A stretch of 64,000 bases of DNA from Candidatus Fermentithermobacillaceae bacterium (GTDB lineage Bacteria > Bacillota > Sulfobacillia > Fermentithermobacillales > Fermentithermobacillaceae). Under the pieces are notes generated by a model. The model was not told the origin of the DNA, searched no databases, and worked only from the letters and a program-made list of their open reading frames with translations. The stretch covers positions 1 to 64,000 of the forward strand of contig JAGPNG010000002.1 of the NCBI GenBank assembly GCA_018052475.1, in the 5' to 3' direction. Both the position numbers and the translations under genes were made by a program. Shown here piece after piece: positions 1 through 64,000 of the stretch (the stretch's first letter is position 1; each line of letters begins with the position of its first letter).

Positions 1-299
1 AACACCTCAGATTGCCAGACCTAATGGATGTGAAGGAAGGAATCATGGCAGCAAAAATCGCGGCTCATGCAGGAGATATTGCAAAAGGAGTAAAAGCGGC
101 CAGAGATCTGGATGACAAGATGGCTGATGCAAGGAGCGCTTTGGACTGGGATGCCATGTTGGAACTGGCTATAGATAAGGAGAAAGCTCAAGCCTATCGG
201 CAGAGCATTCCTCCGAAAGACAGCAGGACTTGTTCAATGTGCGGAAAGATGTGCGCAGTTTTGACCGTAAATAGGGTGCTTGAAGAACTGGAGATATGA
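1..299 (+). CDS. thiC: Phosphomethylpyrimidine synthase ThiC, C-terminal part (cut by window edge)
   Basis: Radical SAM enzyme that turns aminoimidazole ribotide into the pyrimidine half of thiamine. Only the last ~99 residues are here; the frame is open from the first base and reads EHLRLPDLMDVKEG, a typical ThiC stretch, then IAAHAGDIAKG. The C-terminal iron-sulfur motif is CSMCGKMC, that is CX2CX3C, the shorter spacing I associate with clostridial and archaeal ThiC rather than the CX2CX4C of E. coli. Its stop overlaps the start of thiM by ATGA, so the two are probably translationally coupled in a thiamine operon. Any TPP riboswitch would lie left of the window. Confidence 0.93.
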   Translation, partial: HLRLPDLMDVKEGIMAAKIAAHAGDIAKGVKAARDLDDKMADARSALDWDAMLELAIDKEKAQAYRQSIPPKDSRTCSMCGKMCAVLTVNRVLEELEI

Positions 300-1147
300 G
301 AAAAGAAGGGATAGATTTGGATCTGATAAAAGAAATGTGTCAAACGCTTGATAAAGTCAGGGCTCAGAGCCCCCTTATACACCACATCACCAACTACGTG
401 ACAGTTAACGATTGCGCCAACATAGTCCTTGCAATTGGCGCATCTCCCATCATGGCTGATGACATAGATGAAGTAGAAGACATTACGTCAATATCTTCTG
501 CTTTAGTCTTAAACATAGGCACGCTGAATAAAAGGACAATACAATCCATGATAAAGGCGGGAAAGAAAGCCAACATGCTAGGAATTCCGGTCATCTTCGA
601 TCCCGTTGGAGCCGGTGCTTCTAGGCTGAGAAATGAGACAACTCAAAGAATCATGGAAGAGGTTAAGATCGCAGTCCTTAGGGGAAACATGTCAGAAGTG
701 AGGTTTGTAGCGGGTTTGAAAGCGACAACAAAAGGGGTTGATGCATCAGAAATTGATAAGAACATGACCCTCATTTCGGCTGCTGAAATTGGGAAGAAAG
801 TGGCCGAAGATTCAAACTGCATAGTTGCAGTAACAGGAGCTACCGACATTGTGACTGATGGAAGAAGAGCAGTGTTTATAAATAATGGCACTGAGCATTT
901 ATCTAACGTGACTGGAACCGGTTGCATGTGCACGTCTTTAGTAGGTTCTTTTTGCGGAGCATGTGAAATAGATGATCTTTTTTCGGCATGTGTAGGAGGC
1001 ATATGCGCCATGGGAATATGCGGGGAACTGGCGTACGAAAGCGCCGGTAAATGCGGTTATGGGGGTTTCCACATGGCGATTATTGATGCGGCTAGCAAAC
1101 TGACTTCTGAAACTATGGTCAGGAGGGCGAAAATCAATGAGGCCTAA
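296..1147 (+). CDS. thiM: Hydroxyethylthiazole kinase ThiM
   Basis: Phosphorylates the thiazole moiety of thiamine for salvage; a ribokinase-fold cytosolic enzyme. At 283 residues it is close to the usual 260-280. Visible family features are the N-terminal PLIHHITNYVTVNDCAN segment, SPIMADD near residue 60, the FDPVGAGASR loop near residue 100 and the anion-hole/catalytic GTGCMCTS motif near residue 205. It overlaps thiC by 4 bases and thiE by 11 bases, so thiC-thiM-thiE form one tightly packed operon. No thiD (HMP-P kinase) is seen in the window, so that step must be encoded elsewhere. Confidence 0.95.
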   Translation: MRKEGIDLDLIKEMCQTLDKVRAQSPLIHHITNYVTVNDCANIVLAIGASPIMADDIDEVEDITSISSALVLNIGTLNKRTIQSMIKAGKKANMLGIPVIFDPVGAGASRLRNETTQRIMEEVKIAVLRGNMSEVRFVAGLKATTKGVDASEIDKNMTLISAAEIGKKVAEDSNCIVAVTGATDIVTDGRRAVFINNGTEHLSNVTGTGCMCTSLVGSFCGACEIDDLFSACVGGICAMGICGELAYESAGKCGYGGFHMAIIDAASKLTSETMVRRAKINEA

Positions 1148-1790
1148 AATTGACTTGAGTCTGTATTTGGTTACAGACAGGGACCTTATGACTACCCCTA
1201 CGCTTGAGGAAGCGGTAGAAGAAGCCATATCTGGAGGTGTTACGTTAGTACAGTTGCGGGAGAAGAAAGCATCTTCGCGGGACTTTTATGAGCTGGCGGT
1301 AAGGGTCAAGGCGGTAACTGATAGGCATGAAATACCTTTGATAGTAAATGATAGGGCCGATATTGCCTTAGGGGCGCATGCTGCCGGCGTACATGTTGGC
1401 CAGTCTGACATTCCTGCAAAAGTAGCTAGAGAAATCATGGGGGATGACAAAATAGTGGGCGTTTCTGTCTCAAATGCCCAGGAAGCCATTAAAGCCCAGG
1501 AAGATGGTGCCGATTATCTAGGCGTAGGTCCAATGTTTTCTACCGATACCAAAAAAGATGCTGAGCCTGTTTCTTTCGAGGAGTTTTTGAGGATAAGGGA
1601 GTCTGTACACATCCCTATAGTCGTAATAGGCGGCATAAACGAAAACACGATTTCTGCCTTTAAGGGCGTAGATATACAGGGAATAGCGGTAGTATCTGCT
1701 ATAATGGCGGCTAAGGATGTTTCCGGAAAAGCTCGCAGACTAAGAGATCTAGCTGGGGAAATCATTTTCGGAAACCCTAAACCAAAGTAA
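1137..1790 (+). CDS. thiE: Thiamine-phosphate synthase ThiE
   Basis: Joins the pyrimidine pyrophosphate (HMP-PP) and thiazole phosphate to give thiamine monophosphate. It is a 217-residue TIM barrel of normal length. Recognisable pieces are LYLVTDRDL at the start, GVTLVQLREK (pyrophosphate contact), LIVNDRADIAL, GVHVGQSDIP, DYLGVGPMFSTDTKKDA and VVIGGINENT. The ATG lies inside the end of thiM, an 11-base overlap that implies translational coupling. It is the last recognisable thiamine gene of the operon; a HAD phosphatase follows after 63 bases. Confidence 0.95.
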   Translation: MRPKIDLSLYLVTDRDLMTTPTLEEAVEEAISGGVTLVQLREKKASSRDFYELAVRVKAVTDRHEIPLIVNDRADIALGAHAAGVHVGQSDIPAKVAREIMGDDKIVGVSVSNAQEAIKAQEDGADYLGVGPMFSTDTKKDAEPVSFEEFLRIRESVHIPIVVIGGINENTISAFKGVDIQGIAVVSAIMAAKDVSGKARRLRDLAGEIIFGNPKPK

Positions 1791-1853
1791 GGGCAAATTA
1801 GTGTTAATCTAAGTAAGTGAAGGAACGAGTCAAAAGAGGGAGAGGGAGCAGAC

Positions 1854-2516
1854 GTGCTGGATTTCGAGGGAGCTTTATTTGACTTGGATGGCACTTTGCT
1901 AGATTCTATGTGGGTGTGGGCAAAGATAGATGAGGAGTTTTTGTCTAGACGCGGAATTGAAGTACCGCCTGATTATTTTCACACGATCGCTCCCATGACT
2001 TTTAGGCAAAGCGCAGAGTACACCCGCAACATATTTGGCTTGAAGGAATCCCCTGAGGAAATCATGGCCGAATGGAACCTTATGGCTATGGATGCTTACG
2101 TTAACGAGGTGGGTCTCAAACCATATGTGAAAGAATACCTCGAATACCTCAAGGAAAATGGCGTAAAGCTGGGCACTGTGACTTCCCTCCCTGATGTCCT
2201 TTCTGAGCCCGTTCTTAAGCGATGCGGGATTTACCACCTTTTCGACGCCTTTACGACCACAGATGAAGTAAATCGGGGAAAATCTAATCCTTGCTTGTAC
2301 ATTTTGGCTGCTAGAAAATTAGGGGTTTCGCCAGAAAAATGCGTAGTCTTTGAAGATACGCTAGATGGCGTAAAAGGGATCTTAGCCGCAGGCATGAGGG
2401 CATGGGGCGTGTACGATATACACTACGCCTCCTATGAAGACGAAATGGAGGAATTGTGCGAAGTATACATTCGAGATTTCCGCCAACTTCTGCCTTTGCG
2501 AGATATAGGGCTATAA
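1854..2516 (+). CDS. HAD-superfamily phosphatase (subfamily IA, beta-phosphoglucomutase-like)
   Basis: A 220-residue haloacid-dehalogenase hydrolase. Motif I is FDLDGTLLDS with the nucleophile Asp10 and acid/base Asp12; motif II is VTSLP (Thr), motif III the Lys in RGKSNP, and motif IV VVFEDTLDGV. A small helical cap (about residues 16-85) follows motif I, as in the phosphoglucomutase/phosphatase group. The GTG start is preceded by GAGGGAGAGGGAG. It sits 63 bases after thiE in the same direction, so a role as a thiamine-phosphate or pathway phosphatase is possible, but this is inference from position only; the substrate cannot be read from sequence. Confidence 0.85.
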   Translation: MLDFEGALFDLDGTLLDSMWVWAKIDEEFLSRRGIEVPPDYFHTIAPMTFRQSAEYTRNIFGLKESPEEIMAEWNLMAMDAYVNEVGLKPYVKEYLEYLKENGVKLGTVTSLPDVLSEPVLKRCGIYHLFDAFTTTDEVNRGKSNPCLYILAARKLGVSPEKCVVFEDTLDGVKGILAAGMRAWGVYDIHYASYEDEMEELCEVYIRDFRQLLPLRDIGL

Positions 2517-2572
2517 TATCGGTGATTGAGTGGTTAGTATGAACCGTCCAATTGGACAGAAAGGCGGTTTAC

Positions 2573-3334
2573 ATGGATCCTGCCCTTTATGACGCAATAT
2601 TTCGAAGGAAATCTGTTCGGAAATATCGCATGGACTCCCTCAGCTCTGACGCCATAGAAGATATTTCTCGTTACGCGAGCGCACTAGAGCCTCTCTACCC
2701 AGAAATAGATGTTCAATTCGAATTTGCAGAGCACGGCGAGATCGTGAACTTGCTTCCTGTGAAATCTCCTCATTACATCCTCATTTTTTCTGAGAGGAAA
2801 GACAACTACTTGTACAATGCAGGGTTTTTGGGTCAGCAGATGGATTTGTATCTCTCAGCAAAGGGTGTGGGGAGCTGTTGGCTCGGTCTGGCGAAGCCAC
2901 AGGAACAGATCGTTAAGTGCCGTGACGGATTGGATTTTACGATCATGCTCGGATTTGGTGAGGCTGCCGAACCTTTGCATCGGGATGACGTTTCACAGTT
3001 CAAAAGGAAGCCCATGTCTCAAATATGCTTCGTGGAAGGAGAAGGAGTAGAGGAGCTTTTGGAGCCAGTGCGTCTTGCTCCTTCTGCAGTAAACAGGCAA
3101 CCTTGGTGTTTTTACGGCACGCTGTCAGAACTGCATGTAGGCAGAGAAAAACTGAGTCCTGTAAGATATCCAATTTTCAATAGGTTGAATCAGATAGATG
3201 TGGGGATTGCCTTATGTCATCTGGTTCTAAGCGCCGAGCATATGGGAAAAGTTGTCAAGTTCGAATTGTTCGATTCTGAAAAAGCAAAGCCTCCCCCAGG
3301 ATATAATTATGTGGTCACTGCTTATATCGAGTGA
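2573..3334 (+). CDS. Nitroreductase-family protein (TM1586-like)
   Basis: A 253-residue flavin-fold protein resembling the putative TM nitroreductase group rather than classical NfsB. The N-terminus DAIFRRKSVRKYRMD matches the FMN-phosphate contact of nitroreductases, and LAPSAVNRQPWCFY resembles a second half repeat with the SxxNxQPW flavin motif. The middle FLGQQMDLYLSAKGVGSCWLGL matches the family's helix and strand with the G-SCWLG segment. I place the start at ATG 2573 because AAAGGCGG lies just upstream; an in-frame TTG at 2552 has no good ribosome binding site. Substrate unknown; it probably uses NAD(P)H and FMN in the cytosol. Confidence 0.75.
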   Translation: MDPALYDAIFRRKSVRKYRMDSLSSDAIEDISRYASALEPLYPEIDVQFEFAEHGEIVNLLPVKSPHYILIFSERKDNYLYNAGFLGQQMDLYLSAKGVGSCWLGLAKPQEQIVKCRDGLDFTIMLGFGEAAEPLHRDDVSQFKRKPMSQICFVEGEGVEELLEPVRLAPSAVNRQPWCFYGTLSELHVGREKLSPVRYPIFNRLNQIDVGIALCHLVLSAEHMGKVVKFELFDSEKAKPPPGYNYVVTAYIE

Positions 3335-3445
3335 AGATGCTTTAAGTTAGCACACATTTCGTAAAGAAGGTGATCTCCCGAGGAGGCCTTGCACAGTACG
3401 CGTTCGGTAAGAATACCTCAGAATTTGTGTAGGAGGTAAGGTTAA

Positions 3446-4084
3446 GTGATCACATTGAGAGGATATGAAGCAAGGGACAAGCCTGTGTTTCTTACCCTCA
3501 TAGTCCAGTTTTTCAATCACCATGCAGACTGTATGAATAAAGAGAGATGGATCGACTTATCTCGGGCCGAAACTATTCTTGAGGAGTGGTTGGAAGATCA
3601 TCTACTTTTTGCCTGTGAAACTACAGTTTCGGCCAAGTGCGATGGAGCAGTAGAACTTTTTGAATGTTTCCATGAGTGTGCAGAGCAGCAAGGGAAAAGG
3701 ATCACGGTCGGGCTCGTTAGGCTCCGTGAGGACCATGGCACATATTGGATAGAAGACATTATTGTAGATGAACATTGGCGTGATAAGGGGATAGGTTCAG
3801 AAATCTTAAACCAGATCGAGCATTGGGTTTCTTCAAAAGGAGCTACTTCATTGTTTCTAGATGTGGTCCCTTCGAATCTTGGCGCCCTGGATTTTTTTCT
3901 GAGCAACGGATATTTGCATCTAAATACTATAGAACTACGCAAAGACTTCGTGAGGACTGTAAGTTCTGAGGTATTAACGCTAGACGCGCAGGGTTCCAAA
4001 GAAAAAGAGACCCCAAAAGTTACCGAAGCGATATTTCTTGGAAGGTGTTTCCTGGTGAACGGGGAACTTAAACTGAGCGATTAG
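3446..4084 (+). CDS. GNAT-family N-acetyltransferase
   Basis: A 212-residue protein with a GNAT acetyl-CoA binding core at about residues 85-155: YWIEDIIVDEHWRDKGIGSEIL holds strand beta4 and the pyrophosphate loop R-x-K-G-I-G-S, and LDVVPSNLGALDFFLSNGY is the alpha4/beta6 part. The N-terminal ~80 residues and the ~50-residue tail are not typical of the minimal fold. GTG start with AGGAGGTAAGG upstream. Its stop overlaps, tail to tail, the end of the minus-strand peptidase remnant by four bases. Substrate cannot be predicted. Confidence 0.8.
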   Translation: MITLRGYEARDKPVFLTLIVQFFNHHADCMNKERWIDLSRAETILEEWLEDHLLFACETTVSAKCDGAVELFECFHECAEQQGKRITVGLVRLREDHGTYWIEDIIVDEHWRDKGIGSEILNQIEHWVSSKGATSLFLDVVPSNLGALDFFLSNGYLHLNTIELRKDFVRTVSSEVLTLDAQGSKEKETPKVTEAIFLGRCFLVNGELKLSD

Positions 4085-4608
4085 AGAGGCACAGTTTCTT
4101 CATCTGTCTTAGCTGCCTCGTTGTGCCACGGAGTCAATTCTTCAGGCAGGTTTTTTATGAGATTGAAAAGATCAGGACCGATGACGGATGTATGGCCGTT
4201 GTTCATTGGCAGAAGGATGCGTTGAATAGTTTGGACAAATTCCTTATCATTTTTCGTGGCAGTGATCGCTGATTCGAACTCGCTTTTGTGGGCTACCAAG
4301 TCGTAGCCTTCCACTCGTGTTTTCAGCGCTAAGTAGGGGTGGTTGTCTTTTAAAACATCCAACATGAGACGAAAATCTTCCAGTTATTCCTCAGCTGTTA
4401 GTTGGGGTTCTGCCTTAGGAACGCAGGAACTGAGTACAGTTGCGCTTACGATCACAAGGATCGCCAAGGCAGTTATGAGGAAATGATTCCTAGATGAAGC
4501 ATTAGAAGAAGCAGAAGAAGCAAAAGGGACGGGGGTTTTTGCTTCACTCTTTGCCCTGTGGCGGCGCCCCTTATGAGCATCTTTATTAGGAGGCAAACGG
4601 ATCAGCAT
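4081..4608 (-). pseudogene. Broken S41-peptidase-like lipoprotein gene (in-frame stop, catalytic domain missing)
   Basis: Two open segments on the minus strand, 4608-4384 and 4383-4081, are in the same frame and separated only by one TAA at 4386-4384. The first encodes a basic N-terminus, a hydrophobic helix (LITALAILVIVSATV) and an LSSC lipobox. Across the TAA the protein reads AEE-stop-LEDFRLMLDVLKDNHPYL, the usual start of the N-terminal domain of S41 (C-terminal-processing-type) lipoproteins. NNGHTSVI follows, then the protein ends soon after, with no protease domain. A Tyr-to-stop change (TAC/TAT to TAA) would explain the stop. It lies three bases after the response regulator gene, on the same strand. 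Confidence 0.65.
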
Positions 4609-4610
4609 TC

Positions 4611-5234
4611 TTATTCGACGCTCCTGAGATAGAATATAGCCAACTGTGTGCGATCTCTCAGATCAAGTTTCTCTAGGATCGCGCTTACGTAATTACGCAC
4701 TGTGCCTTCGCTAAGGTGTAGCGTGTCTGCAATGTCTCGGTTATTCAACCCTTTTGCTACCATCTCCATGATCTCTTCTTCTCTTTTGGTAATGCCAAGG
4801 TCGGACATATTAGGTTTTTGCCCATTTCTGACTAGGGTGGATAGTTTGGTCACAATTGCATCTCCAAACACATTCTGACCGTTCTGTGCTGCCTTCAAAG
4901 CTGGAATGATGCTTTCAAAATCCTGTTTAAGTATGTACCCTTTTGCCCCTAGTCTTAGAGCTTCTACAATATATTTATCATCTGAGAACGTGGTGAGAAA
5001 CAAAACTCGTGCGTCGGGGAACTGTTTCAAAATGCTCTCGCAGGCCTCAATCCCGGTCATTTTCGGCATGCGGATATCCATGAGCACTACGTCCGGCTGA
5101 AGTTCTGCGAACAGTTCTACGGCCTCGATTCCATCTGAGGCAATTCCGATGACTTCAATGCTGCCGTCTGCTTGGAGAATTGTTTTAAGGGATTGGCAGA
5201 CCAGCGGGTCATCATCTGCTATGAGTACTCGCAT
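4611..5234 (-). CDS. Response regulator, NarL/FixJ (LiaR/DesR) type
   Basis: A 207-residue DNA-binding response regulator. The receiver domain (residues 1-120) has the acidic pocket Asp7-Asp8-Asp9, phospho-acceptor Asp53 in VVLMDIRMPKMTG, switch Thr81/82 and Lys103 in GAKGYILK. The LuxR-type HTH (about 143-207) shows ITKREEEIMEMVAKGLNNRDIADTL and SEGTVRNYVSAILEKL. It overlaps the 3' end of the upstream histidine kinase gene by 23 bases, so the two are co-translated partners. The nearest plausible target is the divergent exporter operon and the palindrome array at 6652-7120; that link is inference. Confidence 0.95.
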   Translation of the reverse strand: MRVLIADDDPLVCQSLKTILQADGSIEVIGIASDGIEAVELFAELQPDVVLMDIRMPKMTGIEACESILKQFPDARVLFLTTFSDDKYIVEALRLGAKGYILKQDFESIIPALKAAQNGQNVFGDAIVTKLSTLVRNGQKPNMSDLGITKREEEIMEMVAKGLNNRDIADTLHLSEGTVRNYVSAILEKLDLRDRTQLAIFYLRSVE

Positions 5235-6390
5235 AGAACTCCCTCCTTTTCGGAACCGAGATAAACAGTCTAAAACCCCTTTTTCTCTCCATTACAAATT
5301 GCCCGTCTAGGGCTCTAGCTCTATCTTCTATGCTACGAAGGCCGAGACCTTCTCCTGAATCGAGCTGCTGATTGGTGCCATTGTCCTGAATTATGAGTTG
5401 GTAGAGGGCGGGATGTTCTACAAGCGTGATAGTGACCAAAGTGGCATTTGAGTGACGGGCAACATTGTTCAGGGCTTCCTTAATCACGGCTATGAAACAG
5501 TATGCAATGGCCTTATCAGGTTCGTTCTGCAATCTATAATCTGTGCGTGACTGGCAGAAAGTAAATTCCTCTGTAATGGCCTGAACCTGCGTTTTGAGAT
5601 CGATTGATTCATCGTGCAGACCGTGAACGCTTGTTCGTATGCTGTCCATTGCTTGAGACAATGTGCCGCGGATGTGATCTAGGTTTTCCTTCTTTTTGTC
5701 GTCAGTTTCGGTGACCATTAGGGCGCCTATTTGAAGAATTGACCTGGACAAAAGATGACCTACGTGGTCGTGAATCTCGCGGGCAATACGACCCCTTTCA
5801 TTCAGGGTTGCAAGCCTGACTTCGTAATCTTGTTTTTCTAGAAGTTCTCGATTCTTTTCCGCTAAGAGCACAGTCCTTTCGTAGGTGTCGTCGCGTAGTC
5901 TCTTGGTCAGATTTCGGCTGTACTCTAGCGCTTTTCGACGGGAAACTAACGCATAAGATACCGCCATTAGGGCGCTAATCGTCAAAAACGCTTCGAAGGA
6001 TAGGCGTGCCAAGGATACTGCAAGGGCTCCTAATACTAATGAAACCCACATTGCTGAGGTTCCACTGCCTTGATTGGGCGGAGCAACTGAAGAATCGGCG
6101 TGTGGAGGGAAGTGTCTTTCATCTTGTTGTATAGTAGTTCTCTTGATTTTACCCATCGCGTCGTAACATACCAAAGGCAAGAAGCTGCAGAATGCTGGTG
6201 ATACGATACATAGGAAGATATACAAGGTTGTGGTGGTTATTACGGCTTTGTCGGATCGGTTATAGCCGTTTATAGCGCTAACCGTGATTGCACATAAAAG
6301 TGACACTACGGCTGCAATTTCGTTTGCGTTTGCCGGAACAAAGACCAAACAGCAGATTATAAGGAGTAGTCTGTCGGCCGCGCTTTGCAT
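5212..6390 (-). CDS. Sensor histidine kinase, HisKA_3 (LiaS/DesK) type
   Basis: A 392-residue membrane kinase. Hydrophobic segments lie at about residues 6-20, 24-41, 50-77 and 114-150, with almost no extracytoplasmic domain, which suggests sensing within the membrane. After a coiled-coil-like linker (160-195) comes the HisKA_3 box NERGRIAREIHDHVGHLL with phospho-acceptor His207. The HATPase domain follows, with NNVARHSNATLVTI (N box), IQDNGTNQQ and GEGLGLRSIEDRA (G boxes). A GGTGAGG ribosome binding site precedes the ATG. It overlaps the response regulator gene. Neighbouring ABC exporter genes suggest a cell-envelope or drug-stress role. Confidence 0.93.
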   Translation of the reverse strand: MQSAADRLLLIICCLVFVPANANEIAAVVSLLCAITVSAINGYNRSDKAVITTTTLYIFLCIVSPAFCSFLPLVCYDAMGKIKRTTIQQDERHFPPHADSSVAPPNQGSGTSAMWVSLVLGALAVSLARLSFEAFLTISALMAVSYALVSRRKALEYSRNLTKRLRDDTYERTVLLAEKNRELLEKQDYEVRLATLNERGRIAREIHDHVGHLLSRSILQIGALMVTETDDKKKENLDHIRGTLSQAMDSIRTSVHGLHDESIDLKTQVQAITEEFTFCQSRTDYRLQNEPDKAIAYCFIAVIKEALNNVARHSNATLVTITLVEHPALYQLIIQDNGTNQQLDSGEGLGLRSIEDRARALDGQFVMERKRGFRLFISVPKRREFYASTHSR

Positions 6391-6651
6391 AGTACCTCAC
6401 CTTCGATAATAGGAGTGTTTCAATGCGGAACTCAGGGCACGTTCAGCTCCTGTACCGCACCGGTGATAGTTGCACGTTAGCATGTGCCACTTGTTTTGCT
6501 TACGGAGCAATCCTAAGTTCTGACGTTCTTTCAGCAACAGTCTACCATGTGAGGCTGCAAGCGGCAATTGCAGTGGTAAGTCTAACTTTGAACCAAGATA
6601 TGGCACACCTTGCCGTGAGGATGGTATTGATTTTGAAGTGATGATTCTTAG
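6391..6651. other. Gene-poor upstream region of the kinase operon
   Basis: These 261 bases between the kinase start and the palindrome array hold no convincing gene. They must carry the minus-strand promoter of the kinase-regulator operon, but I cannot assign clear -35/-10 boxes. A 72-codon plus-strand ORF at 6423-6641 has an AGGAG seven bases before its ATG, yet its composition is unlike the surrounding genes and I do not call it. Confidence 0.4.
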
Positions 6652-7120
6652 GATTGGCTCATCCGACGTACCACTTCTTCTTGATTAATAGTGTAGCGCG
6701 CAGAAGTGGCTCATCTGGTGGACCAGTTCTATCTATGGGAGCCTCATTAGTAGCTGAAGTGGCTCACTTGGTGAGCCACTTCCTTATCAAAACGTGTTGC
6801 GGTATGTTTCATTGAGCCAAAGTGGCTCATGTAGTAGACCACTTTCGATTATAAGAGATTCATCGTTGGCCGAAGTGGCTCATGTGGTGGGCCACTTGTA
6901 TCTATGGGAGCCTCATTAGTAGCTGAAGTGGCTCACTTGGTGAGCCACTTCCTTATCAAAACGTGTTGCAGTATGTTTCATTGAGACAAAATGGCTCGTG
7001 TAGTAGACCACTTTCGATTATAAGAGATTCATCGTTGGCCCAAGTGGCTCATGTGGTGGGCCACTTGTGTCTATGGGAGCCTCATTAATAGTTGAAGTGG
7101 CTCACTTAGTGAGCCACTTC
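6652..7120. promoter_or_regulatory. Array of nine palindromes phased at 5 and 6 helical turns; candidate operator array
   Basis: Nine 25-27-bp palindromes start (aligned on AAGTGG) at 6652, 6704, 6757, 6820, 6873, 6926, 6989, 7042 and 7095. The best ones (6756-6782, 6925-6951, 7094-7120) have perfect 12-bp arms GAAGTGGCTCAC / GTGAGCCACTTC around a 3-base centre. Spacings are 52, 53, 63, 53, 53, 63, 53 and 53 bp, close to 5 or 6 turns of B-DNA, so all sites face the same side of the helix. The array lies between the divergent kinase-regulator and exporter operons. Binding of the NarL-type regulator is a reasonable guess; hairpin-forming RNA or a mobile repeat are alternatives. Confidence 0.6.
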
Positions 7121-7123
7121 CTT
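6732..7123. repeat. 169-bp tandem repeat, about 2.3 clear copies plus a decayed upstream copy
   Basis: TCTATGGGAGCCTCATTA begins at 6732, 6901 and, slightly altered, 7070, giving an exact 169-bp period twice. Copy 1 is 6732-6900, copy 2 is 6901-7069 and copy 3 is partial, to about 7123. A more diverged partial copy can be traced back to about 6652. Every full copy carries three palindromes of the AAGTGGCTCA...TGAGCCACTT kind. Copies 1 and 2 differ at only a handful of positions, so the duplication is recent or maintained by recombination. No ORF runs through the unit on either strand. Confidence 0.9.
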
Positions 7124-7481
7124 TGCGTTTAGGGTTGTGTCAACTAGAATCCTATGACCCTACGGAACTCAGACAGGTTCAGACAAGTCCGGTGGCAACC
7201 GCAGTGCCTACCGCATTACTGAGATAACAAACAGTGGTAGAATCGGTAATTTCGTGACTTTTGTCACCTCGAAAATGTGAGTACAAACACTTACCGTAAG
7301 AAACACGGAAGGAGTAATGTGGTGGTACAGGGTATGGGTCACCAGTAAACAGATCTATTGCGATGATTTGCGGGGATACTAGATACGATTGGATTTTTGA
7401 GTCCAATTAATTTTCCCCACGAAAACTGTTTCGAAAAATGTCACAGAAATCAAATGGTATCGATAGTCTGGAGGAGTGCTT
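7124..7481. other. Upstream region of the exporter operon, no gene
   Basis: These 358 bases between the palindrome array and the ABC ATPase gene contain no credible coding region. I see one further small inverted repeat, ATTGGA / TCCAAT at 7388-7407, about 75 bases before the start codon. This is a possible second operator or promoter element. The ribosome binding site of the next gene, GGAGGAG, is at 7470-7476. Confidence 0.4.
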
Positions 7482-8414
7482 ATGATCATTGAGATACAGA
7501 GCCTGGTCAAGCGGTACGGGAATTTGGTTGCGTTGGATCACTTCAACTTGGAGGTAAGCGAAGGCGAGATCGTGGGTTTGCTGGGCCCTAACGGCTCCGG
7601 CAAGACCACTCTCATAAACTGCGTTTTATCGTTGCTCAAGTACGATAAGGGGACTATTAGAGTATTCGGGAAAGAAATGAGGCCGGATGCGTATGACATA
7701 AAACAGAGAATTGGCATTGTTATGCAAAACGTAGCTGTTTTCAGAGAATTGCGGGTAGACGAAAACGTAGACTATTTTTGCGGGTTGTATGTCAAAGATG
7801 CTGCTGCTCGTCGCCAGTTAGTGGACGAAGCGATTGACTTTGTCGAATTGGACGCTTTTCGGAAGTTCTACCCGAGGAAACTTTCGGGCGGATTGTTGCG
7901 CAGGCTGAATATAGCATGTGGCATTGTCCACAAGCCGGAACTTCTGATACTAGATGAGCCTACGGTAGGCGTAGATCCTCAGAGCAGAAACAGCATTCTT
8001 GAAGGCATACGAGAACTCAATCGCCAAGGGACCACCGTACTTTATACCTCCCACTACATGGAAGAAGTCGAGCAACTGTGCAATCGAGTGGTGATCATGG
8101 ATCAAGGGAAGCCGCTGGCTACAGGCACAATTGAGGAACTTAAGGCTATGGTGAACAGCGGAGAAACTGTAGTGGTGGAGATTTACAAATTGGAGTCTGA
8201 AGACCTTGATAGAATTCAACAGCTCCCCAATGTATCGAGAGCATACTATGAAGATGACCACCTTACAGTGCATTTCGACGGTGGACTTCATAACCTTCTT
8301 AACCTCCTCGACTATTTGAAATCGCGAGAGATATCTTTCAACAGGGTGTTTTCACAGCAACCTACCCTAAATGATGTGTTCCTCGAGATTACCGGCAAGC
8401 AGCTTAGAGAATGA
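7482..8414 (+). CDS. ABC exporter ATP-binding protein (ABC-2 type)
   Basis: The 310-residue ATPase of an exporter. Walker A is GPNGSGKT at residues 35-42, the Q-loop lies in IVMQNVAVFREL, Walker B is LLILDEPTVGVDP, and a switch His is in LYTSHYMEE. The signature reads LSGGLLRRL, with Leu where most have Gln or Met. The C-terminal ~90 residues are the usual extension of drug/antibiotic exporters (DrrA-like). I start at ATG 7482, five bases after GGAGGAG; an in-frame GTG at 7476 overlaps that site. First gene of a three-gene exporter operon with two membrane partners directly downstream. Confidence 0.93.
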   Translation: MIIEIQSLVKRYGNLVALDHFNLEVSEGEIVGLLGPNGSGKTTLINCVLSLLKYDKGTIRVFGKEMRPDAYDIKQRIGIVMQNVAVFRELRVDENVDYFCGLYVKDAAARRQLVDEAIDFVELDAFRKFYPRKLSGGLLRRLNIACGIVHKPELLILDEPTVGVDPQSRNSILEGIRELNRQGTTVLYTSHYMEEVEQLCNRVVIMDQGKPLATGTIEELKAMVNSGETVVVEIYKLESEDLDRIQQLPNVSRAYYEDDHLTVHFDGGLHNLLNLLDYLKSREISFNRVFSQQPTLNDVFLEITGKQLRE

Positions 8415-8427
8415 GGAGGATGAGGAA

Positions 8428-9582
8428 ATGTTTGGGCACGTGTTTAGCTACAGGCTGAAATGTCTTGTTCGGGATAGGGATTTGGTTTTCTGGACCCTTA
8501 TTTTCTCGATTCTACTGGGCACCATGTTTCACGTTGCCTTTGGTCATCTGACTACCGAATCAGAGAAGTTTCAGCCCATAGAAGTAGCCGTGGTAGATAA
8601 CGAAGATTACAGAAATGATCCATTCCTGCAGGCTATCTTGGAGGAATTGTCTTCGGCAGGACAAAATCGCATGCTTGACCTGGTCTATGCCGATGAAAAA
8701 GGTGCTGAGGAGTTACTCAATGAAGGAGCGGTTTCGGGCATCATAACCGCAGGCGAACCTGTAAGACTCACAGTAAAGGAACCGGGCATATATCAGAGCA
8801 TACTTAAAATGATCCTAGATGAGCACCTACAGACAACTAAGACTGTTGCTAACATAATATCGAGGAATCCCCAGGTTGTTTCTGACCTCATAGAAGGAAT
8901 GCAAAGCGAAAATGGTTACCGAAGGGACTACACAGAGCAGATATCTTTTTCGGGTGTTGTTCCAAATATGAACCTCGTCTATTTCTACGCACTCTTGGCT
9001 ATGGCCTGTATGTATAGCGGTTTCTGGGGTCTGCGCAATGCTATCGATATTCAAGCAGATCTCTCCGATCTGGGCGCGCGGCGGAGCGTTGCACCTACTC
9101 ACAAGATGGTGGTAGTCCTAGCAGATTCGGCGGCGGCTTTAGTGATAAGTTTTTCTGAGATATTGATTCTTTTAGCCTATCTCTCCCTTGCATTGGGAGT
9201 TAAGTTTGGCAGTCAAATTGGTTATGTGATGCTGACCTGTCTGGCGGGGTGCATAGCCGGCGTCTCATATGGAAGCTTCATAGGCACGTTAGTACGTGGA
9301 CATGAGGGTGTAAAGACAGGGATCTTGATTGGGTCGACCATGGCAATGAGTTTTTTGGCGGGTTTGATGTGGGTTGATATGAAGTACATCGTTTCGGTGA
9401 AGGTACCCTTTCTTTCCTACATGAACCCCGCTGCTCTTATAGCTGATGCCTTCTACAGTCTCTACGTATTCGATACCCATCGTCGGTTCTTCATTAATAT
9501 AGGGATGCTATGCCTCATCTCAGCGGTTTTCTGTGTAGCTAGCTTTGCAATACTGAGGAGGGACGAGTATGCAAGTATTTAG
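8428..9582 (+). CDS. ABC-2 type exporter permease, first subunit
   Basis: A 384-residue membrane protein. One helix near the N-terminus (LVFWTLIFSILLGTMFHVAF) is followed by a ~170-residue extracytoplasmic region, then five helices from about residue 190 to the end, the layout of ABC-2 permeases. FLSYMNPAALIADAFYSLYVF matches the conserved N-P-A/I-x-x-I-x-D-A-F segment before the last helix. The ATG at 8428 follows AGGAGGATGAGG, 13 bases after the ATPase stop. It overlaps the second permease by 14 bases, so the two probably form a heterodimer in the membrane. Substrate unknown. Confidence 0.9.
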   Translation: MFGHVFSYRLKCLVRDRDLVFWTLIFSILLGTMFHVAFGHLTTESEKFQPIEVAVVDNEDYRNDPFLQAILEELSSAGQNRMLDLVYADEKGAEELLNEGAVSGIITAGEPVRLTVKEPGIYQSILKMILDEHLQTTKTVANIISRNPQVVSDLIEGMQSENGYRRDYTEQISFSGVVPNMNLVYFYALLAMACMYSGFWGLRNAIDIQADLSDLGARRSVAPTHKMVVVLADSAAALVISFSEILILLAYLSLALGVKFGSQIGYVMLTCLAGCIAGVSYGSFIGTLVRGHEGVKTGILIGSTMAMSFLAGLMWVDMKYIVSVKVPFLSYMNPAALIADAFYSLYVFDTHRRFFINIGMLCLISAVFCVASFAILRRDEYASI

Positions 9583-10744
9583 GGCATATTTCAAGGTCAT
9601 GCGCGGTGCCGTGGGGAGTTTGGCGATTAACTCCGTTGTGTTTATAGGGCTTGCGGTGCTGTTTTCATTTATTGCGCCTCAAGCCAGACCAATGGGCTTT
9701 GAGCAGACCCGGGTTCCTGTGGCAATTATAAATAGAGATACAGATGGAGAGATATCCCGTGGGCTTACACAGTATCTGGAAAAGGTGTGCAAGGTTGTAG
9801 ATTGTCCCGACGAACCTGAGAGACTTCAGGATGCGCTGTTTCATCGACAAATTGAGTATGTTGCCATTATCCCATCCGGTTTTTCAGATGCATTTATATC
9901 CGGAGAAAAGTGCATTATCCAAAAGATAATCGTTCCGGGATCTACTGAGAGTTACTATGTGGACATCATCATTAACAGATTCCTCGATACTGTGAATCTC
10001 TACAAGACGTATGGAGGAACAGGTGAGAGCGACTCATTGTCGTGGATCATTTCATCGGCAATGGACGATCTCCAAGTTGAGGTACCGGTTACGATGATAG
10101 GTCAAGCGGCGGTTAGTGTGGAATATCAAACAGGTTATCACTACTACTTCAATTACTGCGCATACGCCCTGCTTGCTCTCATAACAATAGGTGTGAGCAC
10201 GATCATGATTAGTTTCAATGAACCTGACCTTTACATGCGCAATTTGTGTTCTCCGCTTCCAAGAAGGCGCATGAATCTGGAGTTGGCTGCAGGTCATACT
10301 GTATTTGCCGTAGGATGCTGGGGGATCCTCATGATTGGCGGTCTAATCATGCACGGTAAGAGCGTGTTTAAGGCCGGTGTCTTAGGATCGTACTCCCTGA
10401 ACACCCTTTCTTTTACTCTCGTATGTGCCTCTATCGGTCTTCTCATAGGCACCTTCGTGAGAAGCCAAAACGCTCAACAAGGAGTAGTAAACGTAGTTAC
10501 TTTGGGACTATGCTTCTTAGGCGGAGTATATGTTCCCCAGTCCATAATGAGCAAACCGGTTCTTGCCGTGAGCAAGTTTCTGCCATCTTACTGGTTCGTA
10601 AAAGCTAACGATGCCATCTCACTTCTGTCGGACCCGAGTCCTCAAAACCTAGGGGCAATACACACCAGTATGCTCATCCAAGTAGCATTTGCCGTGGCCA
10701 TTTTCTCCATAACCCTATTTTTTAGCAAAGAACGTGAAGCGTAG
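9569..10744 (+). CDS. ABC-2 type exporter permease, second subunit
   Basis: A 391-residue paralogue of the preceding permease with the same layout. It has an N-terminal helix (VGSLAINSVVFIGLAVLFSFI), a large external domain beginning VPVAIINRDTDGEISRGL (typical of the YhgE/ABC-2 family), and a helix bundle from about residue 195. SKFLPSYWFVKANDAI resembles the conserved segment before the last helix. GAGGAGGGACGAG upstream lies inside the first permease gene, whose end it overlaps by 14 bases. It is the last gene of the exporter operon; a long inverted repeat follows at once. Confidence 0.9.
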   Translation: MQVFRAYFKVMRGAVGSLAINSVVFIGLAVLFSFIAPQARPMGFEQTRVPVAIINRDTDGEISRGLTQYLEKVCKVVDCPDEPERLQDALFHRQIEYVAIIPSGFSDAFISGEKCIIQKIIVPGSTESYYVDIIINRFLDTVNLYKTYGGTGESDSLSWIISSAMDDLQVEVPVTMIGQAAVSVEYQTGYHYYFNYCAYALLALITIGVSTIMISFNEPDLYMRNLCSPLPRRRMNLELAAGHTVFAVGCWGILMIGGLIMHGKSVFKAGVLGSYSLNTLSFTLVCASIGLLIGTFVRSQNAQQGVVNVVTLGLCFLGGVYVPQSIMSKPVLAVSKFLPSYWFVKANDAISLLSDPSPQNLGAIHTSMLIQVAFAVAIFSITLFFSKEREA

Positions 10745-10817
10745 GGTGAAGCATAGGGGACGGTCCTTTCTGCTTCAGGCTATGAGAAGCGGGAGGGACA
10801 GCCCTTTTGCTGCACCC
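10744..10817. repeat. Imperfect 32-bp inverted repeat after the exporter operon
   Basis: GGGTGAAGCATAGGGGACGG... at 10744 pairs, with a few mismatches, with ...GACAGCCCTTTTGCTGCACCC ending at 10817, leaving a ~9-base centre. The arms include the GGGGAC / GTCCCT type motif. There is no T-run, so it is not a standard terminator. It may be a small non-autonomous mobile repeat or a stem-loop protecting the exporter mRNA. The remainder of the 183-base gap to the next gene holds no ORF. Confidence 0.5.
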
Positions 10818-10933
10818 TCCACAATTCCTTCCCTTTATACTCCATGCGATACATCCTTAAACGGCATGCGTAAGGTATATTAATAGACGCGGCTATCGAG
10901 TACAATTGATAACTGAAGTCAGGAGGAGTGAAA

Positions 10934-12202
10934 TTGCACCCCAAACTAATTGCCGGTATGGTATTCATCGCAGTTTACATAATGTTCATCTCGCACAAAG
11001 GCAAGCCGCCGGTTGTGGTCTGGTGCGGGGCCGCCGTGCTACTTGCTACACGGGTCATGACTCCTTCTGAGGCTCTTGCCAGCATAAACCTAAATGTTCT
11101 TGGCATTTTTATAGGAACCATGATCCTGTCCAGTTTCCTTACTCATTCGAGAGTGCCCGCATACCTGGCAAGTATCTTGGTTAGGCCAGGGCGGTCTGCT
11201 TTAGGTGCCGTAATGGCAGTCTGCATATTAGCCGGAGCAATTTCGGCTTTCGTCGATAACGTTGCAACAGTGCTAATGGTCGTACCAATCGCCATAGAAG
11301 TGTCAAAACGGTTGCAAGTCACTCCTGTGCCATTTGTAGTTGGGATAGCAGTATCTGCTAATTTGCAGGGGGCGGCCACAATGGTTGGTGATTCAACCTC
11401 AATCCTCCTGGCTTCTGCTGCTAAAATGACCTTTTCCGATTTTTTCTGGATCCAAGGCCGCCCAGGAATCTTCTTTACCGTTCAATTGGGTGCTGTAACG
11501 GCTTTCTTAGTCCTTTATCTTGTTTTTCGAGAGACCTATAGAGGCAATTGTGCGCCGGTAGAGGAAGTCCACGTAACTTCGTGGGTGCCTACTGCTATCA
11601 TGTTTGTGATGCTAGTTACAATGGCTCTTTCAAGCTTCGTCCCCAATCGTCCGGATTGGGCATTAGGGGCAATCGCAATGGCATATGCTCTTTTTATACT
11701 TTTGTGGAATGCTGTGAGAAGATATAAGGACGTTGACTTAATCCACAATTTGGATTGGTCAACGGTCCTCCTTCTGTGCGGTCTTTTCATAGTAGTAGGC
11801 AGTCTAACTTCAACGGGTCTCGTCATGGATGTAGCTAACATCATATCTACCTTGGCTAAAGGAAACGCGTTTCGAGCTTATGCTACGATAGTTTTGCTTT
11901 CTGTGTTCGTTTCGGCTTTCGTAGACAATATTCCATTCACCATGGCAATGTTGCCTACGGCACAACTAGTAGCCCAAAGCCTTGGGACGTCTCAATATGT
12001 GATGCTGTTCGGGCTCTTAATCGGCACGACTTTGGGAGGAAACATCACTCCGATAGGAGCATCGGCTAACATTGCGGCAGTGTCAATGCTCCGAAGACAC
12101 GGATACGATGTCTCTTTTGGTCAGTTTATGCGCATAGGCTTGCCTTTCACATTGGCTGCTGTAATTACAGGCTCGCTCGTTAACTGGGTAATCTGGATGT
12201 GA
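10934..12202 (+). CDS. ArsB/SLC13-type anion permease (ion transporter superfamily)
   Basis: A 422-residue inner-membrane protein with about ten to twelve helices. Two related halves each hold a re-entrant motif. The first is near residues 110-155: FVDNVATVLMVVPIA, then GAATMVGDSTSIL. The second is near 325-380: FVDNIPFTMAMLP, then GGNITPIGASANIAA. These FVDN and GxxTxxG-T/S pairs are hallmarks of the ArsB/P-permease/CitM group. The substrate may be arsenite, a dicarboxylate, or sodium/proton exchange; sequence alone does not decide. I choose TTG 10934, seven bases after AGGAGG, over GTG 10928, which overlaps that site. It stands alone. Confidence 0.88.
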   Translation: MHPKLIAGMVFIAVYIMFISHKGKPPVVVWCGAAVLLATRVMTPSEALASINLNVLGIFIGTMILSSFLTHSRVPAYLASILVRPGRSALGAVMAVCILAGAISAFVDNVATVLMVVPIAIEVSKRLQVTPVPFVVGIAVSANLQGAATMVGDSTSILLASAAKMTFSDFFWIQGRPGIFFTVQLGAVTAFLVLYLVFRETYRGNCAPVEEVHVTSWVPTAIMFVMLVTMALSSFVPNRPDWALGAIAMAYALFILLWNAVRRYKDVDLIHNLDWSTVLLLCGLFIVVGSLTSTGLVMDVANIISTLAKGNAFRAYATIVLLSVFVSAFVDNIPFTMAMLPTAQLVAQSLGTSQYVMLFGLLIGTTLGGNITPIGASANIAAVSMLRRHGYDVSFGQFMRIGLPFTLAAVITGSLVNWVIWM

Positions 12203-12405
12203 GTCTGCGCATAAAAGTTCTCAGGTTCTACTCAGCAGAATCTCCGCTTGAATAAGGTTCCATCAAAAACAATTCCCATGCGTCCATCCTTCAAGAATCA
12301 CGCGCGGCAGGGCCTCTTTGTTTTTGTACCCGATCGTTATATGATAGATTATGCATCGGTGTCACTAGGTGCGGCTTTAGGCAAGTACCTAGGGCAGAGG
12401 TGAAC
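12203..12405. other. Intergenic stretch, nothing recognised
   Basis: These 203 bases between the permease and the frameshifted small gene show no ORF, tRNA or clear promoter. An AGAGG sequence at its right end (about 12396-12400) is the ribosome binding site of the next small gene. Confidence 0.35.
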
Positions 12406-12671
12406 ATGTGCATAGGAAATCACCTAAAACGGATCTGCCTTTGGCGGGAAGGGGGTGGAAAGAAGCACATACAGGAGAAACTGGCTGACGTGTTGGCACA
12501 TAGGTTTTTGAGCACATTATTGGAATAGTATCTCGAGGTGAACATTCTACGACAAAAGGAGATGTCCAGGCTTGGCTCAAAGAAGTCGATCTGCGTTGGG
12601 AAACCGACAAAGGATTTCGTCTGTCTGTGCAGTGTGCTTTCTGTACGGAAAGTCTAGAGTCATCGGCTTAG
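12406..12671 (+). pseudogene. Small unknown gene with a probable one-base frameshift
   Basis: An ATG at 12406 with AGAGG upstream opens a 40-codon frame that ends IQEKLADVLAHRF and then runs into a stop at 12528. One base further on, the neighbouring frame reads FEHIIGIVSRGEH, VQAWLKEVDLRWETDKGFRL and SVQCAFCTES before a stop at 12669. Adding one T to the TTTTT run at 12503-12508 would join them as HRFFEHIIGI, giving about 88 residues with protein-like composition. Either a real frameshift or an assembly/read indel explains it. I do not recognise the family. It lies 94 bases before the four-gene membrane cluster, on the same strand. Confidence 0.45.
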
Positions 12672-12764
12672 GACTTCTGCCCAAAACCTTCAGTTACGAT
12701 TCATCATGCACTCATTCAAAGGGATTATCACTTTGTTTACACATGAAGGATAGGAGGGAGATCC

Positions 12765-13544
12765 ATGATCTTTGAAGGAAGAGCTTCTATTGGTGTGGCG
12801 ATGCTGGTTTTTGGCATCGTATTTTTGTGGAAGGTCTATGCCGCCAGACATGGGAAACTGCCTGAAATCAGGCGATTACCTGCACTAGAGGCTATCGATG
12901 AAGCGGTCGGAAGGGCGACCGAATTGGGTAAGCCAATCCATCAGACTCTAGGAAGCGGGAGTATTACATCCTCTGCAGCAAGCCCGATGATACTTGCGGG
13001 TATCTCAGTGTCGAGGTATGTGGCCAGAAAGGCGGCAGAGATGGATACCGATCTCATCGTGACGGTTGCAGCCGCTGAAACCTATTCTGTAGCAGAAGAA
13101 GTGGTTCGCACAGCGTATGTTGAGGCCGGGAAGTCAGATGCCTATGACCCGTCTGTGGTCAGATTTCTTTCACCCGCTCAGTTTGCATACACAACAGCCG
13201 CAATCGGTATTATGACTCGGGAGCAGGTAGCTGCAAATATAATGATAGGCTACTTTGCCGCAGAATCTCTGATCTTGGCTGAAACAGGCAATAGTCTTGG
13301 CGCTATTCAGATAGCAGGCACTGCCGTTATGCCCCAGATCCCCTTCTTCGTCGTGGCATGCGACTACTGCTTAATTGGGGAAGAAGTGTACGCAGTATCT
13401 GCCTATCTCGATCGAGAACCTGAGACTTTGGGCACTATCGCCGGGCAGGACGTAGCAAAGGCCATGGCGGCAGTGCTTATAATAGTGGGTTCTATCGCGG
13501 TGACACTAGGTTCTACTTTTTTTGTAGACCTTTTGGCCAAATAG
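12765..13544 (+). CDS. DUF6754-like membrane protein, first gene of a four-gene cluster
   Basis: A 259-residue protein that I match by overall look to the DUF6754 family of unknown function. A transmembrane helix at about 8-28 is followed by a cytoplasmic-looking domain with IDEAVGRATELGKPIHQTLGSGSI and RKAAEMDTDLIVTVAAAETYSVAEEVVRTAY. It ends with hydrophobic segments near 145-210 and a helix at 233-256. TAGGAGGGAG lies just before the ATG. Three more membrane-protein genes follow within 25 bases of one another, so it is probably the first subunit of a membrane complex. No catalytic motif is evident. Confidence 0.75.
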   Translation: MIFEGRASIGVAMLVFGIVFLWKVYAARHGKLPEIRRLPALEAIDEAVGRATELGKPIHQTLGSGSITSSAASPMILAGISVSRYVARKAAEMDTDLIVTVAAAETYSVAEEVVRTAYVEAGKSDAYDPSVVRFLSPAQFAYTTAAIGIMTREQVAANIMIGYFAAESLILAETGNSLGAIQIAGTAVMPQIPFFVVACDYCLIGEEVYAVSAYLDREPETLGTIAGQDVAKAMAAVLIIVGSIAVTLGSTFFVDLLAK

Positions 13545-13566
13545 TCTTATAGCGAGGTGACAAAAA

Positions 13567-14181
13567 GTGAAACGTGTTCTGCCTGTATTCATAGCTGGTC
13601 TTTCTGGGTTTTTGATGGTAGCAGACTTTTTGTTCGAAAACGCATGGCTTCAAGGCTTCTCCAAAGACGTTCAGGATTGGACGGTGGTGGTGTCAGCTTT
13701 TGCTCTAGGGCTTGGGGCGGTATCTCTGATTCGGCTTCATGGTCGCAAGATCTTAAGACGTGAGAAAGGCTGGTTTAATAGCATCGTGCTCATCGTTGGG
13801 ATGCTATTTATGACTGTGCGTGGCATCCTAAACGGCGTAAACGATGGGTACTACCTGTTTCTTTTTGACAATATGCTTACCCCGCTCGGAGCCGCAGTAT
13901 ACGCTTCGTTGGCCTTCTACATCGCTTCTGCCGCTTATAGAGCGTTCAGGGCAAGGAGTGTAGAGGCCACTGTTCTCCTTATCGCGGGTCTTATAGTACT
14001 TCTCGGAAGAGCGCCAATAGGAGACAGCATATCCGCGGCGCTTCCTCAGGTTGCAAGTTGGATCATAAATGTACCCAATGTAGCGGCACAAAGAGGTATT
14101 ATCATCTGTTCGGCCATTGGAGTTATGTCCACCTCACTGCGCGTAATGCTTGGATTAGAGCGCAGATACTTGGGTAATTGA
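13567..14181 (+). CDS. Six-helix membrane protein of the DUF6754 cluster
   Basis: A 204-residue hydrophobic protein with six predicted helices (about residues 3-22, 38-55, 71-90, 99-124, 128-147 and 166-186) and short loops; no soluble domain. The GTG start follows GAGGTGAC. A different-frame ORF beginning at 13557 is a shadow. The next gene starts 14 bases after its stop. Function unknown; size and topology closely resemble the fourth gene of the cluster, suggesting a paired integral-membrane core. Confidence 0.72.
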   Translation: MKRVLPVFIAGLSGFLMVADFLFENAWLQGFSKDVQDWTVVVSAFALGLGAVSLIRLHGRKILRREKGWFNSIVLIVGMLFMTVRGILNGVNDGYYLFLFDNMLTPLGAAVYASLAFYIASAAYRAFRARSVEATVLLIAGLIVLLGRAPIGDSISAALPQVASWIINVPNVAAQRGIIICSAIGVMSTSLRVMLGLERRYLGN

Positions 14182-14195
14182 GGAGGGAGAGCAAA

Positions 14196-15008
14196 ATGGA
14201 ACGGTTACTGAATATAGACCGAAGGGTCATCTATGTGTTATTGGCTGCAATCGTTGTCGTCCCGCTTTTGAAACCAATGGGTCTTCCGTTCGGACTTACG
14301 GCTGAGACTCAAAAGGCGTTTAACGCTGTAGAGTCTTTGAAACCGGGCGACGTTGTGGTCATTGACTTCGGATACGATGCAGGCGGTGCCGCAGAGGTAC
14401 ATCCGCAAGCGGAGGTGTTTTTTACACACTGCATGCAGAAAGATGTCCGCGTTATAGGGTTTTCCCTGAATCAACAGGGGCCGAGATTTGCGGATAAAAT
14501 ATGGGAAACCTGGAAGGCTCAAGGCAAGGAGTATGGCAAAGATTTCGTGAACCTCGGGTTTTTTGCAGGAGGAGAAGCGGCTTTAGCTTCATTTGCCAAA
14601 AACATACCGGGCTTTGTGGCTGTAGACTACTATAACAACAAGACAGAAGGCATGGAAATATTCGATGGCATACAAACCGCAGAAGATGTGGATTTGTTCA
14701 TAAGCATAAGCACTTCATCAATACTCCCGTTTATACAGTACTTCTATGGCCCATATGGCAAGCCCGTAACCGGCGGAGCCATAGGTACCCAGATATCGCG
14801 ATACCAGTCATACTCTGATGCGGGGCAGCTTGAAGGATATCTTGGAAGTCTCAGAGGGGCTGCCGAATATGAGAAACTGCTTGGGGTCGCCGGAACAGCT
14901 ACGGCTTCGATGGATGCTCAGTCGGTGGCGCACATTTTCATAGCTGTATTGATCGTTCTTGGAAATGTCGCGGAATTTGCGCACAAAAAATCTAGGCGGG
15001 CCGCATAG
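14196..15008 (+). CDS. Membrane-anchored protein with Rossmann-like external domain, DUF6754 cluster
   Basis: A 270-residue protein with one helix at each end (about 8-28 and 240-258) and a ~200-residue soluble domain between them. The domain alternates strands and helices (GDVVVIDFGYDAGG, DVRVIGFSLNQQG, DFVNLGFFAGGEAAL, VDLFISIST), like a flavodoxin or ligand-binding fold. Signal-anchor topology suggests it faces outside. I start at ATG 14196, after AGGAGGGAGAG; the in-frame TTG at 14178 overlaps the previous gene and the ribosome binding site. No known motif; it could be the ligand-binding part of the cluster. Confidence 0.72.
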   Translation: MERLLNIDRRVIYVLLAAIVVVPLLKPMGLPFGLTAETQKAFNAVESLKPGDVVVIDFGYDAGGAAEVHPQAEVFFTHCMQKDVRVIGFSLNQQGPRFADKIWETWKAQGKEYGKDFVNLGFFAGGEAALASFAKNIPGFVAVDYYNNKTEGMEIFDGIQTAEDVDLFISISTSSILPFIQYFYGPYGKPVTGGAIGTQISRYQSYSDAGQLEGYLGSLRGAAEYEKLLGVAGTATASMDAQSVAHIFIAVLIVLGNVAEFAHKKSRRAA

Positions 15009-15028
15009 GAAGGGAGGAAGCGAATCCG

Positions 15029-15625
15029 ATGACTACTGAACTTGGAATCTGGATAGGTGCCTTTCTTACTCTTGCATTTTGGAGCATTCTTTTCAAAGAA
15101 AATCCGGTCTTTGATTTTGCAGAGCACCTATACGTAGGATTGGCGGCCGGGCAGGCTATTGTGATGGGGTGGCTCAATGTAAAAAACCTGGCAATAGAGC
15201 CGATGACAACGGACGGCAAGATTTCTGCCATTTTGCCTATAATCCTCGGGCTCTTGCTTTATACTAGGTTTGGCAGCGGTAGCTTGAAATGGCTAAACAG
15301 AATACCTACGGCATTGATGGTTGGGGTAGGTACTGGTTTAGCTTTTACACGATTTGCTCAATCTGACTTGGTTGGACAGGTCCGAGGCACAATGCTCGAC
15401 CTAGGAACTCTGAATAACGCAATAATAGTGCTTGGAGCACTGTGTACCATCTCGTACTTCTTCTTTACCTCGGAAAACAAGGTTTTGACTGAGATGAACA
15501 AAGTCGGCAGAGTGATCATGATGATAGCTTTCGGTTCTGCCTTTGGCAACACGGTCATGGGGAGGCTGTCCCTTTTCATAGGCAGGTTACAATACTTGCT
15601 TGGCGATTGGTTAGGCATTTTGTAA
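15029..15625 (+). CDS. Six-helix membrane protein, fourth gene of the DUF6754 cluster
   Basis: A 198-residue integral membrane protein with about six helices (residues 4-21, 34-53, 63-80, 91-108, 126-145 and 158-180). GGGAGG lies upstream and the start is 20 bases after the previous stop. Polar residues within helices (for example in FGSAFGNTVMGRL) hint at a channel or transporter role, but there is no recognised family motif. It is the last gene of the cluster; a bidirectional stem-loop follows, then a convergent CapA-type gene. Confidence 0.72.
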   Translation: MTTELGIWIGAFLTLAFWSILFKENPVFDFAEHLYVGLAAGQAIVMGWLNVKNLAIEPMTTDGKISAILPIILGLLLYTRFGSGSLKWLNRIPTALMVGVGTGLAFTRFAQSDLVGQVRGTMLDLGTLNNAIIVLGALCTISYFFFTSENKVLTEMNKVGRVIMMIAFGSAFGNTVMGRLSLFIGRLQYLLGDWLGIL

Positions 15626-15669
15626 GGATTGCCGAGAGTTGCGCTCTTTTTCGTCTTTAGTGAAACACA

Positions 15670-15697
15670 AACGAGGCTGCCTCAGGGCAGCCCCGTT
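15670..15697. terminator. Bidirectional stem-loop between convergent genes
   Basis: AACGAGGCTGCC and GGCAGCCCCGTT form a 12-bp stem with one A-C mismatch and a four-base loop. It lies between the stops of the four-gene cluster and the minus-strand CapA gene. The T-tract is weak (CATTTCTCCT on the plus side; AAACACAAA gives TTTGTGTTT on the minus side). Confidence 0.65.
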
Positions 15698-15715
15698 CAT
15701 TTCTCCTAGAACAGA

Positions 15716-17029
15716 CTAAAGGTTGATGTAGCCCCTGTCGTTACAGATAGCTATGGATGTACCGAAAGGTTCGGACATTTTCTTTAGGTCAGACAGGATT
15801 TTCTGCGCTTTTTCACCTCTTGCCACCGCGGGCTTTCCCCTTTGCGATCTTGGCTTTTCATGGCCCAAGGAAATGGGGATAAGCTCAATAGTAGATAGTT
15901 TGTTGTCCTTAAAGTGAGTCACTGCGATGATGCTCTCCCAATAAATTGGGTCTCCGGGGAAGCCCGACTGGTCGTTGTTGCTTCTTTTATCGTACATGTC
16001 CGCAGGGGTGTCTTCGAGGGTAAGGCCAAACCTATCGTATATGTCCTGGGGGTGTTTGTAGACAAGGTCGTTTTGGAAGATGAAGTTCCCAAGGCTATAG
16101 AATATTGGCTTGCCCTTGTAAATCTCTATCCCGCGAAGAACGTGAGGGCCGTGTCCGATAAACATATCTGCACCCGCATCTATGCAGGCTTTGGCAAACT
16201 CGACTATGAAGTCTGCGGGAACGGTCCTATCCAACTGTGATTCGTGAGCGTGAAGAGTAAACAAGACCCAATCTGCTTGGCGTCTTGCATCTTTTATCCA
16301 CTTGGTTATCTCTTTTACATCTCCTGCGTTAGGCTTGGTTTCGATGCCCGGCATATCGGATTCTACGAAAGTAGCCTGGCCGATAGAGAGTTCCTTTTCA
16401 TCGTCGGGTTGATCCCATCCCATCTTCTTTGCCTGTTCTTTCGCTGCGCGTAGACCCAGAGATTCTTCTATCTGCCGCATGGCTTGAAACTGCTCGCTAT
16501 TTATGAGAAACCTTGTCTGATACCTAAGAGGCGATAGGCCCGGACGTCCCTGAAAGTCAGGTCTTGTATGGCCGGCTCTTCCCCATGGAGCAAAAGATGA
16601 GCTTGCGGATAAAAGTGCTACTCTGCCAAAGTGAGTCTCCAAGTAGCTGGGAGACCTCGCCTCCGCTAAGTTTTCTCCCACTCCTGCATGAATGATTCCT
16701 TTTTGGTTAAGCGTATCAGTAGTTATCCTCAATCCTTCGTAGGAATAGTCCAAGGAATGGTTATTTGCCCTTGCGACTATTTGGAATCCAGCCCACTTGA
16801 GTTCGTCTGCCAGTGCAGTAGGCGCTCCGGCGTAAGTGCCCCCGCTCTGAGCGGCAGGGATCCCTTTGAAATCATTTAAAAGTACCTCTAGGTTTGTAAA
16901 GCCCAGATCTTGCGATCTGATGATGTCAAAGGCCTCAATGAAGTCGGGTTCTTTGTAGTCAGATATCTTTGTTGTGATGAAAGAGTCACCTGTTAAAGCA
17001 ATATTGAAATCTCTGTGGTTATCTGTCAT
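15716..17029 (-). CDS. CapA-family protein (PGA_cap metallophosphatase-like)
   Basis: A 437-residue protein of the CapA family, named for poly-gamma-glutamate capsule synthesis but found in many bacteria without capsule genes. Family motifs in order: LTGDSFITT, FTNLEVLLND, ARANNHSLDYSYEGL, LHAHESQ, and IGHGPHVLRGIEIYKGKPIFYSLGNFIF; these supply the Asp, Asn and His ligands of a calcineurin-like metal site. No signal peptide is visible. I start at ATG 17029, with AAAGGAGGTG upstream on the minus strand; longer in-frame readings run into the divergent gene. No pgs/cap partners are nearby, so its true role is open. Confidence 0.88.
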   Translation of the reverse strand: MTDNHRDFNIALTGDSFITTKISDYKEPDFIEAFDIIRSQDLGFTNLEVLLNDFKGIPAAQSGGTYAGAPTALADELKWAGFQIVARANNHSLDYSYEGLRITTDTLNQKGIIHAGVGENLAEARSPSYLETHFGRVALLSASSSFAPWGRAGHTRPDFQGRPGLSPLRYQTRFLINSEQFQAMRQIEESLGLRAAKEQAKKMGWDQPDDEKELSIGQATFVESDMPGIETKPNAGDVKEITKWIKDARRQADWVLFTLHAHESQLDRTVPADFIVEFAKACIDAGADMFIGHGPHVLRGIEIYKGKPIFYSLGNFIFQNDLVYKHPQDIYDRFGLTLEDTPADMYDKRSNNDQSGFPGDPIYWESIIAVTHFKDNKLSTIELIPISLGHEKPRSQRGKPAVARGEKAQKILSDLKKMSEPFGTSIAICNDRGYINL

Positions 17030-17088
17030 ATAAAACACCTCCTTTGAATGATATTCGTCATATGGCGCCGGCTTCCTGCACTCATCGT

Positions 17089-17116
17089 TTGACCGGAGCG
17101 CTTCCTGAGTTATACT
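17089..17116 (+). promoter_or_regulatory. Sigma-A-type promoter for the lipoprotein hydrolase gene
   Basis: TTGACC (17089-17094), a 16-bp spacer and TATACT (17111-17116) stand about 45 bases before the start codon at 17163, between divergent genes. Confidence 0.7.
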
Positions 17117-17162
17117 AAAGATCGAGTATTCGGGAAATACTGGAAAGGGAGGGCGATGCAGC

Positions 17163-18602
17163 ATGAGATTTTCGCCGTTTGAGCTACCGTTTGACGCCAT
17201 GCTCCAACTTATCTTGGTCATAGTCCTTAGTTCAGCCCTACTGATTACCGGGTGCGCTCCGAAAGAACCCGGCGAGCCGGTTGGGACTCCGGAGGAACTG
17301 GAAGGAATTGCTCAAGAGTTCATGGTATTGACCTCTGAAGGTAAATATGACGATGCCCGTAAGCTTTTTGACAGCAAGATGAGCAAGGCAGTGTCCGTTT
17401 CACAACTAAAGAGTTTGTGGGAAGATCTTTTGTCTCAGGGGGGTGATTGGCAGAAACTAGAGGATGTAACGTTTGCCGAGGAATCAGGGTACAGAGTAAT
17501 CTACATGAAGGCGCTTTTTGAAAAAGGGTCGGTAGATGCAAAGATCGTCTTTAACAATGATGCTCAAATCGCAGGTTTATGGTTTGGGAGCTTTGTCTCA
17601 AGCGAGTACAGCCCCCCTAGCTATGCCTACCAAGACCTTTTTGTGGAAAAAGACGTCGTCGTAGGCGAGGGGGATTGGGTGCTTCCGGGCACTCTTACCT
17701 TGCCCAAATCCGCGTCGCAAGATAACAGGGTTCCGGCAGTAGTGGTGGTTCACGGCTCGGGTCCTTTGGACAGAGATGGAACCATAGGTCCCAATAAACC
17801 GTACAAAGATCTGGCGTGGGGTTTGGCTTCTCGAGGCATTGCAGTGTTGCGCTACGAAAAAAGGACCAAGCAGTACCAGGACGAGTTTACGGGCGGAAGC
17901 GCCGATGCAACAAACATGACGATCAATGAAGAAACCATAGACGATGCCATATCTGCCATAGTTTTTCTTAAGACTGTCGATGAAGTAGATCCGACCAAGA
18001 TATTTATTGTCGGCCATAGTCTGGGTGCTACGGTTGGTCCTAAGATAGTGCAGAAATGCGGGCATATCTCCCCTCCTGCTTCCGAGGGTGGGTCGCCTAT
18101 TGCCGGGCTAGTTATGATGGCAGCGACAAGCAGAAATCTGCTCGATGTCATCATAGAACAGGTTGAATACCTGGCGGCCCTAGATGGAAATGTGGACGCA
18201 GATGAAGCACAAAACGTAAATGAGGTAAGATCTTCTGTTGAGAAGATTAAATCTAGCCAATTGGCAGAAGGAGAATTTGTCTTGGGCGCTCCTAAGGCGT
18301 ATTGGGACGACCTACTTGCATATGACCAAGTTGAGACCGCGAAACAACTCACTTTACCGATTCTGATTCTTCAAGGTGAACGCGACTACCAAGTGACTCC
18401 GACTGACCTTGATATATGGAAAGAAGCGCTGCAAGACAAGTCAAATGTGTCTATAAAGGTATATCCTGACCTAAACCACCTGTTTATGAGCGGTTCGGGG
18501 AAGAGCAGCCCGAACGAATATATTGAACCGTCCAACGTCTCCCCCGAGGTTATAAAGGATATAGCAGAGTGGATAGAGTCAGCGTCTGCCACGGGCTACT
18601 AG
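17163..18602 (+). CDS. Secreted lipoprotein alpha/beta hydrolase with N-terminal DUF3887-like domain
   Basis: A 479-residue exported protein. A hydrophobic segment (LQLILVIVLSSAL) ends in the lipobox LITGC, so the mature protein is probably lipid-anchored. Residues ~40-125 look like the DUF3887 domain (EFMVLTSEGKYDDARKLFD). The hydrolase follows: VVVHGSGPLDRDG (oxyanion hole), GHSLGA (nucleophile Ser), LILQGERDYQVT (Asp) and PDLNHLFM (His). The layout resembles bacterial BAAT/dienelactone-hydrolase-type esterases. Substrate unknown. A good promoter precedes it and a short terminator overlaps its stop codon, so it is monocistronic. Confidence 0.88.
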   Translation: MRFSPFELPFDAMLQLILVIVLSSALLITGCAPKEPGEPVGTPEELEGIAQEFMVLTSEGKYDDARKLFDSKMSKAVSVSQLKSLWEDLLSQGGDWQKLEDVTFAEESGYRVIYMKALFEKGSVDAKIVFNNDAQIAGLWFGSFVSSEYSPPSYAYQDLFVEKDVVVGEGDWVLPGTLTLPKSASQDNRVPAVVVVHGSGPLDRDGTIGPNKPYKDLAWGLASRGIAVLRYEKRTKQYQDEFTGGSADATNMTINEETIDDAISAIVFLKTVDEVDPTKIFIVGHSLGATVGPKIVQKCGHISPPASEGGSPIAGLVMMAATSRNLLDVIIEQVEYLAALDGNVDADEAQNVNEVRSSVEKIKSSQLAEGEFVLGAPKAYWDDLLAYDQVETAKQLTLPILILQGERDYQVTPTDLDIWKEALQDKSNVSIKVYPDLNHLFMSGSGKSSPNEYIEPSNVSPEVIKDIAEWIESASATGY

Positions 18603-18610
18603 CCCTTTTT
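18593..18610 (+). terminator. Compact terminator overlapping the stop codon
   Basis: GGGCT-ACT-AGCCC followed by TTTTT. The stop codon TAG (18600-18602) lies in the loop and second arm. The stem is only five base pairs, but all-GC rich with an immediate T-run. Confidence 0.5.
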
Positions 18611-18692
18611 AGACAAGCGCAGAGTCCAGTTGTAGGCGAGTTTGGTACGATACGCAGACGAGAGCCGGATAAGATATCTGCAGAAACTCAGG

Positions 18693-18721
18693 TTGCAATA
18701 TCAGTCTCGGCATTATATAAT
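18693..18721 (+). promoter_or_regulatory. Promoter of the tRNA-tuf transcription unit
   Basis: TTGCAA (18693-18698), a 17-bp spacer and a perfect TATAAT (18716-18721) lie about 95 bases before tRNA-Tyr. A leader stem (CTTGC..GGCAACC / GGTTGC..GCAAG, about 18749-18783) sits between promoter and tRNA. Confidence 0.72.
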
Positions 18722-18814
18722 CGAACACGCTCCTAGAACTCTAGGAATCTTGCGAAGGCAACCCTCATCTTAGGTTGCGCAAGGCTAGAAAACATAGTAG
18801 TATAGAAGTTGTCA

Positions 18815-18900
18815 GGAGAGGTACCCAAGCGGCCAAAGGGGGCAGACTGTAAATCTGTTGGCGGACGCCTTCGCTGGTTCGAATCCAGCCCTCTCCACCA
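18815..18900 (+). tRNA. tRNA-Tyr (GTA)
   Basis: Acceptor arms GGAGAGG / CCTCTCC pair fully. The anticodon loop is CTGTAAA with anticodon GTA, there is a long class II variable arm, the T arm is GGTTCGAATCC, and CCA is encoded. First of three tRNAs leading into tuf. Confidence 0.97.
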
Positions 18901-18912
18901 TAAAAGTAACGT

Positions 18913-18989
<77 letters not shown>

Positions 18990-19008
18990 AATTCGCAGTA
19001 TCCATGGT

Positions 19009-19084
19009 GCTCACATAGCTCAGTAGGCAGAGCGCATCCTTGGTAAGGATGAGGTCACCGGTTCGATTCCGGTTGTGAGCTCCA
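19009..19084 (+). tRNA. tRNA-Thr (GGT)
   Basis: Acceptor GCTCACA / TGTGAGC, anticodon loop TTGGTAA with anticodon GGT, T arm CGGTTCGATTCCG, encoded CCA. It lies 113 bases before tuf copy 1, an old bacterial arrangement of tRNA genes with tuf. Confidence 0.97.
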
Positions 19085-19197
19085 TTTTAATGTTTTGCTT
19101 GCACAATATAGGGATATGTTTCTAAGATCAGGATAGAGACGAAGTTCGTAATATGTTCGGCATAAAAGAGTAAAGTCATACGAAGGGGGATTCTATT

Positions 19198-20400
19198 GTG
19201 GCTAAGAAGAAATTTGAGAGAACGAAACCTCATGTGAACATAGGCACCATAGGTCATATAGACCATGGCAAGACGACTCTTACTGCGGCAATAACGAAGG
19301 TATTGGCGAGCCAAGGGAAAGCTGACTTTACGCCATTTGACAAGATAGACAAGGCGCCAGAAGAAAGGGCAAGAGGGATAACGATATCGGTATCCCACGT
19401 AGAGTATGAGACGGACAAGAGGCACTATGCTCACGTAGACTGCCCGGGTCACGCGGACTACATCAAGAACATGATAACAGGCGCGGCGCAGATGGACGGG
19501 GCGATACTGGTAGTATCTGCAGCAGACGGAACTATGCCGCAGACAAGGGAGCACGTACTATTGGCGAGGCAGGTAGGAGTTCCTGCGATAGTGGTATTTT
19601 TGAACAAAGTAGACATGGTAGATGACGAGGAACTTTTGGAGATATCCGAGCTTGAAGTAAGGGAACTATTGGACAAGTACGACTATCCGGGGGACGACAC
19701 GCCGGTGATAAGGGGTTCTGCGCTGAAGGCATTGGAGTGCGGATGCGGTAAGCCGGATTGCCAGTGGTGTGGCCCGATACTAAAGTTAATGGAAGCGGTA
19801 GACGAATATATTCCTACGCCTGAGAGGGAAATAGACAAGCCGTTCTTGCTATCTATAGAAGACGTGTTTACGATAACAGGACGAGGGACAGTAGTAACCG
19901 GCAGGATAGAAAGAGGAATGGTGAAGGTAGGAGATCCCGTAGAGATAGTAGGTTTTTCGGAGAAGCCGAAGAGCACTGTGGTAACGGGGATAGAGATGTT
20001 CAGGAAGACGCTTGACGTAGGGCAAGCGGGAGACAACGTAGGATGTTTGCTAAGAGGGATCTCAAAGGACGAAGTAGAGCGAGGTCAAGTATTGGCTAAG
20101 CCCGGCAGCATAAAGCCACACAGGAAGTTTGGTGCAGAGATTTATGTACTGACCAAAGAAGAAGGTGGCAGGCACAGCGCATTCTTTTCGGGATACAGGC
20201 CTCAGTTTTACTTTAGGACCACAGATGTGACAGGCACAGTCACGCTACCTGAAGGGGTAGAGATGGTGATGCCCGGAGACAACGTAAGCATAGAAGTAGA
20301 ATTAATAGCTCCAATAGCGATAGAAGAGGGCCTAAGGTTTGCAATACGTGAAGGCGGCCGCACTGTTGCATCAGGTGTAGTCACCAGGATTGAGGAGTAA
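19198..20400 (+). CDS. tuf: Elongation factor Tu, copy 1
   Basis: GTPase that delivers aminoacyl-tRNA to the ribosome; 400 residues. G motifs are GHIDHGKTT, the switch I end RGITI, DCPGH, NKVD and SAL. Domains 2 and 3 follow, with [15 protein letters not shown] and [10 protein letters not shown]. It has an insertion near the end of domain 1 with four cysteines, C181-x-C183-x4-C188-x2-C191, which could bind a metal. GTG start. The protein is identical to copy 2 (37878-39080). By eye the genes differ only at the start codon, two silent sites (19269, 20302) and the stop codon. It is expressed after three tRNAs, separately from the str operon. Confidence 0.98.
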
Positions 20401-20432
20401 TTCAGTGCTAGATTTATTGCCGATGTATAGAA

Positions 20433-20462
20433 TTGACATAAGAAACAGGCGTGTGTTACACT
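20433..20462 (+). promoter_or_regulatory. Promoter for rpmG-tRNA-Trp-secE-nusG-rplKA
   Basis: TTGACA (20433-20438) with TACACT (20457-20462) at an 18-bp spacing, about 38 bases before the rpmG start codon. TTACAC with a 17-bp spacer is the alternative -10 reading. Confidence 0.6.
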
Positions 20463-20500
20463 CGGCTTTGAAAATCGCGCCGGGGTTGGAGGGAGACTAG

Positions 20501-20662
20501 TTGGCAAAAGGGCCGACCGAAATAATTACCCTTGCATGTCAAGAATGCAAGCAGCGTAATTACACTACCAAAAAGAATAAGAGGAACCATTCCGGAAGAC
20601 TTGAGCTTAAGAAGTACTGCAAGTTTTGCCGTACGCATACTGTTCACAGAGAAACGCGTTAG
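20501..20662 (+). CDS. rpmG: 50S ribosomal protein L33
   Basis: A 53-residue large-subunit protein. It carries two cysteine pairs (CQEC and CKFC), so this is the zinc-binding (C+) form. Sequence features typical of L33 are [19 protein letters not shown] and KKYC. TTG start preceded by GGAGGGAG. It lies in the conserved order tuf-rpmG-tRNA-Trp-secE-nusG. Confidence 0.95.
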
Positions 20663-20735
20663 TCCCGCACGATTTGTGTAGCAGTATGTTTCCATGGTTT
20701 TCGTGGTTTTGCGGGGCTCGACAGCCCCAAAACGC

Positions 20736-20811
20736 AGGCCCGTAGCTCCAACGGTAGAGCGGCGGTCTCCAAAACCGAAGGCTGGGGGTTCGAATCCCTC
20801 CGGGCCTGCCA
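20736..20811 (+). tRNA. tRNA-Trp (CCA)
   Basis: Acceptor AGGCCCG / CGGGCCT, anticodon loop CTCCAAA with anticodon CCA, T arm GGGTTCGAATCCC, encoded CCA. It sits between rpmG and secE, the classical location in Gram-positive bacteria. Confidence 0.97.
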
Positions 20812-20836
20812 TAAACTTTCACGTTAGGTGAGATAA

Positions 20837-21052
20837 ATGAAAATTCTACAGTGGATAAAGAACCTTTTCGGCAAAATTGGCGGTTTTCTCAGAGAAGTCC
20901 GTTCGGAGTTAAAGAAAGTAATCTGGCCTTCGTGGCATGAGCTAAAGCTTTATACAAGAGCTGTGTTGTTTGCTATGATCGGCGTTGGCCTTGTTTTGTG
21001 GGGAACCGACGCTCTTTTGACTCTTTTAATGAGTTTCATCATTAAGAAGTAG
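20837..21052 (+). CDS. secE: Preprotein translocase subunit SecE
   Basis: A 71-residue single-span subunit of the SecYEG channel. An amphipathic N-terminal helix with FLREVRSELKKVIWPSWHE (the conserved WP motif) is followed by one transmembrane helix (about 42-64). The length is normal for Gram-positive SecE. It lies between tRNA-Trp and nusG; SecY is encoded in the spc cluster at 47935. Confidence 0.95.
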   Translation: MKILQWIKNLFGKIGGFLREVRSELKKVIWPSWHELKLYTRAVLFAMIGVGLVLWGTDALLTLLMSFIIKK

Positions 21053-21105
21053 AAATAAGGGAGAGATTGGGACCCAACAGAACGTGATCGAGGGGGTCCT
21101 TGTTT

Positions 21106-21660
21106 ATGGATACAAACTCAAGCGAAACCAAAGACAAAGCCCAGTGGTACGTTGTTCATACGTATTCCGGCTATGAGAACAAGGTTAAGACTAACCTGGA
21201 ACAACGCGTTGAGAATATGAAGATGGGCGACAAGATATTCGAAGTGCTGGTACCCGAGGAAGAAGAAATTGACTACAAGGAAGGAAAGAAACGAGTAGTC
21301 AAGCGAAAGGTGTTTCCGGGATACGTCATGGTCAACATGATTATGGACGACGATTCTTGGTACATGGTTCGCAATACTCCGGGGGTCACAGGATTTGTTG
21401 GACCTGGTTCCAAACCTATCCCTCTGGACGAAGATGAAGTTGGGATGATATTGAGGCGTACAAGCCCGGATGCGGCGCCTCGAGTTAGGGTCAGATTTAG
21501 GCCGGGACAAAGTCTCAGGGTGAAATCCGGTCCCTTCCAAGGAATGATGGGTACCGTTCAGGATATTATGGCCGATCGAGGCAAACTCCGACTGCTCATC
21601 TCGATATTTGGTCGGGAGACGCCGGTGGAGTTGGACTTCAATCAGGTAGAGGAAGTGTGA
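21106..21660 (+). CDS. nusG: Transcription termination/antitermination factor NusG
   Basis: A 184-residue RNA-polymerase-binding factor. The NGN domain holds [14 protein letters not shown] and the [11 protein letters not shown] segment. The C-terminal KOW domain holds [24 protein letters not shown] start at ATG 21106, eight bases after GAGGGGG; TTG 21100 is in frame but too close to that site. It lies directly before rplK, as in most bacteria. Confidence 0.95.
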
Positions 21661-21670
21661 GGGAAGGCAT

Positions 21671-22093
21671 ATGGCTAAGAAAGTAAAAGCAGTAGTCAAG
21701 TTGCAGATTCAAGGTGGCAAAGCTACACCTGCACCGCCTGTGGGTCCCGCGTTGGCTCCTCATCAGGTAAACCTGCAGCTTTTCTGCCAGCAGTTTAACG
21801 ACCGGACATCTGGTCAGATCGGGACTATCGTGCCAGTAGTAGTCACGATATACGAAGACAGATCATTTAGTTTTGTCGTAAAAACCCCGCCTGCGTCAGT
21901 ACTACTCAAGAAAGCGGCTGGAATCGAAAGAGCCTCGGGTGAGCCCAACAAGAAGAAGGTTGGGAAGGTTACCAAGGACCAAGTCAGAGAAATAGCCGAG
22001 TTAAAGATGAAAGACCTTAACGCAGGGTCTGTTGAAGCTGCGATGAGGATGATTGAGGGTACCGCCAGGAGTATGGGAGTTGAGGTAGTCTAG
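21671..22093 (+). CDS. rplK: 50S ribosomal protein L11
   Basis: A 140-residue protein of the GTPase-associated stalk base. The N-terminal domain has [20 protein letters not shown]. The RNA-binding C-terminal domain has [18 protein letters not shown] and the terminal [10 protein letters not shown]. Normal length. It follows nusG by 10 bases and is followed by rplA, the classic L11 operon. Confidence 0.97.
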
Positions 22094-22153
22094 TTCTATT
22101 GGGTAATTCTGTGGGAGGATTGAATCCGTTACTACCACTGGGAGGTTAGGGCA

Positions 22154-22861
22154 ATGCCTAAAAGAGGCAAAAAGTATATAGAAGCATCTAAACTTATAGA
22201 ACCGGAGAAAGATTATGAGCCTAACGAAGCGTTTGATCTCATTCCCCAGATTTCGTACGCCAATTTTGATGAAACTGTGGATATCGCCGTCAGGCTTGGA
22301 GTCGATCCAAGACACGCAGATCAAATAGTCAGAGGTGCGGTGGTATTGCCGCACGGTACAGGCAAAGAAGTGAGAGTCCTGGTGTTTGCGCGCGGCGAAA
22401 AGGCCAAGGAAGCTCAGGAAGCCGGAGCAGATTATGTAGGAGCGGAGGAACTGGCAGAGCAAATCCAAAAGGGTTGGCTAGAGTTTGACCGAGCAGTTGC
22501 TACTCCCGACATGATGGGCATCGTAGGGCGACTTGGTCGGATCCTTGGACCTAGGGGTCTTATGCCCAACCCGCGAACCGGAACGGTAACTATGGACATA
22601 GAAACTGCGATAAAAGAGATCAAGCAAGGCAAAGTAGAGTTCAGGACCGAAAGGGCAGGGATAGTCCACTCCAAAATAGGTAAGGTTTCCTTTGGCACTG
22701 ACAAACTACTGGACAATTTCTATGTCTTCATGGATGCAATAATCAGAGCGAAGCCTCCTGCGGCAAAAGGCCAGTATATAAGGAGCGTCACCGTGAGCCC
22801 ATCTATGGGACCCGGAGTTCCGATTAGTCTTTCAAGGCTTACTAGACCGCAGAATGCTTAG
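22154..22861 (+). CDS. rplA: 50S ribosomal protein L1
   Basis: A 235-residue L1-stalk protein, also usually an autogenous translational repressor of rplKA. The family signature is [21 protein letters not shown] around residue 125-145, followed by KAGR-like [16 protein letters not shown]. Normal length. ATG with GGGAGGTTAGGGCA upstream; 60 bases separate it from rplK. Confidence 0.97.
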
Positions 22862-23040
22862 CAAGTATCGTTAGGTTTCGGATAAACTAAATAGCGTGAA
22901 CCTAAGACAGCAGGTGTGAAAACGTAATGGCCTTCTGTAGAAGGCCGCCTGCCGAGGTTAGACTCTTTCATGACCTATTTATGGAATAAAAGGGCCTATG
23001 CCTTCGGCAGGGCCCTTTTTGATGTGAGTAGGCGGTCGAG
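22862..23040 (+). promoter_or_regulatory. Ribosomal protein L10 leader RNA with attenuator
   Basis: The 5' leader of rplJ-rplL. The characteristic core AACCTAAGACAGCAGG...GCCTGCCGAGGTTAGACTC is at about 22900-22966, with an inserted GGCCTTCTGTAGAAGGCC hairpin. At 22988-23020, AAAAGGGCC and GGCCCTTTT flank an inner TGCC-UUC-GGCA stem and end in a T-run, forming a terminator. L10 (with L7/L12) binding is known to control this leader class in other Bacillota. Confidence 0.85.
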
Positions 23041-23055
23041 ATAGGAGGGATATTG

Positions 23056-23592
23056 TTGGAAAGCAGGCAGAGACGAGAAAAAGCTAAGGCGCAGGAAGAG
23101 CTCAAAAAGAGCATGGAAACAGCCAAGAGCGTGGTTTTCGTAGATTTCCGAGGTTTGTCCGTTCAAGACGACACAGTATTGCGCCGTAAGTGCCGGGAGA
23201 GCGGGGTTTCTTACAAGGTGGTGAAGAATACTCTGGCTTTCAGAGCAGCCCAAGAGCTTAACCTCGAGGGTATGGAAGATGTCTTCAAAGGACCTACGGC
23301 GATGGCCGCCAGCGAAGTCGACCCGGTGGCTCCCGCGAAAGTCTTGCGAGACTTTTCTCTTGAGGTTCCGGTAGTGAAGATCAAAGGTGGTGTGTTAGAA
23401 GGCCAGAGTATATCACCAGACAGAGTGGTCTTTCTAGCTACGTTACCACCCAGAGAGGTTCTGCTAACTCAGGTTGCAGTAGCTATGAACGGACCGCTTT
23501 CGTCGCTAGCAACTGTGTTGAACGCGCCTTTGGCGGGTTTGGCGACAGTACTTGGTCAAGTAAAACAACAAAAAGAAGAAGCACGAGTATAA
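23056..23592 (+). CDS. rplJ: 50S ribosomal protein L10
   Basis: A protein of 178-179 residues at the base of the L7/L12 stalk. The N-terminal RNA-binding domain has [36 protein letters not shown]. The C-terminal helix ([21 protein letters not shown]) holds L12 dimers. Two adjacent TTG codons (23053, 23056) can start it; I prefer the second, 6-7 bases after GGAGGG. Its expression should be set by the leader RNA just upstream. Confidence 0.96.
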
Positions 23593-23614
23593 GACCATAG
23601 GGAGGTCAATGAGA

Positions 23615-23998
23615 ATGTCTAAGATAGAACAAGTTTTGAATTTGGTAAAAGAGATGACGGTTGTAGAACTTGCAGAACTTGTGAAGGCGTTTGAAGAAGA
23701 ATTCGGCGTATCTGCACAGGCAGTTGTAGCAGCTCCTGTGGCAAGCGCAGGTGTGCAAGAGGCAGCAAAGCCTGCCGAAGAAGAAAAGACAGAGTTCGAC
23801 GTGGTCCTTACGGATGCCGGAGCGAGCAGGGTCGCTGTTATAAAGACAGTCCGCGAACTTACAGGGCTTGGTTTGAAGGAAGCTAAGGAACTTGTCGAAT
23901 CTGCTCCAAAGGCAATAAAAGAGAAGGTTTCCAAAGAAGAGGCTCAGAAAGTGAAAGAGGCGCTTGAAGCAGCCGGAGCTAAGGTTGAACTGAAGTAA
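23615..23998 (+). CDS. rplL: 50S ribosomal protein L7/L12
   Basis: The stalk protein that recruits translation GTPases; about 127 residues. The N-terminal dimerisation helix pair ([28 protein letters not shown]) is followed by an Ala/Pro/Glu hinge. The C-terminal domain has [19 protein letters not shown]-like [23 protein letters not shown] and KEKVSKEEA. Two ATGs (23609, 23615) follow GGAGG at 23601; the second has the better spacing (9 bases versus 3). A strong terminator follows, so rplJL is a separate unit. Confidence 0.96.
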
Positions 23999-24014
23999 TA
24001 AAATCAGTCTTTCA

Positions 24015-24053
24015 AAAAAAGGGCAAGGTTGTTCTTTTCACTTGCCCTTTTTT
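24015..24053 (+). terminator. Rho-independent terminator after rplL
   Basis: AAAAAAGGGCAAG and CTTGCCCTTTTTT form a 13-bp stem ending in a six-T run, with a 13-base loop. The A-run on the other side could also serve a minus-strand transcript. Confidence 0.9.
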
Positions 24054-24136
24054 CTATTTGATGATAATTCTTACCATACAAAAGGTTCCTCAAATGAGAG
24101 GTTAACCCTAACTTAAGGTTTTTGGGGGTAAAAACT

Positions 24137-25156
24137 ATGGTCAAAATAGGGGTAGTAGGTGCGGGAGGTCTCGTAGGCGGGCGTGTAATAAGAATTTTCG
24201 AAGAAATGGATCTGCCTGATTGTGAATTCCATTTGACCGGTTATCAGAAGTCGGTCGGAAGAGTAGTTACGTTTCACGGACGGCCCCTAACTATCGAGAA
24301 GACGGATTCAGATGTACTGAGGAAACTTGACATTGTAATCTTGTGTACTCCGACTGAAGTATCTAGGGAATTAGTCAGACATCTCATTGGCGGTCCGGTT
24401 GTAATTGACACGTCTTCGGCTTTCAGAATGGAAGAGAAAGTACCTCTTGTTGTTCCTGAAGTCAATGGCGCGAGTCTTTGGGATCACGAGGGACTCATAG
24501 CCGGGCCTAACTGTTCGACCATACAATTGGTTATGAGCCTTTGCCCTATTGAGCGGGAGTTTGGTCTTTTCAGGGTGCATGTGAGCACTTACCAATCAGT
24601 TTCCGGGGCGGGATACAAGGCGATGCAAGAATTGAGGCAGACTTCCTTAAATAAACTGGTTTCTGATGATGTTGAGTTCTCTCGCGATTCTTCGGAATTC
24701 CCGCATCCCATAGCTTTTAACCTCATTCCGCAGATAGACTCTTTTGTCGATAACGGTTATTCTAAAGAAGAGATGAAGATGGTAAACGAAACCCGGAAGA
24801 TACTAGGCATTCCGGATTTATCGATGTCATGCACATGTGTGAGAGTTCCTGTTTTCATCGGCCACTCCGAAGCTTGTCTTGTAGAAACCAAAAGTGAACC
24901 AAACGTTGAGAGGGTGCGGGAAGTCCTAACAGCGTTTCCCGGTGTGACGGTTCTTGATGATCCAGCTAATCAAGTGTACCCAATGCCTCTTGACTGCGAA
25001 GATACCGATGATGTGTACGTAGGTCGTATCCGACGTGATCTCAGTTCGAAAAACGGAATCCTTTATTGGTTAGTAGCTGATAACCTTAGGCGCGGCGCCG
25101 CTACGAACGCATGCAATATTGCAAAAATGCTCATAGAAGATAGCAAGTTGCGCTAA
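24137..25156 (+). CDS. asd: Aspartate-semialdehyde dehydrogenase
   Basis: Reduces aspartyl phosphate to aspartate semialdehyde, the branch point to lysine/diaminopimelate, threonine and methionine; 339 residues. The NADP site is VGAGGLVGGRV, catalytic Cys126 lies in AGPNCSTIQL, and SVSGAGYKAM and RVPVFIGHSEA follow. I start at ATG 24137, seven bases after GGGGGT; TTG 24122 precedes that site. It pairs with dapA 20 bases downstream. Unusually, both lie between rplL and rpoB. Confidence 0.95.
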   Translation: MVKIGVVGAGGLVGGRVIRIFEEMDLPDCEFHLTGYQKSVGRVVTFHGRPLTIEKTDSDVLRKLDIVILCTPTEVSRELVRHLIGGPVVIDTSSAFRMEEKVPLVVPEVNGASLWDHEGLIAGPNCSTIQLVMSLCPIEREFGLFRVHVSTYQSVSGAGYKAMQELRQTSLNKLVSDDVEFSRDSSEFPHPIAFNLIPQIDSFVDNGYSKEEMKMVNETRKILGIPDLSMSCTCVRVPVFIGHSEACLVETKSEPNVERVREVLTAFPGVTVLDDPANQVYPMPLDCEDTDDVYVGRIRRDLSSKNGILYWLVADNLRRGAATNACNIAKMLIEDSKLR

Positions 25157-25176
25157 ACAAAAGGAGGCGTGGTCCT

Positions 25177-26079
25177 ATGAGAGAATCACCCTACGGAAGT
25201 GTGATCATAGCAATGGTAACTCCTTTTACTTCCGACTTAGAGATAGACTATGGTACTTCTGTTAGGCTTGCACAGAGTCTTTCTGCCCAGGGAGCAGATG
25301 GCATACTCGTTTCGGGAACAACCGGAGAGTCTCCTACGCTCACACCTGAGGAGAAAATCAGGTTGGTGTCCGAGGTAAGGTCCGCTCTTCCCCGCAATGT
25401 CATGGTCTGGGCGGGTACAAGTTCCTATAACACGAAAGATAGCGTGGAGCTTACAAGGCGTGCAGAGGACGCGGGAGCAGATGGGATTTTGGCTGTTACG
25501 CCATATTATAACAAACCAAGTCAGGAAGGCCTTTACCGGCATTTTAAAGCTATCTCGGAGTCTACTTCTCTTCCTATCATGCTTTACAACGTGCCGGGGC
25601 GCACATCAGTGAATATACTGCCCGAAACCGTCCTGAGGTTGGCCGAACTCAAAAACGTAAAAGCCATCAAGGAGGCTTCAGGCAACCTGGATCAGGTATC
25701 TATGATACTTAGGGGATGCCCAGAGAGCTTTTTTGTCTACTCAGGAGATGACAGCCTGACTCTTCCCATCCTTTCTTTGGGCGGTTCAGGGATAGTGTCG
25801 GTGGCGGGTCATCTTGTAGCGCAAGACCTCAAGAATATGATACAATATTTTGGTAAAGGCGAAGTAAAGGAAGCATGGAGCATACACCACAGACTCTTTG
25901 AACTTTTTAAAGTTTTGTTTATTACAACTAACCCGGTGCCGGTGAAAACAGCTTTGGAGATGGTAGGTGTTCCGGTAGGGGGATTTCGGTTGCCTTTGTG
26001 CGGACCATCTGAAAAGGAATTAAAGGCAATACGAGAAGTCCTTGTCAAGATGGGATTTTTGGCGGTCGAAGGAGAGTAG
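25177..26079 (+). CDS. dapA: 4-hydroxy-tetrahydrodipicolinate synthase
   Basis: Condenses pyruvate with aspartate semialdehyde, the first committed step to lysine and diaminopimelate for peptidoglycan; 300-residue TIM barrel. Visible active-site parts are SGTTGESPTL (Thr pair), YNVPGRT with Tyr137, and the Schiff-base Lys165 in AIKEASGN. AAGGAGG lies before the ATG. With asd it forms a two-gene diaminopimelate unit ahead of rpoBC, which has its own promoter. Confidence 0.97.
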   Translation: MRESPYGSVIIAMVTPFTSDLEIDYGTSVRLAQSLSAQGADGILVSGTTGESPTLTPEEKIRLVSEVRSALPRNVMVWAGTSSYNTKDSVELTRRAEDAGADGILAVTPYYNKPSQEGLYRHFKAISESTSLPIMLYNVPGRTSVNILPETVLRLAELKNVKAIKEASGNLDQVSMILRGCPESFFVYSGDDSLTLPILSLGGSGIVSVAGHLVAQDLKNMIQYFGKGEVKEAWSIHHRLFELFKVLFITTNPVPVKTALEMVGVPVGGFRLPLCGPSEKELKAIREVLVKMGFLAVEGE

Positions 26080-26157
26080 GGGTGGTTTTGCCGCGAGATG
26101 AGAGGATTGTTTCCACAGGATAGGGAGATATAAGTTAATAGTTTCTGCAGTCGCGTT

Positions 26158-26175
26158 TGTTGACATGAGTCAACA
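26158..26175. promoter_or_regulatory. Palindrome TGTTGAC-ATGA-GTCAACA over the rpoB -35 box
   Basis: Perfect 7-bp arms with a four-base centre contain the -35 hexamer TTGACA. This is the place and shape of a repressor or activator operator for rpoBC; no known regulator site is recognised. Confidence 0.45.
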
Positions 26176-26188
26176 GGCGTGATAGTAT
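26160..26188 (+). promoter_or_regulatory. rpoBC promoter
   Basis: A consensus TTGACA (26160-26165), a 17-bp spacer and TAGTAT (26183-26188) lie in the 242-base gap after dapA. This predicts a leader of about 125 bases before rpoB. It supports independent expression of rpoBC from asd-dapA. Confidence 0.75.
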
Positions 26189-26321
26189 TATTAATTGCAT
26201 TTATAATACGCTCGCCAGCCGGAAACTTAGGTATCAAATACCGATGACCTGTTTGCGTTGGAGTGAAGAGGTCGATTTCTCAGGGCGTAGGCGCAAATTT
26301 ACCCCCTAAGGAGTGAAATGA

Positions 26322-29300
26322 ATGGCCTATCCGGTCAAGGTAGGCAAGCGCGAACGGTTGAATTACGGCCGTATTCGCGAAGTCCGCGAGATTCCAAACC
26401 TTATTGCAGTACAAAAAGATTCTTACGAATGGTTTTTGAAAGAGGGATTGCGTGAAGTATTTAAGGACATTTCACCTATTAGAGACTTTACAGACAATTT
26501 GTTTCTTGAATTCATCGATTACAGTTTGGGAGAACCTAAGTATTCTGTAGAAGAATGCAAGGAGAGGGACGTAACTTATTCGGCTCCGTTAAAGGCCAGA
26601 GTCAGGCTGATAAACAAGTCGACAAGAGAACTAAAAGAGCAAGAGGTTTTCATGGGCGACTTCCCGCTGATGACAGACGCCGGTACTTTTATCATCAATG
26701 GCGCTGAGCGCGTCATCGTTAGCCAACTTGTACGTTCGCCGGGTGCATACTACTCGTGCGAAACGGATGCAAACGGAAAGAACATCTACTCTGCAACTTT
26801 GATCCCCAATAGAGGAGCTTGGCTTGAAGTAGAAACTGACTCTAATGATATTGCGTGGGTTAGGATAGATAGGACACGTAAGCTGCCTCTGACCGTGCTT
26901 TTGAGAGCTGTAGGAATTGAGACTGACGCTCAGATCTTGGAATTGATGGGCGAGAGCGCCGTGCTCCAAAACACATTGGATAAAGATAGCACGAAGTCCA
27001 GAGACGAAGCCTTGGTGGAAATCTACAGGAGATTGAGGCCTGGAGAACCCCCTACGGTCGATAGCGCAAAGAACCTTTTCGAAAACCTGTTTTTTGAGCC
27101 ACGTCGGTATGACTTGGCCCCTGTCGGTAGATATAGGCTCAACAAGAAGTTCTTCTTGCGAAGACGTATCGCAAACACTGTGGCTATGATGGACATAGTG
27201 CACCCGATGACCGACGAATTATTGATTGAAGCGGGGACGCTGATCACCAGAGATGCTGCTCAGATCATATCTGATGCAGGAATTACCGAAGTTGACGTTT
27301 TGACTAAAGATGGGCAAGCCGTGCACGTTTTAACCAACGGAGTCCACGAGCAAAACGAAAGAGCGTGGTCCCAAGAGAAGTACTTGACACCTGCCGACAT
27401 AATTGCATTTGTTAACTACTTCTTTGGGTTGATAAAAGGTGTAGGTACTGTAGATGATATCGACCACTTAGGCAACAGGCGCGTTAGGACTGTTGGTGAA
27501 CTGCTCCAGAACCAGTTCCGCATTGGACTTTCCAGGATGGAGCGAGTGGTAAGAGAACGAATGACCATCCAAGATATAGATACCATAACTCCACAAGCGC
27601 TCATAAATGTAAGACCGGTTGTAGGTGCCATAAAAGAATTTTTCGGGTCGAGCCAGCTTTCCCAGTTCATGGAGCAAACCAACCCGCTTACAGAGCTCAC
27701 GGCAAAACGGCGTTTGTCGGCTTTAGGACCAGGTGGACTGACTCGCGATAGAGCCGGTTTTGAAGTCCGTGATGTGCACCATTCACACTACGGGAGAATA
27801 TGCCCAATTGAAACTCCTGAAGGTCCAAACATTGGACTAACGAGTTCCCTTACGTGTTATGCGCGGGTCAACAGGTTAGGATTCATAGAAACCCCTTATA
27901 GAAAAGTGAACAAGGCAGAAAAGAGAGTTACCAATGAGATCGAATACTTAACTGCCGATGAGGAAGACGACTGCATAATTGCCCAGGCAAACGCCGCCAT
28001 AGACGAAGACGGCCACTTCTTGGAAGATGCTGTGATGGCAAGGTACGGAAGAGAAGTTATGAAGTCGCCTCCCGATGAAATAGACTATATGGATGTATCT
28101 CCGAAACAGGTATTTTCGGTAGCCACTTCACTTATTCCCTTCTTGGAACATGATGACGCTAGCCGTGCTCTAATGGGATCGAACATGCAGCGGCAGGCTG
28201 TGCCGCTTGTTAGGCCTGAAGCCCCGTACGTGGGCACCGGTTTGGAACATAAGGCCGCTTTGGATTCGGGCGTGATGACGCTCGCAAGACGAAGGGGCCA
28301 GGTAATAAAAGCTTCAGCAGAGGAAATTGTAGTCCAAACAGAAACAGGCCAAAAAGACGTTTACAAGCTTCGGAAGTTTGGAAGATCCAACCAAGGCACA
28401 TGCTTTAACCAAAAGACCATCGTATCCAAGGGTGACTTAGTGGCCGAAGGAGAAGTGCTTGCAGACGGACCTTCTACAGAGATGGGCGAATTGGCTTTAG
28501 GCAGGAATGTCCTGGTGGCATACATGCCGTGGCAAGGTTACAACTTCGAAGACGCCATATTGATTTCAAGAGAACTTGTAGAAGAAGACGTCTACACTTC
28601 GATTCACATTGAAGAGTATGAATGTGACGCCAGAGATACAAAACTGGGTCCCGAGGAGATCACCAGAGATATACCCAATGTCGGCGAGGATCAGATGAAA
28701 GATTTGGACGACCGGGGAATAGTCAGGATTGGCGCCGAGGTACGGTCCGGAGAGATCTTGGTAGGTAAGGTAACCCCCAAGGGAGAAACAGAACTTAGTC
28801 CCGAAGAGCGGCTTTTGCGTGCCATATTTGGCGAAAAAGCCCGCGAAGTCAGGGACAATTCCCTCAAAATGCCTCACGGTGAAAGCGGCATCGTAGTTGA
28901 TGTAAAAGTATTCACTAGAGAAGCCGGAGACGAGTTGCCTCCCGGGGTTAATGTGCTTGTGCGTGTTTACGTAGCGCAGAAGCGCAAGATATCCGAAGGC
29001 GACAAAATGGCCGGAAGGCATGGTAACAAGGGTGTTGTAGCCAAGATATTGCCTCGGGAAGAAATGCCTTTTATGCCGGACGGTACTCCGGTTCAGATAG
29101 TACTTACGCCGTTGGGCGTTCCTTCTAGAATGAACTTGGGGCAGATTTTTGAATGCCATCTGGGATGGGCAGCCAAAGCGCTCGGCGTTCAGTTCGCAAC
29201 TCCTATCTTTGACGGCATAACAGAACAAGAAATTGAAGAATTACTAGAACAATCCGGGCTGCCTAGGGTTGGCAAGACCAATCTAAGAGACGGCAGAACC

Positions 29301-30185
29301 GGAGAGTATTTCGATAGTCCCGTAACAGTAGGCTACGTATACATGATGAAACTATTGCACCTAGTGGATGACAAAGTGCATGCTCGTTCTACAGGCCCTT
29401 ACTCACTTGTGACGCAGCAACCTTTGGGTGGAAAAGCTCAAATGGGTGGGCAAAGGTTTGGCGAAATGGAAGTCTGGGCATTGGAAGCTCATGGCGCGGC
29501 ATACACTTTGCAGGAAATGCTGACCGTCAAGTCCGACGATGTAGTCGGCAGGGTTAAGACCTATGAAGCTATAGTCAAGGGGGAAAACATACCCGAGCCC
29601 GGGATTCCGGAATCCTTCAAGGTCTTGATAAAAGAACTTCAAAGTCTTGCGTTGGATGTTCAGATTCTCGACGAAGAAGGCAACGAGATTGAGATCAAAG
29701 AGTTGGATGAGGATGTGCAGGAAACTGCCACGGAACTTGATTTCATGGTAGAAACCGAAGTCAGAAGACCTGTTCGTCGTCGTGAAAGAGAAGTTGCTGA
29801 CGAAGAACCATATGAGGACCACGAAGAAGAAGTTGCCTATGTAGAAGAAGAACTTGTCGAGGAAGAAGAAAAAGAAGAAGAGATTCCCGCGTCAGAGGAG
29901 GAAATTTCTGCCGATGACAAGCAGGAATCTGAAGATACTATGCGTGCCAAGCAGCTGGAGGAAGATACTAGGATGATCTTTGATGAACTCTTCAAAGAGA
30001 TCGAGGTTCCTGAAGATGTGCATGAAGTTGTTGAAGACGAAGAAACTGTAGTCAAGAAAAAGCCCACCAAAACGAAGGCAAAACGTAAGGTTCGCTACGA
30101 GGAAGCCGATGAACTGGGGCGCTTGGGCAGGGTAAGGTCCATTCGAGACCTCGAGCCTGATGACGAAAAAGAACCGGAAATCTAA
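26322..30185 (+). CDS. rpoB: RNA polymerase beta subunit with long acidic C-terminal extension
   Basis: A 1287-residue catalytic subunit of RNA polymerase. Conserved pieces include the rifampicin-region [32 protein letters not shown], the [18 protein letters not shown] segment, [18 protein letters not shown] and the end region [21 protein letters not shown]. The ordinary protein should finish near residue 1130-1150. Here ~140 further residues follow, very rich in Glu and Asp (EEEEKEEE), then a basic patch ([14 protein letters not shown]). It has its own promoter and lies 19 bases before rpoC. Confidence 0.98.
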
Positions 30186-30204
30186 ATAGAGGGGATGTTA
30201 AAGA

Positions 30205-33200
30205 GTGGACATTAACGATTTTGCTGCAATGCGTATTTCTCTTGCATCACCCGAAAGGATCAGAGAGTGGTCTCGAGGAGAAGTGAAGAAACCTGAAACT
30301 CTCAATTACAGGACGCTAAAACCAGAACGGGATGGGTTGTTTTGTGAGAGGATTTTTGGGCCTACTAAGGACTGGGAATGCTACTGCGGTAAGTACAAGA
30401 GGATTAGATACAAAGGCGTAGTATGTGACAAATGCGGAGTGGAAGTTACCAGGGCTAAGGTCAGACGTGAGCGGATGGGTCACATAGAGTTGGCAACGCC
30501 TGTGTCCCATATCTGGTATTTCAAGGGTGTGCCTTCTAGGATGGGACTTTTGCTTGACATGTCGCCAAAAGTTTTGGAACAGGTCCTTTATTTTGCGTCG
30601 TATATAGTGACAGACCCCGGAGATTGCGAGGGACTCGAGTACAAACAAGTGCTCAGCGAAACGGATTACAGGGACGCGCGCGATAAATATGGTAGCAGAT
30701 TTAGGGCAGGTATGGGCGCGGAGGCGATACGAGAGATCCTGAGCAATATCGATCTCGACAAAGAAGCTGAGGAACTCAGGGATGAGGCCAGAAATGCAAC
30801 CGGCCAAAGAAAAGTGAGGGCAATAAGGCGGCTGGAAGTTGTTGAGGCTTTCAGGACGTCCGGCAATAGGCCCGAATGGATGATTTTGGATGTCATCCCG
30901 GTAATACCTCCCGATCTGAGACCTATGGTTCAGCTCGATGGAGGCAGGTTTGCCACATCGGACCTAAATGACCTGTATCGAAGAGTTATTAACAGGAACA
31001 ACAGACTAAAGAGGCTCTTGGACCTGGGAGCCCCGGACATAATCGTCCGGAACGAAAAAAGGATGCTCCAGGAGGCGGTTGACGCCCTAATCGACAACGG
31101 GCGTCGCGGAAAGCCGGTTACCGGACCGGGGCAAAGGCCGCTCAAGTCTTTGTCCGATATGCTAAAGGGCAAACAAGGCCGGTTCCGACAGAACCTCCTA
31201 GGAAAGCGAGTAGACTATTCGGGTAGGTCGGTTATCGTAGTAGGCCCTAACCTCAAGTTCTATCAGTGCGGACTTCCCAAAGAGATGGCGCTTGAACTGT
31301 TCAAGCCGTTTGTTATGAAGCGCTTGGTCGAAACGGGTCTTACACCCAACATAAAAAGCGCTAGGCGCCTTGTTGAGAGATCTCGTCCTGAGGTATGGGA
31401 TATTCTCGAAGAAGTAATCAAGGATCATCCTGTACTTTTGAACAGAGCCCCTACTTTGCACAGATTGAGCGTACAGGCCTTTGAGCCTGTCTTAATTGAA
31501 GGACGAGCCATACAGATACATCCACTGGTATGCCCGCCGTACAATGCGGATTTTGACGGTGACCAAATGCCTGTACACGTACCTTTATCGGCCGAAGCCC
31601 AGGCGGAGTCAAAGATCCTTATGTCTTCCGTGTACAATTTGTTGCTTCCTAAAGACGGAACGCCTGCAGTCACACCGACAAAGGACGTGGTTCTTGGCAT
31701 ATATTACCTGACCTTGTCGGAAACAGAGGATTTGGCGACAGTCGAGGAAGAAGTTTGTGACAAAAGATATGGATCGATGGACGAGGTCATCATGGCATAC
31801 GAAACCGGCGTTGTAGGGCTGCACGATATGGTGCTATTGAGGCACCATAAAGAGGACGGTTCGTTTGAACGAATAGTCACGACGCCCGGACGGTGTATTT
31901 TCAATCAGGTACTTCCTCAAGGATTGAGATTCGCAAATGAAGTCGTAGATCGGAAATTACTAAACCGCATAGTCTCCGAAAGTATCAATCGTTACGGTAT
32001 GGAAGAGACAGTTGAAATGCTAGATGGGATAAAGGACTTAGGGTTCACATTTGCTACGATAGCAGGGTCGACTATCGCTATTAGCGATGTAGTGGTTCCC
32101 GACGAAAAACCCGTGATCCTTTCGGATGCAGATGAAAAGGTTGACCAGATCGAAAGCCAATACAAAATGGGTCTGCTAACCGAAGAGGAGCGCTATCACA
32201 AGGTAATAGATGTTTGGAGAAGCGCAACGGACCAGGTTACGAAGGAACTTCAGGATTCTATAGGTAAGTGGAATCCTGTTTACATGATGGCGGCATCAGG
32301 TGCCAGAGGCAATATACAGCAGATATCCCAATTAGGCGGAATGCGTGGGATTATGGTTGATCCTTCTGGCAGGATGGTTGAACAGCCTATTAGGTCGAAT
32401 TTCCGCGAAGGGCTTTCGGTCCTTGAGTATTTCACGTCGACTCACGGACAGAGGAAGGGCCTTGTGGATATGGCTCTCAGAACCGCTGACTCAGGTTATC
32501 TGACCAGGAGACTGGTTGACGTAGCACAAGATGTGATAGTAAGGGAAGATGACTGCGGAACAGACGCAGGTATTTTGGTTAAAGATATTGTCATAGACGG
32601 CGAACTGATCGAGGGACTATATGACAGGATAGTCGGAAGATATTCGGTCAAAGATATTGTCCATCCCGATACTGGTGAGGTACTGTGCAAGAGTCAAGAA
32701 CTCATTGATGCAAAAACTGCGCAGAATATCGTTGATGCCGGAATTAAGGAAGTTGCAGTCAGATCCGTCCTTACATGTGAAACTCGCCATGGCGTGTGCG
32801 TTAAGTGTTATGGCAAGAATCTTGCTACAGGCGATATTGTCGACGTTGGAGAAGCAGTTGGCATAATTGCGGCTCAATCCATTGGAGAACCCGGTACTCA
32901 GCTTACACTTAGAACCTTCCACTTGGGCGGGATAGCTGGAGAAGACATCACTCAAGGTCTGCCTAGGGTCGAAGAACTCTTTGAAGCAAGGAAACCCAAG
33001 AGGCAAGCAGCAATAGCAGAGATCGGCGGAGTCTTGGAGATCAGAGAAGGCGACAAGAAAAGAGAAATCGTCATCACATCTCCGGAAGGAGACCAAAGCA
33101 CTATAGTAATTCCTTTCGGAGGGCTGATAAAGGTAAGAGACGGCCAGGTTGTAGAGATGGGAGACATTCTAACTGAAGGTTCTGTAAACCCCCATGATCT

Positions 33201-33711
33201 TCTGGTGATAAAAGGCGTAAGGGCAGTAGAAGAGTACATTCTCAGCGAGGTCCAAAGGGTCTATAGATTGCAGGGAATAGACATTTCAGATAAACACATC
33301 GAGGTCATAGTCAGGCAGATGATGCGGAAGGTCAAGGTAGATGATCCGGGAGATACTACTCTTCTGCCCGGCGGAGTTGTCGACGTCTTTGAGTTCGCAG
33401 ATGCCAACGCAACTGTTTTCGAAAACGGTGGGGAACCTGCAACAGGCAAGCCCATTATTCTAGGGATTACCAAGGCGTCGCTTTCAACGGATTCGTTCCT
33501 GTCAGCCGCATCGTTCCAAGAGACGACGCGGGTGCTCACAGACGCAGCGATTAAAGGCAAGACAGATAAGCTCGTCGGTCTAAAAGAGAATGTTATCATA
33601 GGTAAGCTGATCCCGGCAGGAACCGGCATGCAGAAGTACGACGAGATAGTCGTTCAATCTGTTGCCGAGAAAGAAGACGAAGTAGCGGTAGCCGAAGCAG
33701 TAGGTGAGTAA
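30205..33711 (+). CDS. rpoC: RNA polymerase beta' subunit
   Basis: A 1168-residue catalytic subunit. The N-terminal zinc site is CYCGKYK...CDKC. The magnesium-binding active-site loop NADFDGDQM is at residues 447-455, the bridge-helix region contains [14 protein letters not shown], and the second zinc site lies in [13 protein letters not shown]. The short, Gram-positive style (no large insertions) fits Bacillota. GTG start. The C-terminus ends with an acidic stretch ([14 protein letters not shown]). It forms an operon with rpoB. Confidence 0.98.
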
Positions 33712-33751
33712 TTCGGGTAAAACGTTTTATGAGAAATGGAGGGGTGTCACA

Positions 33752-34417
33752 GTGAAAATCAAATGGAAGGGACATTCTGCATTCCTTATTGAATCACCTA
33801 AGGGACTTAGGATACTTACCGATCCGTTTGATGCTGATGTTCCTTATCCAAAGATAGACGAGATCGTTGACGTAGTAACTGTGTCCCACGAGCACCATGA
33901 TCATAATGCAGTTAACGTGTTGCGAGGCGATTTCAAAGTATTGCGTGGTCTAGATGAGACGACGAATAGATGCATAGAGATTACCGAAACCGTAGGCGAT
34001 GTAGTTTTTCGGACCATTCCCTCCTATCATGATGATGGGACTGGGAGAAAGCGTGGTCACAATGGGATCTTTGTCATGGATTTTGGGGGATTTACCATAG
34101 CGCATTTGGGTGACTTAGGGCACATCCCGAGCGATGATACGCTGAAAAAGATTGGCAAAATAAACATCCTTATGATACCGGTAGGCGGATACTACACTAT
34201 CGACGGAGAGTCTGCCAAAGTAGTGACCGAGCGTATCGACCCCAACGTTGCAATACCTATGCACTACAAGACCAGGTATATAGATTCTTGGCCAATATCA
34301 TCCGTTGATAGTTTCCTTGAGGGACAGACTAACGTCGTAAGGATCCCTAGCGATGAAGTGGAATTTGACCCGAATGCTATTACCGGCAAGCGGGAGATCT
34401 GGGTTTTTCAGATATAG
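33752..34417 (+). CDS. UPF0173-type metal-dependent hydrolase (metallo-beta-lactamase fold)
   Basis: A 221-residue protein of the YtkL/UPF0173 group. Family features are KWKGHSAFLIESPKGLRILTDPF at the start, the metal motif VSHEHHDHN (HxHxDH) near residue 50, FTIAHLGDLGHI and NVAIPMHYKT. The true substrate of the family is not settled. I start at GTG 33752, preceded by GGAGGGGTG; an in-frame ORF from 33704 overlaps rpoC. It interrupts the usual rpoC-L7Ae-rpsL order. Confidence 0.88.
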   Translation: MKIKWKGHSAFLIESPKGLRILTDPFDADVPYPKIDEIVDVVTVSHEHHDHNAVNVLRGDFKVLRGLDETTNRCIEITETVGDVVFRTIPSYHDDGTGRKRGHNGIFVMDFGGFTIAHLGDLGHIPSDDTLKKIGKINILMIPVGGYYTIDGESAKVVTERIDPNVAIPMHYKTRYIDSWPISSVDSFLEGQTNVVRIPSDEVEFDPNAITGKREIWVFQI

Positions 34418-34427
34418 TCTTGGGGAA

Positions 34428-34468
34428 GGGGTCAGGGTCGGGCATGAATTTATCCCATCCTGGCCCCC
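34428..34468 (+). terminator. Imperfect stem-loop after the UPF0173 gene
   Basis: GGGGTCAGGGTCGGG pairs with TCCCATCCTGGCCCC around a ten-base loop. It lacks a following T-run, so termination is uncertain; position before the str promoter fits a transcript end. Confidence 0.35.
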
Positions 34469-34498
34469 AGATGCTGAAAAGGCGCAGTATCCATACCA

Positions 34499-34527
34499 TT
34501 GACACGCTTTTAAGAGGATGCTAGACT
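34499..34527 (+). promoter_or_regulatory. Promoter of the L7Ae-rpsL-rpsG-fusA-tuf unit
   Basis: TTGACA (34499-34504), a 17-bp spacer and TAGACT (34522-34527), 48 bases before the L7Ae-like start codon. It probably drives the long str-S10-spc-alpha transcript, since no other clear promoter follows for kilobases. Confidence 0.7.
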
Positions 34528-34574
34528 CATAAAGCGTGCTTTTTTATGTTACTACGCGGGAGGTTTGGTGTATA

Positions 34575-34832
34575 ATGAGCCCGGCGTATGAACGCGTTCC
34601 CAAAAGGCGAAAGGCCGTAGGGGCAAGAGCCGTCACAAAGGCCATATGCAGAGGGTCGGTTGAAAAAGTACTAGTTGCACAAGATGCGGATATGAAGGTG
34701 CTACGAGACGTGCTCAACCTGGCAAGACAGAATGAAATAGAAATTGCCTGGGTTTTGAACATGAAAGAGCTTGGCGAGTATTGCGGCATAAGCGTAGGAG
34801 CTTCTTGCTGTGCGATATTGAAAGACAAATGA
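34575..34832 (+). CDS. L7Ae/L30e-family K-turn RNA-binding protein
   Basis: An 85-residue protein like the YbxF/RplGB proteins found before rpsL in Gram-positive bacteria; these bind kink-turn RNA. Typical parts are KAVGARAVTKAICRGSVEKVLVAQDAD and GEYCGISVGASCCAIL. The ATG at 34575 lies about 11 bases after GGGAGG, slightly far. Its position at the head of the str operon is conserved in Bacillota; whether it is a ribosome constituent is unresolved. Confidence 0.9.
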   Translation: MSPAYERVPKRRKAVGARAVTKAICRGSVEKVLVAQDADMKVLRDVLNLARQNEIEIAWVLNMKELGEYCGISVGASCCAILKDK

Positions 34833-34874
34833 TGAGATTTGGACGGACGAACCATATCGAGAGGAGGGTTAGAT

Positions 34875-35249
34875 GTGCCAACGGTTAATCAGTTGGTCCG
34901 ACAGGGCAGAACGAAGTCAGAAGACAAGGCTAAATCCCCTGCGCTAATGGGCAATCCCTTTAAGCGTGGAGTATGTACTGTGGTAAGGACCACCACACCC
35001 AAGAAGCCTAACTCGGCTTTGAGGAAGATCGCGCGTGTTCGTCTCGTAAATGGGTTAGAAGTTACAGCATATATTCCCGGCATTGGTCACAACCTGCAAG
35101 AACACTCAGTGGTTTTGATACGCGGCGGACGTGTAAGGGACTTGCCTGGAGTGCGGTACCATATTGTACGAGGCACTCTTGATACTGCCGGTGTTACCGA
35201 TAGGAAACAAGGGCGGTCAAAATACGGAACTAAGAAGCCGAAAAAATGA
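34875..35249 (+). CDS. rpsL: 30S ribosomal protein S12
   Basis: A 124-residue decoding-centre protein. Characteristic sequences are [28 protein letters not shown] and the [29 protein letters not shown] loop, which holds the streptomycin-resistance residues. Lys is present in TPKKPNS, the drug-sensitive type. The GTG start at 34875 follows GAGGAGGG; the reading from 34839 is too long. Confidence 0.97.
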
Positions 35250-35268
35250 AGTTGTGGAGGTGAATTGT

Positions 35269-35739
35269 GTGCCTAGAAGGGGTAAAGCTCCTGGGAGAAC
35301 GTGGACGCCGGATCCCGTGTATAATTCTGTGTTGGTGACAAGGCTTACCAACAAAGTCATGTACGACGGAGAGAAGGCAAAAGCCAGGCGCATAGTTTAC
35401 GGCGCCATGGATACGATCGGGGAAAAGACAGGTAAGGATCCCCTTGAGGTTCTGGATCAGGCGGTGAAGAATGCGATGCCTGTTCTCGAGGTACGACCTA
35501 GGAGAGTAGGCGGCGCTACGTACCAGGTACCTATGGAGGTAAGGCCTGAACGGAGGCTATCTTTGGCGCTCAGATGGATAGTTGATTTTTCCAGGCAGCG
35601 TTCGGAGCGAGGTTTTGAGAATAAGTTGGCTGCTGAGATATTGGACGCGGCTAACAACACCGGTAATACTATAAGAAGAAAAGAAGAAATGCATAGGATG
35701 GCAGAAGCGAATAGAGCTTTTGCCCACTATAGGTGGTAG
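35269..35739 (+). CDS. rpsG: 30S ribosomal protein S7
   Basis: A 156-residue primary 16S rRNA-binding protein of the small-subunit head, exactly the usual length. It begins PRRGKAPGR, has [26 protein letters not shown] and ends with [19 protein letters not shown]. The GTG start at 35269 has GTGGAGGTGAA upstream. Confidence 0.97.
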
Positions 35740-35774
35740 ACAAGGTGGCAAAAATAATGAAAGGGGGGAATTCG

Positions 35775-37850
35775 ATGCCGCAGACATATCCGCTGGATAA
35801 GATCAGGAATATAGGCATTATGGCACATATAGATGCAGGCAAAACAACGACAACCGAGCGTATCTTATTTTATACCGGTAAGGTTCACCGAATAGGTGAA
35901 GTCGATGAAGGCTCTGCCACAATGGACTGGATGCAGCAGGAGCAGGAAAGAGGTATTACGATCACCTCAGCAGCTACTACGTGTCATTGGAAAGATTTTC
36001 GAATAAACATTATAGACACGCCAGGACACGTTGACTTTACGGCGGAGGTAGAAAGAAGCCTTAGAGTGCTTGACGGAGCTGTAGCGATATTCTGCGCTAA
36101 GGGCGGCGTCGAACCCCAATCAGAGGCGGTTTGGCGGCAGGCCGATCGCTACAAAGTCCCCAGGATTGCATATATTAACAAAATGGATTCGTTGGGGGCG
36201 GATTTTTACAAAGTCCTGCGCGCGATCGAAACGAAGCTTGGGGCAAACCCCGTGGTTATAACTTTGCCGATTGGCGTGGAAGATACGTTTGTAGGTGTGG
36301 TAGACGTCCTTCATGAGAAGGCTTTGCTGTGGACCGACGAGCTGGGTCTTGAGATTCAAGAAACAGATATACCTCAAGATATGCGATCCTTGTTCTTGGA
36401 TTACCGCGAAAAACTTGTTAGCGCGGCATCGGACTTCGATGATGGAATACTTGAGAAATATGTGCAAGGAGAGCAAATACCTGCGGATATGCTGATAAGA
36501 GCTATTCGCAAAGGCACTGTAACCAACAAACTGGTGCCATGCTTCTGCGGTTCGTCCTTCAAAAACAAAGGCGTTCAAAGGCTTTTGGACGGAATAGTGG
36601 ATTTTCTGCCATCGCCCTTGGATGTTCCTCCGGTTGAGGGTATAGTGCCGGGCACCGGAGAGATAACGGTACGCAAGCCCAGCGATGACGAGCCGTTCTG
36701 TGCGTTGGCTTTCAAAGTAATGACCGATCCTTATGTTGGTAGGGTCACATATTTTCGGGTGTATTCGGGCGTTTTGACCAACCGATCTTATGTGTACAAT
36801 GCAACTCGAGACAAAACCGAGAGGATTCAGCGCCTTCTTCTTATGCATGCAAATCATAGGGAAGATGTTGAAGCTGTATCTACAGGGGATATTGTTGCGA
36901 CAGTGGCGTTGAAGCATACCGTAACCGGTGACACTTTGTGTGATCAGGATCACCCAATAATACTGGAACCGATCGTGTTTCCAACCCCTGTTATCACGGT
37001 TGCAATCGAGCCTAAGACGAGGCAGGATGTAGACAAATTGGGCGCCTGTCTGGCGAAGTTGGCGGAAGAAGATCCTACCTTTACTTTCAAGACAGATGAA
37101 GAGACCGGTCAGACGCTAATAGCAGGCATGGGAGAATTGCACTTGGAGGTCATCTGTGATAGATTGTTGCGCGAGTTTGGCGTTGGCGCTACGGTCGGAA
37201 AGCCACAGGTTGCCTACAAAGAGAGCATTCTGGAACCTGTTGTAGGAGAAGGGAAGTTCATTAGGCAGTCGGGAGGCCATGGTCAGTATGGGCACGCCAA
37301 GGTCAGGCTGGAGCCTTTGCCGAGGGGATCGGGATTCGCGTTCGATAGTGTCATTAAAGGAGGAGCGATTCCTCAAGAGTTTATTCCCGCAGTTGAAGCC
37401 GGCGTTAGAGAAGCTCTTGAATCAGGCTCTTTGGTGGGATATCCCTTGGTTGACGTAAAAGCTGTCCTTGAAGACGGGTCCTATCACGAAGTTGACTCAT
37501 CAGACCTTGCTTTCAAGATCGCGGGTTCTATGGCAGTTAAAGATGCTTTGTCGAAGGCAAAAGTCATTCTTTTGGAGCCTATCATGAAGGTGGAGGTCAA
37601 CACGCCTTCGGAATTCTTGGGCGAGGTATTGGGAGACCTTACTGCAAGAAGAGGGCAGATAACCGGAATGCAGACTACAGGTACCTTTGAGACTATCGAC
37701 GCTCTGGTACCTCTTGCGACGATGTTCGGCTATGCGACTGACCTTAGGTCCAAAACTCAGGGCCGCGGAACCTACACGATGGTGTTTTCACACTACGATG
37801 TGGTTCCTCCTGCAGAAGCGGAGAAGATAATTTCTAAGAATTATGGTTAA
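35775..37850 (+). CDS. fusA: Elongation factor G
   Basis: The 691-residue translocation GTPase, standard five-domain length. G motifs are [31 protein letters not shown] and NKMD. The domain IV signature [10 protein letters not shown] and the domain V region [15 protein letters not shown] are present. ATG 35775 follows AAGGGGGG. It lies between rpsG and tuf copy 2, the conserved str operon order. Confidence 0.98.
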
Positions 37851-37877
37851 GCGTAATTAAGGAGGGTTAAACTGGAA

Positions 37878-39080
37878 ATGGCTAAGAAGAAATTTGAGAG
37901 AACGAAACCTCATGTGAACATAGGCACCATAGGTCATATAGACCATGGTAAGACGACTCTTACTGCGGCAATAACGAAGGTATTGGCGAGCCAAGGGAAA
38001 GCTGACTTTACGCCATTTGACAAGATAGACAAGGCGCCAGAAGAAAGGGCAAGAGGGATAACGATATCGGTATCCCACGTAGAGTATGAGACGGACAAGA
38101 GGCACTATGCTCACGTAGACTGCCCGGGTCACGCGGACTACATCAAGAACATGATAACAGGCGCGGCGCAGATGGACGGGGCGATACTGGTAGTATCTGC
38201 AGCAGACGGAACTATGCCGCAGACAAGGGAGCACGTACTATTGGCGAGGCAGGTAGGAGTTCCTGCGATAGTGGTATTTTTGAACAAAGTAGACATGGTA
38301 GATGACGAGGAACTTTTGGAGATATCCGAGCTTGAAGTAAGGGAACTATTGGACAAGTACGACTATCCGGGGGACGACACGCCGGTGATAAGGGGTTCTG
38401 CGCTGAAGGCATTGGAGTGCGGATGCGGTAAGCCGGATTGCCAGTGGTGTGGCCCGATACTAAAGTTAATGGAAGCGGTAGACGAATATATTCCTACGCC
38501 TGAGAGGGAAATAGACAAGCCGTTCTTGCTATCTATAGAAGACGTGTTTACGATAACAGGACGAGGGACAGTAGTAACCGGCAGGATAGAAAGAGGAATG
38601 GTGAAGGTAGGAGATCCCGTAGAGATAGTAGGTTTTTCGGAGAAGCCGAAGAGCACTGTGGTAACGGGGATAGAGATGTTCAGGAAGACGCTTGACGTAG
38701 GGCAAGCGGGAGACAACGTAGGATGTTTGCTAAGAGGGATCTCAAAGGACGAAGTAGAGCGAGGTCAAGTATTGGCTAAGCCCGGCAGCATAAAGCCACA
38801 CAGGAAGTTTGGTGCAGAGATTTATGTACTGACCAAAGAAGAAGGTGGCAGGCACAGCGCATTCTTTTCGGGATACAGGCCTCAGTTTTACTTTAGGACC
38901 ACAGATGTGACAGGCACAGTCACGCTACCTGAAGGGGTAGAGATGGTGATGCCCGGAGACAACGTAAGCATAGAAGTAGAACTAATAGCTCCAATAGCGA
39001 TAGAAGAGGGCCTAAGGTTTGCAATACGTGAAGGCGGCCGCACTGTTGCATCAGGTGTAGTCACCAGGATTGAGGAGTGA
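37878..39080 (+). CDS. tuf: Elongation factor Tu, copy 2
   Basis: The str-operon copy of EF-Tu; its 400-residue protein is identical to copy 1, including the four-cysteine insertion at 181-191. It starts with ATG (copy 1 has GTG) and ends with TGA (copy 1 has TAA). By eye only two other bases differ (37949 and 38982, both silent), while flanking sequence is unrelated. Such identity points to gene conversion. AAGGAGGG lies upstream and its stop is six bases before the rpsJ start. Confidence 0.98.
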
Positions 39081-39085
39081 TCATT

Positions 39086-39397
39086 GTGCGGAGGCAGAAG
39101 ATTAGAGTTCGGTTAAGAGCCTTCGACCACGAAATACTGGATCATTCAGCCAGTAGGATAGTAGAAACTGCGAAGAGGACAGGAGCGCTTGTGTCAGGGC
39201 CGGTGCCTCTTCCTACCGAAAGAAGTGTATATACTATCCTAACCGCTCCTAACGGAGAAAAGGACATTCGCGAACAGTTTGAGATGAGGGTTCACAAGCG
39301 TCTAATCGACATAATCGAACCTACAACCAAAACGATGGATGCCCTTACGAGGCTGGATTTGCCTGCTGGCGTGGATATAGAGATTAAGGCTGTGTGA
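39086..39397 (+). CDS. rpsJ: 30S ribosomal protein S10
   Basis: A 103-residue small-subunit head protein, also the NusE antitermination factor. [23 protein letters not shown] and [12 protein letters not shown] are diagnostic. I choose GTG 39086 over GTG 39077 because it gives the usual MxxQKIR start and sits nine bases after GAGGAG at the end of tuf. First gene of the S10 cluster; no S10 leader is seen, since tuf adjoins directly. Confidence 0.96.
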
Positions 39398-39430
39398 ATT
39401 TGCGGCTTGTTATAGAGGAGGTGCTGTGCT

Positions 39431-40051
39431 ATGAAGGCCATCCTTGGTAAGAAAATTGGGATGACCCAGGTATTTGATGAAGAAGGCAAGCTGATTCCTG
39501 TAACCGTCCTTGAAGCCGGTCCTTGCACAGTCGTCGACGTGAAGACTGAGGATAGAGATGGCTATGATGCGGTGCAGATTGGATTTGGTTTTGTGAGCGA
39601 GAAGCGCCTGACCAAACCCCAAAAAGGTTACTTCAAGAGTAAGGGGGTAACTCCTACTAGGTATCTCAGGGAGTTCAGGGTTGCCCCTGGGAGCTCTCAG
39701 AAGATCGGGGATCAGGTAAAGGTAGATGTATTTAGTTCAGGTGAGTATGTAGATGTCACAGGAACTTCTCTTGGAAAAGGGTATGCCGGCGGCATTAAGA
39801 GATGGAACTTCAGGCGGGGGCCGTCGTCGCATGGTTCGAAATATCATAGAGGCCCCGGGTCCCTACAGGCAAGAGATGCTGCGCGAGTCTGGAAAGGCAG
39901 AAAAATGCCAGGGCACAAAGGCAGCGAAAGAGTGACTGTAAAGAATTTGAAAGTGGTAGATGTAGATCCCGAGAAGAACTTGCTTCTTGTGTACGGAGGA
40001 GTACCCGGAAGCAGAGGGTCCTTGGTCATGATTAGAGAGGCTTCTCGGTGA
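39431..40051 (+). CDS. rplC: 50S ribosomal protein L3
   Basis: A 206-residue early-assembly protein close to the peptidyl transferase centre. It starts KAILGKKIGMTQVF, contains the long central loop with FRRGPSSHGSKYHRGPGS, and ends with the VYGGVPGSRGSLVMI segment. ATG with GGAGGTGCTG upstream. The gene order rpsJ-rplC-rplD-rplW is standard. Confidence 0.97.
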   Translation: MKAILGKKIGMTQVFDEEGKLIPVTVLEAGPCTVVDVKTEDRDGYDAVQIGFGFVSEKRLTKPQKGYFKSKGVTPTRYLREFRVAPGSSQKIGDQVKVDVFSSGEYVDVTGTSLGKGYAGGIKRWNFRRGPSSHGSKYHRGPGSLQARDAARVWKGRKMPGHKGSERVTVKNLKVVDVDPEKNLLLVYGGVPGSRGSLVMIREASR

Positions 40052-40081
40052 AGCACAAAAGCTTGTTAAGGAGGGAGCCTC

Positions 40082-40705
40082 GTGCCGGAAGCGCATGTTT
40101 ACAATACAGAAGGCGATAAGATGGGTACTGTGAGCCTGCCTGACCAATTGTTTAGCGCAGATATTAACAAAGCGCTCATACGAGCAGCTGTGCTTTCGCA
40201 CCGGAATAATGCGAGAGTAGGTACAGCTAAAGTTAAGTCAAGAGGGGAAGTCAGGGGAGGTGGCCGAAAACCCTGGAGGCAGAAGGGTCTGGGACGAGCC
40301 AGGCACGGAAGCATTAGGTCGCCTATTTGGAAAGGCGGAGGAGTGGCGTTTGGTCCACAACAAAGAGACTACGGTTCTCCTTTGCCAAAGAAGATGAAAA
40401 GGCAAGCATTAGCATCAGCCCTTTCGCTAAAGGCGTCTGAGGGTAAAATCATAGTGCTTAAGGAACTGAAGATGGACAAACCCAAGACAAAAGAAGTATA
40501 CGGGATTTTGAAGAAACTAGGGGCTGAACAGAGTTCCCTGATCATTACGGCAGATGTTGAACCCAACGTGGTCCTTTCGTCGCGGAACATTCCGGGCGTA
40601 AAGGTTACGACCGCAAGGCAGGTATCTACGTATGATGCTATGTCCAAGCGGTATCTCGTGGTTACAGAGGATGCACTCCGTATAATGGAGGAGGTATTAG
40701 CATGA
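40082..40705 (+). CDS. rplD: 50S ribosomal protein L4
   Basis: A 207-residue protein whose extended loop lines the exit tunnel. The loop is visible as [26 protein letters not shown], followed by [13 protein letters not shown]. Normal length. GTG start, with GGAGGGAGCC upstream. It overlaps rplW by four bases (ATGA). Confidence 0.97.
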
Positions 40706-40992
40706 ACCTTACCGCCAGAGATATCATTATCGCTCCCGTTATTACGGAGAAGAGTAATGATCTTACAGCCCAAGGGAAGTATACTTTCAAGGTACATCCC
40801 AAAGCTACCAAGGCTGACATTCACAATGCAGTCGAGGAGATATTCAAGGTAAAGGTCTTACAGGTAAACACCGTTTCGATGAAGGGAAAATTCAGGAGAA
40901 TGGGCTATTCTGTGGGGCGTACACCGAATTGGAAGAAGGCTATGGTGACATTAGCCCCAGGGCAGAAGATAGAATTCTTCGAAGGTATTTAG
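40702..40992 (+). CDS. rplW: 50S ribosomal protein L23
   Basis: A 96-residue protein at the tunnel exit, docking site for trigger factor and [30 protein letters not shown] and VNTVSMKGK...RMG are family landmarks. The ATG overlaps the rplD stop; GGAGGAGG lies inside rplD. Confidence 0.96.
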
Positions 40993-41016
40993 GACACCGT
41001 AAGGGAGGGAAATTGG

Positions 41017-41844
41017 TTGCCGGTAAAAGACTTTAAGCCAACATCACCTGGGCTTCGCCAGCGAGTGTCCGGTACTTATGAAGAGATAACCAAGACTGAG
41101 CCGGAAAAGAGTCTAGTTGTTTCCAAGAAAAAGTCGGCAGGGCGAAACTCTCAAGGCAAGATAACCGTACGTCATCGCGGCGGTGGCACAAAACAGTTGG
41201 TTCGTATCGTGGACTTTAAGCGTGACAAAGACGGTATCCCGGGCAAGGTTGCCGCGATCGAATACGATCCCGGCCGGTCAGCACGCCTAGCGCTTATCTA
41301 CTATGCTGACGGCGAGAAAAGATACATTTTGGCTCCTTCAGGGATTGCCGTGGGGGACACAGTCATCTCAGGGCCTGATGCAGATATAAAGCCGGGAAAT
41401 GCACTGCCCTTGGACAGTATACCTACGGGCACATTTGTTCATAACGTTGAGATGGTTCCCGGTAAGGGAGGCCAGATCGCGAGATCCGCAGGCGCACAGG
41501 TTCAGCTTATGGCCAAAGAGGGCGGATATGCTCTTCTTAGACTCGCCTCAGGTGAACAAAGAAGGGTACCCGTTGCGTGCAAGGCTACTGTAGGTCAGGT
41601 AGGCAATGTGGAACACGAAAACACCAGCAAGGGCAAAGCAGGCGTCACCAGGCATATGGGATGGCGTCCAAGCGTGCGAGGGGCAGCGATGAACCCAGTG
41701 GACCACCCGCATGGAGGCGGAGAAGGAAAGGCTCCTATTGGAATGCCAGGGCCTGTAACTCCATGGGGCAAGCCTACGTTGGGGTATAAAACCAGGAAAA
41801 AGAATAAGGCGTCAGATAGACTTATCGTGAAGCGGAGAAAATAA
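41017..41844 (+). CDS. rplB: 50S ribosomal protein L2
   Basis: A 275-residue peptidyl-transferase-region protein. It contains TPGLR-like [40 protein letters not shown] and the near-universal [21 protein letters not shown] start at 41017, after GGGAGGGAAA. Normal length. Confidence 0.97.
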
Positions 41845-41866
41845 TGGAAGGAAGGAGGGGGCGATT

Positions 41867-42151
41867 ATGAGCCGATCCAAGAAGAAGGGGCCCTATGTTG
41901 ACCTTAAACTTCTGGCTAAGGTAAGGGCGATGAACGAAAAAGGTGACAAGAGGGTTATAAGAACCTGGGCACGCAACTCGACAATTGTGCCTGAAATGGT
42001 TGGCCATACTATAGCAGTTCATGACGGACGCAAGCATGTGCCCGTCTACATTACAGAAGACGCTGTGGGTCATAAATTAGGCGAATTCGCTCCCACACGT
42101 ACATTTAGAGGCCATGGATCGCATACACAGCGCTCCACAGCACTAAAGTAA
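41867..42151 (+). CDS. rpsS: 30S ribosomal protein S19
   Basis: A 94-residue small-subunit head protein. It begins [11 protein letters not shown] and contains [39 protein letters not shown] and RGHGSH. ATG with GGAAGGAGGGGG upstream. It lies between rplB and rplV as usual. Confidence 0.97.
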
Positions 42152-42170
42152 GGGGGTCTATTCGAAACTC

Positions 42171-42512
42171 ATGGAAGCACGTTGCATAGTAAAACACATA
42201 AGAATATCCCCTACTAAAGTGGGCATAGTGGCCGACCTTGTGCGGGGGAAACCAGTTGACGAAGCGCTTGCCATTTTGAGGTTCACTCCTAAGAAGGCGA
42301 GCACAGTTGTGGAAAAAGCTATTCGTTCTGCGGTAGCTAACGCCGAGAACAATCATGATATGAGCAAGGACGAGCTGTATGTGTCGGAGATACACGTTGG
42401 ACCAGGTCCAACCCTCAAGAGATACCATCCGAGACAGAGGGGACAGGCTTTTCCGATTTTGAAGAGAACTTCGCATTTGACTGTAGTATTGAAGGAAAGA
42501 GAGGAGGGTTAA
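42171..42512 (+). CDS. rplV: 50S ribosomal protein L22
   Basis: A 113-residue protein with an extended hairpin lining the exit tunnel. [26 protein letters not shown] and [19 protein letters not shown] are typical. ATG start after AAGGGGGTC. It ends four bases before the rpsC start. Confidence 0.97.
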
Positions 42513-42516
42513 GGAT

Positions 42517-43179
42517 TTGGGTCAGAAAATTCATCCAAAGGGACTTCGTGTGGGCGTGATATACAATTGGGATTCCAGATGGTTTGCTACCAAGGAGTTT
42601 TCTGAGCTCCTCCTCGAAGACAAGAAGATTAGGGATTACATTAAAGGGAATTTGGGGCAGGCAGGTATTCCAAGAATTGAAATCGAGCGGAAGCCGCAAG
42701 AGATTACCGTATACGTTCATGCAGCTAGGCCCGGAATGGTCATAGGGCGTGGCGGCAGCGGTATTGAGAACCTACGTAAGGAACTTGCCAAGCAAACTGG
42801 CAAGAGAGTGAACGTGCATTGCATCGAAGTGAAGAGTCCGGAGACAGATGCCCAGTTGGTAGCTGAGAACGTAGCCGAATCAATAGCTAGAAGGGTATCT
42901 TACAGGCGAGCTATGAGGCAGGCTATTCAAAGAACTATGAGATCTGGTGCCAAGGGTATAAAGATTAGGGTATCCGGCCGCTTGCAGGGCGCAGAGATCG
43001 CTCGAAGTGAGAAGGCAAGCGAAGGCACCGTTCCATTGCACACACTCAGAGCAGATGTTGACTATGGGTTTGCTGAAGCTCATACAACATATGGCCGCAT
43101 CGGGGTAAAAGTGTGGATATATAAAGGCGATGTCACCCCCTCGAAATCCCAGGGTAAAGCTGCTGAGGGAGGTAATTGA
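42517..43179 (+). CDS. rpsC: 30S ribosomal protein S3
   Basis: A 220-residue protein at the mRNA entry tunnel. It begins [12 protein letters not shown]; the KH domain shows [16 protein letters not shown], and [21 protein letters not shown] and [14 protein letters not shown] follow. TTG start after GAGGAGGG, which lies in the end of rplV. Confidence 0.97.
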
Positions 43180-43182
43180 TTT

Positions 43183-43647
43183 ATGTTAATGCCCAAACGT
43201 GTGAAGTATAGAAAACAGCAAAGAGGCAGGATGAAAGGTCAGGCTTCACGCGGGAATGAGATATTTTACGGTGAGTACGGACTCATGGCGCTTGAACCGG
43301 CGTGGATCACTGACAGGCAGATAGAAGCTGCGAGGGTAGCCCTTACCCGTTACATGAAGAGGGGCGGCAAGGTGTGGATCCGGATATTTCCGGATAAGCC
43401 CTTTACAAAAAAGCCGGCCGAGACCCGAATGGGAAGCGGTAAAGGTAACCCCGAGTATTGGGTGGCTGTGGTAAAGCCGGGTAGGATCCTTTTCGAAGTT
43501 GCCGGAGTTTCAGAAGAGGTAGCTCGAGAAGCTCTAAGGCTGGCAGGGACCAAGTTGCCAATCAAGACGAAGTTTGTGAAGCGACCCGAAGTGATGGGCG
43601 TTGTACGGGAAAAGGCGGTGACTGACGATGAAAGTGCAGGAAATTAG
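43183..43647 (+). CDS. rplP: 50S ribosomal protein L16
   Basis: A 154-residue protein near the A-site t[38 protein letters not shown] and [16 protein letters not shown] are diagnostic. About ten residues longer than most L16 at the C-terminus ([13 protein letters not shown]). It overlaps rpmC by 20 bases. Confidence 0.96.
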
Positions 43648-43837
43648 AGCGATGAGCGATACGGACTTGAATAGGACCCTTCTGGATCTGAAGGATGAAC
43701 TTTTCAACCTGCGCTTTCAGCTCGCAACGGGGCAGTTGGATAACGTGATGAGGATAAGCGAGGTTAAGCGGTCAATAGCACGAGTAAAGACTATTCAGCG
43801 CCAGAGAGAATTAGGAAGGTTGGCCCAGGAGGGTTAG
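43628..43837 (+). CDS. rpmC: 50S ribosomal protein L29
   Basis: A 69-residue two-helix protein at the tunnel exit. Landmarks are ELRLE-like [32 protein letters not shown] and [21 protein letters not shown] start within the end of rplP, with a weak ribosome binding site, suggesting coupling. Confidence 0.95.
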
Positions 43838-43841
43838 AGTC

Positions 43842-44120
43842 ATGGAGCGCGCACAACGTAAGAAAATGGTTGGAGTTGTAGTAAGCGACAAGATGGATAA
43901 GACACGCATTGTCGCGGTTGATACCTGGAAGGTAAGTCCGCTTTACGGAAAAAGGATCAGGTCGACTCAAAGGATAAAAGCTCACGATGAAAAGAACGTT
44001 ACATCTTTGGGTGATAAGGTGCTTTTGATAGAAACCAGGCCCATATCCAAACAGAAACGCTGGAGGATAGCTGAGGTGCTAGAATCATCCGATCGCCCGC
44101 TTGGAGGTGACCGTTCTTGA
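43842..44120 (+). CDS. rpsQ: 30S ribosomal protein S17
   Basis: A 92-residue OB-fold primary binding protein. [48 protein letters not shown] are characteristic. ATG with GGAGGGTTAG upstream. It overlaps rplN by four bases. Confidence 0.96.
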
Positions 44121-44485
44121 TTCAACCGCAAAGCAGACTAAAGGTTGCCGATAACACCGGCGCCAAAGAGATTATGTGTATAAGGATACTCGGAAGTGGT
44201 TTTAGGCGCTATGCGGGCCTAGGGGATGTTATCGTGGCTTCAGTCAAAGAGGCCACGCCCGGAGGCGTTGTCAAGAAAGGTCAAGTAGTTCGAGCTGTAA
44301 TTGTTCGAACAAGCACCAACGTGAGGCGTCCTGACGGAACATATATCAAATTTGATGATAATGCAGCGGTTATACTGAAGGATGCTACAGAACCCCAGGG
44401 CACGCGCATTTTTGGCCCTGTGGCTCGGGAACTTAGAGAAAAGCGATTTACGAAGATCATTTCCCTAGCTCCTGAGGTAATATAG
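44117..44485 (+). CDS. rplN: 50S ribosomal protein L14
   Basis: A 122-residue subunit-interface protein of exact standard length. [39 protein letters not shown], and [14 protein letters not shown] are present. TTG start overlapping the rpsQ stop, with TTGGAGGTGA upstream. Confidence 0.97.
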
Positions 44486-44509
44486 CGTCTTGAGAAGGTG
44501 GTGGAACTA

Positions 44510-44821
44510 GTGAATATTCGCAAGGGCGACACGGTCTTGGTTATAAGCGGGAAATACAAAGGCACCAAGGGTACAGTTTTGCGGGCATTGCCCACGGATA
44601 ATAGATTGGTCGTAGAAAGGGTCAATTTGCAGAAGAAACACCAAAGACCGACTAAGGATTTGCCGCAGGGGGGCATAATCGAGAGAGAAGGTCCCATCAG
44701 CAGATCTGCTGTGATGCTCGTGTGTCCCAAGTGTTCGCGACCAACCAGGATTGGATTCACTGTTACAGATGGGAAGAAGCGTAGAGTTTGCAAAAAATGT
44801 GGCGAAGTTATTGACAAGTGA
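44510..44821 (+). CDS. rplX: 50S ribosomal protein L24, zinc-ribbon form
   Basis: A 103-residue early-assembly protein. The KOW motif is [20 protein letters not shown]. The C-terminal half carries two cysteine pairs, [13 protein letters not shown] and [11 protein letters not shown], a zinc ribbon that is lost in Bacillus subtilis L24. Of three in-frame GTG codons (44498, 44501, 44510) the last has the best spacing from AGAAGGTGG. Overlaps the longer rplE reading. Confidence 0.95.
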
Positions 44822-44832
44822 GGTCGAGTAAC

Positions 44833-45369
44833 GTGGCGCTTAAGGAACTTTATACTGAAGAAGTAGTCCCTGCCATGATGAAGGAATTTGGCTACAAGAA
44901 TATTTTCGAGATACCGAAAATTGAGAAAGTAGTCATTAATATGGGCGTCGGCGAGGCTACTCAGAATCCAGATGCTCTGGAAGCCGCAGTTGCTGATCTT
45001 ACCAGGATTGCGGGTCAGAAGCCTGTTATTACCAGAGCTAAAAGGTCCATCTCTGCCTTTAAGGTAAGGGAAGGTATGAATGTGGGCTGTAAAGTCACTC
45101 TCAGAGGAAAGCGGATGTATGATTTCCTTGAGAAGCTGTTTAATGTGGTATTGCCTAGGGTTAGAGACTTCCGTGGAATGTCACCTGATGGTTTCGACGG
45201 TAGAGGAAACTATTCCATGGGACTTAAGGAACAACTTATCTTTCCTGAGATTGATTACGATCAAGTGACAAAAATACGTGGTATGAACATTACAATTACC
45301 ACAACAGCGAAGACAGATGAGGAAGGGCGTTATCTTCTTAGAGCAATGGGTATGCCCTTTAGACAGTAA
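44833..45369 (+). CDS. rplE: 50S ribosomal protein L5
   Basis: A 178-residue 5S rRNA-binding protein. [54 protein letters not shown] and the [22 protein letters not shown] segment are typical. I prefer GTG 44833, eight bases after GAGGT, because it gives the normal length and N-terminus; GTG 44818 overlaps rplX. Confidence 0.96.
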
Positions 45370-45381
45370 GGGGGAGATTTC

Positions 45382-45567
45382 TTGGCTAGCAAAGCCAAAA
45401 TAAACAAGGCGATGAAGGAGCCAAAATACTCTACGCAAAGAGTCAACCGATGCAAGATCTGCGGCAGATCTGGCGCCTACATGAGAAAGTTCGGTTTGTG
45501 CAGGCACTGTTTCAGAGCGTTGGCCCATCGCGGTGAGATTCCTGGCGTAAAGAAAGCCAGCTGGTAG
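45382..45567 (+). CDS. rpsN: 30S ribosomal protein S14, zinc-binding type
   Basis: The short 61-residue S14 (type Z). Four cysteines in CKICGRSG...GLCRHC (CX2CX12CX2C) form the zinc site, and it ends in the typical [14 protein letters not shown] start after AAGGGGGAGA. No cysteine-free S14 paralogue is seen in the window. Confidence 0.96.
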
Positions 45568-45581
45568 GAGGGAGATTATAG

Positions 45582-45977
45582 ATGACACATGATCCTATTG
45601 GGGATATGCTTACCAGACTCCGCAACGCCGGCATGGCAAAGCATGATAGGGTAGATGTGCCTTTTTCCAGGACAAAGGAACGGATTCTCATGGTTTTGAA
45701 AGAACAAGGGTACATCCGAGACTATGAGGTTGTCCAAGGAAAACCTGTTGCACAACTTAGGGTTTACATGAAGTACGGACCGGGAAAAACCTGTGCCATT
45801 ACAGGTATCCGGCAGATATCAAAACCCGGACTTAGGGTCTATGCCGGTAAAGATGACATTCCAAGAGTTTTGGGTGGATTAGGGATAGCTGTCATATCAA
45901 CATCCAGCGGAATCATGGATGATAGGACAGCTCGCAAAGAGGGAGTTGGCGGAGAAGTAGTTTGTTACGTATGGTAG
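45582..45977 (+). CDS. rpsH: 30S ribosomal protein S8
   Basis: A 131-residue 16S central-domain protein. [25 protein letters not shown], and the C-terminal [28 protein letters not shown] are diagnostic. ATG with GGAGGGAG upstream. Confidence 0.97.
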
Positions 45978-45999
45978 GAAGGTACAGGAGGGTTTTCAT

Positions 46000-46536
46000 A
46001 TGTCGCGAATTGGAACAAAACCCATAAAGATACCCTCAGGGGTTTCTGTAACTATAGACGGGACTCAGGTTACGGTCAAAGGCCCCAAGGGAGCTATGAG
46101 CAACAGCATTCATCCAGATATGCAAGTGTATATAGAAGATAATGTGGTTAAGGTTGAGAGGCCGTCTGACGTGAAGAAGCACAGAGCGCTCCACGGTCTT
46201 ACGCGGACCTTGATTAACAACATGGTTGTCGGAGTCACTGAAGGGTACGAGAAAACTCTGGAGATTTCTGGCGTGGGCTACAGAGCCGCAAAGTCTGGAG
46301 ACAAACTGATTCTGAACCTTGGGTTCTCGAAACCGTGTGAAATAGTACCTCCTAAGGGAATCGAGATTGACGTGCCAGCTCCCAACCAGGTCATAGTACG
46401 TGGGGTTGACAAACAAGTGGTTGGGCAGATTGCTGCAGACATACGGAGATTGCGGCCGCCCGAGCCCTACCAAGGGACCGGAGTCAAATATGCTGGAGAA
46501 GTTGTAAAGCGCAAGGTAGTTAAGGGCGCCAAGTAG
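46000..46536 (+). CDS. rplF: 50S ribosomal protein L6
   Basis: A 178-residue protein with two related domains. It begins [14 protein letters not shown], has [23 protein letters not shown], and ends with the [18 protein letters not shown] signature. ATG after ACAGGAGGG. Confidence 0.97.
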
Positions 46537-46561
46537 CCCTGTGGAGGAGGGAAGACAATCG

Positions 46562-46927
46562 ATGGCTGTTAAGAAGAGTTCTAATGAAAGAGCCAAGCGC
46601 CACAAGAGAGTGAGACGAAAAGTTGTCGGAACACCTGAGCGCCCTAGGCTTAATGTTTTTCGGAGTTCTAAACATGTATATGCCCAGATAATAGATGACG
46701 TTAGCCAAAGGACTTTGGTATCTGCGTCTTCGACCGAACCGGCTTTCAAAGAACTTAGCGTTTCTGGAGGCAACATAGAGGGAGCGACTGCCTTGGGCAA
46801 GTTGTTGGCGGCAAGAGCTCTTGAAAAAGATATAAAGAAGGTTGTTTTTGACAGAGGCGGTTACCTCTACCACGGGAGAGTTAAAGCCTTGGCAGATGGA
46901 GCAAGAGAAGGCGGGTTGGATTTCTAA
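46562..46927 (+). CDS. rplR: 50S ribosomal protein L18
   Basis: A 121-residue 5S rRNA-binding protein. [32 protein letters not shown] and the C-terminal [26 protein letters not shown] are typical. ATG 46562 follows GGAGGAGGGAAG; the longer reading from 46541 begins over that site. Confidence 0.97.
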
Positions 46928-46943
46928 CATGCGGGGTGATTAT

Positions 46944-47504
46944 TTGTTTGCAATAGACGATTCCAATATGGATGGTTATAAGAACCAACCTCAGGAGGAG
47001 TTCAAGGACCAGATCGTTACATTCGGTCCTGTCTCCAAAACGGTAAAAGGAGGTCGCAAGCGGAGTTTTAGGGCGCTTGTGGTCGTTGGAAACGGAAACG
47101 GTAAGGTTGGAGCCGGTTTGGGAAAAGCTCAAGACCTTACAGATGCTATTAGAAAAGGTATAGATGATGCCAAGAAGAACCTAATTGAAGTGCCGATGAA
47201 CGGCACCACCATTCCCCACGAAGTCATAGGCGAGTTTGGTGCAGGGAAAGTGCTTCTTAGGCCGGCATCACAAGGTACCGGTATCATTGCAGGGCGAGGC
47301 GTTAGGCCGGTTATGGAACTTGCTGGGATTCAGGATGTTTTGACCAAATCTCTTGGCTCGTCAAATCCATATAACGTAGTATATGCAACCATAGAGGCAC
47401 TCAAAAACCTTCGCAGTGCCCGTGAGATAAGTGAGATTCGTGGCTTGTCCAGGAGAAGGGAAAAAGGCGACGAAGCGGAGGTCGGTTCTAATGGAATTGC
47501 ATGA
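46944..47504 (+). CDS. rpsE: 30S ribosomal protein S5
   Basis: A protein of about 186 residues at the mRNA entry. The core is [38 protein letters not shown], followed by [12 protein letters not shown]. The N-terminal extension is ~20 residues longer than most S5. I choose TTG 46944, seven bases after GGGGTG; ATG 46929 is in frame but lacks a close ribosome binding site. It overlaps rplO by 14 bases; rpmD, normally next, is absent. Confidence 0.94.
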
Positions 47505-47934
47505 CGTATTATCACCGGTTCCCGGATCAGTCAAGAAACCAAAAAGAAAAGGGCAAGGCCTTGGCTCTGGCACCGGAAAAACCGCAGGCCGTGGCCATAA
47601 GGGCCAAAAGTCCAGGTCCGGAGGAGTCAAGCCGCCGGGGTTCGAGGGCGGGCAGACGAAACTGGTGAGACGTGTTCCCAAGAGGGGTTTCAAAAACATA
47701 TTCGGCAAGGAGTACGGCATTGTAAACGTTGGCGATATCAACATGTTTGAAGACGGAAGCGAGGTAGGCCCAGAAGAACTTAGAAATGCCGGGCTTATCA
47801 GAAGAAATCGAGAATTTGTGAAAATACTTGGTGAGGGTGAAATAGACAAGGCTCTTACCGTTACGGCACATGCATTTTCCGCTTCTGCGAAGGAGAAGAT
47901 CGAAGCCGCAGGCGGCAGAGCCGAGGTGATATAG
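47491..47934 (+). CDS. rplO: 50S ribosomal protein L15
   Basis: A 147-residue late-assembly protein. It begins [43 protein letters not shown] and has [21 protein letters not shown] 47491 lies inside the end of rpsE. It directly abuts secY, whose ATG begins one base after its stop. Confidence 0.96.
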
Positions 47935-49197
47935 ATGATCTCTATGATGAAAAATGCCTGGCGCGTTCCGGATCTGAGGAGAAGGATACTTTTTACCATA
48001 GGTATGCTTATCGTCTTTAGAGCTGGAGTTGCAATACCCGTGCCGGGCATAATTCCCGAAGTTATAGCCGGTTTGTTTGAGCAAGGCACCTTGTTTGCTT
48101 TCATGGACCTTTTCTCAGGTGGCGCTATGAGGAACTATTCTGTGTTTGCGATGAGTATATATCCTTACATAAATAGCTCCATCATCGTGCAGCTTCTGAC
48201 CATGATTATTCCAAAATGGGAAGATATGTCGAAAGAAGAAGATGGAAGAGAAAAACTCCAGGACTATACAAGATATGGCACGGTGATCTTTGCTGCTATA
48301 CAGGCGACCGGTATGACTTTGGGCATCAGGGCTCAGGGGGCTCTTGTATCGACTTCGATTTGGCTGGTAGTAGAGGCTGTGCTTAGCCTTACGGCAGGCA
48401 CGGTGTTTCTAATGTGGTTAGGAGAGCTCATTACCGAAAAAGGTATAGGCAACGGTATTTCGCTCTTCATCTTCGGCGGAATTGTATCCGGAGTACCAAG
48501 GGAGCTAGGCACCCTATATGTTCTGTTGAAGTCGGGACAGACCAAATGGTACAATGTGATAGGATTGCTCGCTATAACCCTTGGAACATTGATTGCAGTA
48601 ATTTGGGTTACTGAGGGAGAACGTCGTGTGCCTGTGCAATACTCCAAAAGAGTCATCGGCAGGAAAATGATGGGCGGCTATTCTACCCATATCCCAATAA
48701 GGATAAACCAGGCAGGCGTTATTCCGGTAATCTTTGCGTCTTCATTATTAGCGCTTCCGGCTACCTTGGCAACGTTTATCAAAGCTCCTTGGGCTAAGTC
48801 GTTGGCGGCGTTTTTTGATTACTCGCAGCCTTGGTATACTGTAATCTATGCTGCTTTGATATTCGCGTTTACGTTCTTTTACACGTCTATGGTGTTTAAC
48901 CCGGTAGACGTGGCGGATAACATAAGAAAATATGGCGGTTTCATTCCGGGTGTACGCGCAGGGCGGCCGACTGCTGATATGCTAGGCAGGATAGTCAATC
49001 GAATCACCTTTGTAGGTGCTTTGTTTCTGGCGTTGGTTGCGATCCTGCCCAGTTTTATGATGCAGCTGACTGGCTTGCCCGGTTTTCAAGCCCTAAGTGG
49101 CACAGCAATGCTGATTGTTATAGGTGTGGCGCTTGAGACTATGAAGCAGATTGAAGCCCAACTAGTAATGCGTCATTATGACGGGTTCTTAAAGTGA
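47935..49197 (+). CDS. secY: Preprotein translocase subunit SecY
   Basis: The 420-residue channel subunit with ten transmembrane helices. Landmarks: RRRILFTIGMLIVFRAGVAIPVPGI (helix 1), the plug region FSGGAMRNYSVFAMSIYPYINSSI, LGELITEKGIGNGISLFIF, and ADNIRKYGGFIPGVRAGRPTADML (ribosome-binding loop). It sits between rplO and adk, the standard spc order. Partner SecE is at 20837. Confidence 0.97.
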   Translation: MISMMKNAWRVPDLRRRILFTIGMLIVFRAGVAIPVPGIIPEVIAGLFEQGTLFAFMDLFSGGAMRNYSVFAMSIYPYINSSIIVQLLTMIIPKWEDMSKEEDGREKLQDYTRYGTVIFAAIQATGMTLGIRAQGALVSTSIWLVVEAVLSLTAGTVFLMWLGELITEKGIGNGISLFIFGGIVSGVPRELGTLYVLLKSGQTKWYNVIGLLAITLGTLIAVIWVTEGERRVPVQYSKRVIGRKMMGGYSTHIPIRINQAGVIPVIFASSLLALPATLATFIKAPWAKSLAAFFDYSQPWYTVIYAALIFAFTFFYTSMVFNPVDVADNIRKYGGFIPGVRAGRPTADMLGRIVNRITFVGALFLALVAILPSFMMQLTGLPGFQALSGTAMLIVIGVALETMKQIEAQLVMRHYDGFLK

Positions 49198-49207
49198 GGA
49201 GAGCATA

Positions 49208-49882
49208 GTGAGACTTTTGTTTTTGGGGCCACCGGGTGCAGGTAAAGGAACTCAGGCAAAGATGATAGCGGAGAAATTCGGGTTGCTACATATTGCACCT
49301 GGTGATATCTTCAGGCAGGAAGTCAAAGAAGGTACAGAACTTGGCCGCTTGGTTGAGGGGATAATGGCTAGAGGCCAGCTGGTTCCTGACGATATTACAG
49401 TTCGAATTATCGAAAAGAGGCTGAACTCGCCGGAGGCTCAGAAAGGGTTTGTGCTAGACGGGTTCCCGCGGAATCTGGCTCAGGCAGAGGCGCTCAAGTC
49501 TATCCTCGAAGAGAAAGGGCAGCACCTCGACCTAGTGATCGATCTGCTTGTCCCTCAGGAGGAACTATTGGATCGGTCAAGGACGCGTAGGGTTTGTTCC
49601 AAGTGCGGTAGGTCCTACAACCTTAAACTGAATCCGCCTAAGGTTGAGGGAAAATGTAATGTTTGTGGCGGCGATCTTGTAACTCGGCAAGATGACAAAG
49701 AAGATACCGTTAGGGAACGTTTTCGGGTATACCACGAGGAAACCGAACCGTTGCGTGAGTACTATATGAAATCCGGAATACTCGTGTCGATAGATGGTTG
49801 TGGTGAAGTAGAATGCGTGTGTAAGCGAGTCATCGCATCCCTCTCAGACAGAGGACTCATAAAGGAAGCGATAGAGGAATGA
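49208..49882 (+). CDS. adk: Adenylate kinase with zinc-binding lid
   Basis: Interconverts ATP+AMP and 2 ADP; 224 residues. P-loop GPPGAGKGTQ, AMP-site DGFPRNLAQA, and a long lid with CSKCGRSYN...CNVCGG, a four-cysteine structural zinc site typical of Gram-positive and thermophilic forms. GTG start. It overlaps map by four bases. Confidence 0.97.
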   Translation: MRLLFLGPPGAGKGTQAKMIAEKFGLLHIAPGDIFRQEVKEGTELGRLVEGIMARGQLVPDDITVRIIEKRLNSPEAQKGFVLDGFPRNLAQAEALKSILEEKGQHLDLVIDLLVPQEELLDRSRTRRVCSKCGRSYNLKLNPPKVEGKCNVCGGDLVTRQDDKEDTVRERFRVYHEETEPLREYYMKSGILVSIDGCGEVECVCKRVIASLSDRGLIKEAIEE

Positions 49883-50622
49883 TTGTTCTTAAGACTCAAG
49901 AGGATCTGTCTATTATGCGCATGGCCGGTCAGATTGCAGGAGAATGTTTGGCTATGGTCGGCGAGATGATAAGACCTGGAGTCTACACGAAAGACCTAGA
50001 CAAGGCGGCGGAAGACTTCATAAGGAGTAGGGGTGCTATTCCAACTTTTAAGGGTTATAATGGATTTCCGTGTTCTTTATGCACTTCAATAAACGAAGTC
50101 GTCGTACACGGTGTACCCGGAGAAGAAAGGTTGGAAGAAGGCGATATCATATCAATAGACGTAGGAGCTACGTTCAAAGGATTTGTGGGCGATACCGCGG
50201 CCACTTTTCCTGTGGGCGAGGTATCCAAAGAAGCCTTGCGGCTTATTCAAGTTACCAAAGAAGCTCTTTATACCGGAATTCAAGCCGCCCAACCCGGCGC
50301 ACATGTCGGCGACATCGGGTATGCAATCGAAAGATTTGTTCGGGGGCATGGGTATAACGTAGTCAAAGAATATGCAGGCCACGGCGTAGGCAGAGCCATG
50401 CACGAGGATCCGCTTGTGCCCAATTACGGCAACAGAAAGCAAGGCGCAATTCTGCGTCCCGGCATGGTTATAGCTATTGAACCCATGGTCAATATCGGAA
50501 GTTCGGAGGTCATTACTTACCCAGACATGCATGTTGTAACTAAAGACGGTTCTTTATCGGCTCATTTTGAGCATACTGTGGCCATTACTGAAGAAGGACC
50601 TGTGTGTCTGACTGAGGTTTAG
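49879..50622 (+). CDS. map: Methionine aminopeptidase, type I
   Basis: Removes the initiator methionine; 247 residues. Metal ligands are the two Asp in IDVGATFKGFVGDTAATF, His in GHGVGRAMHEDP, and two Glu in AIEPMV and FEHTVAIT. The His in EVVVHGVPG is the conserved substrate-side residue. ATG overlaps the adk stop. Confidence 0.97.
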   Translation: MIVLKTQEDLSIMRMAGQIAGECLAMVGEMIRPGVYTKDLDKAAEDFIRSRGAIPTFKGYNGFPCSLCTSINEVVVHGVPGEERLEEGDIISIDVGATFKGFVGDTAATFPVGEVSKEALRLIQVTKEALYTGIQAAQPGAHVGDIGYAIERFVRGHGYNVVKEYAGHGVGRAMHEDPLVPNYGNRKQGAILRPGMVIAIEPMVNIGSSEVITYPDMHVVTKDGSLSAHFEHTVAITEEGPVCLTEV

Positions 50623-50669
50623 CGTAGGTTTTGGATCACTAATAATTCGTATCAATGAGGGGGAATAAT

Positions 50670-50888
50670 ATGCCGAAGCAAGACAGCATTGAGGTAGAAG
50701 GCAGAGTAATAGAGCCGCTTCCCAATGCCATGTTTCGGGTAGAGGTTGAAGGTGGGCATGTAGTCTTGGCTCATATCTCTGGAAAGATGAGGATTAACTT
50801 CATCAAGATTCTTCCAGGTGACAAAGTACTCGTAGAACTGAGCCCATATGACCTTACCCGCGGCAGAATTGTCCGTCGTCTTAAGTGA
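50670..50888 (+). CDS. infA: Translation initiation factor IF-1
   Basis: A 72-residue OB-fold factor that binds the 30S A site. [45 protein letters not shown] and [15 protein letters not shown] are diagnostic. ATG 50670 after GAGGGGGAA. Order map-infA-rpmJ is standard. Confidence 0.97.
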
Positions 50889-50932
50889 GGACAAGGGGAT
50901 ATCTTCCCTTTAAGAAAGAGGGGGTTACTCAT

Positions 50933-51046
50933 ATGAAGGTCCGGCCTTCTGTGAAAAAGATGTGTGACAAGTGCCGTGTTATTAGGCGCCACGGCAGAGT
51001 AATGGTGCTTTGTTCTAATCCAAAGCACAAACAGAGACAGGGTTGA
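50933..51046 (+). CDS. rpmJ: 50S ribosomal protein L36
   Basis: A 37-residue zinc-binding protein: [20 protein letters not shown] then [13 protein letters not shown]. The Cys/Cys/Cys/His ligands (CDKC...CSNPKH) are intact, so this is the zinc form. ATG after AGAGGGGG. Confidence 0.96.
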
Positions 51047-51062
51047 CTGGGGGTGAGATTAT

Positions 51063-51434
51063 ATGGCTCGTATAGCAGGCGTCGATTTGCCTAGAGATAA
51101 AAAAGTTTTCGCTGCCCTTCCGTACATCTACGGTATTGGACCGAGTCGTGCCAAGGAGATTCTGGAGTCTACCGGAGTTGATCCTGATACTCGCGTAAGA
51201 GATCTTACCGAAGAGGAAGTCGCACGAATTAGAGACTATATTGACAACAACTATAAGGTTGAAGGCGATTTGAGGATGGAAGAGCAACTCAATATCAAAC
51301 GCCTCATCGATCTTGGAACCTATAGAGGCTTGAGGCATAGACGTGGATTGCCGGTTAGAGGCCAAAGAACTCAGACAAACGCTCGTACGCGTAAGGGTCC
51401 GAAGAAGACCGTCGGTGTACGACGCAAAAAATAG
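51063..51434 (+). CDS. rpsM: 30S ribosomal protein S13
   Basis: A 123-residue head protein contacting the P-site t[49 protein letters not shown] and the basic tail [15 protein letters not shown] are typical. ATG with GGGGGTGAG upstream. Confidence 0.97.
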
Positions 51435-51457
51435 AATTCAAGGAGGCTAGATAAGAC

Positions 51458-51847
51458 TTGGCCAGACGGAAAGAAAGGGTAAGGAGAAAGGAAAAGCGTG
51501 TCGTAGAAAGAGGCGTGGCACATATCAAATCCACGTTTAACAATACGATTGTGACCATAACTGATCAAAACGGCGGTGCGGTCTCCTGGGCTTCTGCCGG
51601 GAAACAAGGGTTTAAGGGTTCCAGGAAAAGCACGCCTTTCGCAGCGCAGCTGGCGGCAGAATCCGCAGCAAAAGAAGCATTGGATGCGGGGATGAGAGAA
51701 GTAGAAGTTTGTGTAAAAGGACCGGGTTCGGGGAGAGAAGCAGCTATTCGGGCTTTGCAGGCCGCGGGTCTTGAAGTGACTGTTATCAAGGACGTCACTC
51801 CTGTTCCGCATAACGGATGTCGTCCGCCGAAGCGGCGAAGAGTTTGA
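51458..51847 (+). CDS. rpsK: 30S ribosomal protein S11
   Basis: A 129-residue platform protein. [35 protein letters not shown] and the C-terminal [18 protein letters not shown] are diagnostic. TTG start with AAGGAGG upstream. Confidence 0.97.
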
Positions 51848-51859
51848 GGGAGGCCAAAA

Positions 51860-52480
51860 ATGAGTAGATATACTGGACCAGTTTGCAAATTGTGCAGACG
51901 AGAAGGTCAGAAGCTATACCTTAAAGGTGATAAGTGCTATACAAAGTGCACTCTGGAAAAGCGACCTTTGCCTCCAGGGATGCATACAAGGACAAGACGT
52001 CCGAGCGAGTATGGTTTGCAGCTTAGAGAAAAGCAGAAAGCCAGAAGATTCTACGGAGTCGGAGAGAAACAGTTCAGGCTGTATTTCAAACAAGCTGTTA
52101 AGGTCCGAGGGGTAACGGGTCAGACTCTTATTCAAAACCTGGAAAGACGGCTTGACAACGTAGTTTACAGGGCAGGATTTGCCAGATCAAGGAATGAAGC
52201 GCGGCAAATCGTAAATCACGGCCACGTGGCGGTCAACGGGCGCAAAGTCGATATTCCATCGTACCTAGTAAATCCCGGAGATGAGATTTCCATCAGGCCC
52301 AGGTCTTTGAAAATGGAAAAGTTCAAATCGCTGGCCGAGTACCTTGCAGATTATACTCCGCCTGCCTGGATCTCTTTGGACCCTCAGAACTGGAAGGCTG
52401 TATTTGTGAGATTGCCCGAGAGGGAAGAAATCGATGTTCCTGCGGATGAGCGGTTTATCGTTGAGCTTTACTCAAAGTAG
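51860..52480 (+). CDS. rpsD: 30S ribosomal protein S4, zinc-binding form
   Basis: A 206-residue primary assembly protein, usually encoded in the alpha operon. Four cysteines, C9-X2-C12 and C26-X3-C30, form an N-terminal zinc knuckle lacking in E. coli S4. [40 protein letters not shown] is the S4 RNA-binding domain. ATG with GAGGGAGG upstream. Confidence 0.97.
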
Positions 52481-52521
52481 TTCATTCAAGGAAAGTGTGT
52501 TAAACAAAGGGGGCTCACATA

Positions 52522-53472
52522 TTGTTTGACTTGATCGAGCCAAGAATTCAATGTGAGGAGATCTCGCCTGACAAGAGATACGGGCGATTTGTGGTAGAAC
52601 CTCTGGAAGAAGGATACGGCGTCACTTTGGGCAACTCACTGCGACGCGTCTTGCTGTCGTCATTGCCCGGTGCTGCGGTTACAAGAATCAGGATAGACGG
52701 GGTGCTCCATGAATTTGCTACCATACCTGGACTGAGAGAAGATGTAACTGACCTAATACTCAATATAAAAGAACTGGTTTTTAAGTTACACAGTCCCGGT
52801 ACGAAATATGCCCGTATCGACAAGGAAGGGCCGGGGATTATCACAGGTCATGACATCGTTTCAGATCCTGATATAGAGGTCATCAATCCTGATACGCATA
52901 TTGCAGAACTGGACGAAGGCGGCAGGCTCTTTGTGGAGCTTACCATTGAAGACGGACGTGGATATGTTACTCAAGAGGATAACAAGGGCATAAACCAACC
53001 TATAGGCGTCATAGCTATAGATTCGAGATTTACACCAATCACTAAAGTGAATTTCCAGGTGGAAGATACCCGTGTTGGGCAAAGGACCGACTACGACAAG
53101 CTGACACTTGAGGTTTGGACCGACGGAAGTCTAAGGGCTGATGAAGCTGTGGAAACGGCGGCTAGTATATTGATCAGTCATCTCGAGCTTTTCCGCAACA
53201 TTTCAGTTGATGCCGAAGAAGAAGTTGTGGAAGACGAATTCGAGGAAAAGTCGGAATTCGAAAAACTGCTTGAAATGCCTGTGGAAGAGTTGGAACTTTC
53301 AATGAGGGCGTACAACTGTCTCAAAAGGGCCAACATAGACACGGTTGGGCAGCTCATACAGAAAACCGAACAAGAGATTTCTAAGGTTAGAAACATGGGC
53401 AAAAAGTCCCTCGAAGAGGTAAAAACGAAGCTGGCCGAACTAGGGTTAGCTTTTCGCCTGGAAGAGGAATGA
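52522..53472 (+). CDS. rpoA: RNA polymerase alpha subunit
   Basis: A 316-residue subunit. The N-terminal dimerisation domain shows RFVVEPLEEGYGVTLGNSLRRVLLSSLPGAA and the C-terminal domain (about 245-316) has MPVEELELSMRAYNCLKRANIDTVGQL and RNMGKKSLEEVKTKL, the UP-element/activator surface. The linker is acidic (DAEEEVVEDEFEEKSEFE). TTG start. Confidence 0.97.
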   Translation: MFDLIEPRIQCEEISPDKRYGRFVVEPLEEGYGVTLGNSLRRVLLSSLPGAAVTRIRIDGVLHEFATIPGLREDVTDLILNIKELVFKLHSPGTKYARIDKEGPGIITGHDIVSDPDIEVINPDTHIAELDEGGRLFVELTIEDGRGYVTQEDNKGINQPIGVIAIDSRFTPITKVNFQVEDTRVGQRTDYDKLTLEVWTDGSLRADEAVETAASILISHLELFRNISVDAEEEVVEDEFEEKSEFEKLLEMPVEELELSMRAYNCLKRANIDTVGQLIQKTEQEISKVRNMGKKSLEEVKTKLAELGLAFRLEEE

Positions 53473-53485
53473 GGGGGAGACGAAG

Positions 53486-53836
53486 TTGGGCTATTCACGA
53501 TTTGACAGGCCTACTGCGCAACGCAAGGCGCTTCTTCGCGGCCTTGTAGCGTCGCTATTGGAGAACGAACGGATAGAAACTACTCTTGCAAAAGCTAAAG
53601 AATCGCAGCCTATTGCCGAAAAGATGATCACCATCGCAAAGAAAGATACGCTTGCGGCTAGGCGACAGGCGCTTGCATATATAAGTGACGAGAGTACAGT
53701 GACCAAACTATTTGAGACCATAGGACCGAGATATGCACATCGTCAGGGCGGATATACCAGAATAATCCAAACCGGCCAGCGACGGGGAGACGGATCTCCA
53801 ATGGCCATATTGGAGCTCGTTGAGCCAGAGAAATAG
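53486..53836 (+). CDS. rplQ: 50S ribosomal protein L17
   Basis: A 116-residue protein near the tunnel exit. [32 protein letters not shown] and [31 protein letters not shown] are diagnostic. TTG start after GAGGGGGAGA. Last gene of the fused ribosomal clusters; the ECF module begins 16 bases later. Confidence 0.97.
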
Positions 53837-53852
53837 AAGGTTGAATGGAAAA

Positions 53853-54701
53853 ATGAATGTACAGGCCAGTCGTATTGAGATAAAGGGTTTGACCCATACC
53901 TACCAGGTAGACGAGTCGAATAGGGTAATGGCGCTATCTGGCGTGGACCTTGTCATAGACGAGGGAGAATTTGTTGCCATCCTAGGGCCCAACGGTTCGG
54001 GCAAGTCCACTTTGGCTAAGCATATAAACGCGCTTCTTTTGCCGGATGAGGGCGACGTTTGGGTTTTTGGGATGAACACAAAGGACCCCGAGTTTACATG
54101 GGAGATAAGAAAGAACGCGGGCATGGTGTTTCAAAACCCTGATAATCAGCTCGTAGCCACTGTCGTGGAAGAGGATGTGGCATTTGGCCCTGAGAATTTG
54201 GGCGTTGACCCAAAGGAAATTAGAGAAAGAGTGGCACGGGCGCTTGAGTCTGTAGGTATGAGCAAATTTGCTCATCATGCACCACACTTTCTGTCCGGAG
54301 GCCAGAAGCAGAGAGTGGCTATTGCGGGGATACTAGCTATGGAGCCAAAGTGCATAATCCTCGATGAGCCTACTGCGATGCTCGATCCTTGTGGCAGAGA
54401 AGAGGTAATGGAAACCATAACTAAGCTTAACCAGGAAATGGCCATAACAATTGTCCATATAACCCACTACATGGACGAGGCCTTGTATGCTGATAGAGTC
54501 GTAGTGATGGATGAAGGCAAGATCGTGATGGAAGGAACACCAAGGGAAGTGTTTGAAGATGAAGAGACTTTGTCTGCCCTTGGCCTCGATGTTCCGCCTA
54601 TAGGCAAGCTTGCTCATATGCTGGCTTCTAGTGGTATAGGAATTGATCCGGGCGCACTGAATGTAGATGAACTGGTGGATGAGTTATGTCAATTGAAGTA
54701 A
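53853..54701 (+). CDS. ecfA1: ECF transporter ATPase, first
   Basis: A 282-residue ATPase of the energising module for vitamin-uptake (ECF) transporters. Walker [10 protein letters not shown], the Q-helix motif [27 protein letters not shown] typical of EcfA, signature [11 protein letters not shown] and Walker [17 protein letters not shown] 53853 is chosen; the ribosome binding site AGAAGG is rather far (12 bases). It overlaps ecfA2 by 16 bases. No substrate (S) component lies nearby, so it is a shared, group II module. Confidence 0.95.
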
Positions 54702-55549
54702 GGAACCTAAGTCACATATACACGCAAGGGGCTTTGACGGAAGCCTTTGCTCTCTCTGATGTTTCTTTTGCCGTAGAAGACGGGGAATTCATCGGCCTCA
54801 TAGGCCCTACCGGGTCCGGCAAGTCGACTTTGATTCAACATCTTAATGGACTTTTGAAGCCTACTTCCGGCACTGTACTTGTTGACGGGGTCGATATATG
54901 GTCAAAGGATGTCAGCCTGAAGAAAATAAGGCAAAAGATTGGCCTGGTATTTCAGTATCCCGAGCAGCAAGTGTTCGAAGAAACGGTTTTCGATGACATA
55001 GCTTTTGGCCCAAGGAATCTTGGGTATTCTGCCGATGAGGTAAAAAGTAGTGTAGAAGCAGCCAGAGAGATGGTAGGACTTGACCCTGAACTTTTGTCTC
55101 GTTCGCCTTTTGAACTGTCAGGGGGACAGCTTAGAAGAGTTGCCGTAGCTGGTATATTGGCGATGAATCCTCAGGTCCTTGTCCTGGATGAACCTGCTGC
55201 GGGACTAGACCCAAGGGGCAGAAGAGACATATTAGATAACATTAAGAGGTTGCATGAAAGTGGGATTACTGTAGTCTTAGTGTCCCACAACATGGAAGAT
55301 GTGGCCTATTTTTGCGATAGGATTTTGGTCCTTAACGAAGGCAAACTAGTTGGAGATGGGTCGCCGAGAGAAGTCTTTACGCAAGGCGCCTTTCTCGAAT
55401 CTATAGGTCTCAAGCCTCCTGAAGTCACGTTGCTCATGCAAAAGCTAAGACAAAAAGGCTGGGGTGTTAGGGAAGATGTCCTGACTGTGGAAGAAGCCTA
55501 CAAAGAAATCGCGTCTCACTTGGGTATAGAGGGGGTAGCGTTGGCATGA
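54686..55549 (+). CDS. ecfA2: ECF transporter ATPase, second
   Basis: A 287-residue paralogue of the first ATPase. Walker [11 protein letters not shown]-helix [25 protein letters not shown], signature [11 protein letters not shown], Walker [14 protein letters not shown] and switch His in LVSHNMEDV. It forms a heterodimer with EcfA1 beneath EcfT. It overlaps ecfT by four bases. Confidence 0.95.
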
Positions 55550-56376
55550 TTTCGAGCGGAGCGATAATTGGTCAGTATTACCCTGCAAACTCGATAGTGC
55601 ACTCTTTAGATCCAAGGGCCAAGATACTTATATCCATAATGTTTATGATAATCTTGTTTGTAGGCAATAACTTCTATGGGTTCTTGGTGGCAGGCATCTT
55701 CACTTTGATGTGCGTGTTTCTTTCAAAAGTTCCGATAAGAATGCTCCTAAGAGGTCTAAGGCCAATCATTTTCATAATGATTTTCACAATGGCTCTGCAC
55801 CTATTTCTAACGCCGGGGCCGACGATGTTTGAAATAGGTCCTCTCAAGGCAACATGGTCCGGGCTTATACAGGGGCTATTCATAGGGATTAGGCTCATTA
55901 TCCTCATCGCGTTTACGTCGCTTCTTACGTTGACTACTTCTCCTATTGAGCTTACAGATGGGCTTGAGGATATATTAAAGCCTTTGACAAGAATCGGGGT
56001 CCCTGCACACGAGATCGCGATGATGATGACAATAGCACTTAGATTCATACCTACTCTGTTAGAAGAGGCAGACAGGATCATGAAAGCCCAGATGGCCAGA
56101 GGGGCGGATTTCGAGTCAGGGAACATGATAGAAAGGGCGAAGAGTTTGGTGCCGCTTTTGGTCCCTCTTTTTGTTAGCGCTTTCAGGCGAGCCGATGAAT
56201 TGGCGATGGCTATGGAGGCTCGTTGTTATCGCGGCGGTGAAGGAAGAACCAGGATGAGGGAACTCAAGCTAACCAATAAGGACTTTGTAGCTATTGGTAT
56301 GACTGTGTTGATGTCATGCCTTGTGATCTATACAAGGGTTAGATTTGGATCTGTAATCGGACAGGTCGTTTCGTGA
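55546..56376 (+). CDS. ecfT: ECF transporter transmembrane component EcfT
   Basis: A 276-residue membrane scaffold. Helices lie at about 30-60, 66-85, 105-135 and 240-260; the coupling helices carry the A-R-G type motifs seen here as MKAQMARGADFES and MAMEARCYRGGEGRTRM. It connects S components to EcfA1/A2. The start overlaps ecfA2. Confidence 0.95.
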   Translation: MISSGAIIGQYYPANSIVHSLDPRAKILISIMFMIILFVGNNFYGFLVAGIFTLMCVFLSKVPIRMLLRGLRPIIFIMIFTMALHLFLTPGPTMFEIGPLKATWSGLIQGLFIGIRLIILIAFTSLLTLTTSPIELTDGLEDILKPLTRIGVPAHEIAMMMTIALRFIPTLLEEADRIMKAQMARGADFESGNMIERAKSLVPLLVPLFVSAFRRADELAMAMEARCYRGGEGRTRMRELKLTNKDFVAIGMTVLMSCLVIYTRVRFGSVIGQVVS

Positions 56377-56397
56377 TTGTGCGAGCAGGTAGCGGCT

Positions 56398-57168
56398 ATG
56401 GAAACTAGCAGGATTAAGATGGTCATTCAGTATGACGGAACTAGGTACGCAGGATTTCAACGACAGACGGGATTTCTGACAATTCAAGAAGTTTTAGAGG
56501 ACCGTTTGGAAGAATTGTTGGGGCATACGGTCAAGGTCCGCGCATCAGGCAGAACGGATGCGGGAGTGCATGCGAGAGGGCAGGTGATTGCCTTTGACAC
56601 CTCATCTTCGATTCCCGCTGAAAGGATGCCCAGGGCTCTGAATGGACTGCTTCCCGAGGACATAATCGTAAATGCGGCATATTTGGTTTCACCAGGATTT
56701 AATCCGATGAAAGACGCGGTGAGCAAAACTTACTGCTATAGGATATGGCGAAAGAAAGAACTTTTGGTATTTGCTCATAGGTATGTTTTGTGGTATCCGG
56801 GTTCATTGGATCTTGATTTGATGGTTCAGGAGACAGTAGAGTTTCTGGGTGCAAACGATTTTAGTAATTTCAGAAACCAAGGGTCTTCAGCAAAAACAAC
56901 TGTGCGCAACGTTTCGGAAGCGAGATGGATAAGAAGGGACATAGAGGACGAAAAAGATGTCTTGTGGGAGTTTTGGGTTACTGCAGACGGATTTCTGTAT
57001 CGAATGATACGGTTAATGGTAGGGACCTTAATAGACGTAGGAAGAGGGTACCTTCCGCAAGGCACGGTTAGAGAAGCGCTGGACACGGGAAGAAAGAACG
57101 AGGACGTAAAGATAGGCAGGTGTGTGCCAGGCAAGGGGCTCTGCCTTGAAAGAGTTCAATTCTCTTGA
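56398..57168 (+). CDS. truA: tRNA pseudouridine(38-40) synthase TruA
   Basis: A 256-residue enzyme that makes pseudouridine in the tRNA anticodon arm. Catalytic Asp54 is in ASGRTDAGVHARGQ; IQYDGTRYAGFQRQ, NDFSNFRNQG and FLYRMIRLMVGTLIDVGRG are typical. ATG 56398 follows AGGTAGCGG; the in-frame TTG 56377 has no ribosome binding site. Order ecfT-truA-rplM is conserved in Bacillota. Confidence 0.95.
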   Translation: METSRIKMVIQYDGTRYAGFQRQTGFLTIQEVLEDRLEELLGHTVKVRASGRTDAGVHARGQVIAFDTSSSIPAERMPRALNGLLPEDIIVNAAYLVSPGFNPMKDAVSKTYCYRIWRKKELLVFAHRYVLWYPGSLDLDLMVQETVEFLGANDFSNFRNQGSSAKTTVRNVSEARWIRRDIEDEKDVLWEFWVTADGFLYRMIRLMVGTLIDVGRGYLPQGTVREALDTGRKNEDVKIGRCVPGKGLCLERVQFS

Positions 57169-57193
57169 CCCGAAAAATGAGCATGGTTAGAAT
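57165..57193 (+). promoter_or_regulatory. Promoter of rplM-rpsI
   Basis: TTGACC (57165-57170, overlapping the truA stop codon), a 17-bp spacer and TAGAAT (57188-57193), about 38 bases before the rplM start. Confidence 0.65.
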
Positions 57194-57231
57194 GAGTATT
57201 GCTTGTACGGTGGCATAAGGAGGTTTTTACA

Positions 57232-57669
57232 TTGGGCGCAACTTACATGGCTAAACCAGGTGAGGTTCCGCGAAAATGGTGGATTATCGATGCAAAGGGT
57301 AAACCCCTCGGCAGGGTTGCTTCTCAAGCGGCTACGTTGCTTCGGGGAAAACACAAACCTGAATTCACCCCTTCTGTTGATATGGGTGACAGTGTGATAA
57401 TAATCAATGCAAAGGCTGTTGCATTGACCGGTAAGAAAAGAGACCAGAAGATATACTTTACTCACTCGGGGTATCCTGGCGGAGATAAGTACATCCCATA
57501 TAAAATCATGATGGAGAAATTTCCAGAACGGGTTGTAGAGACTGCAGTCAAGGGTATGCTTCCCAGAAATCGTCTTGGAAAGAAGATCGAGAAGAGACTC
57601 TTTGTGTACAAGGGTTCTACGCATCCTCATCAGGCTCAAAAACCCGAGTTGTGGCAGGGAGGGATATAG
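57232..57669 (+). CDS. rplM: 50S ribosomal protein L13
   Basis: A 145-residue early-assembly protein. [44 protein letters not shown] and [13 protein letters not shown] are diagnostic. TTG 57232 is eight bases after AAGGAGG and gives the normal length. It is followed by rpsI three bases later. Confidence 0.96.
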
Positions 57670-57672
57670 AGA

Positions 57673-58059
57673 ATGAGTTCTATAATGGCGACAGGTAGGA
57701 GAAAGACCGCCTCGGCGAGGGTAAGGGTTTTGCCCGGCACAGGTAGAATTACTTGTAACGGCAAGGAACTCTCTGATTATTTCGCTGATCCTGTTTTGGA
57801 GTCTCATGTTGTTTCGCCTTTGCGTTTGACTCAAACCGAAGGTAGGTTTGATGTCTACATAAAGGCAGAAGGAGGCGGCTTGAGTGGGCAGGCAGGAGCA
57901 GCGAGGCATGGTATCGCAAGAGCTTTGTTGCAGGTAGATGACAATTACCGCGATGTGCTCAAGAAGGCAGGGTACCTTACTCGCGATCCTCGGATGAAGG
58001 AACGCAAGAAATATGGGCTCAAGAAGGCAAGAAAAGCATCGCAGTTTTCCAAGCGTTAA
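57673..58059 (+). CDS. rpsI: 30S ribosomal protein S9
   Basis: A 128-residue protein whose C-terminal tail reaches the P-site t[65 protein letters not shown] are diagnostic. ATG 57673 after GGGAGGG. Confidence 0.97.
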
Positions 58060-58155
58060 TATAAATAGTCGGCCACGGCGAGTTCCCTGCGGCTTGTGCA
58101 GGGTGTATTATGGATTCAGGCATCGAATACTGAAATGTCGAGGGGTGCCGTGGAA

Positions 58156-58878
58156 ATGGTGAGAACTAAAAGAAGACGGGGCAAGCGGAAACGCAGGCCC
58201 CTTTTTTGGCATAAATCGACCATTGCCGTACTTCTTACGCTGGTTGCATGCTGTTGTTTTTTTCGAGTAACCGGGAATCCAGTCGGGGTTCCATTTCTAG
58301 CTATCGGCCCACTTGCAGGGCAGATTGTGCTTATCGATCCTGGGCATGGAGGCATTGACCCTGGTGCTTGCGGTTCGATGTTTTTCGAAAAAGATATCGT
58401 TTTGGATGTAAGCTTGCTTTTGGGACAAAAGCTGGAACACTCCGGCGCTAAGGTTGTCTACACTCGCACAAGCGACGAGATTGAAGAAAAGGAAGCAACC
58501 GGGAGTTCGGCGTATAGACTATCCCTTATTGAAGATTCAAATGCTACGATCGTTGTGTCGATCCACTGTAATGATTATAAAGACCCCCACATAAAAGGTG
58601 CGCAGGTTTTTTGGAACAGCGCAAACAACGAATTGTCCGGTTATTTGGCTGACTTGATCCAGACGGAATTAGAGGCAAAGACAGGTACTTCGCGCGAGGT
58701 TTCAGATGAGATAGTTCACTTTATGCTCGATAACACTCAAGTCCCCGCAGTTACTGTAGAGTTAGGGTTCTTGTCTAATCCCGAGGAAGAAGCGCTTTTG
58801 GGTTCTTCTGTCTATCAAGATACTCTTGCGCAATGTATACATGATGCCATCTTGGCGTTTTGTAGCGGTGACCACTAA
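58156..58878 (+). CDS. cwlD: N-acetylmuramoyl-L-alanine amidase (Amidase_3, CwlD-like)
   Basis: A 240-residue peptidoglycan amidase. A very basic N-terminus (KRRRGKRKRR) precedes one signal-anchor helix (about 19-36). The zinc amidase domain shows LIDPGHGGIDPGACG (His ligand and Glu region), VSIHCNDYKDPHIKGAQVFW (second His) and VTVELGFLSNPEEEALL (catalytic Glu). In spore formers CwlD trims spore cortex, and its place after rpsI is typical of Bacillota. ATG 58156 follows GAGGGGTG; earlier in-frame starts overlap that site. Confidence 0.88.
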   Translation: MVRTKRRRGKRKRRPLFWHKSTIAVLLTLVACCCFFRVTGNPVGVPFLAIGPLAGQIVLIDPGHGGIDPGACGSMFFEKDIVLDVSLLLGQKLEHSGAKVVYTRTSDEIEEKEATGSSAYRLSLIEDSNATIVVSIHCNDYKDPHIKGAQVFWNSANNELSGYLADLIQTELEAKTGTSREVSDEIVHFMLDNTQVPAVTVELGFLSNPEEEALLGSSVYQDTLAQCIHDAILAFCSGDH

Positions 58879-59087
58879 GGCGGCCAAGTGTTTCAATCGT
58901 TGCCTGATGTTTTGAATTGCGACCGGTTTTAAAGAAGGAATTTCCGGGTTATGCAAGAATGAATAAATTGGGAGCATTCCTTTAGTCCATGGGTCGTATT
59001 CAGAGCATCTTTGTTCAGACACCATCTACCATTCAGCGGTGCAGTGCGGAGAACTTGCATTTCATCTATGGAAAGGAGGTTTGAATC

Positions 59088-60497
59088 ATGCAAGGTAATG
59101 TAATTCTTGCAGGTCTATCACCCCATCCCGCGATCATAATTCCTGAGGTGGGGTTTGGAGAAGAACAAAACGCTAAGAACACTGTACGTGCAATGGATGA
59201 GCTAGGGAAATCTTTCTCTGACGCAGACATTGACGCTCTGATAGTGATTACGCCTCACGGACCCGTGTTTTCGGATGCAGTTTCAATGCTCGGCAACAAG
59301 ACCTTGCAGGGAGATTTCAGAGATTTTGGCGCCGGGAGAGTCAAGTTGGAGGTAGAATCCGACTTAGAATTAGTCGAACGTATAAGAGAGAATAGCCAGC
59401 GTTCTTCAATCCCGTGTGTGATCCTAGACAAACGTAACGTCCTTAGGTATGGAGCAGGTTCAAGACTTGATCACGGGGTTTTGGTTCCGCTTTACTATCT
59501 GAAGAAGCATGGTTTTTCGAAGCCTGTTGTGGTGGTGAACATCGGCTTTCTCCGATACTCGGATCTTTACAAGTTTGGCCGAATCATAACTCAGAGCGCA
59601 TCCGAATTGGGGAGGAAGGTGGGTGTTTTGGCCTCGGGAGACCTCTCCCATAGGCTTCAGCCCGGAGCGCCTGCCGGGTACAATCCGATGGGCAGGATCT
59701 TTGACGAAACTCTCGTAGAGTACCTAGATAGGTTTTCGGTGGAGGATATCCTGACTATGCCATCAGACCTCATCCAAGATGCAGGCGAGTGCGGGCTTAG
59801 ACCCATATGCATCATGTTAGGCACTCTCGATGAGGCAGAAGTTGTCCCTAAGATCCTATCCTATGAAGGGCCATTCGGGGTTGGATATGCAGTAGCGCTA
59901 TTTATTCCTAAGGATTGGAGTCCGTCATATTCGCGGCTAGAGAGGATCGTCCGGGCTAGGCAGGAAAAGATAGAAAAGCTCCGTTCAAAAGAATCCTATC
60001 CCGTATCTTTAGCCCGCAGGACTGTTGAAACTTACATTCGAGAGGGCAAGATACCCCCTATCGGAGACATTCCTGAAGAATTCAGAGGACGGGCCGGAGT
60101 ATTTGTGACCATTCACAAAGAAGGGGATCTAAGGGGTTGCATTGGCACCACAGAGCCTACGCAATCCAATATAGCCGAAGAGATTGTAATAAACGCTATT
60201 AATGCGGCAACCAGGGATCCAAGGTTTCATCCGATTTCTCGGGATGAACTCGACGCTTTGGAATATTCTGTGGACATCTTGTCTGAGCCTGTGAAAGTGA
60301 CTGACCTTTCAGAACTCGATCCAAAGGTATACGGTGTCATATGTGAGAAAGGAAATCGCAGAGGTTTGCTTCTGCCAGATCTGCCGGGAGTTGATACCGT
60401 ATCTGAACAGCTTTCCATTGCGAAGAGGAAAGCAGGCATCGACCCGTACGATAAAGATGTTACAGTATACAAATTTACCGTAAAGAGGTACACGTGA
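59088..60497 (+). CDS. amrA: Fused MEMO1-like/AMMECR1 protein (AmmeMemoRadiSam system)
   Basis: A 469-residue two-domain protein. Residues 1-~270 resemble the MEMO1/LigB (extradiol-dioxygenase-like) fold, with [34 protein letters not shown] and [11 protein letters not shown], which supply the His/Asp ligands seen in LigB-type sites. Residues ~295-469 are an AMMECR1 domain with [20 protein letters not shown] (LRGCIGT near 348) and [18 protein letters not shown] with AAAGGAGG upstream. The radical SAM partner follows 35 bases later. The biochemical role of this three-domain system is not established, to my knowledge. Confidence 0.9.
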
Positions 60498-60532
60498 AAT
60501 TCAAAGAATCTAGCATGGGAGGTTAATCGAGA

Positions 60533-61546
60533 TTGAAGGAAGCTCTGCACTGGGAGTCCGGAAATGAAGGCGTCGTTAGGTGCAGGCTGTGCCCGCATGG
60601 GTGCTCCATTGAGCCGGGCAAAACCGGGATATGTGGGGTGAGGCAGAATTATGAGGGGCGTCTTTACTCTGAAAACTACGGAAAGGTTACTTCGATTGGT
60701 CTTGACCCTGTAGAGAAGAAACCTCTGTTTCACTTTCATCCCGGAGGGTTGCTGCTTTCAATCGGCACTTATGGATGTAACCTAAAGTGCAAATTTTGCC
60801 AAAATTGGCAGATCTCTCAGATGAAACCCCCTTATTACGTGTACACGTCCGAAGAGATAGTTGAAATAGCTCTTCTGCAACAGAAAACGTATCCTAACTG
60901 TGTTGGCATTGCCTATACATATAATGAGCCGACAGTATGGTACGAGTTTGTGCTAGAGTGCGCGCAGCTGGCGAAATCTAAGGGTCTATCCAATGTTCTT
61001 GTAAGCAACGGATATATATCGCCCGAGCCGCTTGATGATCTCTTGCCCTTTGTCGACGCGATGAACATTGACGTGAAGGCATGGGATGATGAGTTTTACC
61101 GACGCATGGTGAGCGGAAGAATAGAACCCGTGCTTAGAACGGTTGAAGAGGCATTATCGTCTGGGACCTGGGTTGAGGTAACATACCTTGTGATACCGGG
61201 TGAAAATGACTCGGATGAAGATGTGCGGGGAGTAGCACGTTGGCTTTCAGGCATTTCCAAAGAGATACCGCTACACCTTTCAAGGTTTTTCCCTGCGTAT
61301 CAACTCGACCTTCCGCCGACCCCGCTTTCTACCTTAGAGAGGCTGAGAGATGTCGCAAGGGAAGACCTTCACTATGTATACATCGGAAATGCTGTGAAAA
61401 AAGGATATGCCGATACTTGTTGTCCTAATTGCGGGCAGGTTCTTCTGACTCGAGGCGGACTTGAATTGGAGCACGCTTTCCTCAAAGAAAGGGCCTGTCC
61501 AACTTGTGGCAGAGAGTTAGAGTTTGTAGGGAAAATATGGATATGA
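60533..61546 (+). CDS. amrS: AmmeMemoRadiSam system radical SAM enzyme
   Basis: A 337-residue radical SAM protein. The cluster motif is C82-x3-C86-x2-C89 (CNLKCKFC). The N-terminus has CRLCPHGCSIEPGKTGICGVR, as in pyruvate-formate-lyase-activating-like proteins, and AYTYNEPT is the family's SAM-binding strand. The last ~40 residues add two cysteine pairs, CCPNCG and CPTCG, a likely zinc ribbon or extra cluster site. TTG start after GGGAGG. It probably modifies or partners the fused MEMO-AMMECR1 protein just upstream. Confidence 0.9.
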   Translation: MKEALHWESGNEGVVRCRLCPHGCSIEPGKTGICGVRQNYEGRLYSENYGKVTSIGLDPVEKKPLFHFHPGGLLLSIGTYGCNLKCKFCQNWQISQMKPPYYVYTSEEIVEIALLQQKTYPNCVGIAYTYNEPTVWYEFVLECAQLAKSKGLSNVLVSNGYISPEPLDDLLPFVDAMNIDVKAWDDEFYRRMVSGRIEPVLRTVEEALSSGTWVEVTYLVIPGENDSDEDVRGVARWLSGISKEIPLHLSRFFPAYQLDLPPTPLSTLERLRDVAREDLHYVYIGNAVKKGYADTCCPNCGQVLLTRGGLELEHAFLKERACPTCGRELEFVGKIWI

Positions 61547-61602
61547 TCGCACGAGCCCATAGCTAGTGCAAAGATAGTATCTATAACTTGGAGGGAAGTT
61601 TA

Positions 61603-62925
61603 TTGGCACGCAAAAAAATCATAATAATGGGAGCAGCAGGAAGAGATTTTCACAACTTCAACACTGTGTATAGGGAGGATCCGAATGTCGAGGTTGTATG
61701 TTTTACCGCTACCCAGATTCCTGATATAGAGGGCCGGACGTATCCACCGAAACTTGCCGGGCCATTATACCCCAACGGGATCCCCATCTATGCTGAATCG
61801 GAACTAATCGATCTTATCGAGAAGCACGAGATAGACGAGGTTGTGTTCTCATATAGCGATATTTCCTATGAAGACCTTATGCACAAAGCTTCTGCGGTCC
61901 TTGCTGCGGGGGCTAACTTTGGTCTTCTAAGTTACAGGGCAACTTGCATTAAATCAAAAAAACCAGTGATTTCTGTATGCGCAATAAGGACAGGTGTTGG
62001 CAAAAGCCAAACTACGAGACGGGTTGCCAAGATTTTGACGGATAGAGGTCTAAAGACCGCGGTCATTCGTCACCCAATGCCTTATGGCAATCTAGAGGAC
62101 CAGATTTGGCAGAGGTTTGCTACTTATGAAGATCTAGACCGTCACAAGTGCACTATTGAGGAGCGCGAAGAATACGAGCCTCATATCGACAATGGAATAT
62201 TAGTTTTTGCAGGAGTAGACTATGGCGAGATCCTAAAGCGAGCTGAAGAAGAGGCGGACGTAATTCTGTGGGATGGCGGGAACAATGACGTGCCGTTTTA
62301 CAGTTCCGACTGTCAGATAGTGCTGGTAGACCCGCATAGACCGGGTCATGAAGTAAGGTACTATCCAGGGGAAACCAACTTAAGGATGGCCGATATTGTC
62401 GTTATAAACAAGATAGATACCGCTGATCCGAAAAACGTAGGTCAGCTGAGAGATACTATAAGGAAGGTCAATCCTCAAGCCATTATCGTAGAGGCCGCAT
62501 CTCCAATATTCACCGATGAACCGCAGCAAATAACCGGAAAGCGAGTTCTCGTGGTAGAAGATGGACCTACGCTTACACATGGCGAGATGCCTTATGGCGC
62601 AGGAATGATTGCAGCCAGCAAATGGGGTGCTTTGGAAACAGTTGATCCACGACCCTGGGCGGTTGGCTCAATCAAGCATACCTTTGAGAAGTATAAGCAC
62701 ATAGGTCCACTGCTGCCGGCCATGGGTTATTCCGACAAGCAGATAAAAGAACTGGAAGAAACAATAGAAAAGGTTCCTTGTGATGTAGTGCTCATTGCGA
62801 CGCCTATCGATCTTCGTCGGGTCGTTAAGATAAACAAGCCGACAGTACGTATTAGGTATGAGTTGCAGGAAATTGGTACTCCGTCGCTAGAGGCAGCCAT
62901 GAAGATGGTGGGCGTCATATCATAA
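61603..62925 (+). CDS. Cyclic 2,3-diphosphoglycerate synthetase-like P-loop protein
   Basis: A 440-residue protein. The N-terminus (KKIIIMGAAGRDFHNFN) is Rossmann-like, and a P-loop RTGVGKSQTTRRV follows at about residue 140. VILWDGGNNDVPF, INKID (GTPase-like NKxD) and TLTHGEMPYGAGMIAA lie downstream. The architecture matches proteins annotated as cyclic 2,3-diphosphoglycerate synthetase, known as an ATP-dependent enzyme of methanogen thermoprotectant synthesis; bacterial members are uncharacterised. TTG 61603 lies eight bases after GGAGGG. A good terminator follows. Confidence 0.82.
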   Translation: MARKKIIIMGAAGRDFHNFNTVYREDPNVEVVCFTATQIPDIEGRTYPPKLAGPLYPNGIPIYAESELIDLIEKHEIDEVVFSYSDISYEDLMHKASAVLAAGANFGLLSYRATCIKSKKPVISVCAIRTGVGKSQTTRRVAKILTDRGLKTAVIRHPMPYGNLEDQIWQRFATYEDLDRHKCTIEEREEYEPHIDNGILVFAGVDYGEILKRAEEEADVILWDGGNNDVPFYSSDCQIVLVDPHRPGHEVRYYPGETNLRMADIVVINKIDTADPKNVGQLRDTIRKVNPQAIIVEAASPIFTDEPQQITGKRVLVVEDGPTLTHGEMPYGAGMIAASKWGALETVDPRPWAVGSIKHTFEKYKHIGPLLPAMGYSDKQIKELEETIEKVPCDVVLIATPIDLRRVVKINKPTVRIRYELQEIGTPSLEAAMKMVGVIS

Positions 62926-62952
62926 AGGCCTGAGTTTTTTAGCATGTATTGG

Positions 62953-62982
62953 AAAAGGAGCGGTCACACACCCGCTCCTTTT
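62953..62982 (+). terminator. Rho-independent terminator after the cDPGS-like gene
   Basis: AAAAGGAGCGG / CCGCTCCTTTT, an 11-bp stem with an 8-base loop and a short T-run, 28 bases after the stop codon. Confidence 0.85.
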
Positions 62983-63055
62983 CTACGTCTTTACGTAGAC
63001 GCTTCGGATATGTTCTAATATGATAGACTCTAAAGTACATCTGCAAGAGGAGGGA

Positions 63056-63352
63056 ATGGGGCTAGGACGCCCCGCGAGATTGAATTGGGAGACTGTACTA
63101 TCAACGTTTTTGGTTGTGTTTCTAGCTGAATTGGGAGACAAAACGCAGCTTTCTACGATGGCCCTAGCAGCTTCTGAAAAGGCAGTTTGGAGCGTTTTCC
63201 TGGGTTCTGCTCTTGCGCTTGTTTTATCCTCTTTTGTGGGGGCTTTGGTGGGGGCTAGCTTATACCACATAGTGTCACCGCATATTATCAGATTATGTGC
63301 TGGGGGCGCTTTTGTAGTGGTTGGGATCTTGATGCTTTTGGGCAAGATCTGA
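63056..63352 (+). CDS. UPF0016 (GDT1/TMEM165) family protein, single-repeat form
   Basis: A ~98-residue membrane protein with three helices. It carries the family motif E-x-G-D-K-T once (VVFLAELGDKTQLSTMAL), whereas most GDT1-type transporters have two repeats; a half-size unit must pair with itself or another half. The family exports manganese or exchanges calcium. The start is uncertain: GAGGAGGG at 63047 is almost touching ATG 63056, ATG 63020 has no ribosome binding site, and TTG 63080 gives the cleanest N-terminus. No second half-gene follows here. Confidence 0.8.
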   Translation: MGLGRPARLNWETVLSTFLVVFLAELGDKTQLSTMALAASEKAVWSVFLGSALALVLSSFVGALVGASLYHIVSPHIIRLCAGGAFVVVGILMLLGKI

Positions 63353-63370
63353 GAGCACATCCCCTACATA

Positions 63371-63399
63371 TTGAAGCAAAGGGTCATTGAAGATAATAT
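63371..63399 (+). promoter_or_regulatory. Promoter of tRNA-Arg
   Basis: TTGAAG (63371-63376), a 17-bp spacer and TAATAT (63394-63399), 25 bases before the tRNA. Confidence 0.6.
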
Positions 63400-63423
63400 T
63401 AATATGCAATTGGGTGAATAAAT

Positions 63424-63500
63424 GCGCCCGTAGCTCAAAAGGACAGAGCGTTGGCCTCCGGAGCCAAAGGTTGCGCGTTCGATTCGCGCCGGGCGCACCA
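63424..63500 (+). tRNA. tRNA-Arg (CCG)
   Basis: Acceptor GCGCCCG / CGGGCGC, anticodon loop CTCCGGA with anticodon CCG, T arm GCGTTCGATTCGC, encoded CCA; 77 bases. Reads the CGG arginine codon. Confidence 0.95.
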
Positions 63501-63609
63501 TATGTTCTGTAGCAAAAATCCAGTGAGCGTTTTGGCTTTTCCTGTTAGGCGCTGTAAATAAAGGATTTTTAAAAAGATCTAAACAAAACCAATTTAGGAG
63601 GAAATCATT

Positions 63610-64000
63610 GTGGAAGACAATCACTTTCCCATGACTAGACTTGCAGTATTCATTGACGGATGGAACTTTAAGTATGCTACGTACGATGCTTTCGGGATTC
63701 AAGTAGATTTTGTGAAACTGCTCGACTATTTAACTAGGCGAGGTATTTTGATAAGGGCTTATTACTACACCGGCGAATGGACTACAGACAGCATTGACCA
63801 GTATGTTAAACTTTCAACCCAGTCAGATCTCCACACCCTTAAGGAGGACCTCGAAGGTCAAAGACGTCGTTCTCAGTCGTTTTATAGATTTCTAAACCGC
63901 AATGGCTACATGGTCGTTCGCAAGCCTCTTAAGGTTTTCGCCGGCGGCGCGATAAAGGCTGATCTTGATTTGGAACTGGCGATAGACATGCTTTCCTTGG
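63610..64000 (+). CDS. NYN-domain (LabA/DUF88-like) protein, N-terminal part (cut by window edge)
   Basis: The first 130 residues of a protein of the NYN/PIN-like putative RNase family. AVFIDGWNF near residue 12 gives the first acidic residue, and KADLDLELAIDML near 120 gives the D-x-D...D metal-binding pattern. Between them is the typical long helical insert (SQSFYRFLNRNGYMV). GTG start nine bases after AGGAGG. It is probably a metal-dependent nuclease; the substrate is unknown. Confidence 0.82.
   Translation, partial: MEDNHFPMTRLAVFIDGWNFKYATYDAFGIQVDFVKLLDYLTRRGILIRAYYYTGEWTTDSIDQYVKLSTQSDLHTLKEDLEGQRRRSQSFYRFLNRNGYMVVRKPLKVFAGGAIKADLDLELAIDMLSL

Follow-up and report, generated by a model that had tools for sequence, protein, structure and literature searches.

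The question raised by this locus is what an array of palindromes is doing between a histidine kinase–response regulator pair and an ABC exporter operon, and whether it serves these neighbours at all. Nine 25-bp palindromes are located within positions 6652–7119 of the window (the whole stretch of 64,000 nucleotides that was analyzed), and their successive starts lie 52, 53, 63, 53, 53, 63, 53, and 53 bp apart. An earlier note on this DNA had described the same elements, and its structural claims were recovered in full: the palindromes and their start-to-start spacings exactly, the perfect 12-bp arms at 6756–6782 and 6925–6951 (accompanied by 13-bp arms at 7094–7120), the 169-bp duplication at 95% identity, and the phase of the decayed first unit. 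We consider the array to belong to a dispersed family of palindrome arrays in helical phase, whose units would each be bound by a protein dimer that assembles cooperatively with its neighbours, and assign this joint reading a probability of roughly 0.55.

The units and the higher-order repeat are as follows:

6652–6676, no strand: palindrome unit 1, decayed (GATTGGCTCATCCGACGTACCACTT), matching 15/20 consensus positions; unit 2 starts 52 bp on
6704–6728, no strand: palindrome unit 2, 17/20
6757–6781, no strand: palindrome unit 3, 20/20, perfect 12-bp arms with flanks (6756–6782)
6820–6844, no strand: palindrome unit 4, 17/20, a step of 63 bp from unit 3
6873–6897, no strand: palindrome unit 5, 19/20
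6926–6950, no strand: palindrome unit 6, 20/20, perfect 12-bp arms (6925–6951)
6989–7013, no strand: palindrome unit 7, 15/20, a step of 63 bp from unit 6
7042–7066, no strand: palindrome unit 8, 19/20
7095–7119, no strand: palindrome unit 9, 20/20, perfect 13-bp arms with flanks (7094–7120)
6700–7037, no strand: 169-bp higher-order unit, two tandem copies with three palindromes each

The 1.09-kb intergenic region holds nine units that match at least 14 of the 20 consensus positions, whereas 500 dinucleotide shuffles of the same region averaged 0.036 such units and never gave more than 1. In the duplication, 6700–6868 is repeated as 6869–7037 and units 2–4 correspond to units 5–7; the two 63-bp steps must therefore be counted as a single event, because the duplication copied them. 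The rest of the genome (1.40 Mb, 23 contigs) contains no further copy of the palindrome at up to 3 mismatches. No phage or plasmid match to the array was found, and matches to viral contigs were rejected as chance or as a different repeat. A short dispersed repeat, GCAAAAGGGACGGGGGTTTTTGCTTCA, is present at 4517–4546 and again at 10747–10777 and belongs to a family distinct from the palindromes, with copies 87–100% identical in contigs C79 and C123 of the related genome G001, which belongs to the same genus. Contig C123 (DGFF01000021; L015 1–50) starts with apparent sequencing-adapter sequence (...AGATGTGTATAAGAGACAG), an assembly artefact.

The neighbouring operons

The array is flanked on one side by the kinase–regulator pair (4611–6390, minus strand) and on the other by an ABC exporter operon of DrrA type (7476–10744, plus strand). 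The following features are relevant:

4611–5234, minus strand: NarL/LuxR-type response regulator
5212–6390, minus strand: histidine kinase (HisKA_3), with an ortholog in G002 that has no array
7476–8414, plus strand: ABC exporter ATPase (DrrA-like)
about 7255–7266, no strand: TGACTTTTGTCA, a palindrome preceding the exporter that G000 and G002 retain and G001 carries with one change

The earlier note had proposed that the array controls both divergent operons; as a local operator, it would be bound by the response regulator or another regulator. The placement of phased sites between two divergent operons would suit this role, and the arrangement may extend to G001, in which the exporter region is 97% identical from window position 7132 onward and the contig ends at that point, 12 bp from the last palindrome. 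An array at the G001 exporter locus is likely, because the contig end there resembles an assembly break at a repeat. An operator array would, however, be expected to accompany its regulator and target operon wherever both persist. In G002, a member of the same genus, kinase and exporter (67% and 77% identical, respectively) are again arranged divergently, and the 464-bp intergenic stretch between them lacks the array palindrome. A different palindrome, TGACTTTTGTCA (TGAC-N4-GTCA), is conserved upstream of the exporter both with and without the array and lies closer to the exporter start; it is the likelier local regulator site of the two and a candidate site for the neighbouring response regulator. 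A TGACAATTGTCA upstream of the G013 exporter is a candidate of the same kind.

The arrays of relatives also speak against local control. They are intergenic, and their flanking genes, named by eye from their sequences and only in some cases by Pfam, are functionally unrelated: livF-like, ddl, murD, leuS-like, M42-like peptidase, XRE regulator, EamA transporter, and secD genes, among many others, with arrays often located downstream of them. The claim of operon control is thus not upheld, and we regard a local operator as quite improbable. The histidine kinase probably plays no part in what the array does, and an array can thus adjoin a regulator and an exporter without being related to either.

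Arrays in related genomes

Across 154 genomes of the class, arrays were sought with a two-unit pattern (TGGNNCA-N5-TGNNCCA twice, 53 bp apart, with up to 3 mismatches). Unit pairs numbered 5 in G000 and 9 in G001, and, in genus g4 of the same family (Ca. Fermentithermobacillaceae), 27 in G005, 59 in G008, 135 in G010, 73 in G012, and 4 in G013; with the same pattern and threshold none occurred in G002 or the remaining genomes of the family, while the rest of the class gave a scatter of 0–3 pairs, near the 0–1 of a reversed-pattern control. The relatives' genomes are drafts, and these counts are lower bounds because arrays break contigs. In a phylum-wide sample of 398 genomes, scanned at up to 1 mismatch, the only arrays outside the family were those of three genomes of one genus in another family and class (5, 8, and 6 pairs; control zero), where the unit is GATTGGCTCAC-CAC-GTGAGCCAATC and the step likewise 53 bp. 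A scan of named genomes with AAGTGGCTCA pairs, which is blind to other half-site variants, gave no array of this palindrome at the 53-bp step beyond two G001 contigs. Arrays are present in G000, G001, the g4 genomes, G399, G486, and G506 and lacking in G002, g2, g3, g5, G303, and G376. G001 itself has three more arrays on other contigs, near an HTH protein, a bioY-like gene, and a gene without assignment. The earlier note had held that many copies elsewhere would count against a binding array; the genome of the window has no further copies, whereas relatives have up to 135 unit pairs per genome. Since this genome carries a single array and G002 none, the function is not essential to the genus.

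Inheritance can be followed at several loci among the g4 species, with arrays kept at orthologous positions beside the livF-like gene in three species and beside the ddl, XRE, and M42-like peptidase genes in two each. Genes about the arrays are convergent in 8 cases, tandem in 14, and divergent in 4. Two arrays in different species, at 4476–4659 of locus L252 (G005) and 4928–5323 of L298 (G010), have near-identical units and spacers beside an ABC ATPase gene that is 99% identical, which suggests recent horizontal transfer or cross-binning. In G008, an array (L247 5034–5282) lies between tandem paralogous EamA-type transporter genes that are 50% identical.

This distribution brings in the possibility of a passive repeat resembling REP/BIME elements, spreading by slippage or recombination and having at most a generic role, for example as a topoisomerase target. 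The arrays share with such elements their intergenic position, clustering of short palindromes, and many copies in some genomes, and the tandem duplication within arrays, the L252/L298 pair, and the larger number of 3′ than 5′ gene flanks (40 vs 30) would also fit. REP/BIME elements are RAYT-associated repeats with a GTAG or CGTC tag (PMC3733652). The array units, by contrast, run in one register without alternating and at an exact step, and position counts of oriented g4 units, inspected by eye, gave no constant unpaired tetranucleotide at the unit edges. The RAYT-type Y1 transposase family (PF01797) is absent from G001 and from G005, G008, G010, G012, and G013, leaving no g4 genome with a copy, and is found once in G000 and twice in the array-less G002; a RAYT origin was rejected, as the transposase is missing where arrays are commonest. 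Spacers diverge while the arms and the 53-bp step persist, and retention at orthologous loci likewise argues against passive spread, which we consider unlikely overall.

Helical step, arms, and half-sites

Among adjacent steps in all fetched arrays, 53 bp was observed 253 times, 52 bp 11 times, 54 bp 7 times, and 51 bp once, and the other steps were 43 (12), 42 (1), 63 (4), 64 (2), and 74 bp (1), the few remaining values involving weak, probably chance sites. The 53-bp step is thus nearly invariant, and departures from it are mostly whole helical turns (42–43, 63–64, 74). With 10.5 bp taken as one turn, the preference for whole turns gave a mean cosine of 0.75 (p about 4e-4 relative to uniform shifts) in a post hoc test of only eight events, each counted once, several of shared ancestry, and excluding the 64-bp step of G008, which adjoins an N. 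In one G010 array of 13 units, every step is exactly 53 bp or a multiple of it, save one of 54 bp, and exact 53-bp steps recur in a genus of another class as well as in two genera of the family. Part of this regularity is copying, because some arrays contain units that are plain tandem duplicates. Exact helical spacing over dozens of loci in two genera and a second class is a strong sign of a protein assembly that requires every site to lie on one face of the DNA.

At L254 6188–6420 of G010, about 0.9 kb from a 53-bp array, a separate tandem repeat, GAGTGAGCCAACATTTGGCACAGTG, has steps of 52 and 78 bp. Records from Lentzea and Nocardia (L058 4378–4454, L092, L101, L102, and L106) contain a pair of AAGTGGCTCAGCCACT-type sites separated by 52 bp. 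These paired palindromes, which are conserved across species, are similarly spaced on the helix but unrelated to the arrays.

A fixed period of 25-bp repeats and 28-bp spacers could also describe a degenerate CRISPR-like array, since repeat size, spacer size, and period all fit. The near-identical repeats and unrelated spacers of a CRISPR array are not what was found: repeats within one array differ from each other, different arrays have homologous spacers in common, and the step changes in jumps of whole turns, so that this explanation is scarcely credible.

The arms themselves are conserved well beyond their surroundings. Two paralogous G001 arrays are 95% identical in the arms, 68% in the spacers, and 60% in the palindrome centres. 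In g4, all 166 of 166 units have GG/CC at unit positions 5–6, a constancy that is partly built into the scan pattern, while at unit position 7 the two sides vary as Y/R but do not covary. The spacers of the g4 arrays also contain a T-rich motif, weak but directional, that lies roughly two turns away from the centre of the palindrome. The half-site variant tends to be TG in the dispersed loci of G008, G010, and G012, TA in 17 of 18 half-sites of G013, and CT in G000, G001, and g215 of the other class, with G005 mixed. One half-site variant across the dispersed loci of a genome is expected if a single trans-acting protein reads the sites.

The same arms could instead pair in RNA, the array being transcribed as a chain of hairpins that stabilizes, terminates, or is processed. 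Perfect units do fold strongly as RNA (unit 3 at -20.6 kcal/mol, z -4.7), and unit 9 resembles a terminator on the plus strand, but weaker units fold poorly and RNA would have no need of whole-turn spacing. Mismatched arm pairs comprise 85 G–T, 126 A–C, and 145 others with no consistent strand, showing neither a wobble preference nor the one-strand pairing that a structured RNA keeps through wobble or compensatory changes, and no Rfam family matches the array. A role as RNA hairpins is accordingly very unlikely, and the evidence as a whole favours double-stranded DNA sites for a dimeric protein that would assemble cooperatively on one DNA face. Of the cooperative protein-binding array proposed in the earlier note, the phased step, the conservation of arms over spacers, and DNA-like pairing statistics stand, while operon control does not.

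The proposed assembly and known systems

In the proposed mechanism, the 25-bp unit, whose core is TGG-Y-N-CA-N5-TG-N-R-CCA, most likely serves as a double-stranded DNA site for a dimer of one protein encoded elsewhere in the genome. A step of 53 bp spans about five turns, and the occasional other steps span four, six, or seven; such spacing would place all dimers on one face, where neighbours could touch and build a continuous nucleoprotein structure, both here and at tens of intergenic loci in relatives. Such a structure may organize or mark the chromosome, in a centromere-like, compacting, or silencing capacity, instead of switching adjacent operons. We infer the binding protein, its cooperative binding, and the chromosomal role from the sites, their spacing, arm conservation, dispersal, and half-sites, and from the lack of wobble bias. 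A chromosomal role is favoured over an operator role because the arrays are dispersed over many loci and stably inherited. An HTH-nuclease-like protein encoded beside arrays (L015 700–1422 in G001; L296 3913–4698 in G010) was considered as the binding partner and rejected, because array-less genomes encode it whereas G000, G399, and G506 do not.

A broader reading, which we hold only tentatively, is that these arrays represent a previously undescribed chromosome-organizing or chromosome-marking system of Bacillota, in which one dimeric protein would act on dozens of phased arrays, with site and protein co-diverging by lineage across two classes. If a single protein does read the arrays, bacteria of this branch would have a new way of marking or folding their chromosome. 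The naturally occurring steps of 43, 53, 63, and 74 bp provide ready-made test DNA. A search of the open-licence literature found no description of 53-bp phased palindrome arrays.

Chromosomal organizers of the parS/ParB type use palindromic sites at several chromosomal loci for one dimeric protein, as is proposed for the arrays. Chromosomal parS-type sites are mostly single, whereas the palindromes described here stand in phased arrays. To our knowledge, TGGYNCA-N5-TGNRCCA equals no known chromosome-organizer site.

The closest known architecture is that of sopC (parS-F), the centromere of the F plasmid, in which a 43-bp repeat occurs twelve times and every copy includes a 16-bp inverted repeat to which a dimer of SopB/ParB-F binds (PMC9178275). 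Like sopC, the arrays are made of tandem inverted repeats at a fixed step near whole helical turns, and 43 bp, the period of sopC, recurs among them as a minor step. They differ in their main step of 53 bp, in a longer and different palindrome, and in spacers that are almost free to vary, and no parA or parB genes were seen among the flanking proteins read beside them. The arrays are not classed as members of the sopC type because sopC occupies one site on a plasmid and comes with Par genes of its own, while the palindrome arrays occupy tens of intergenic loci on the chromosome.
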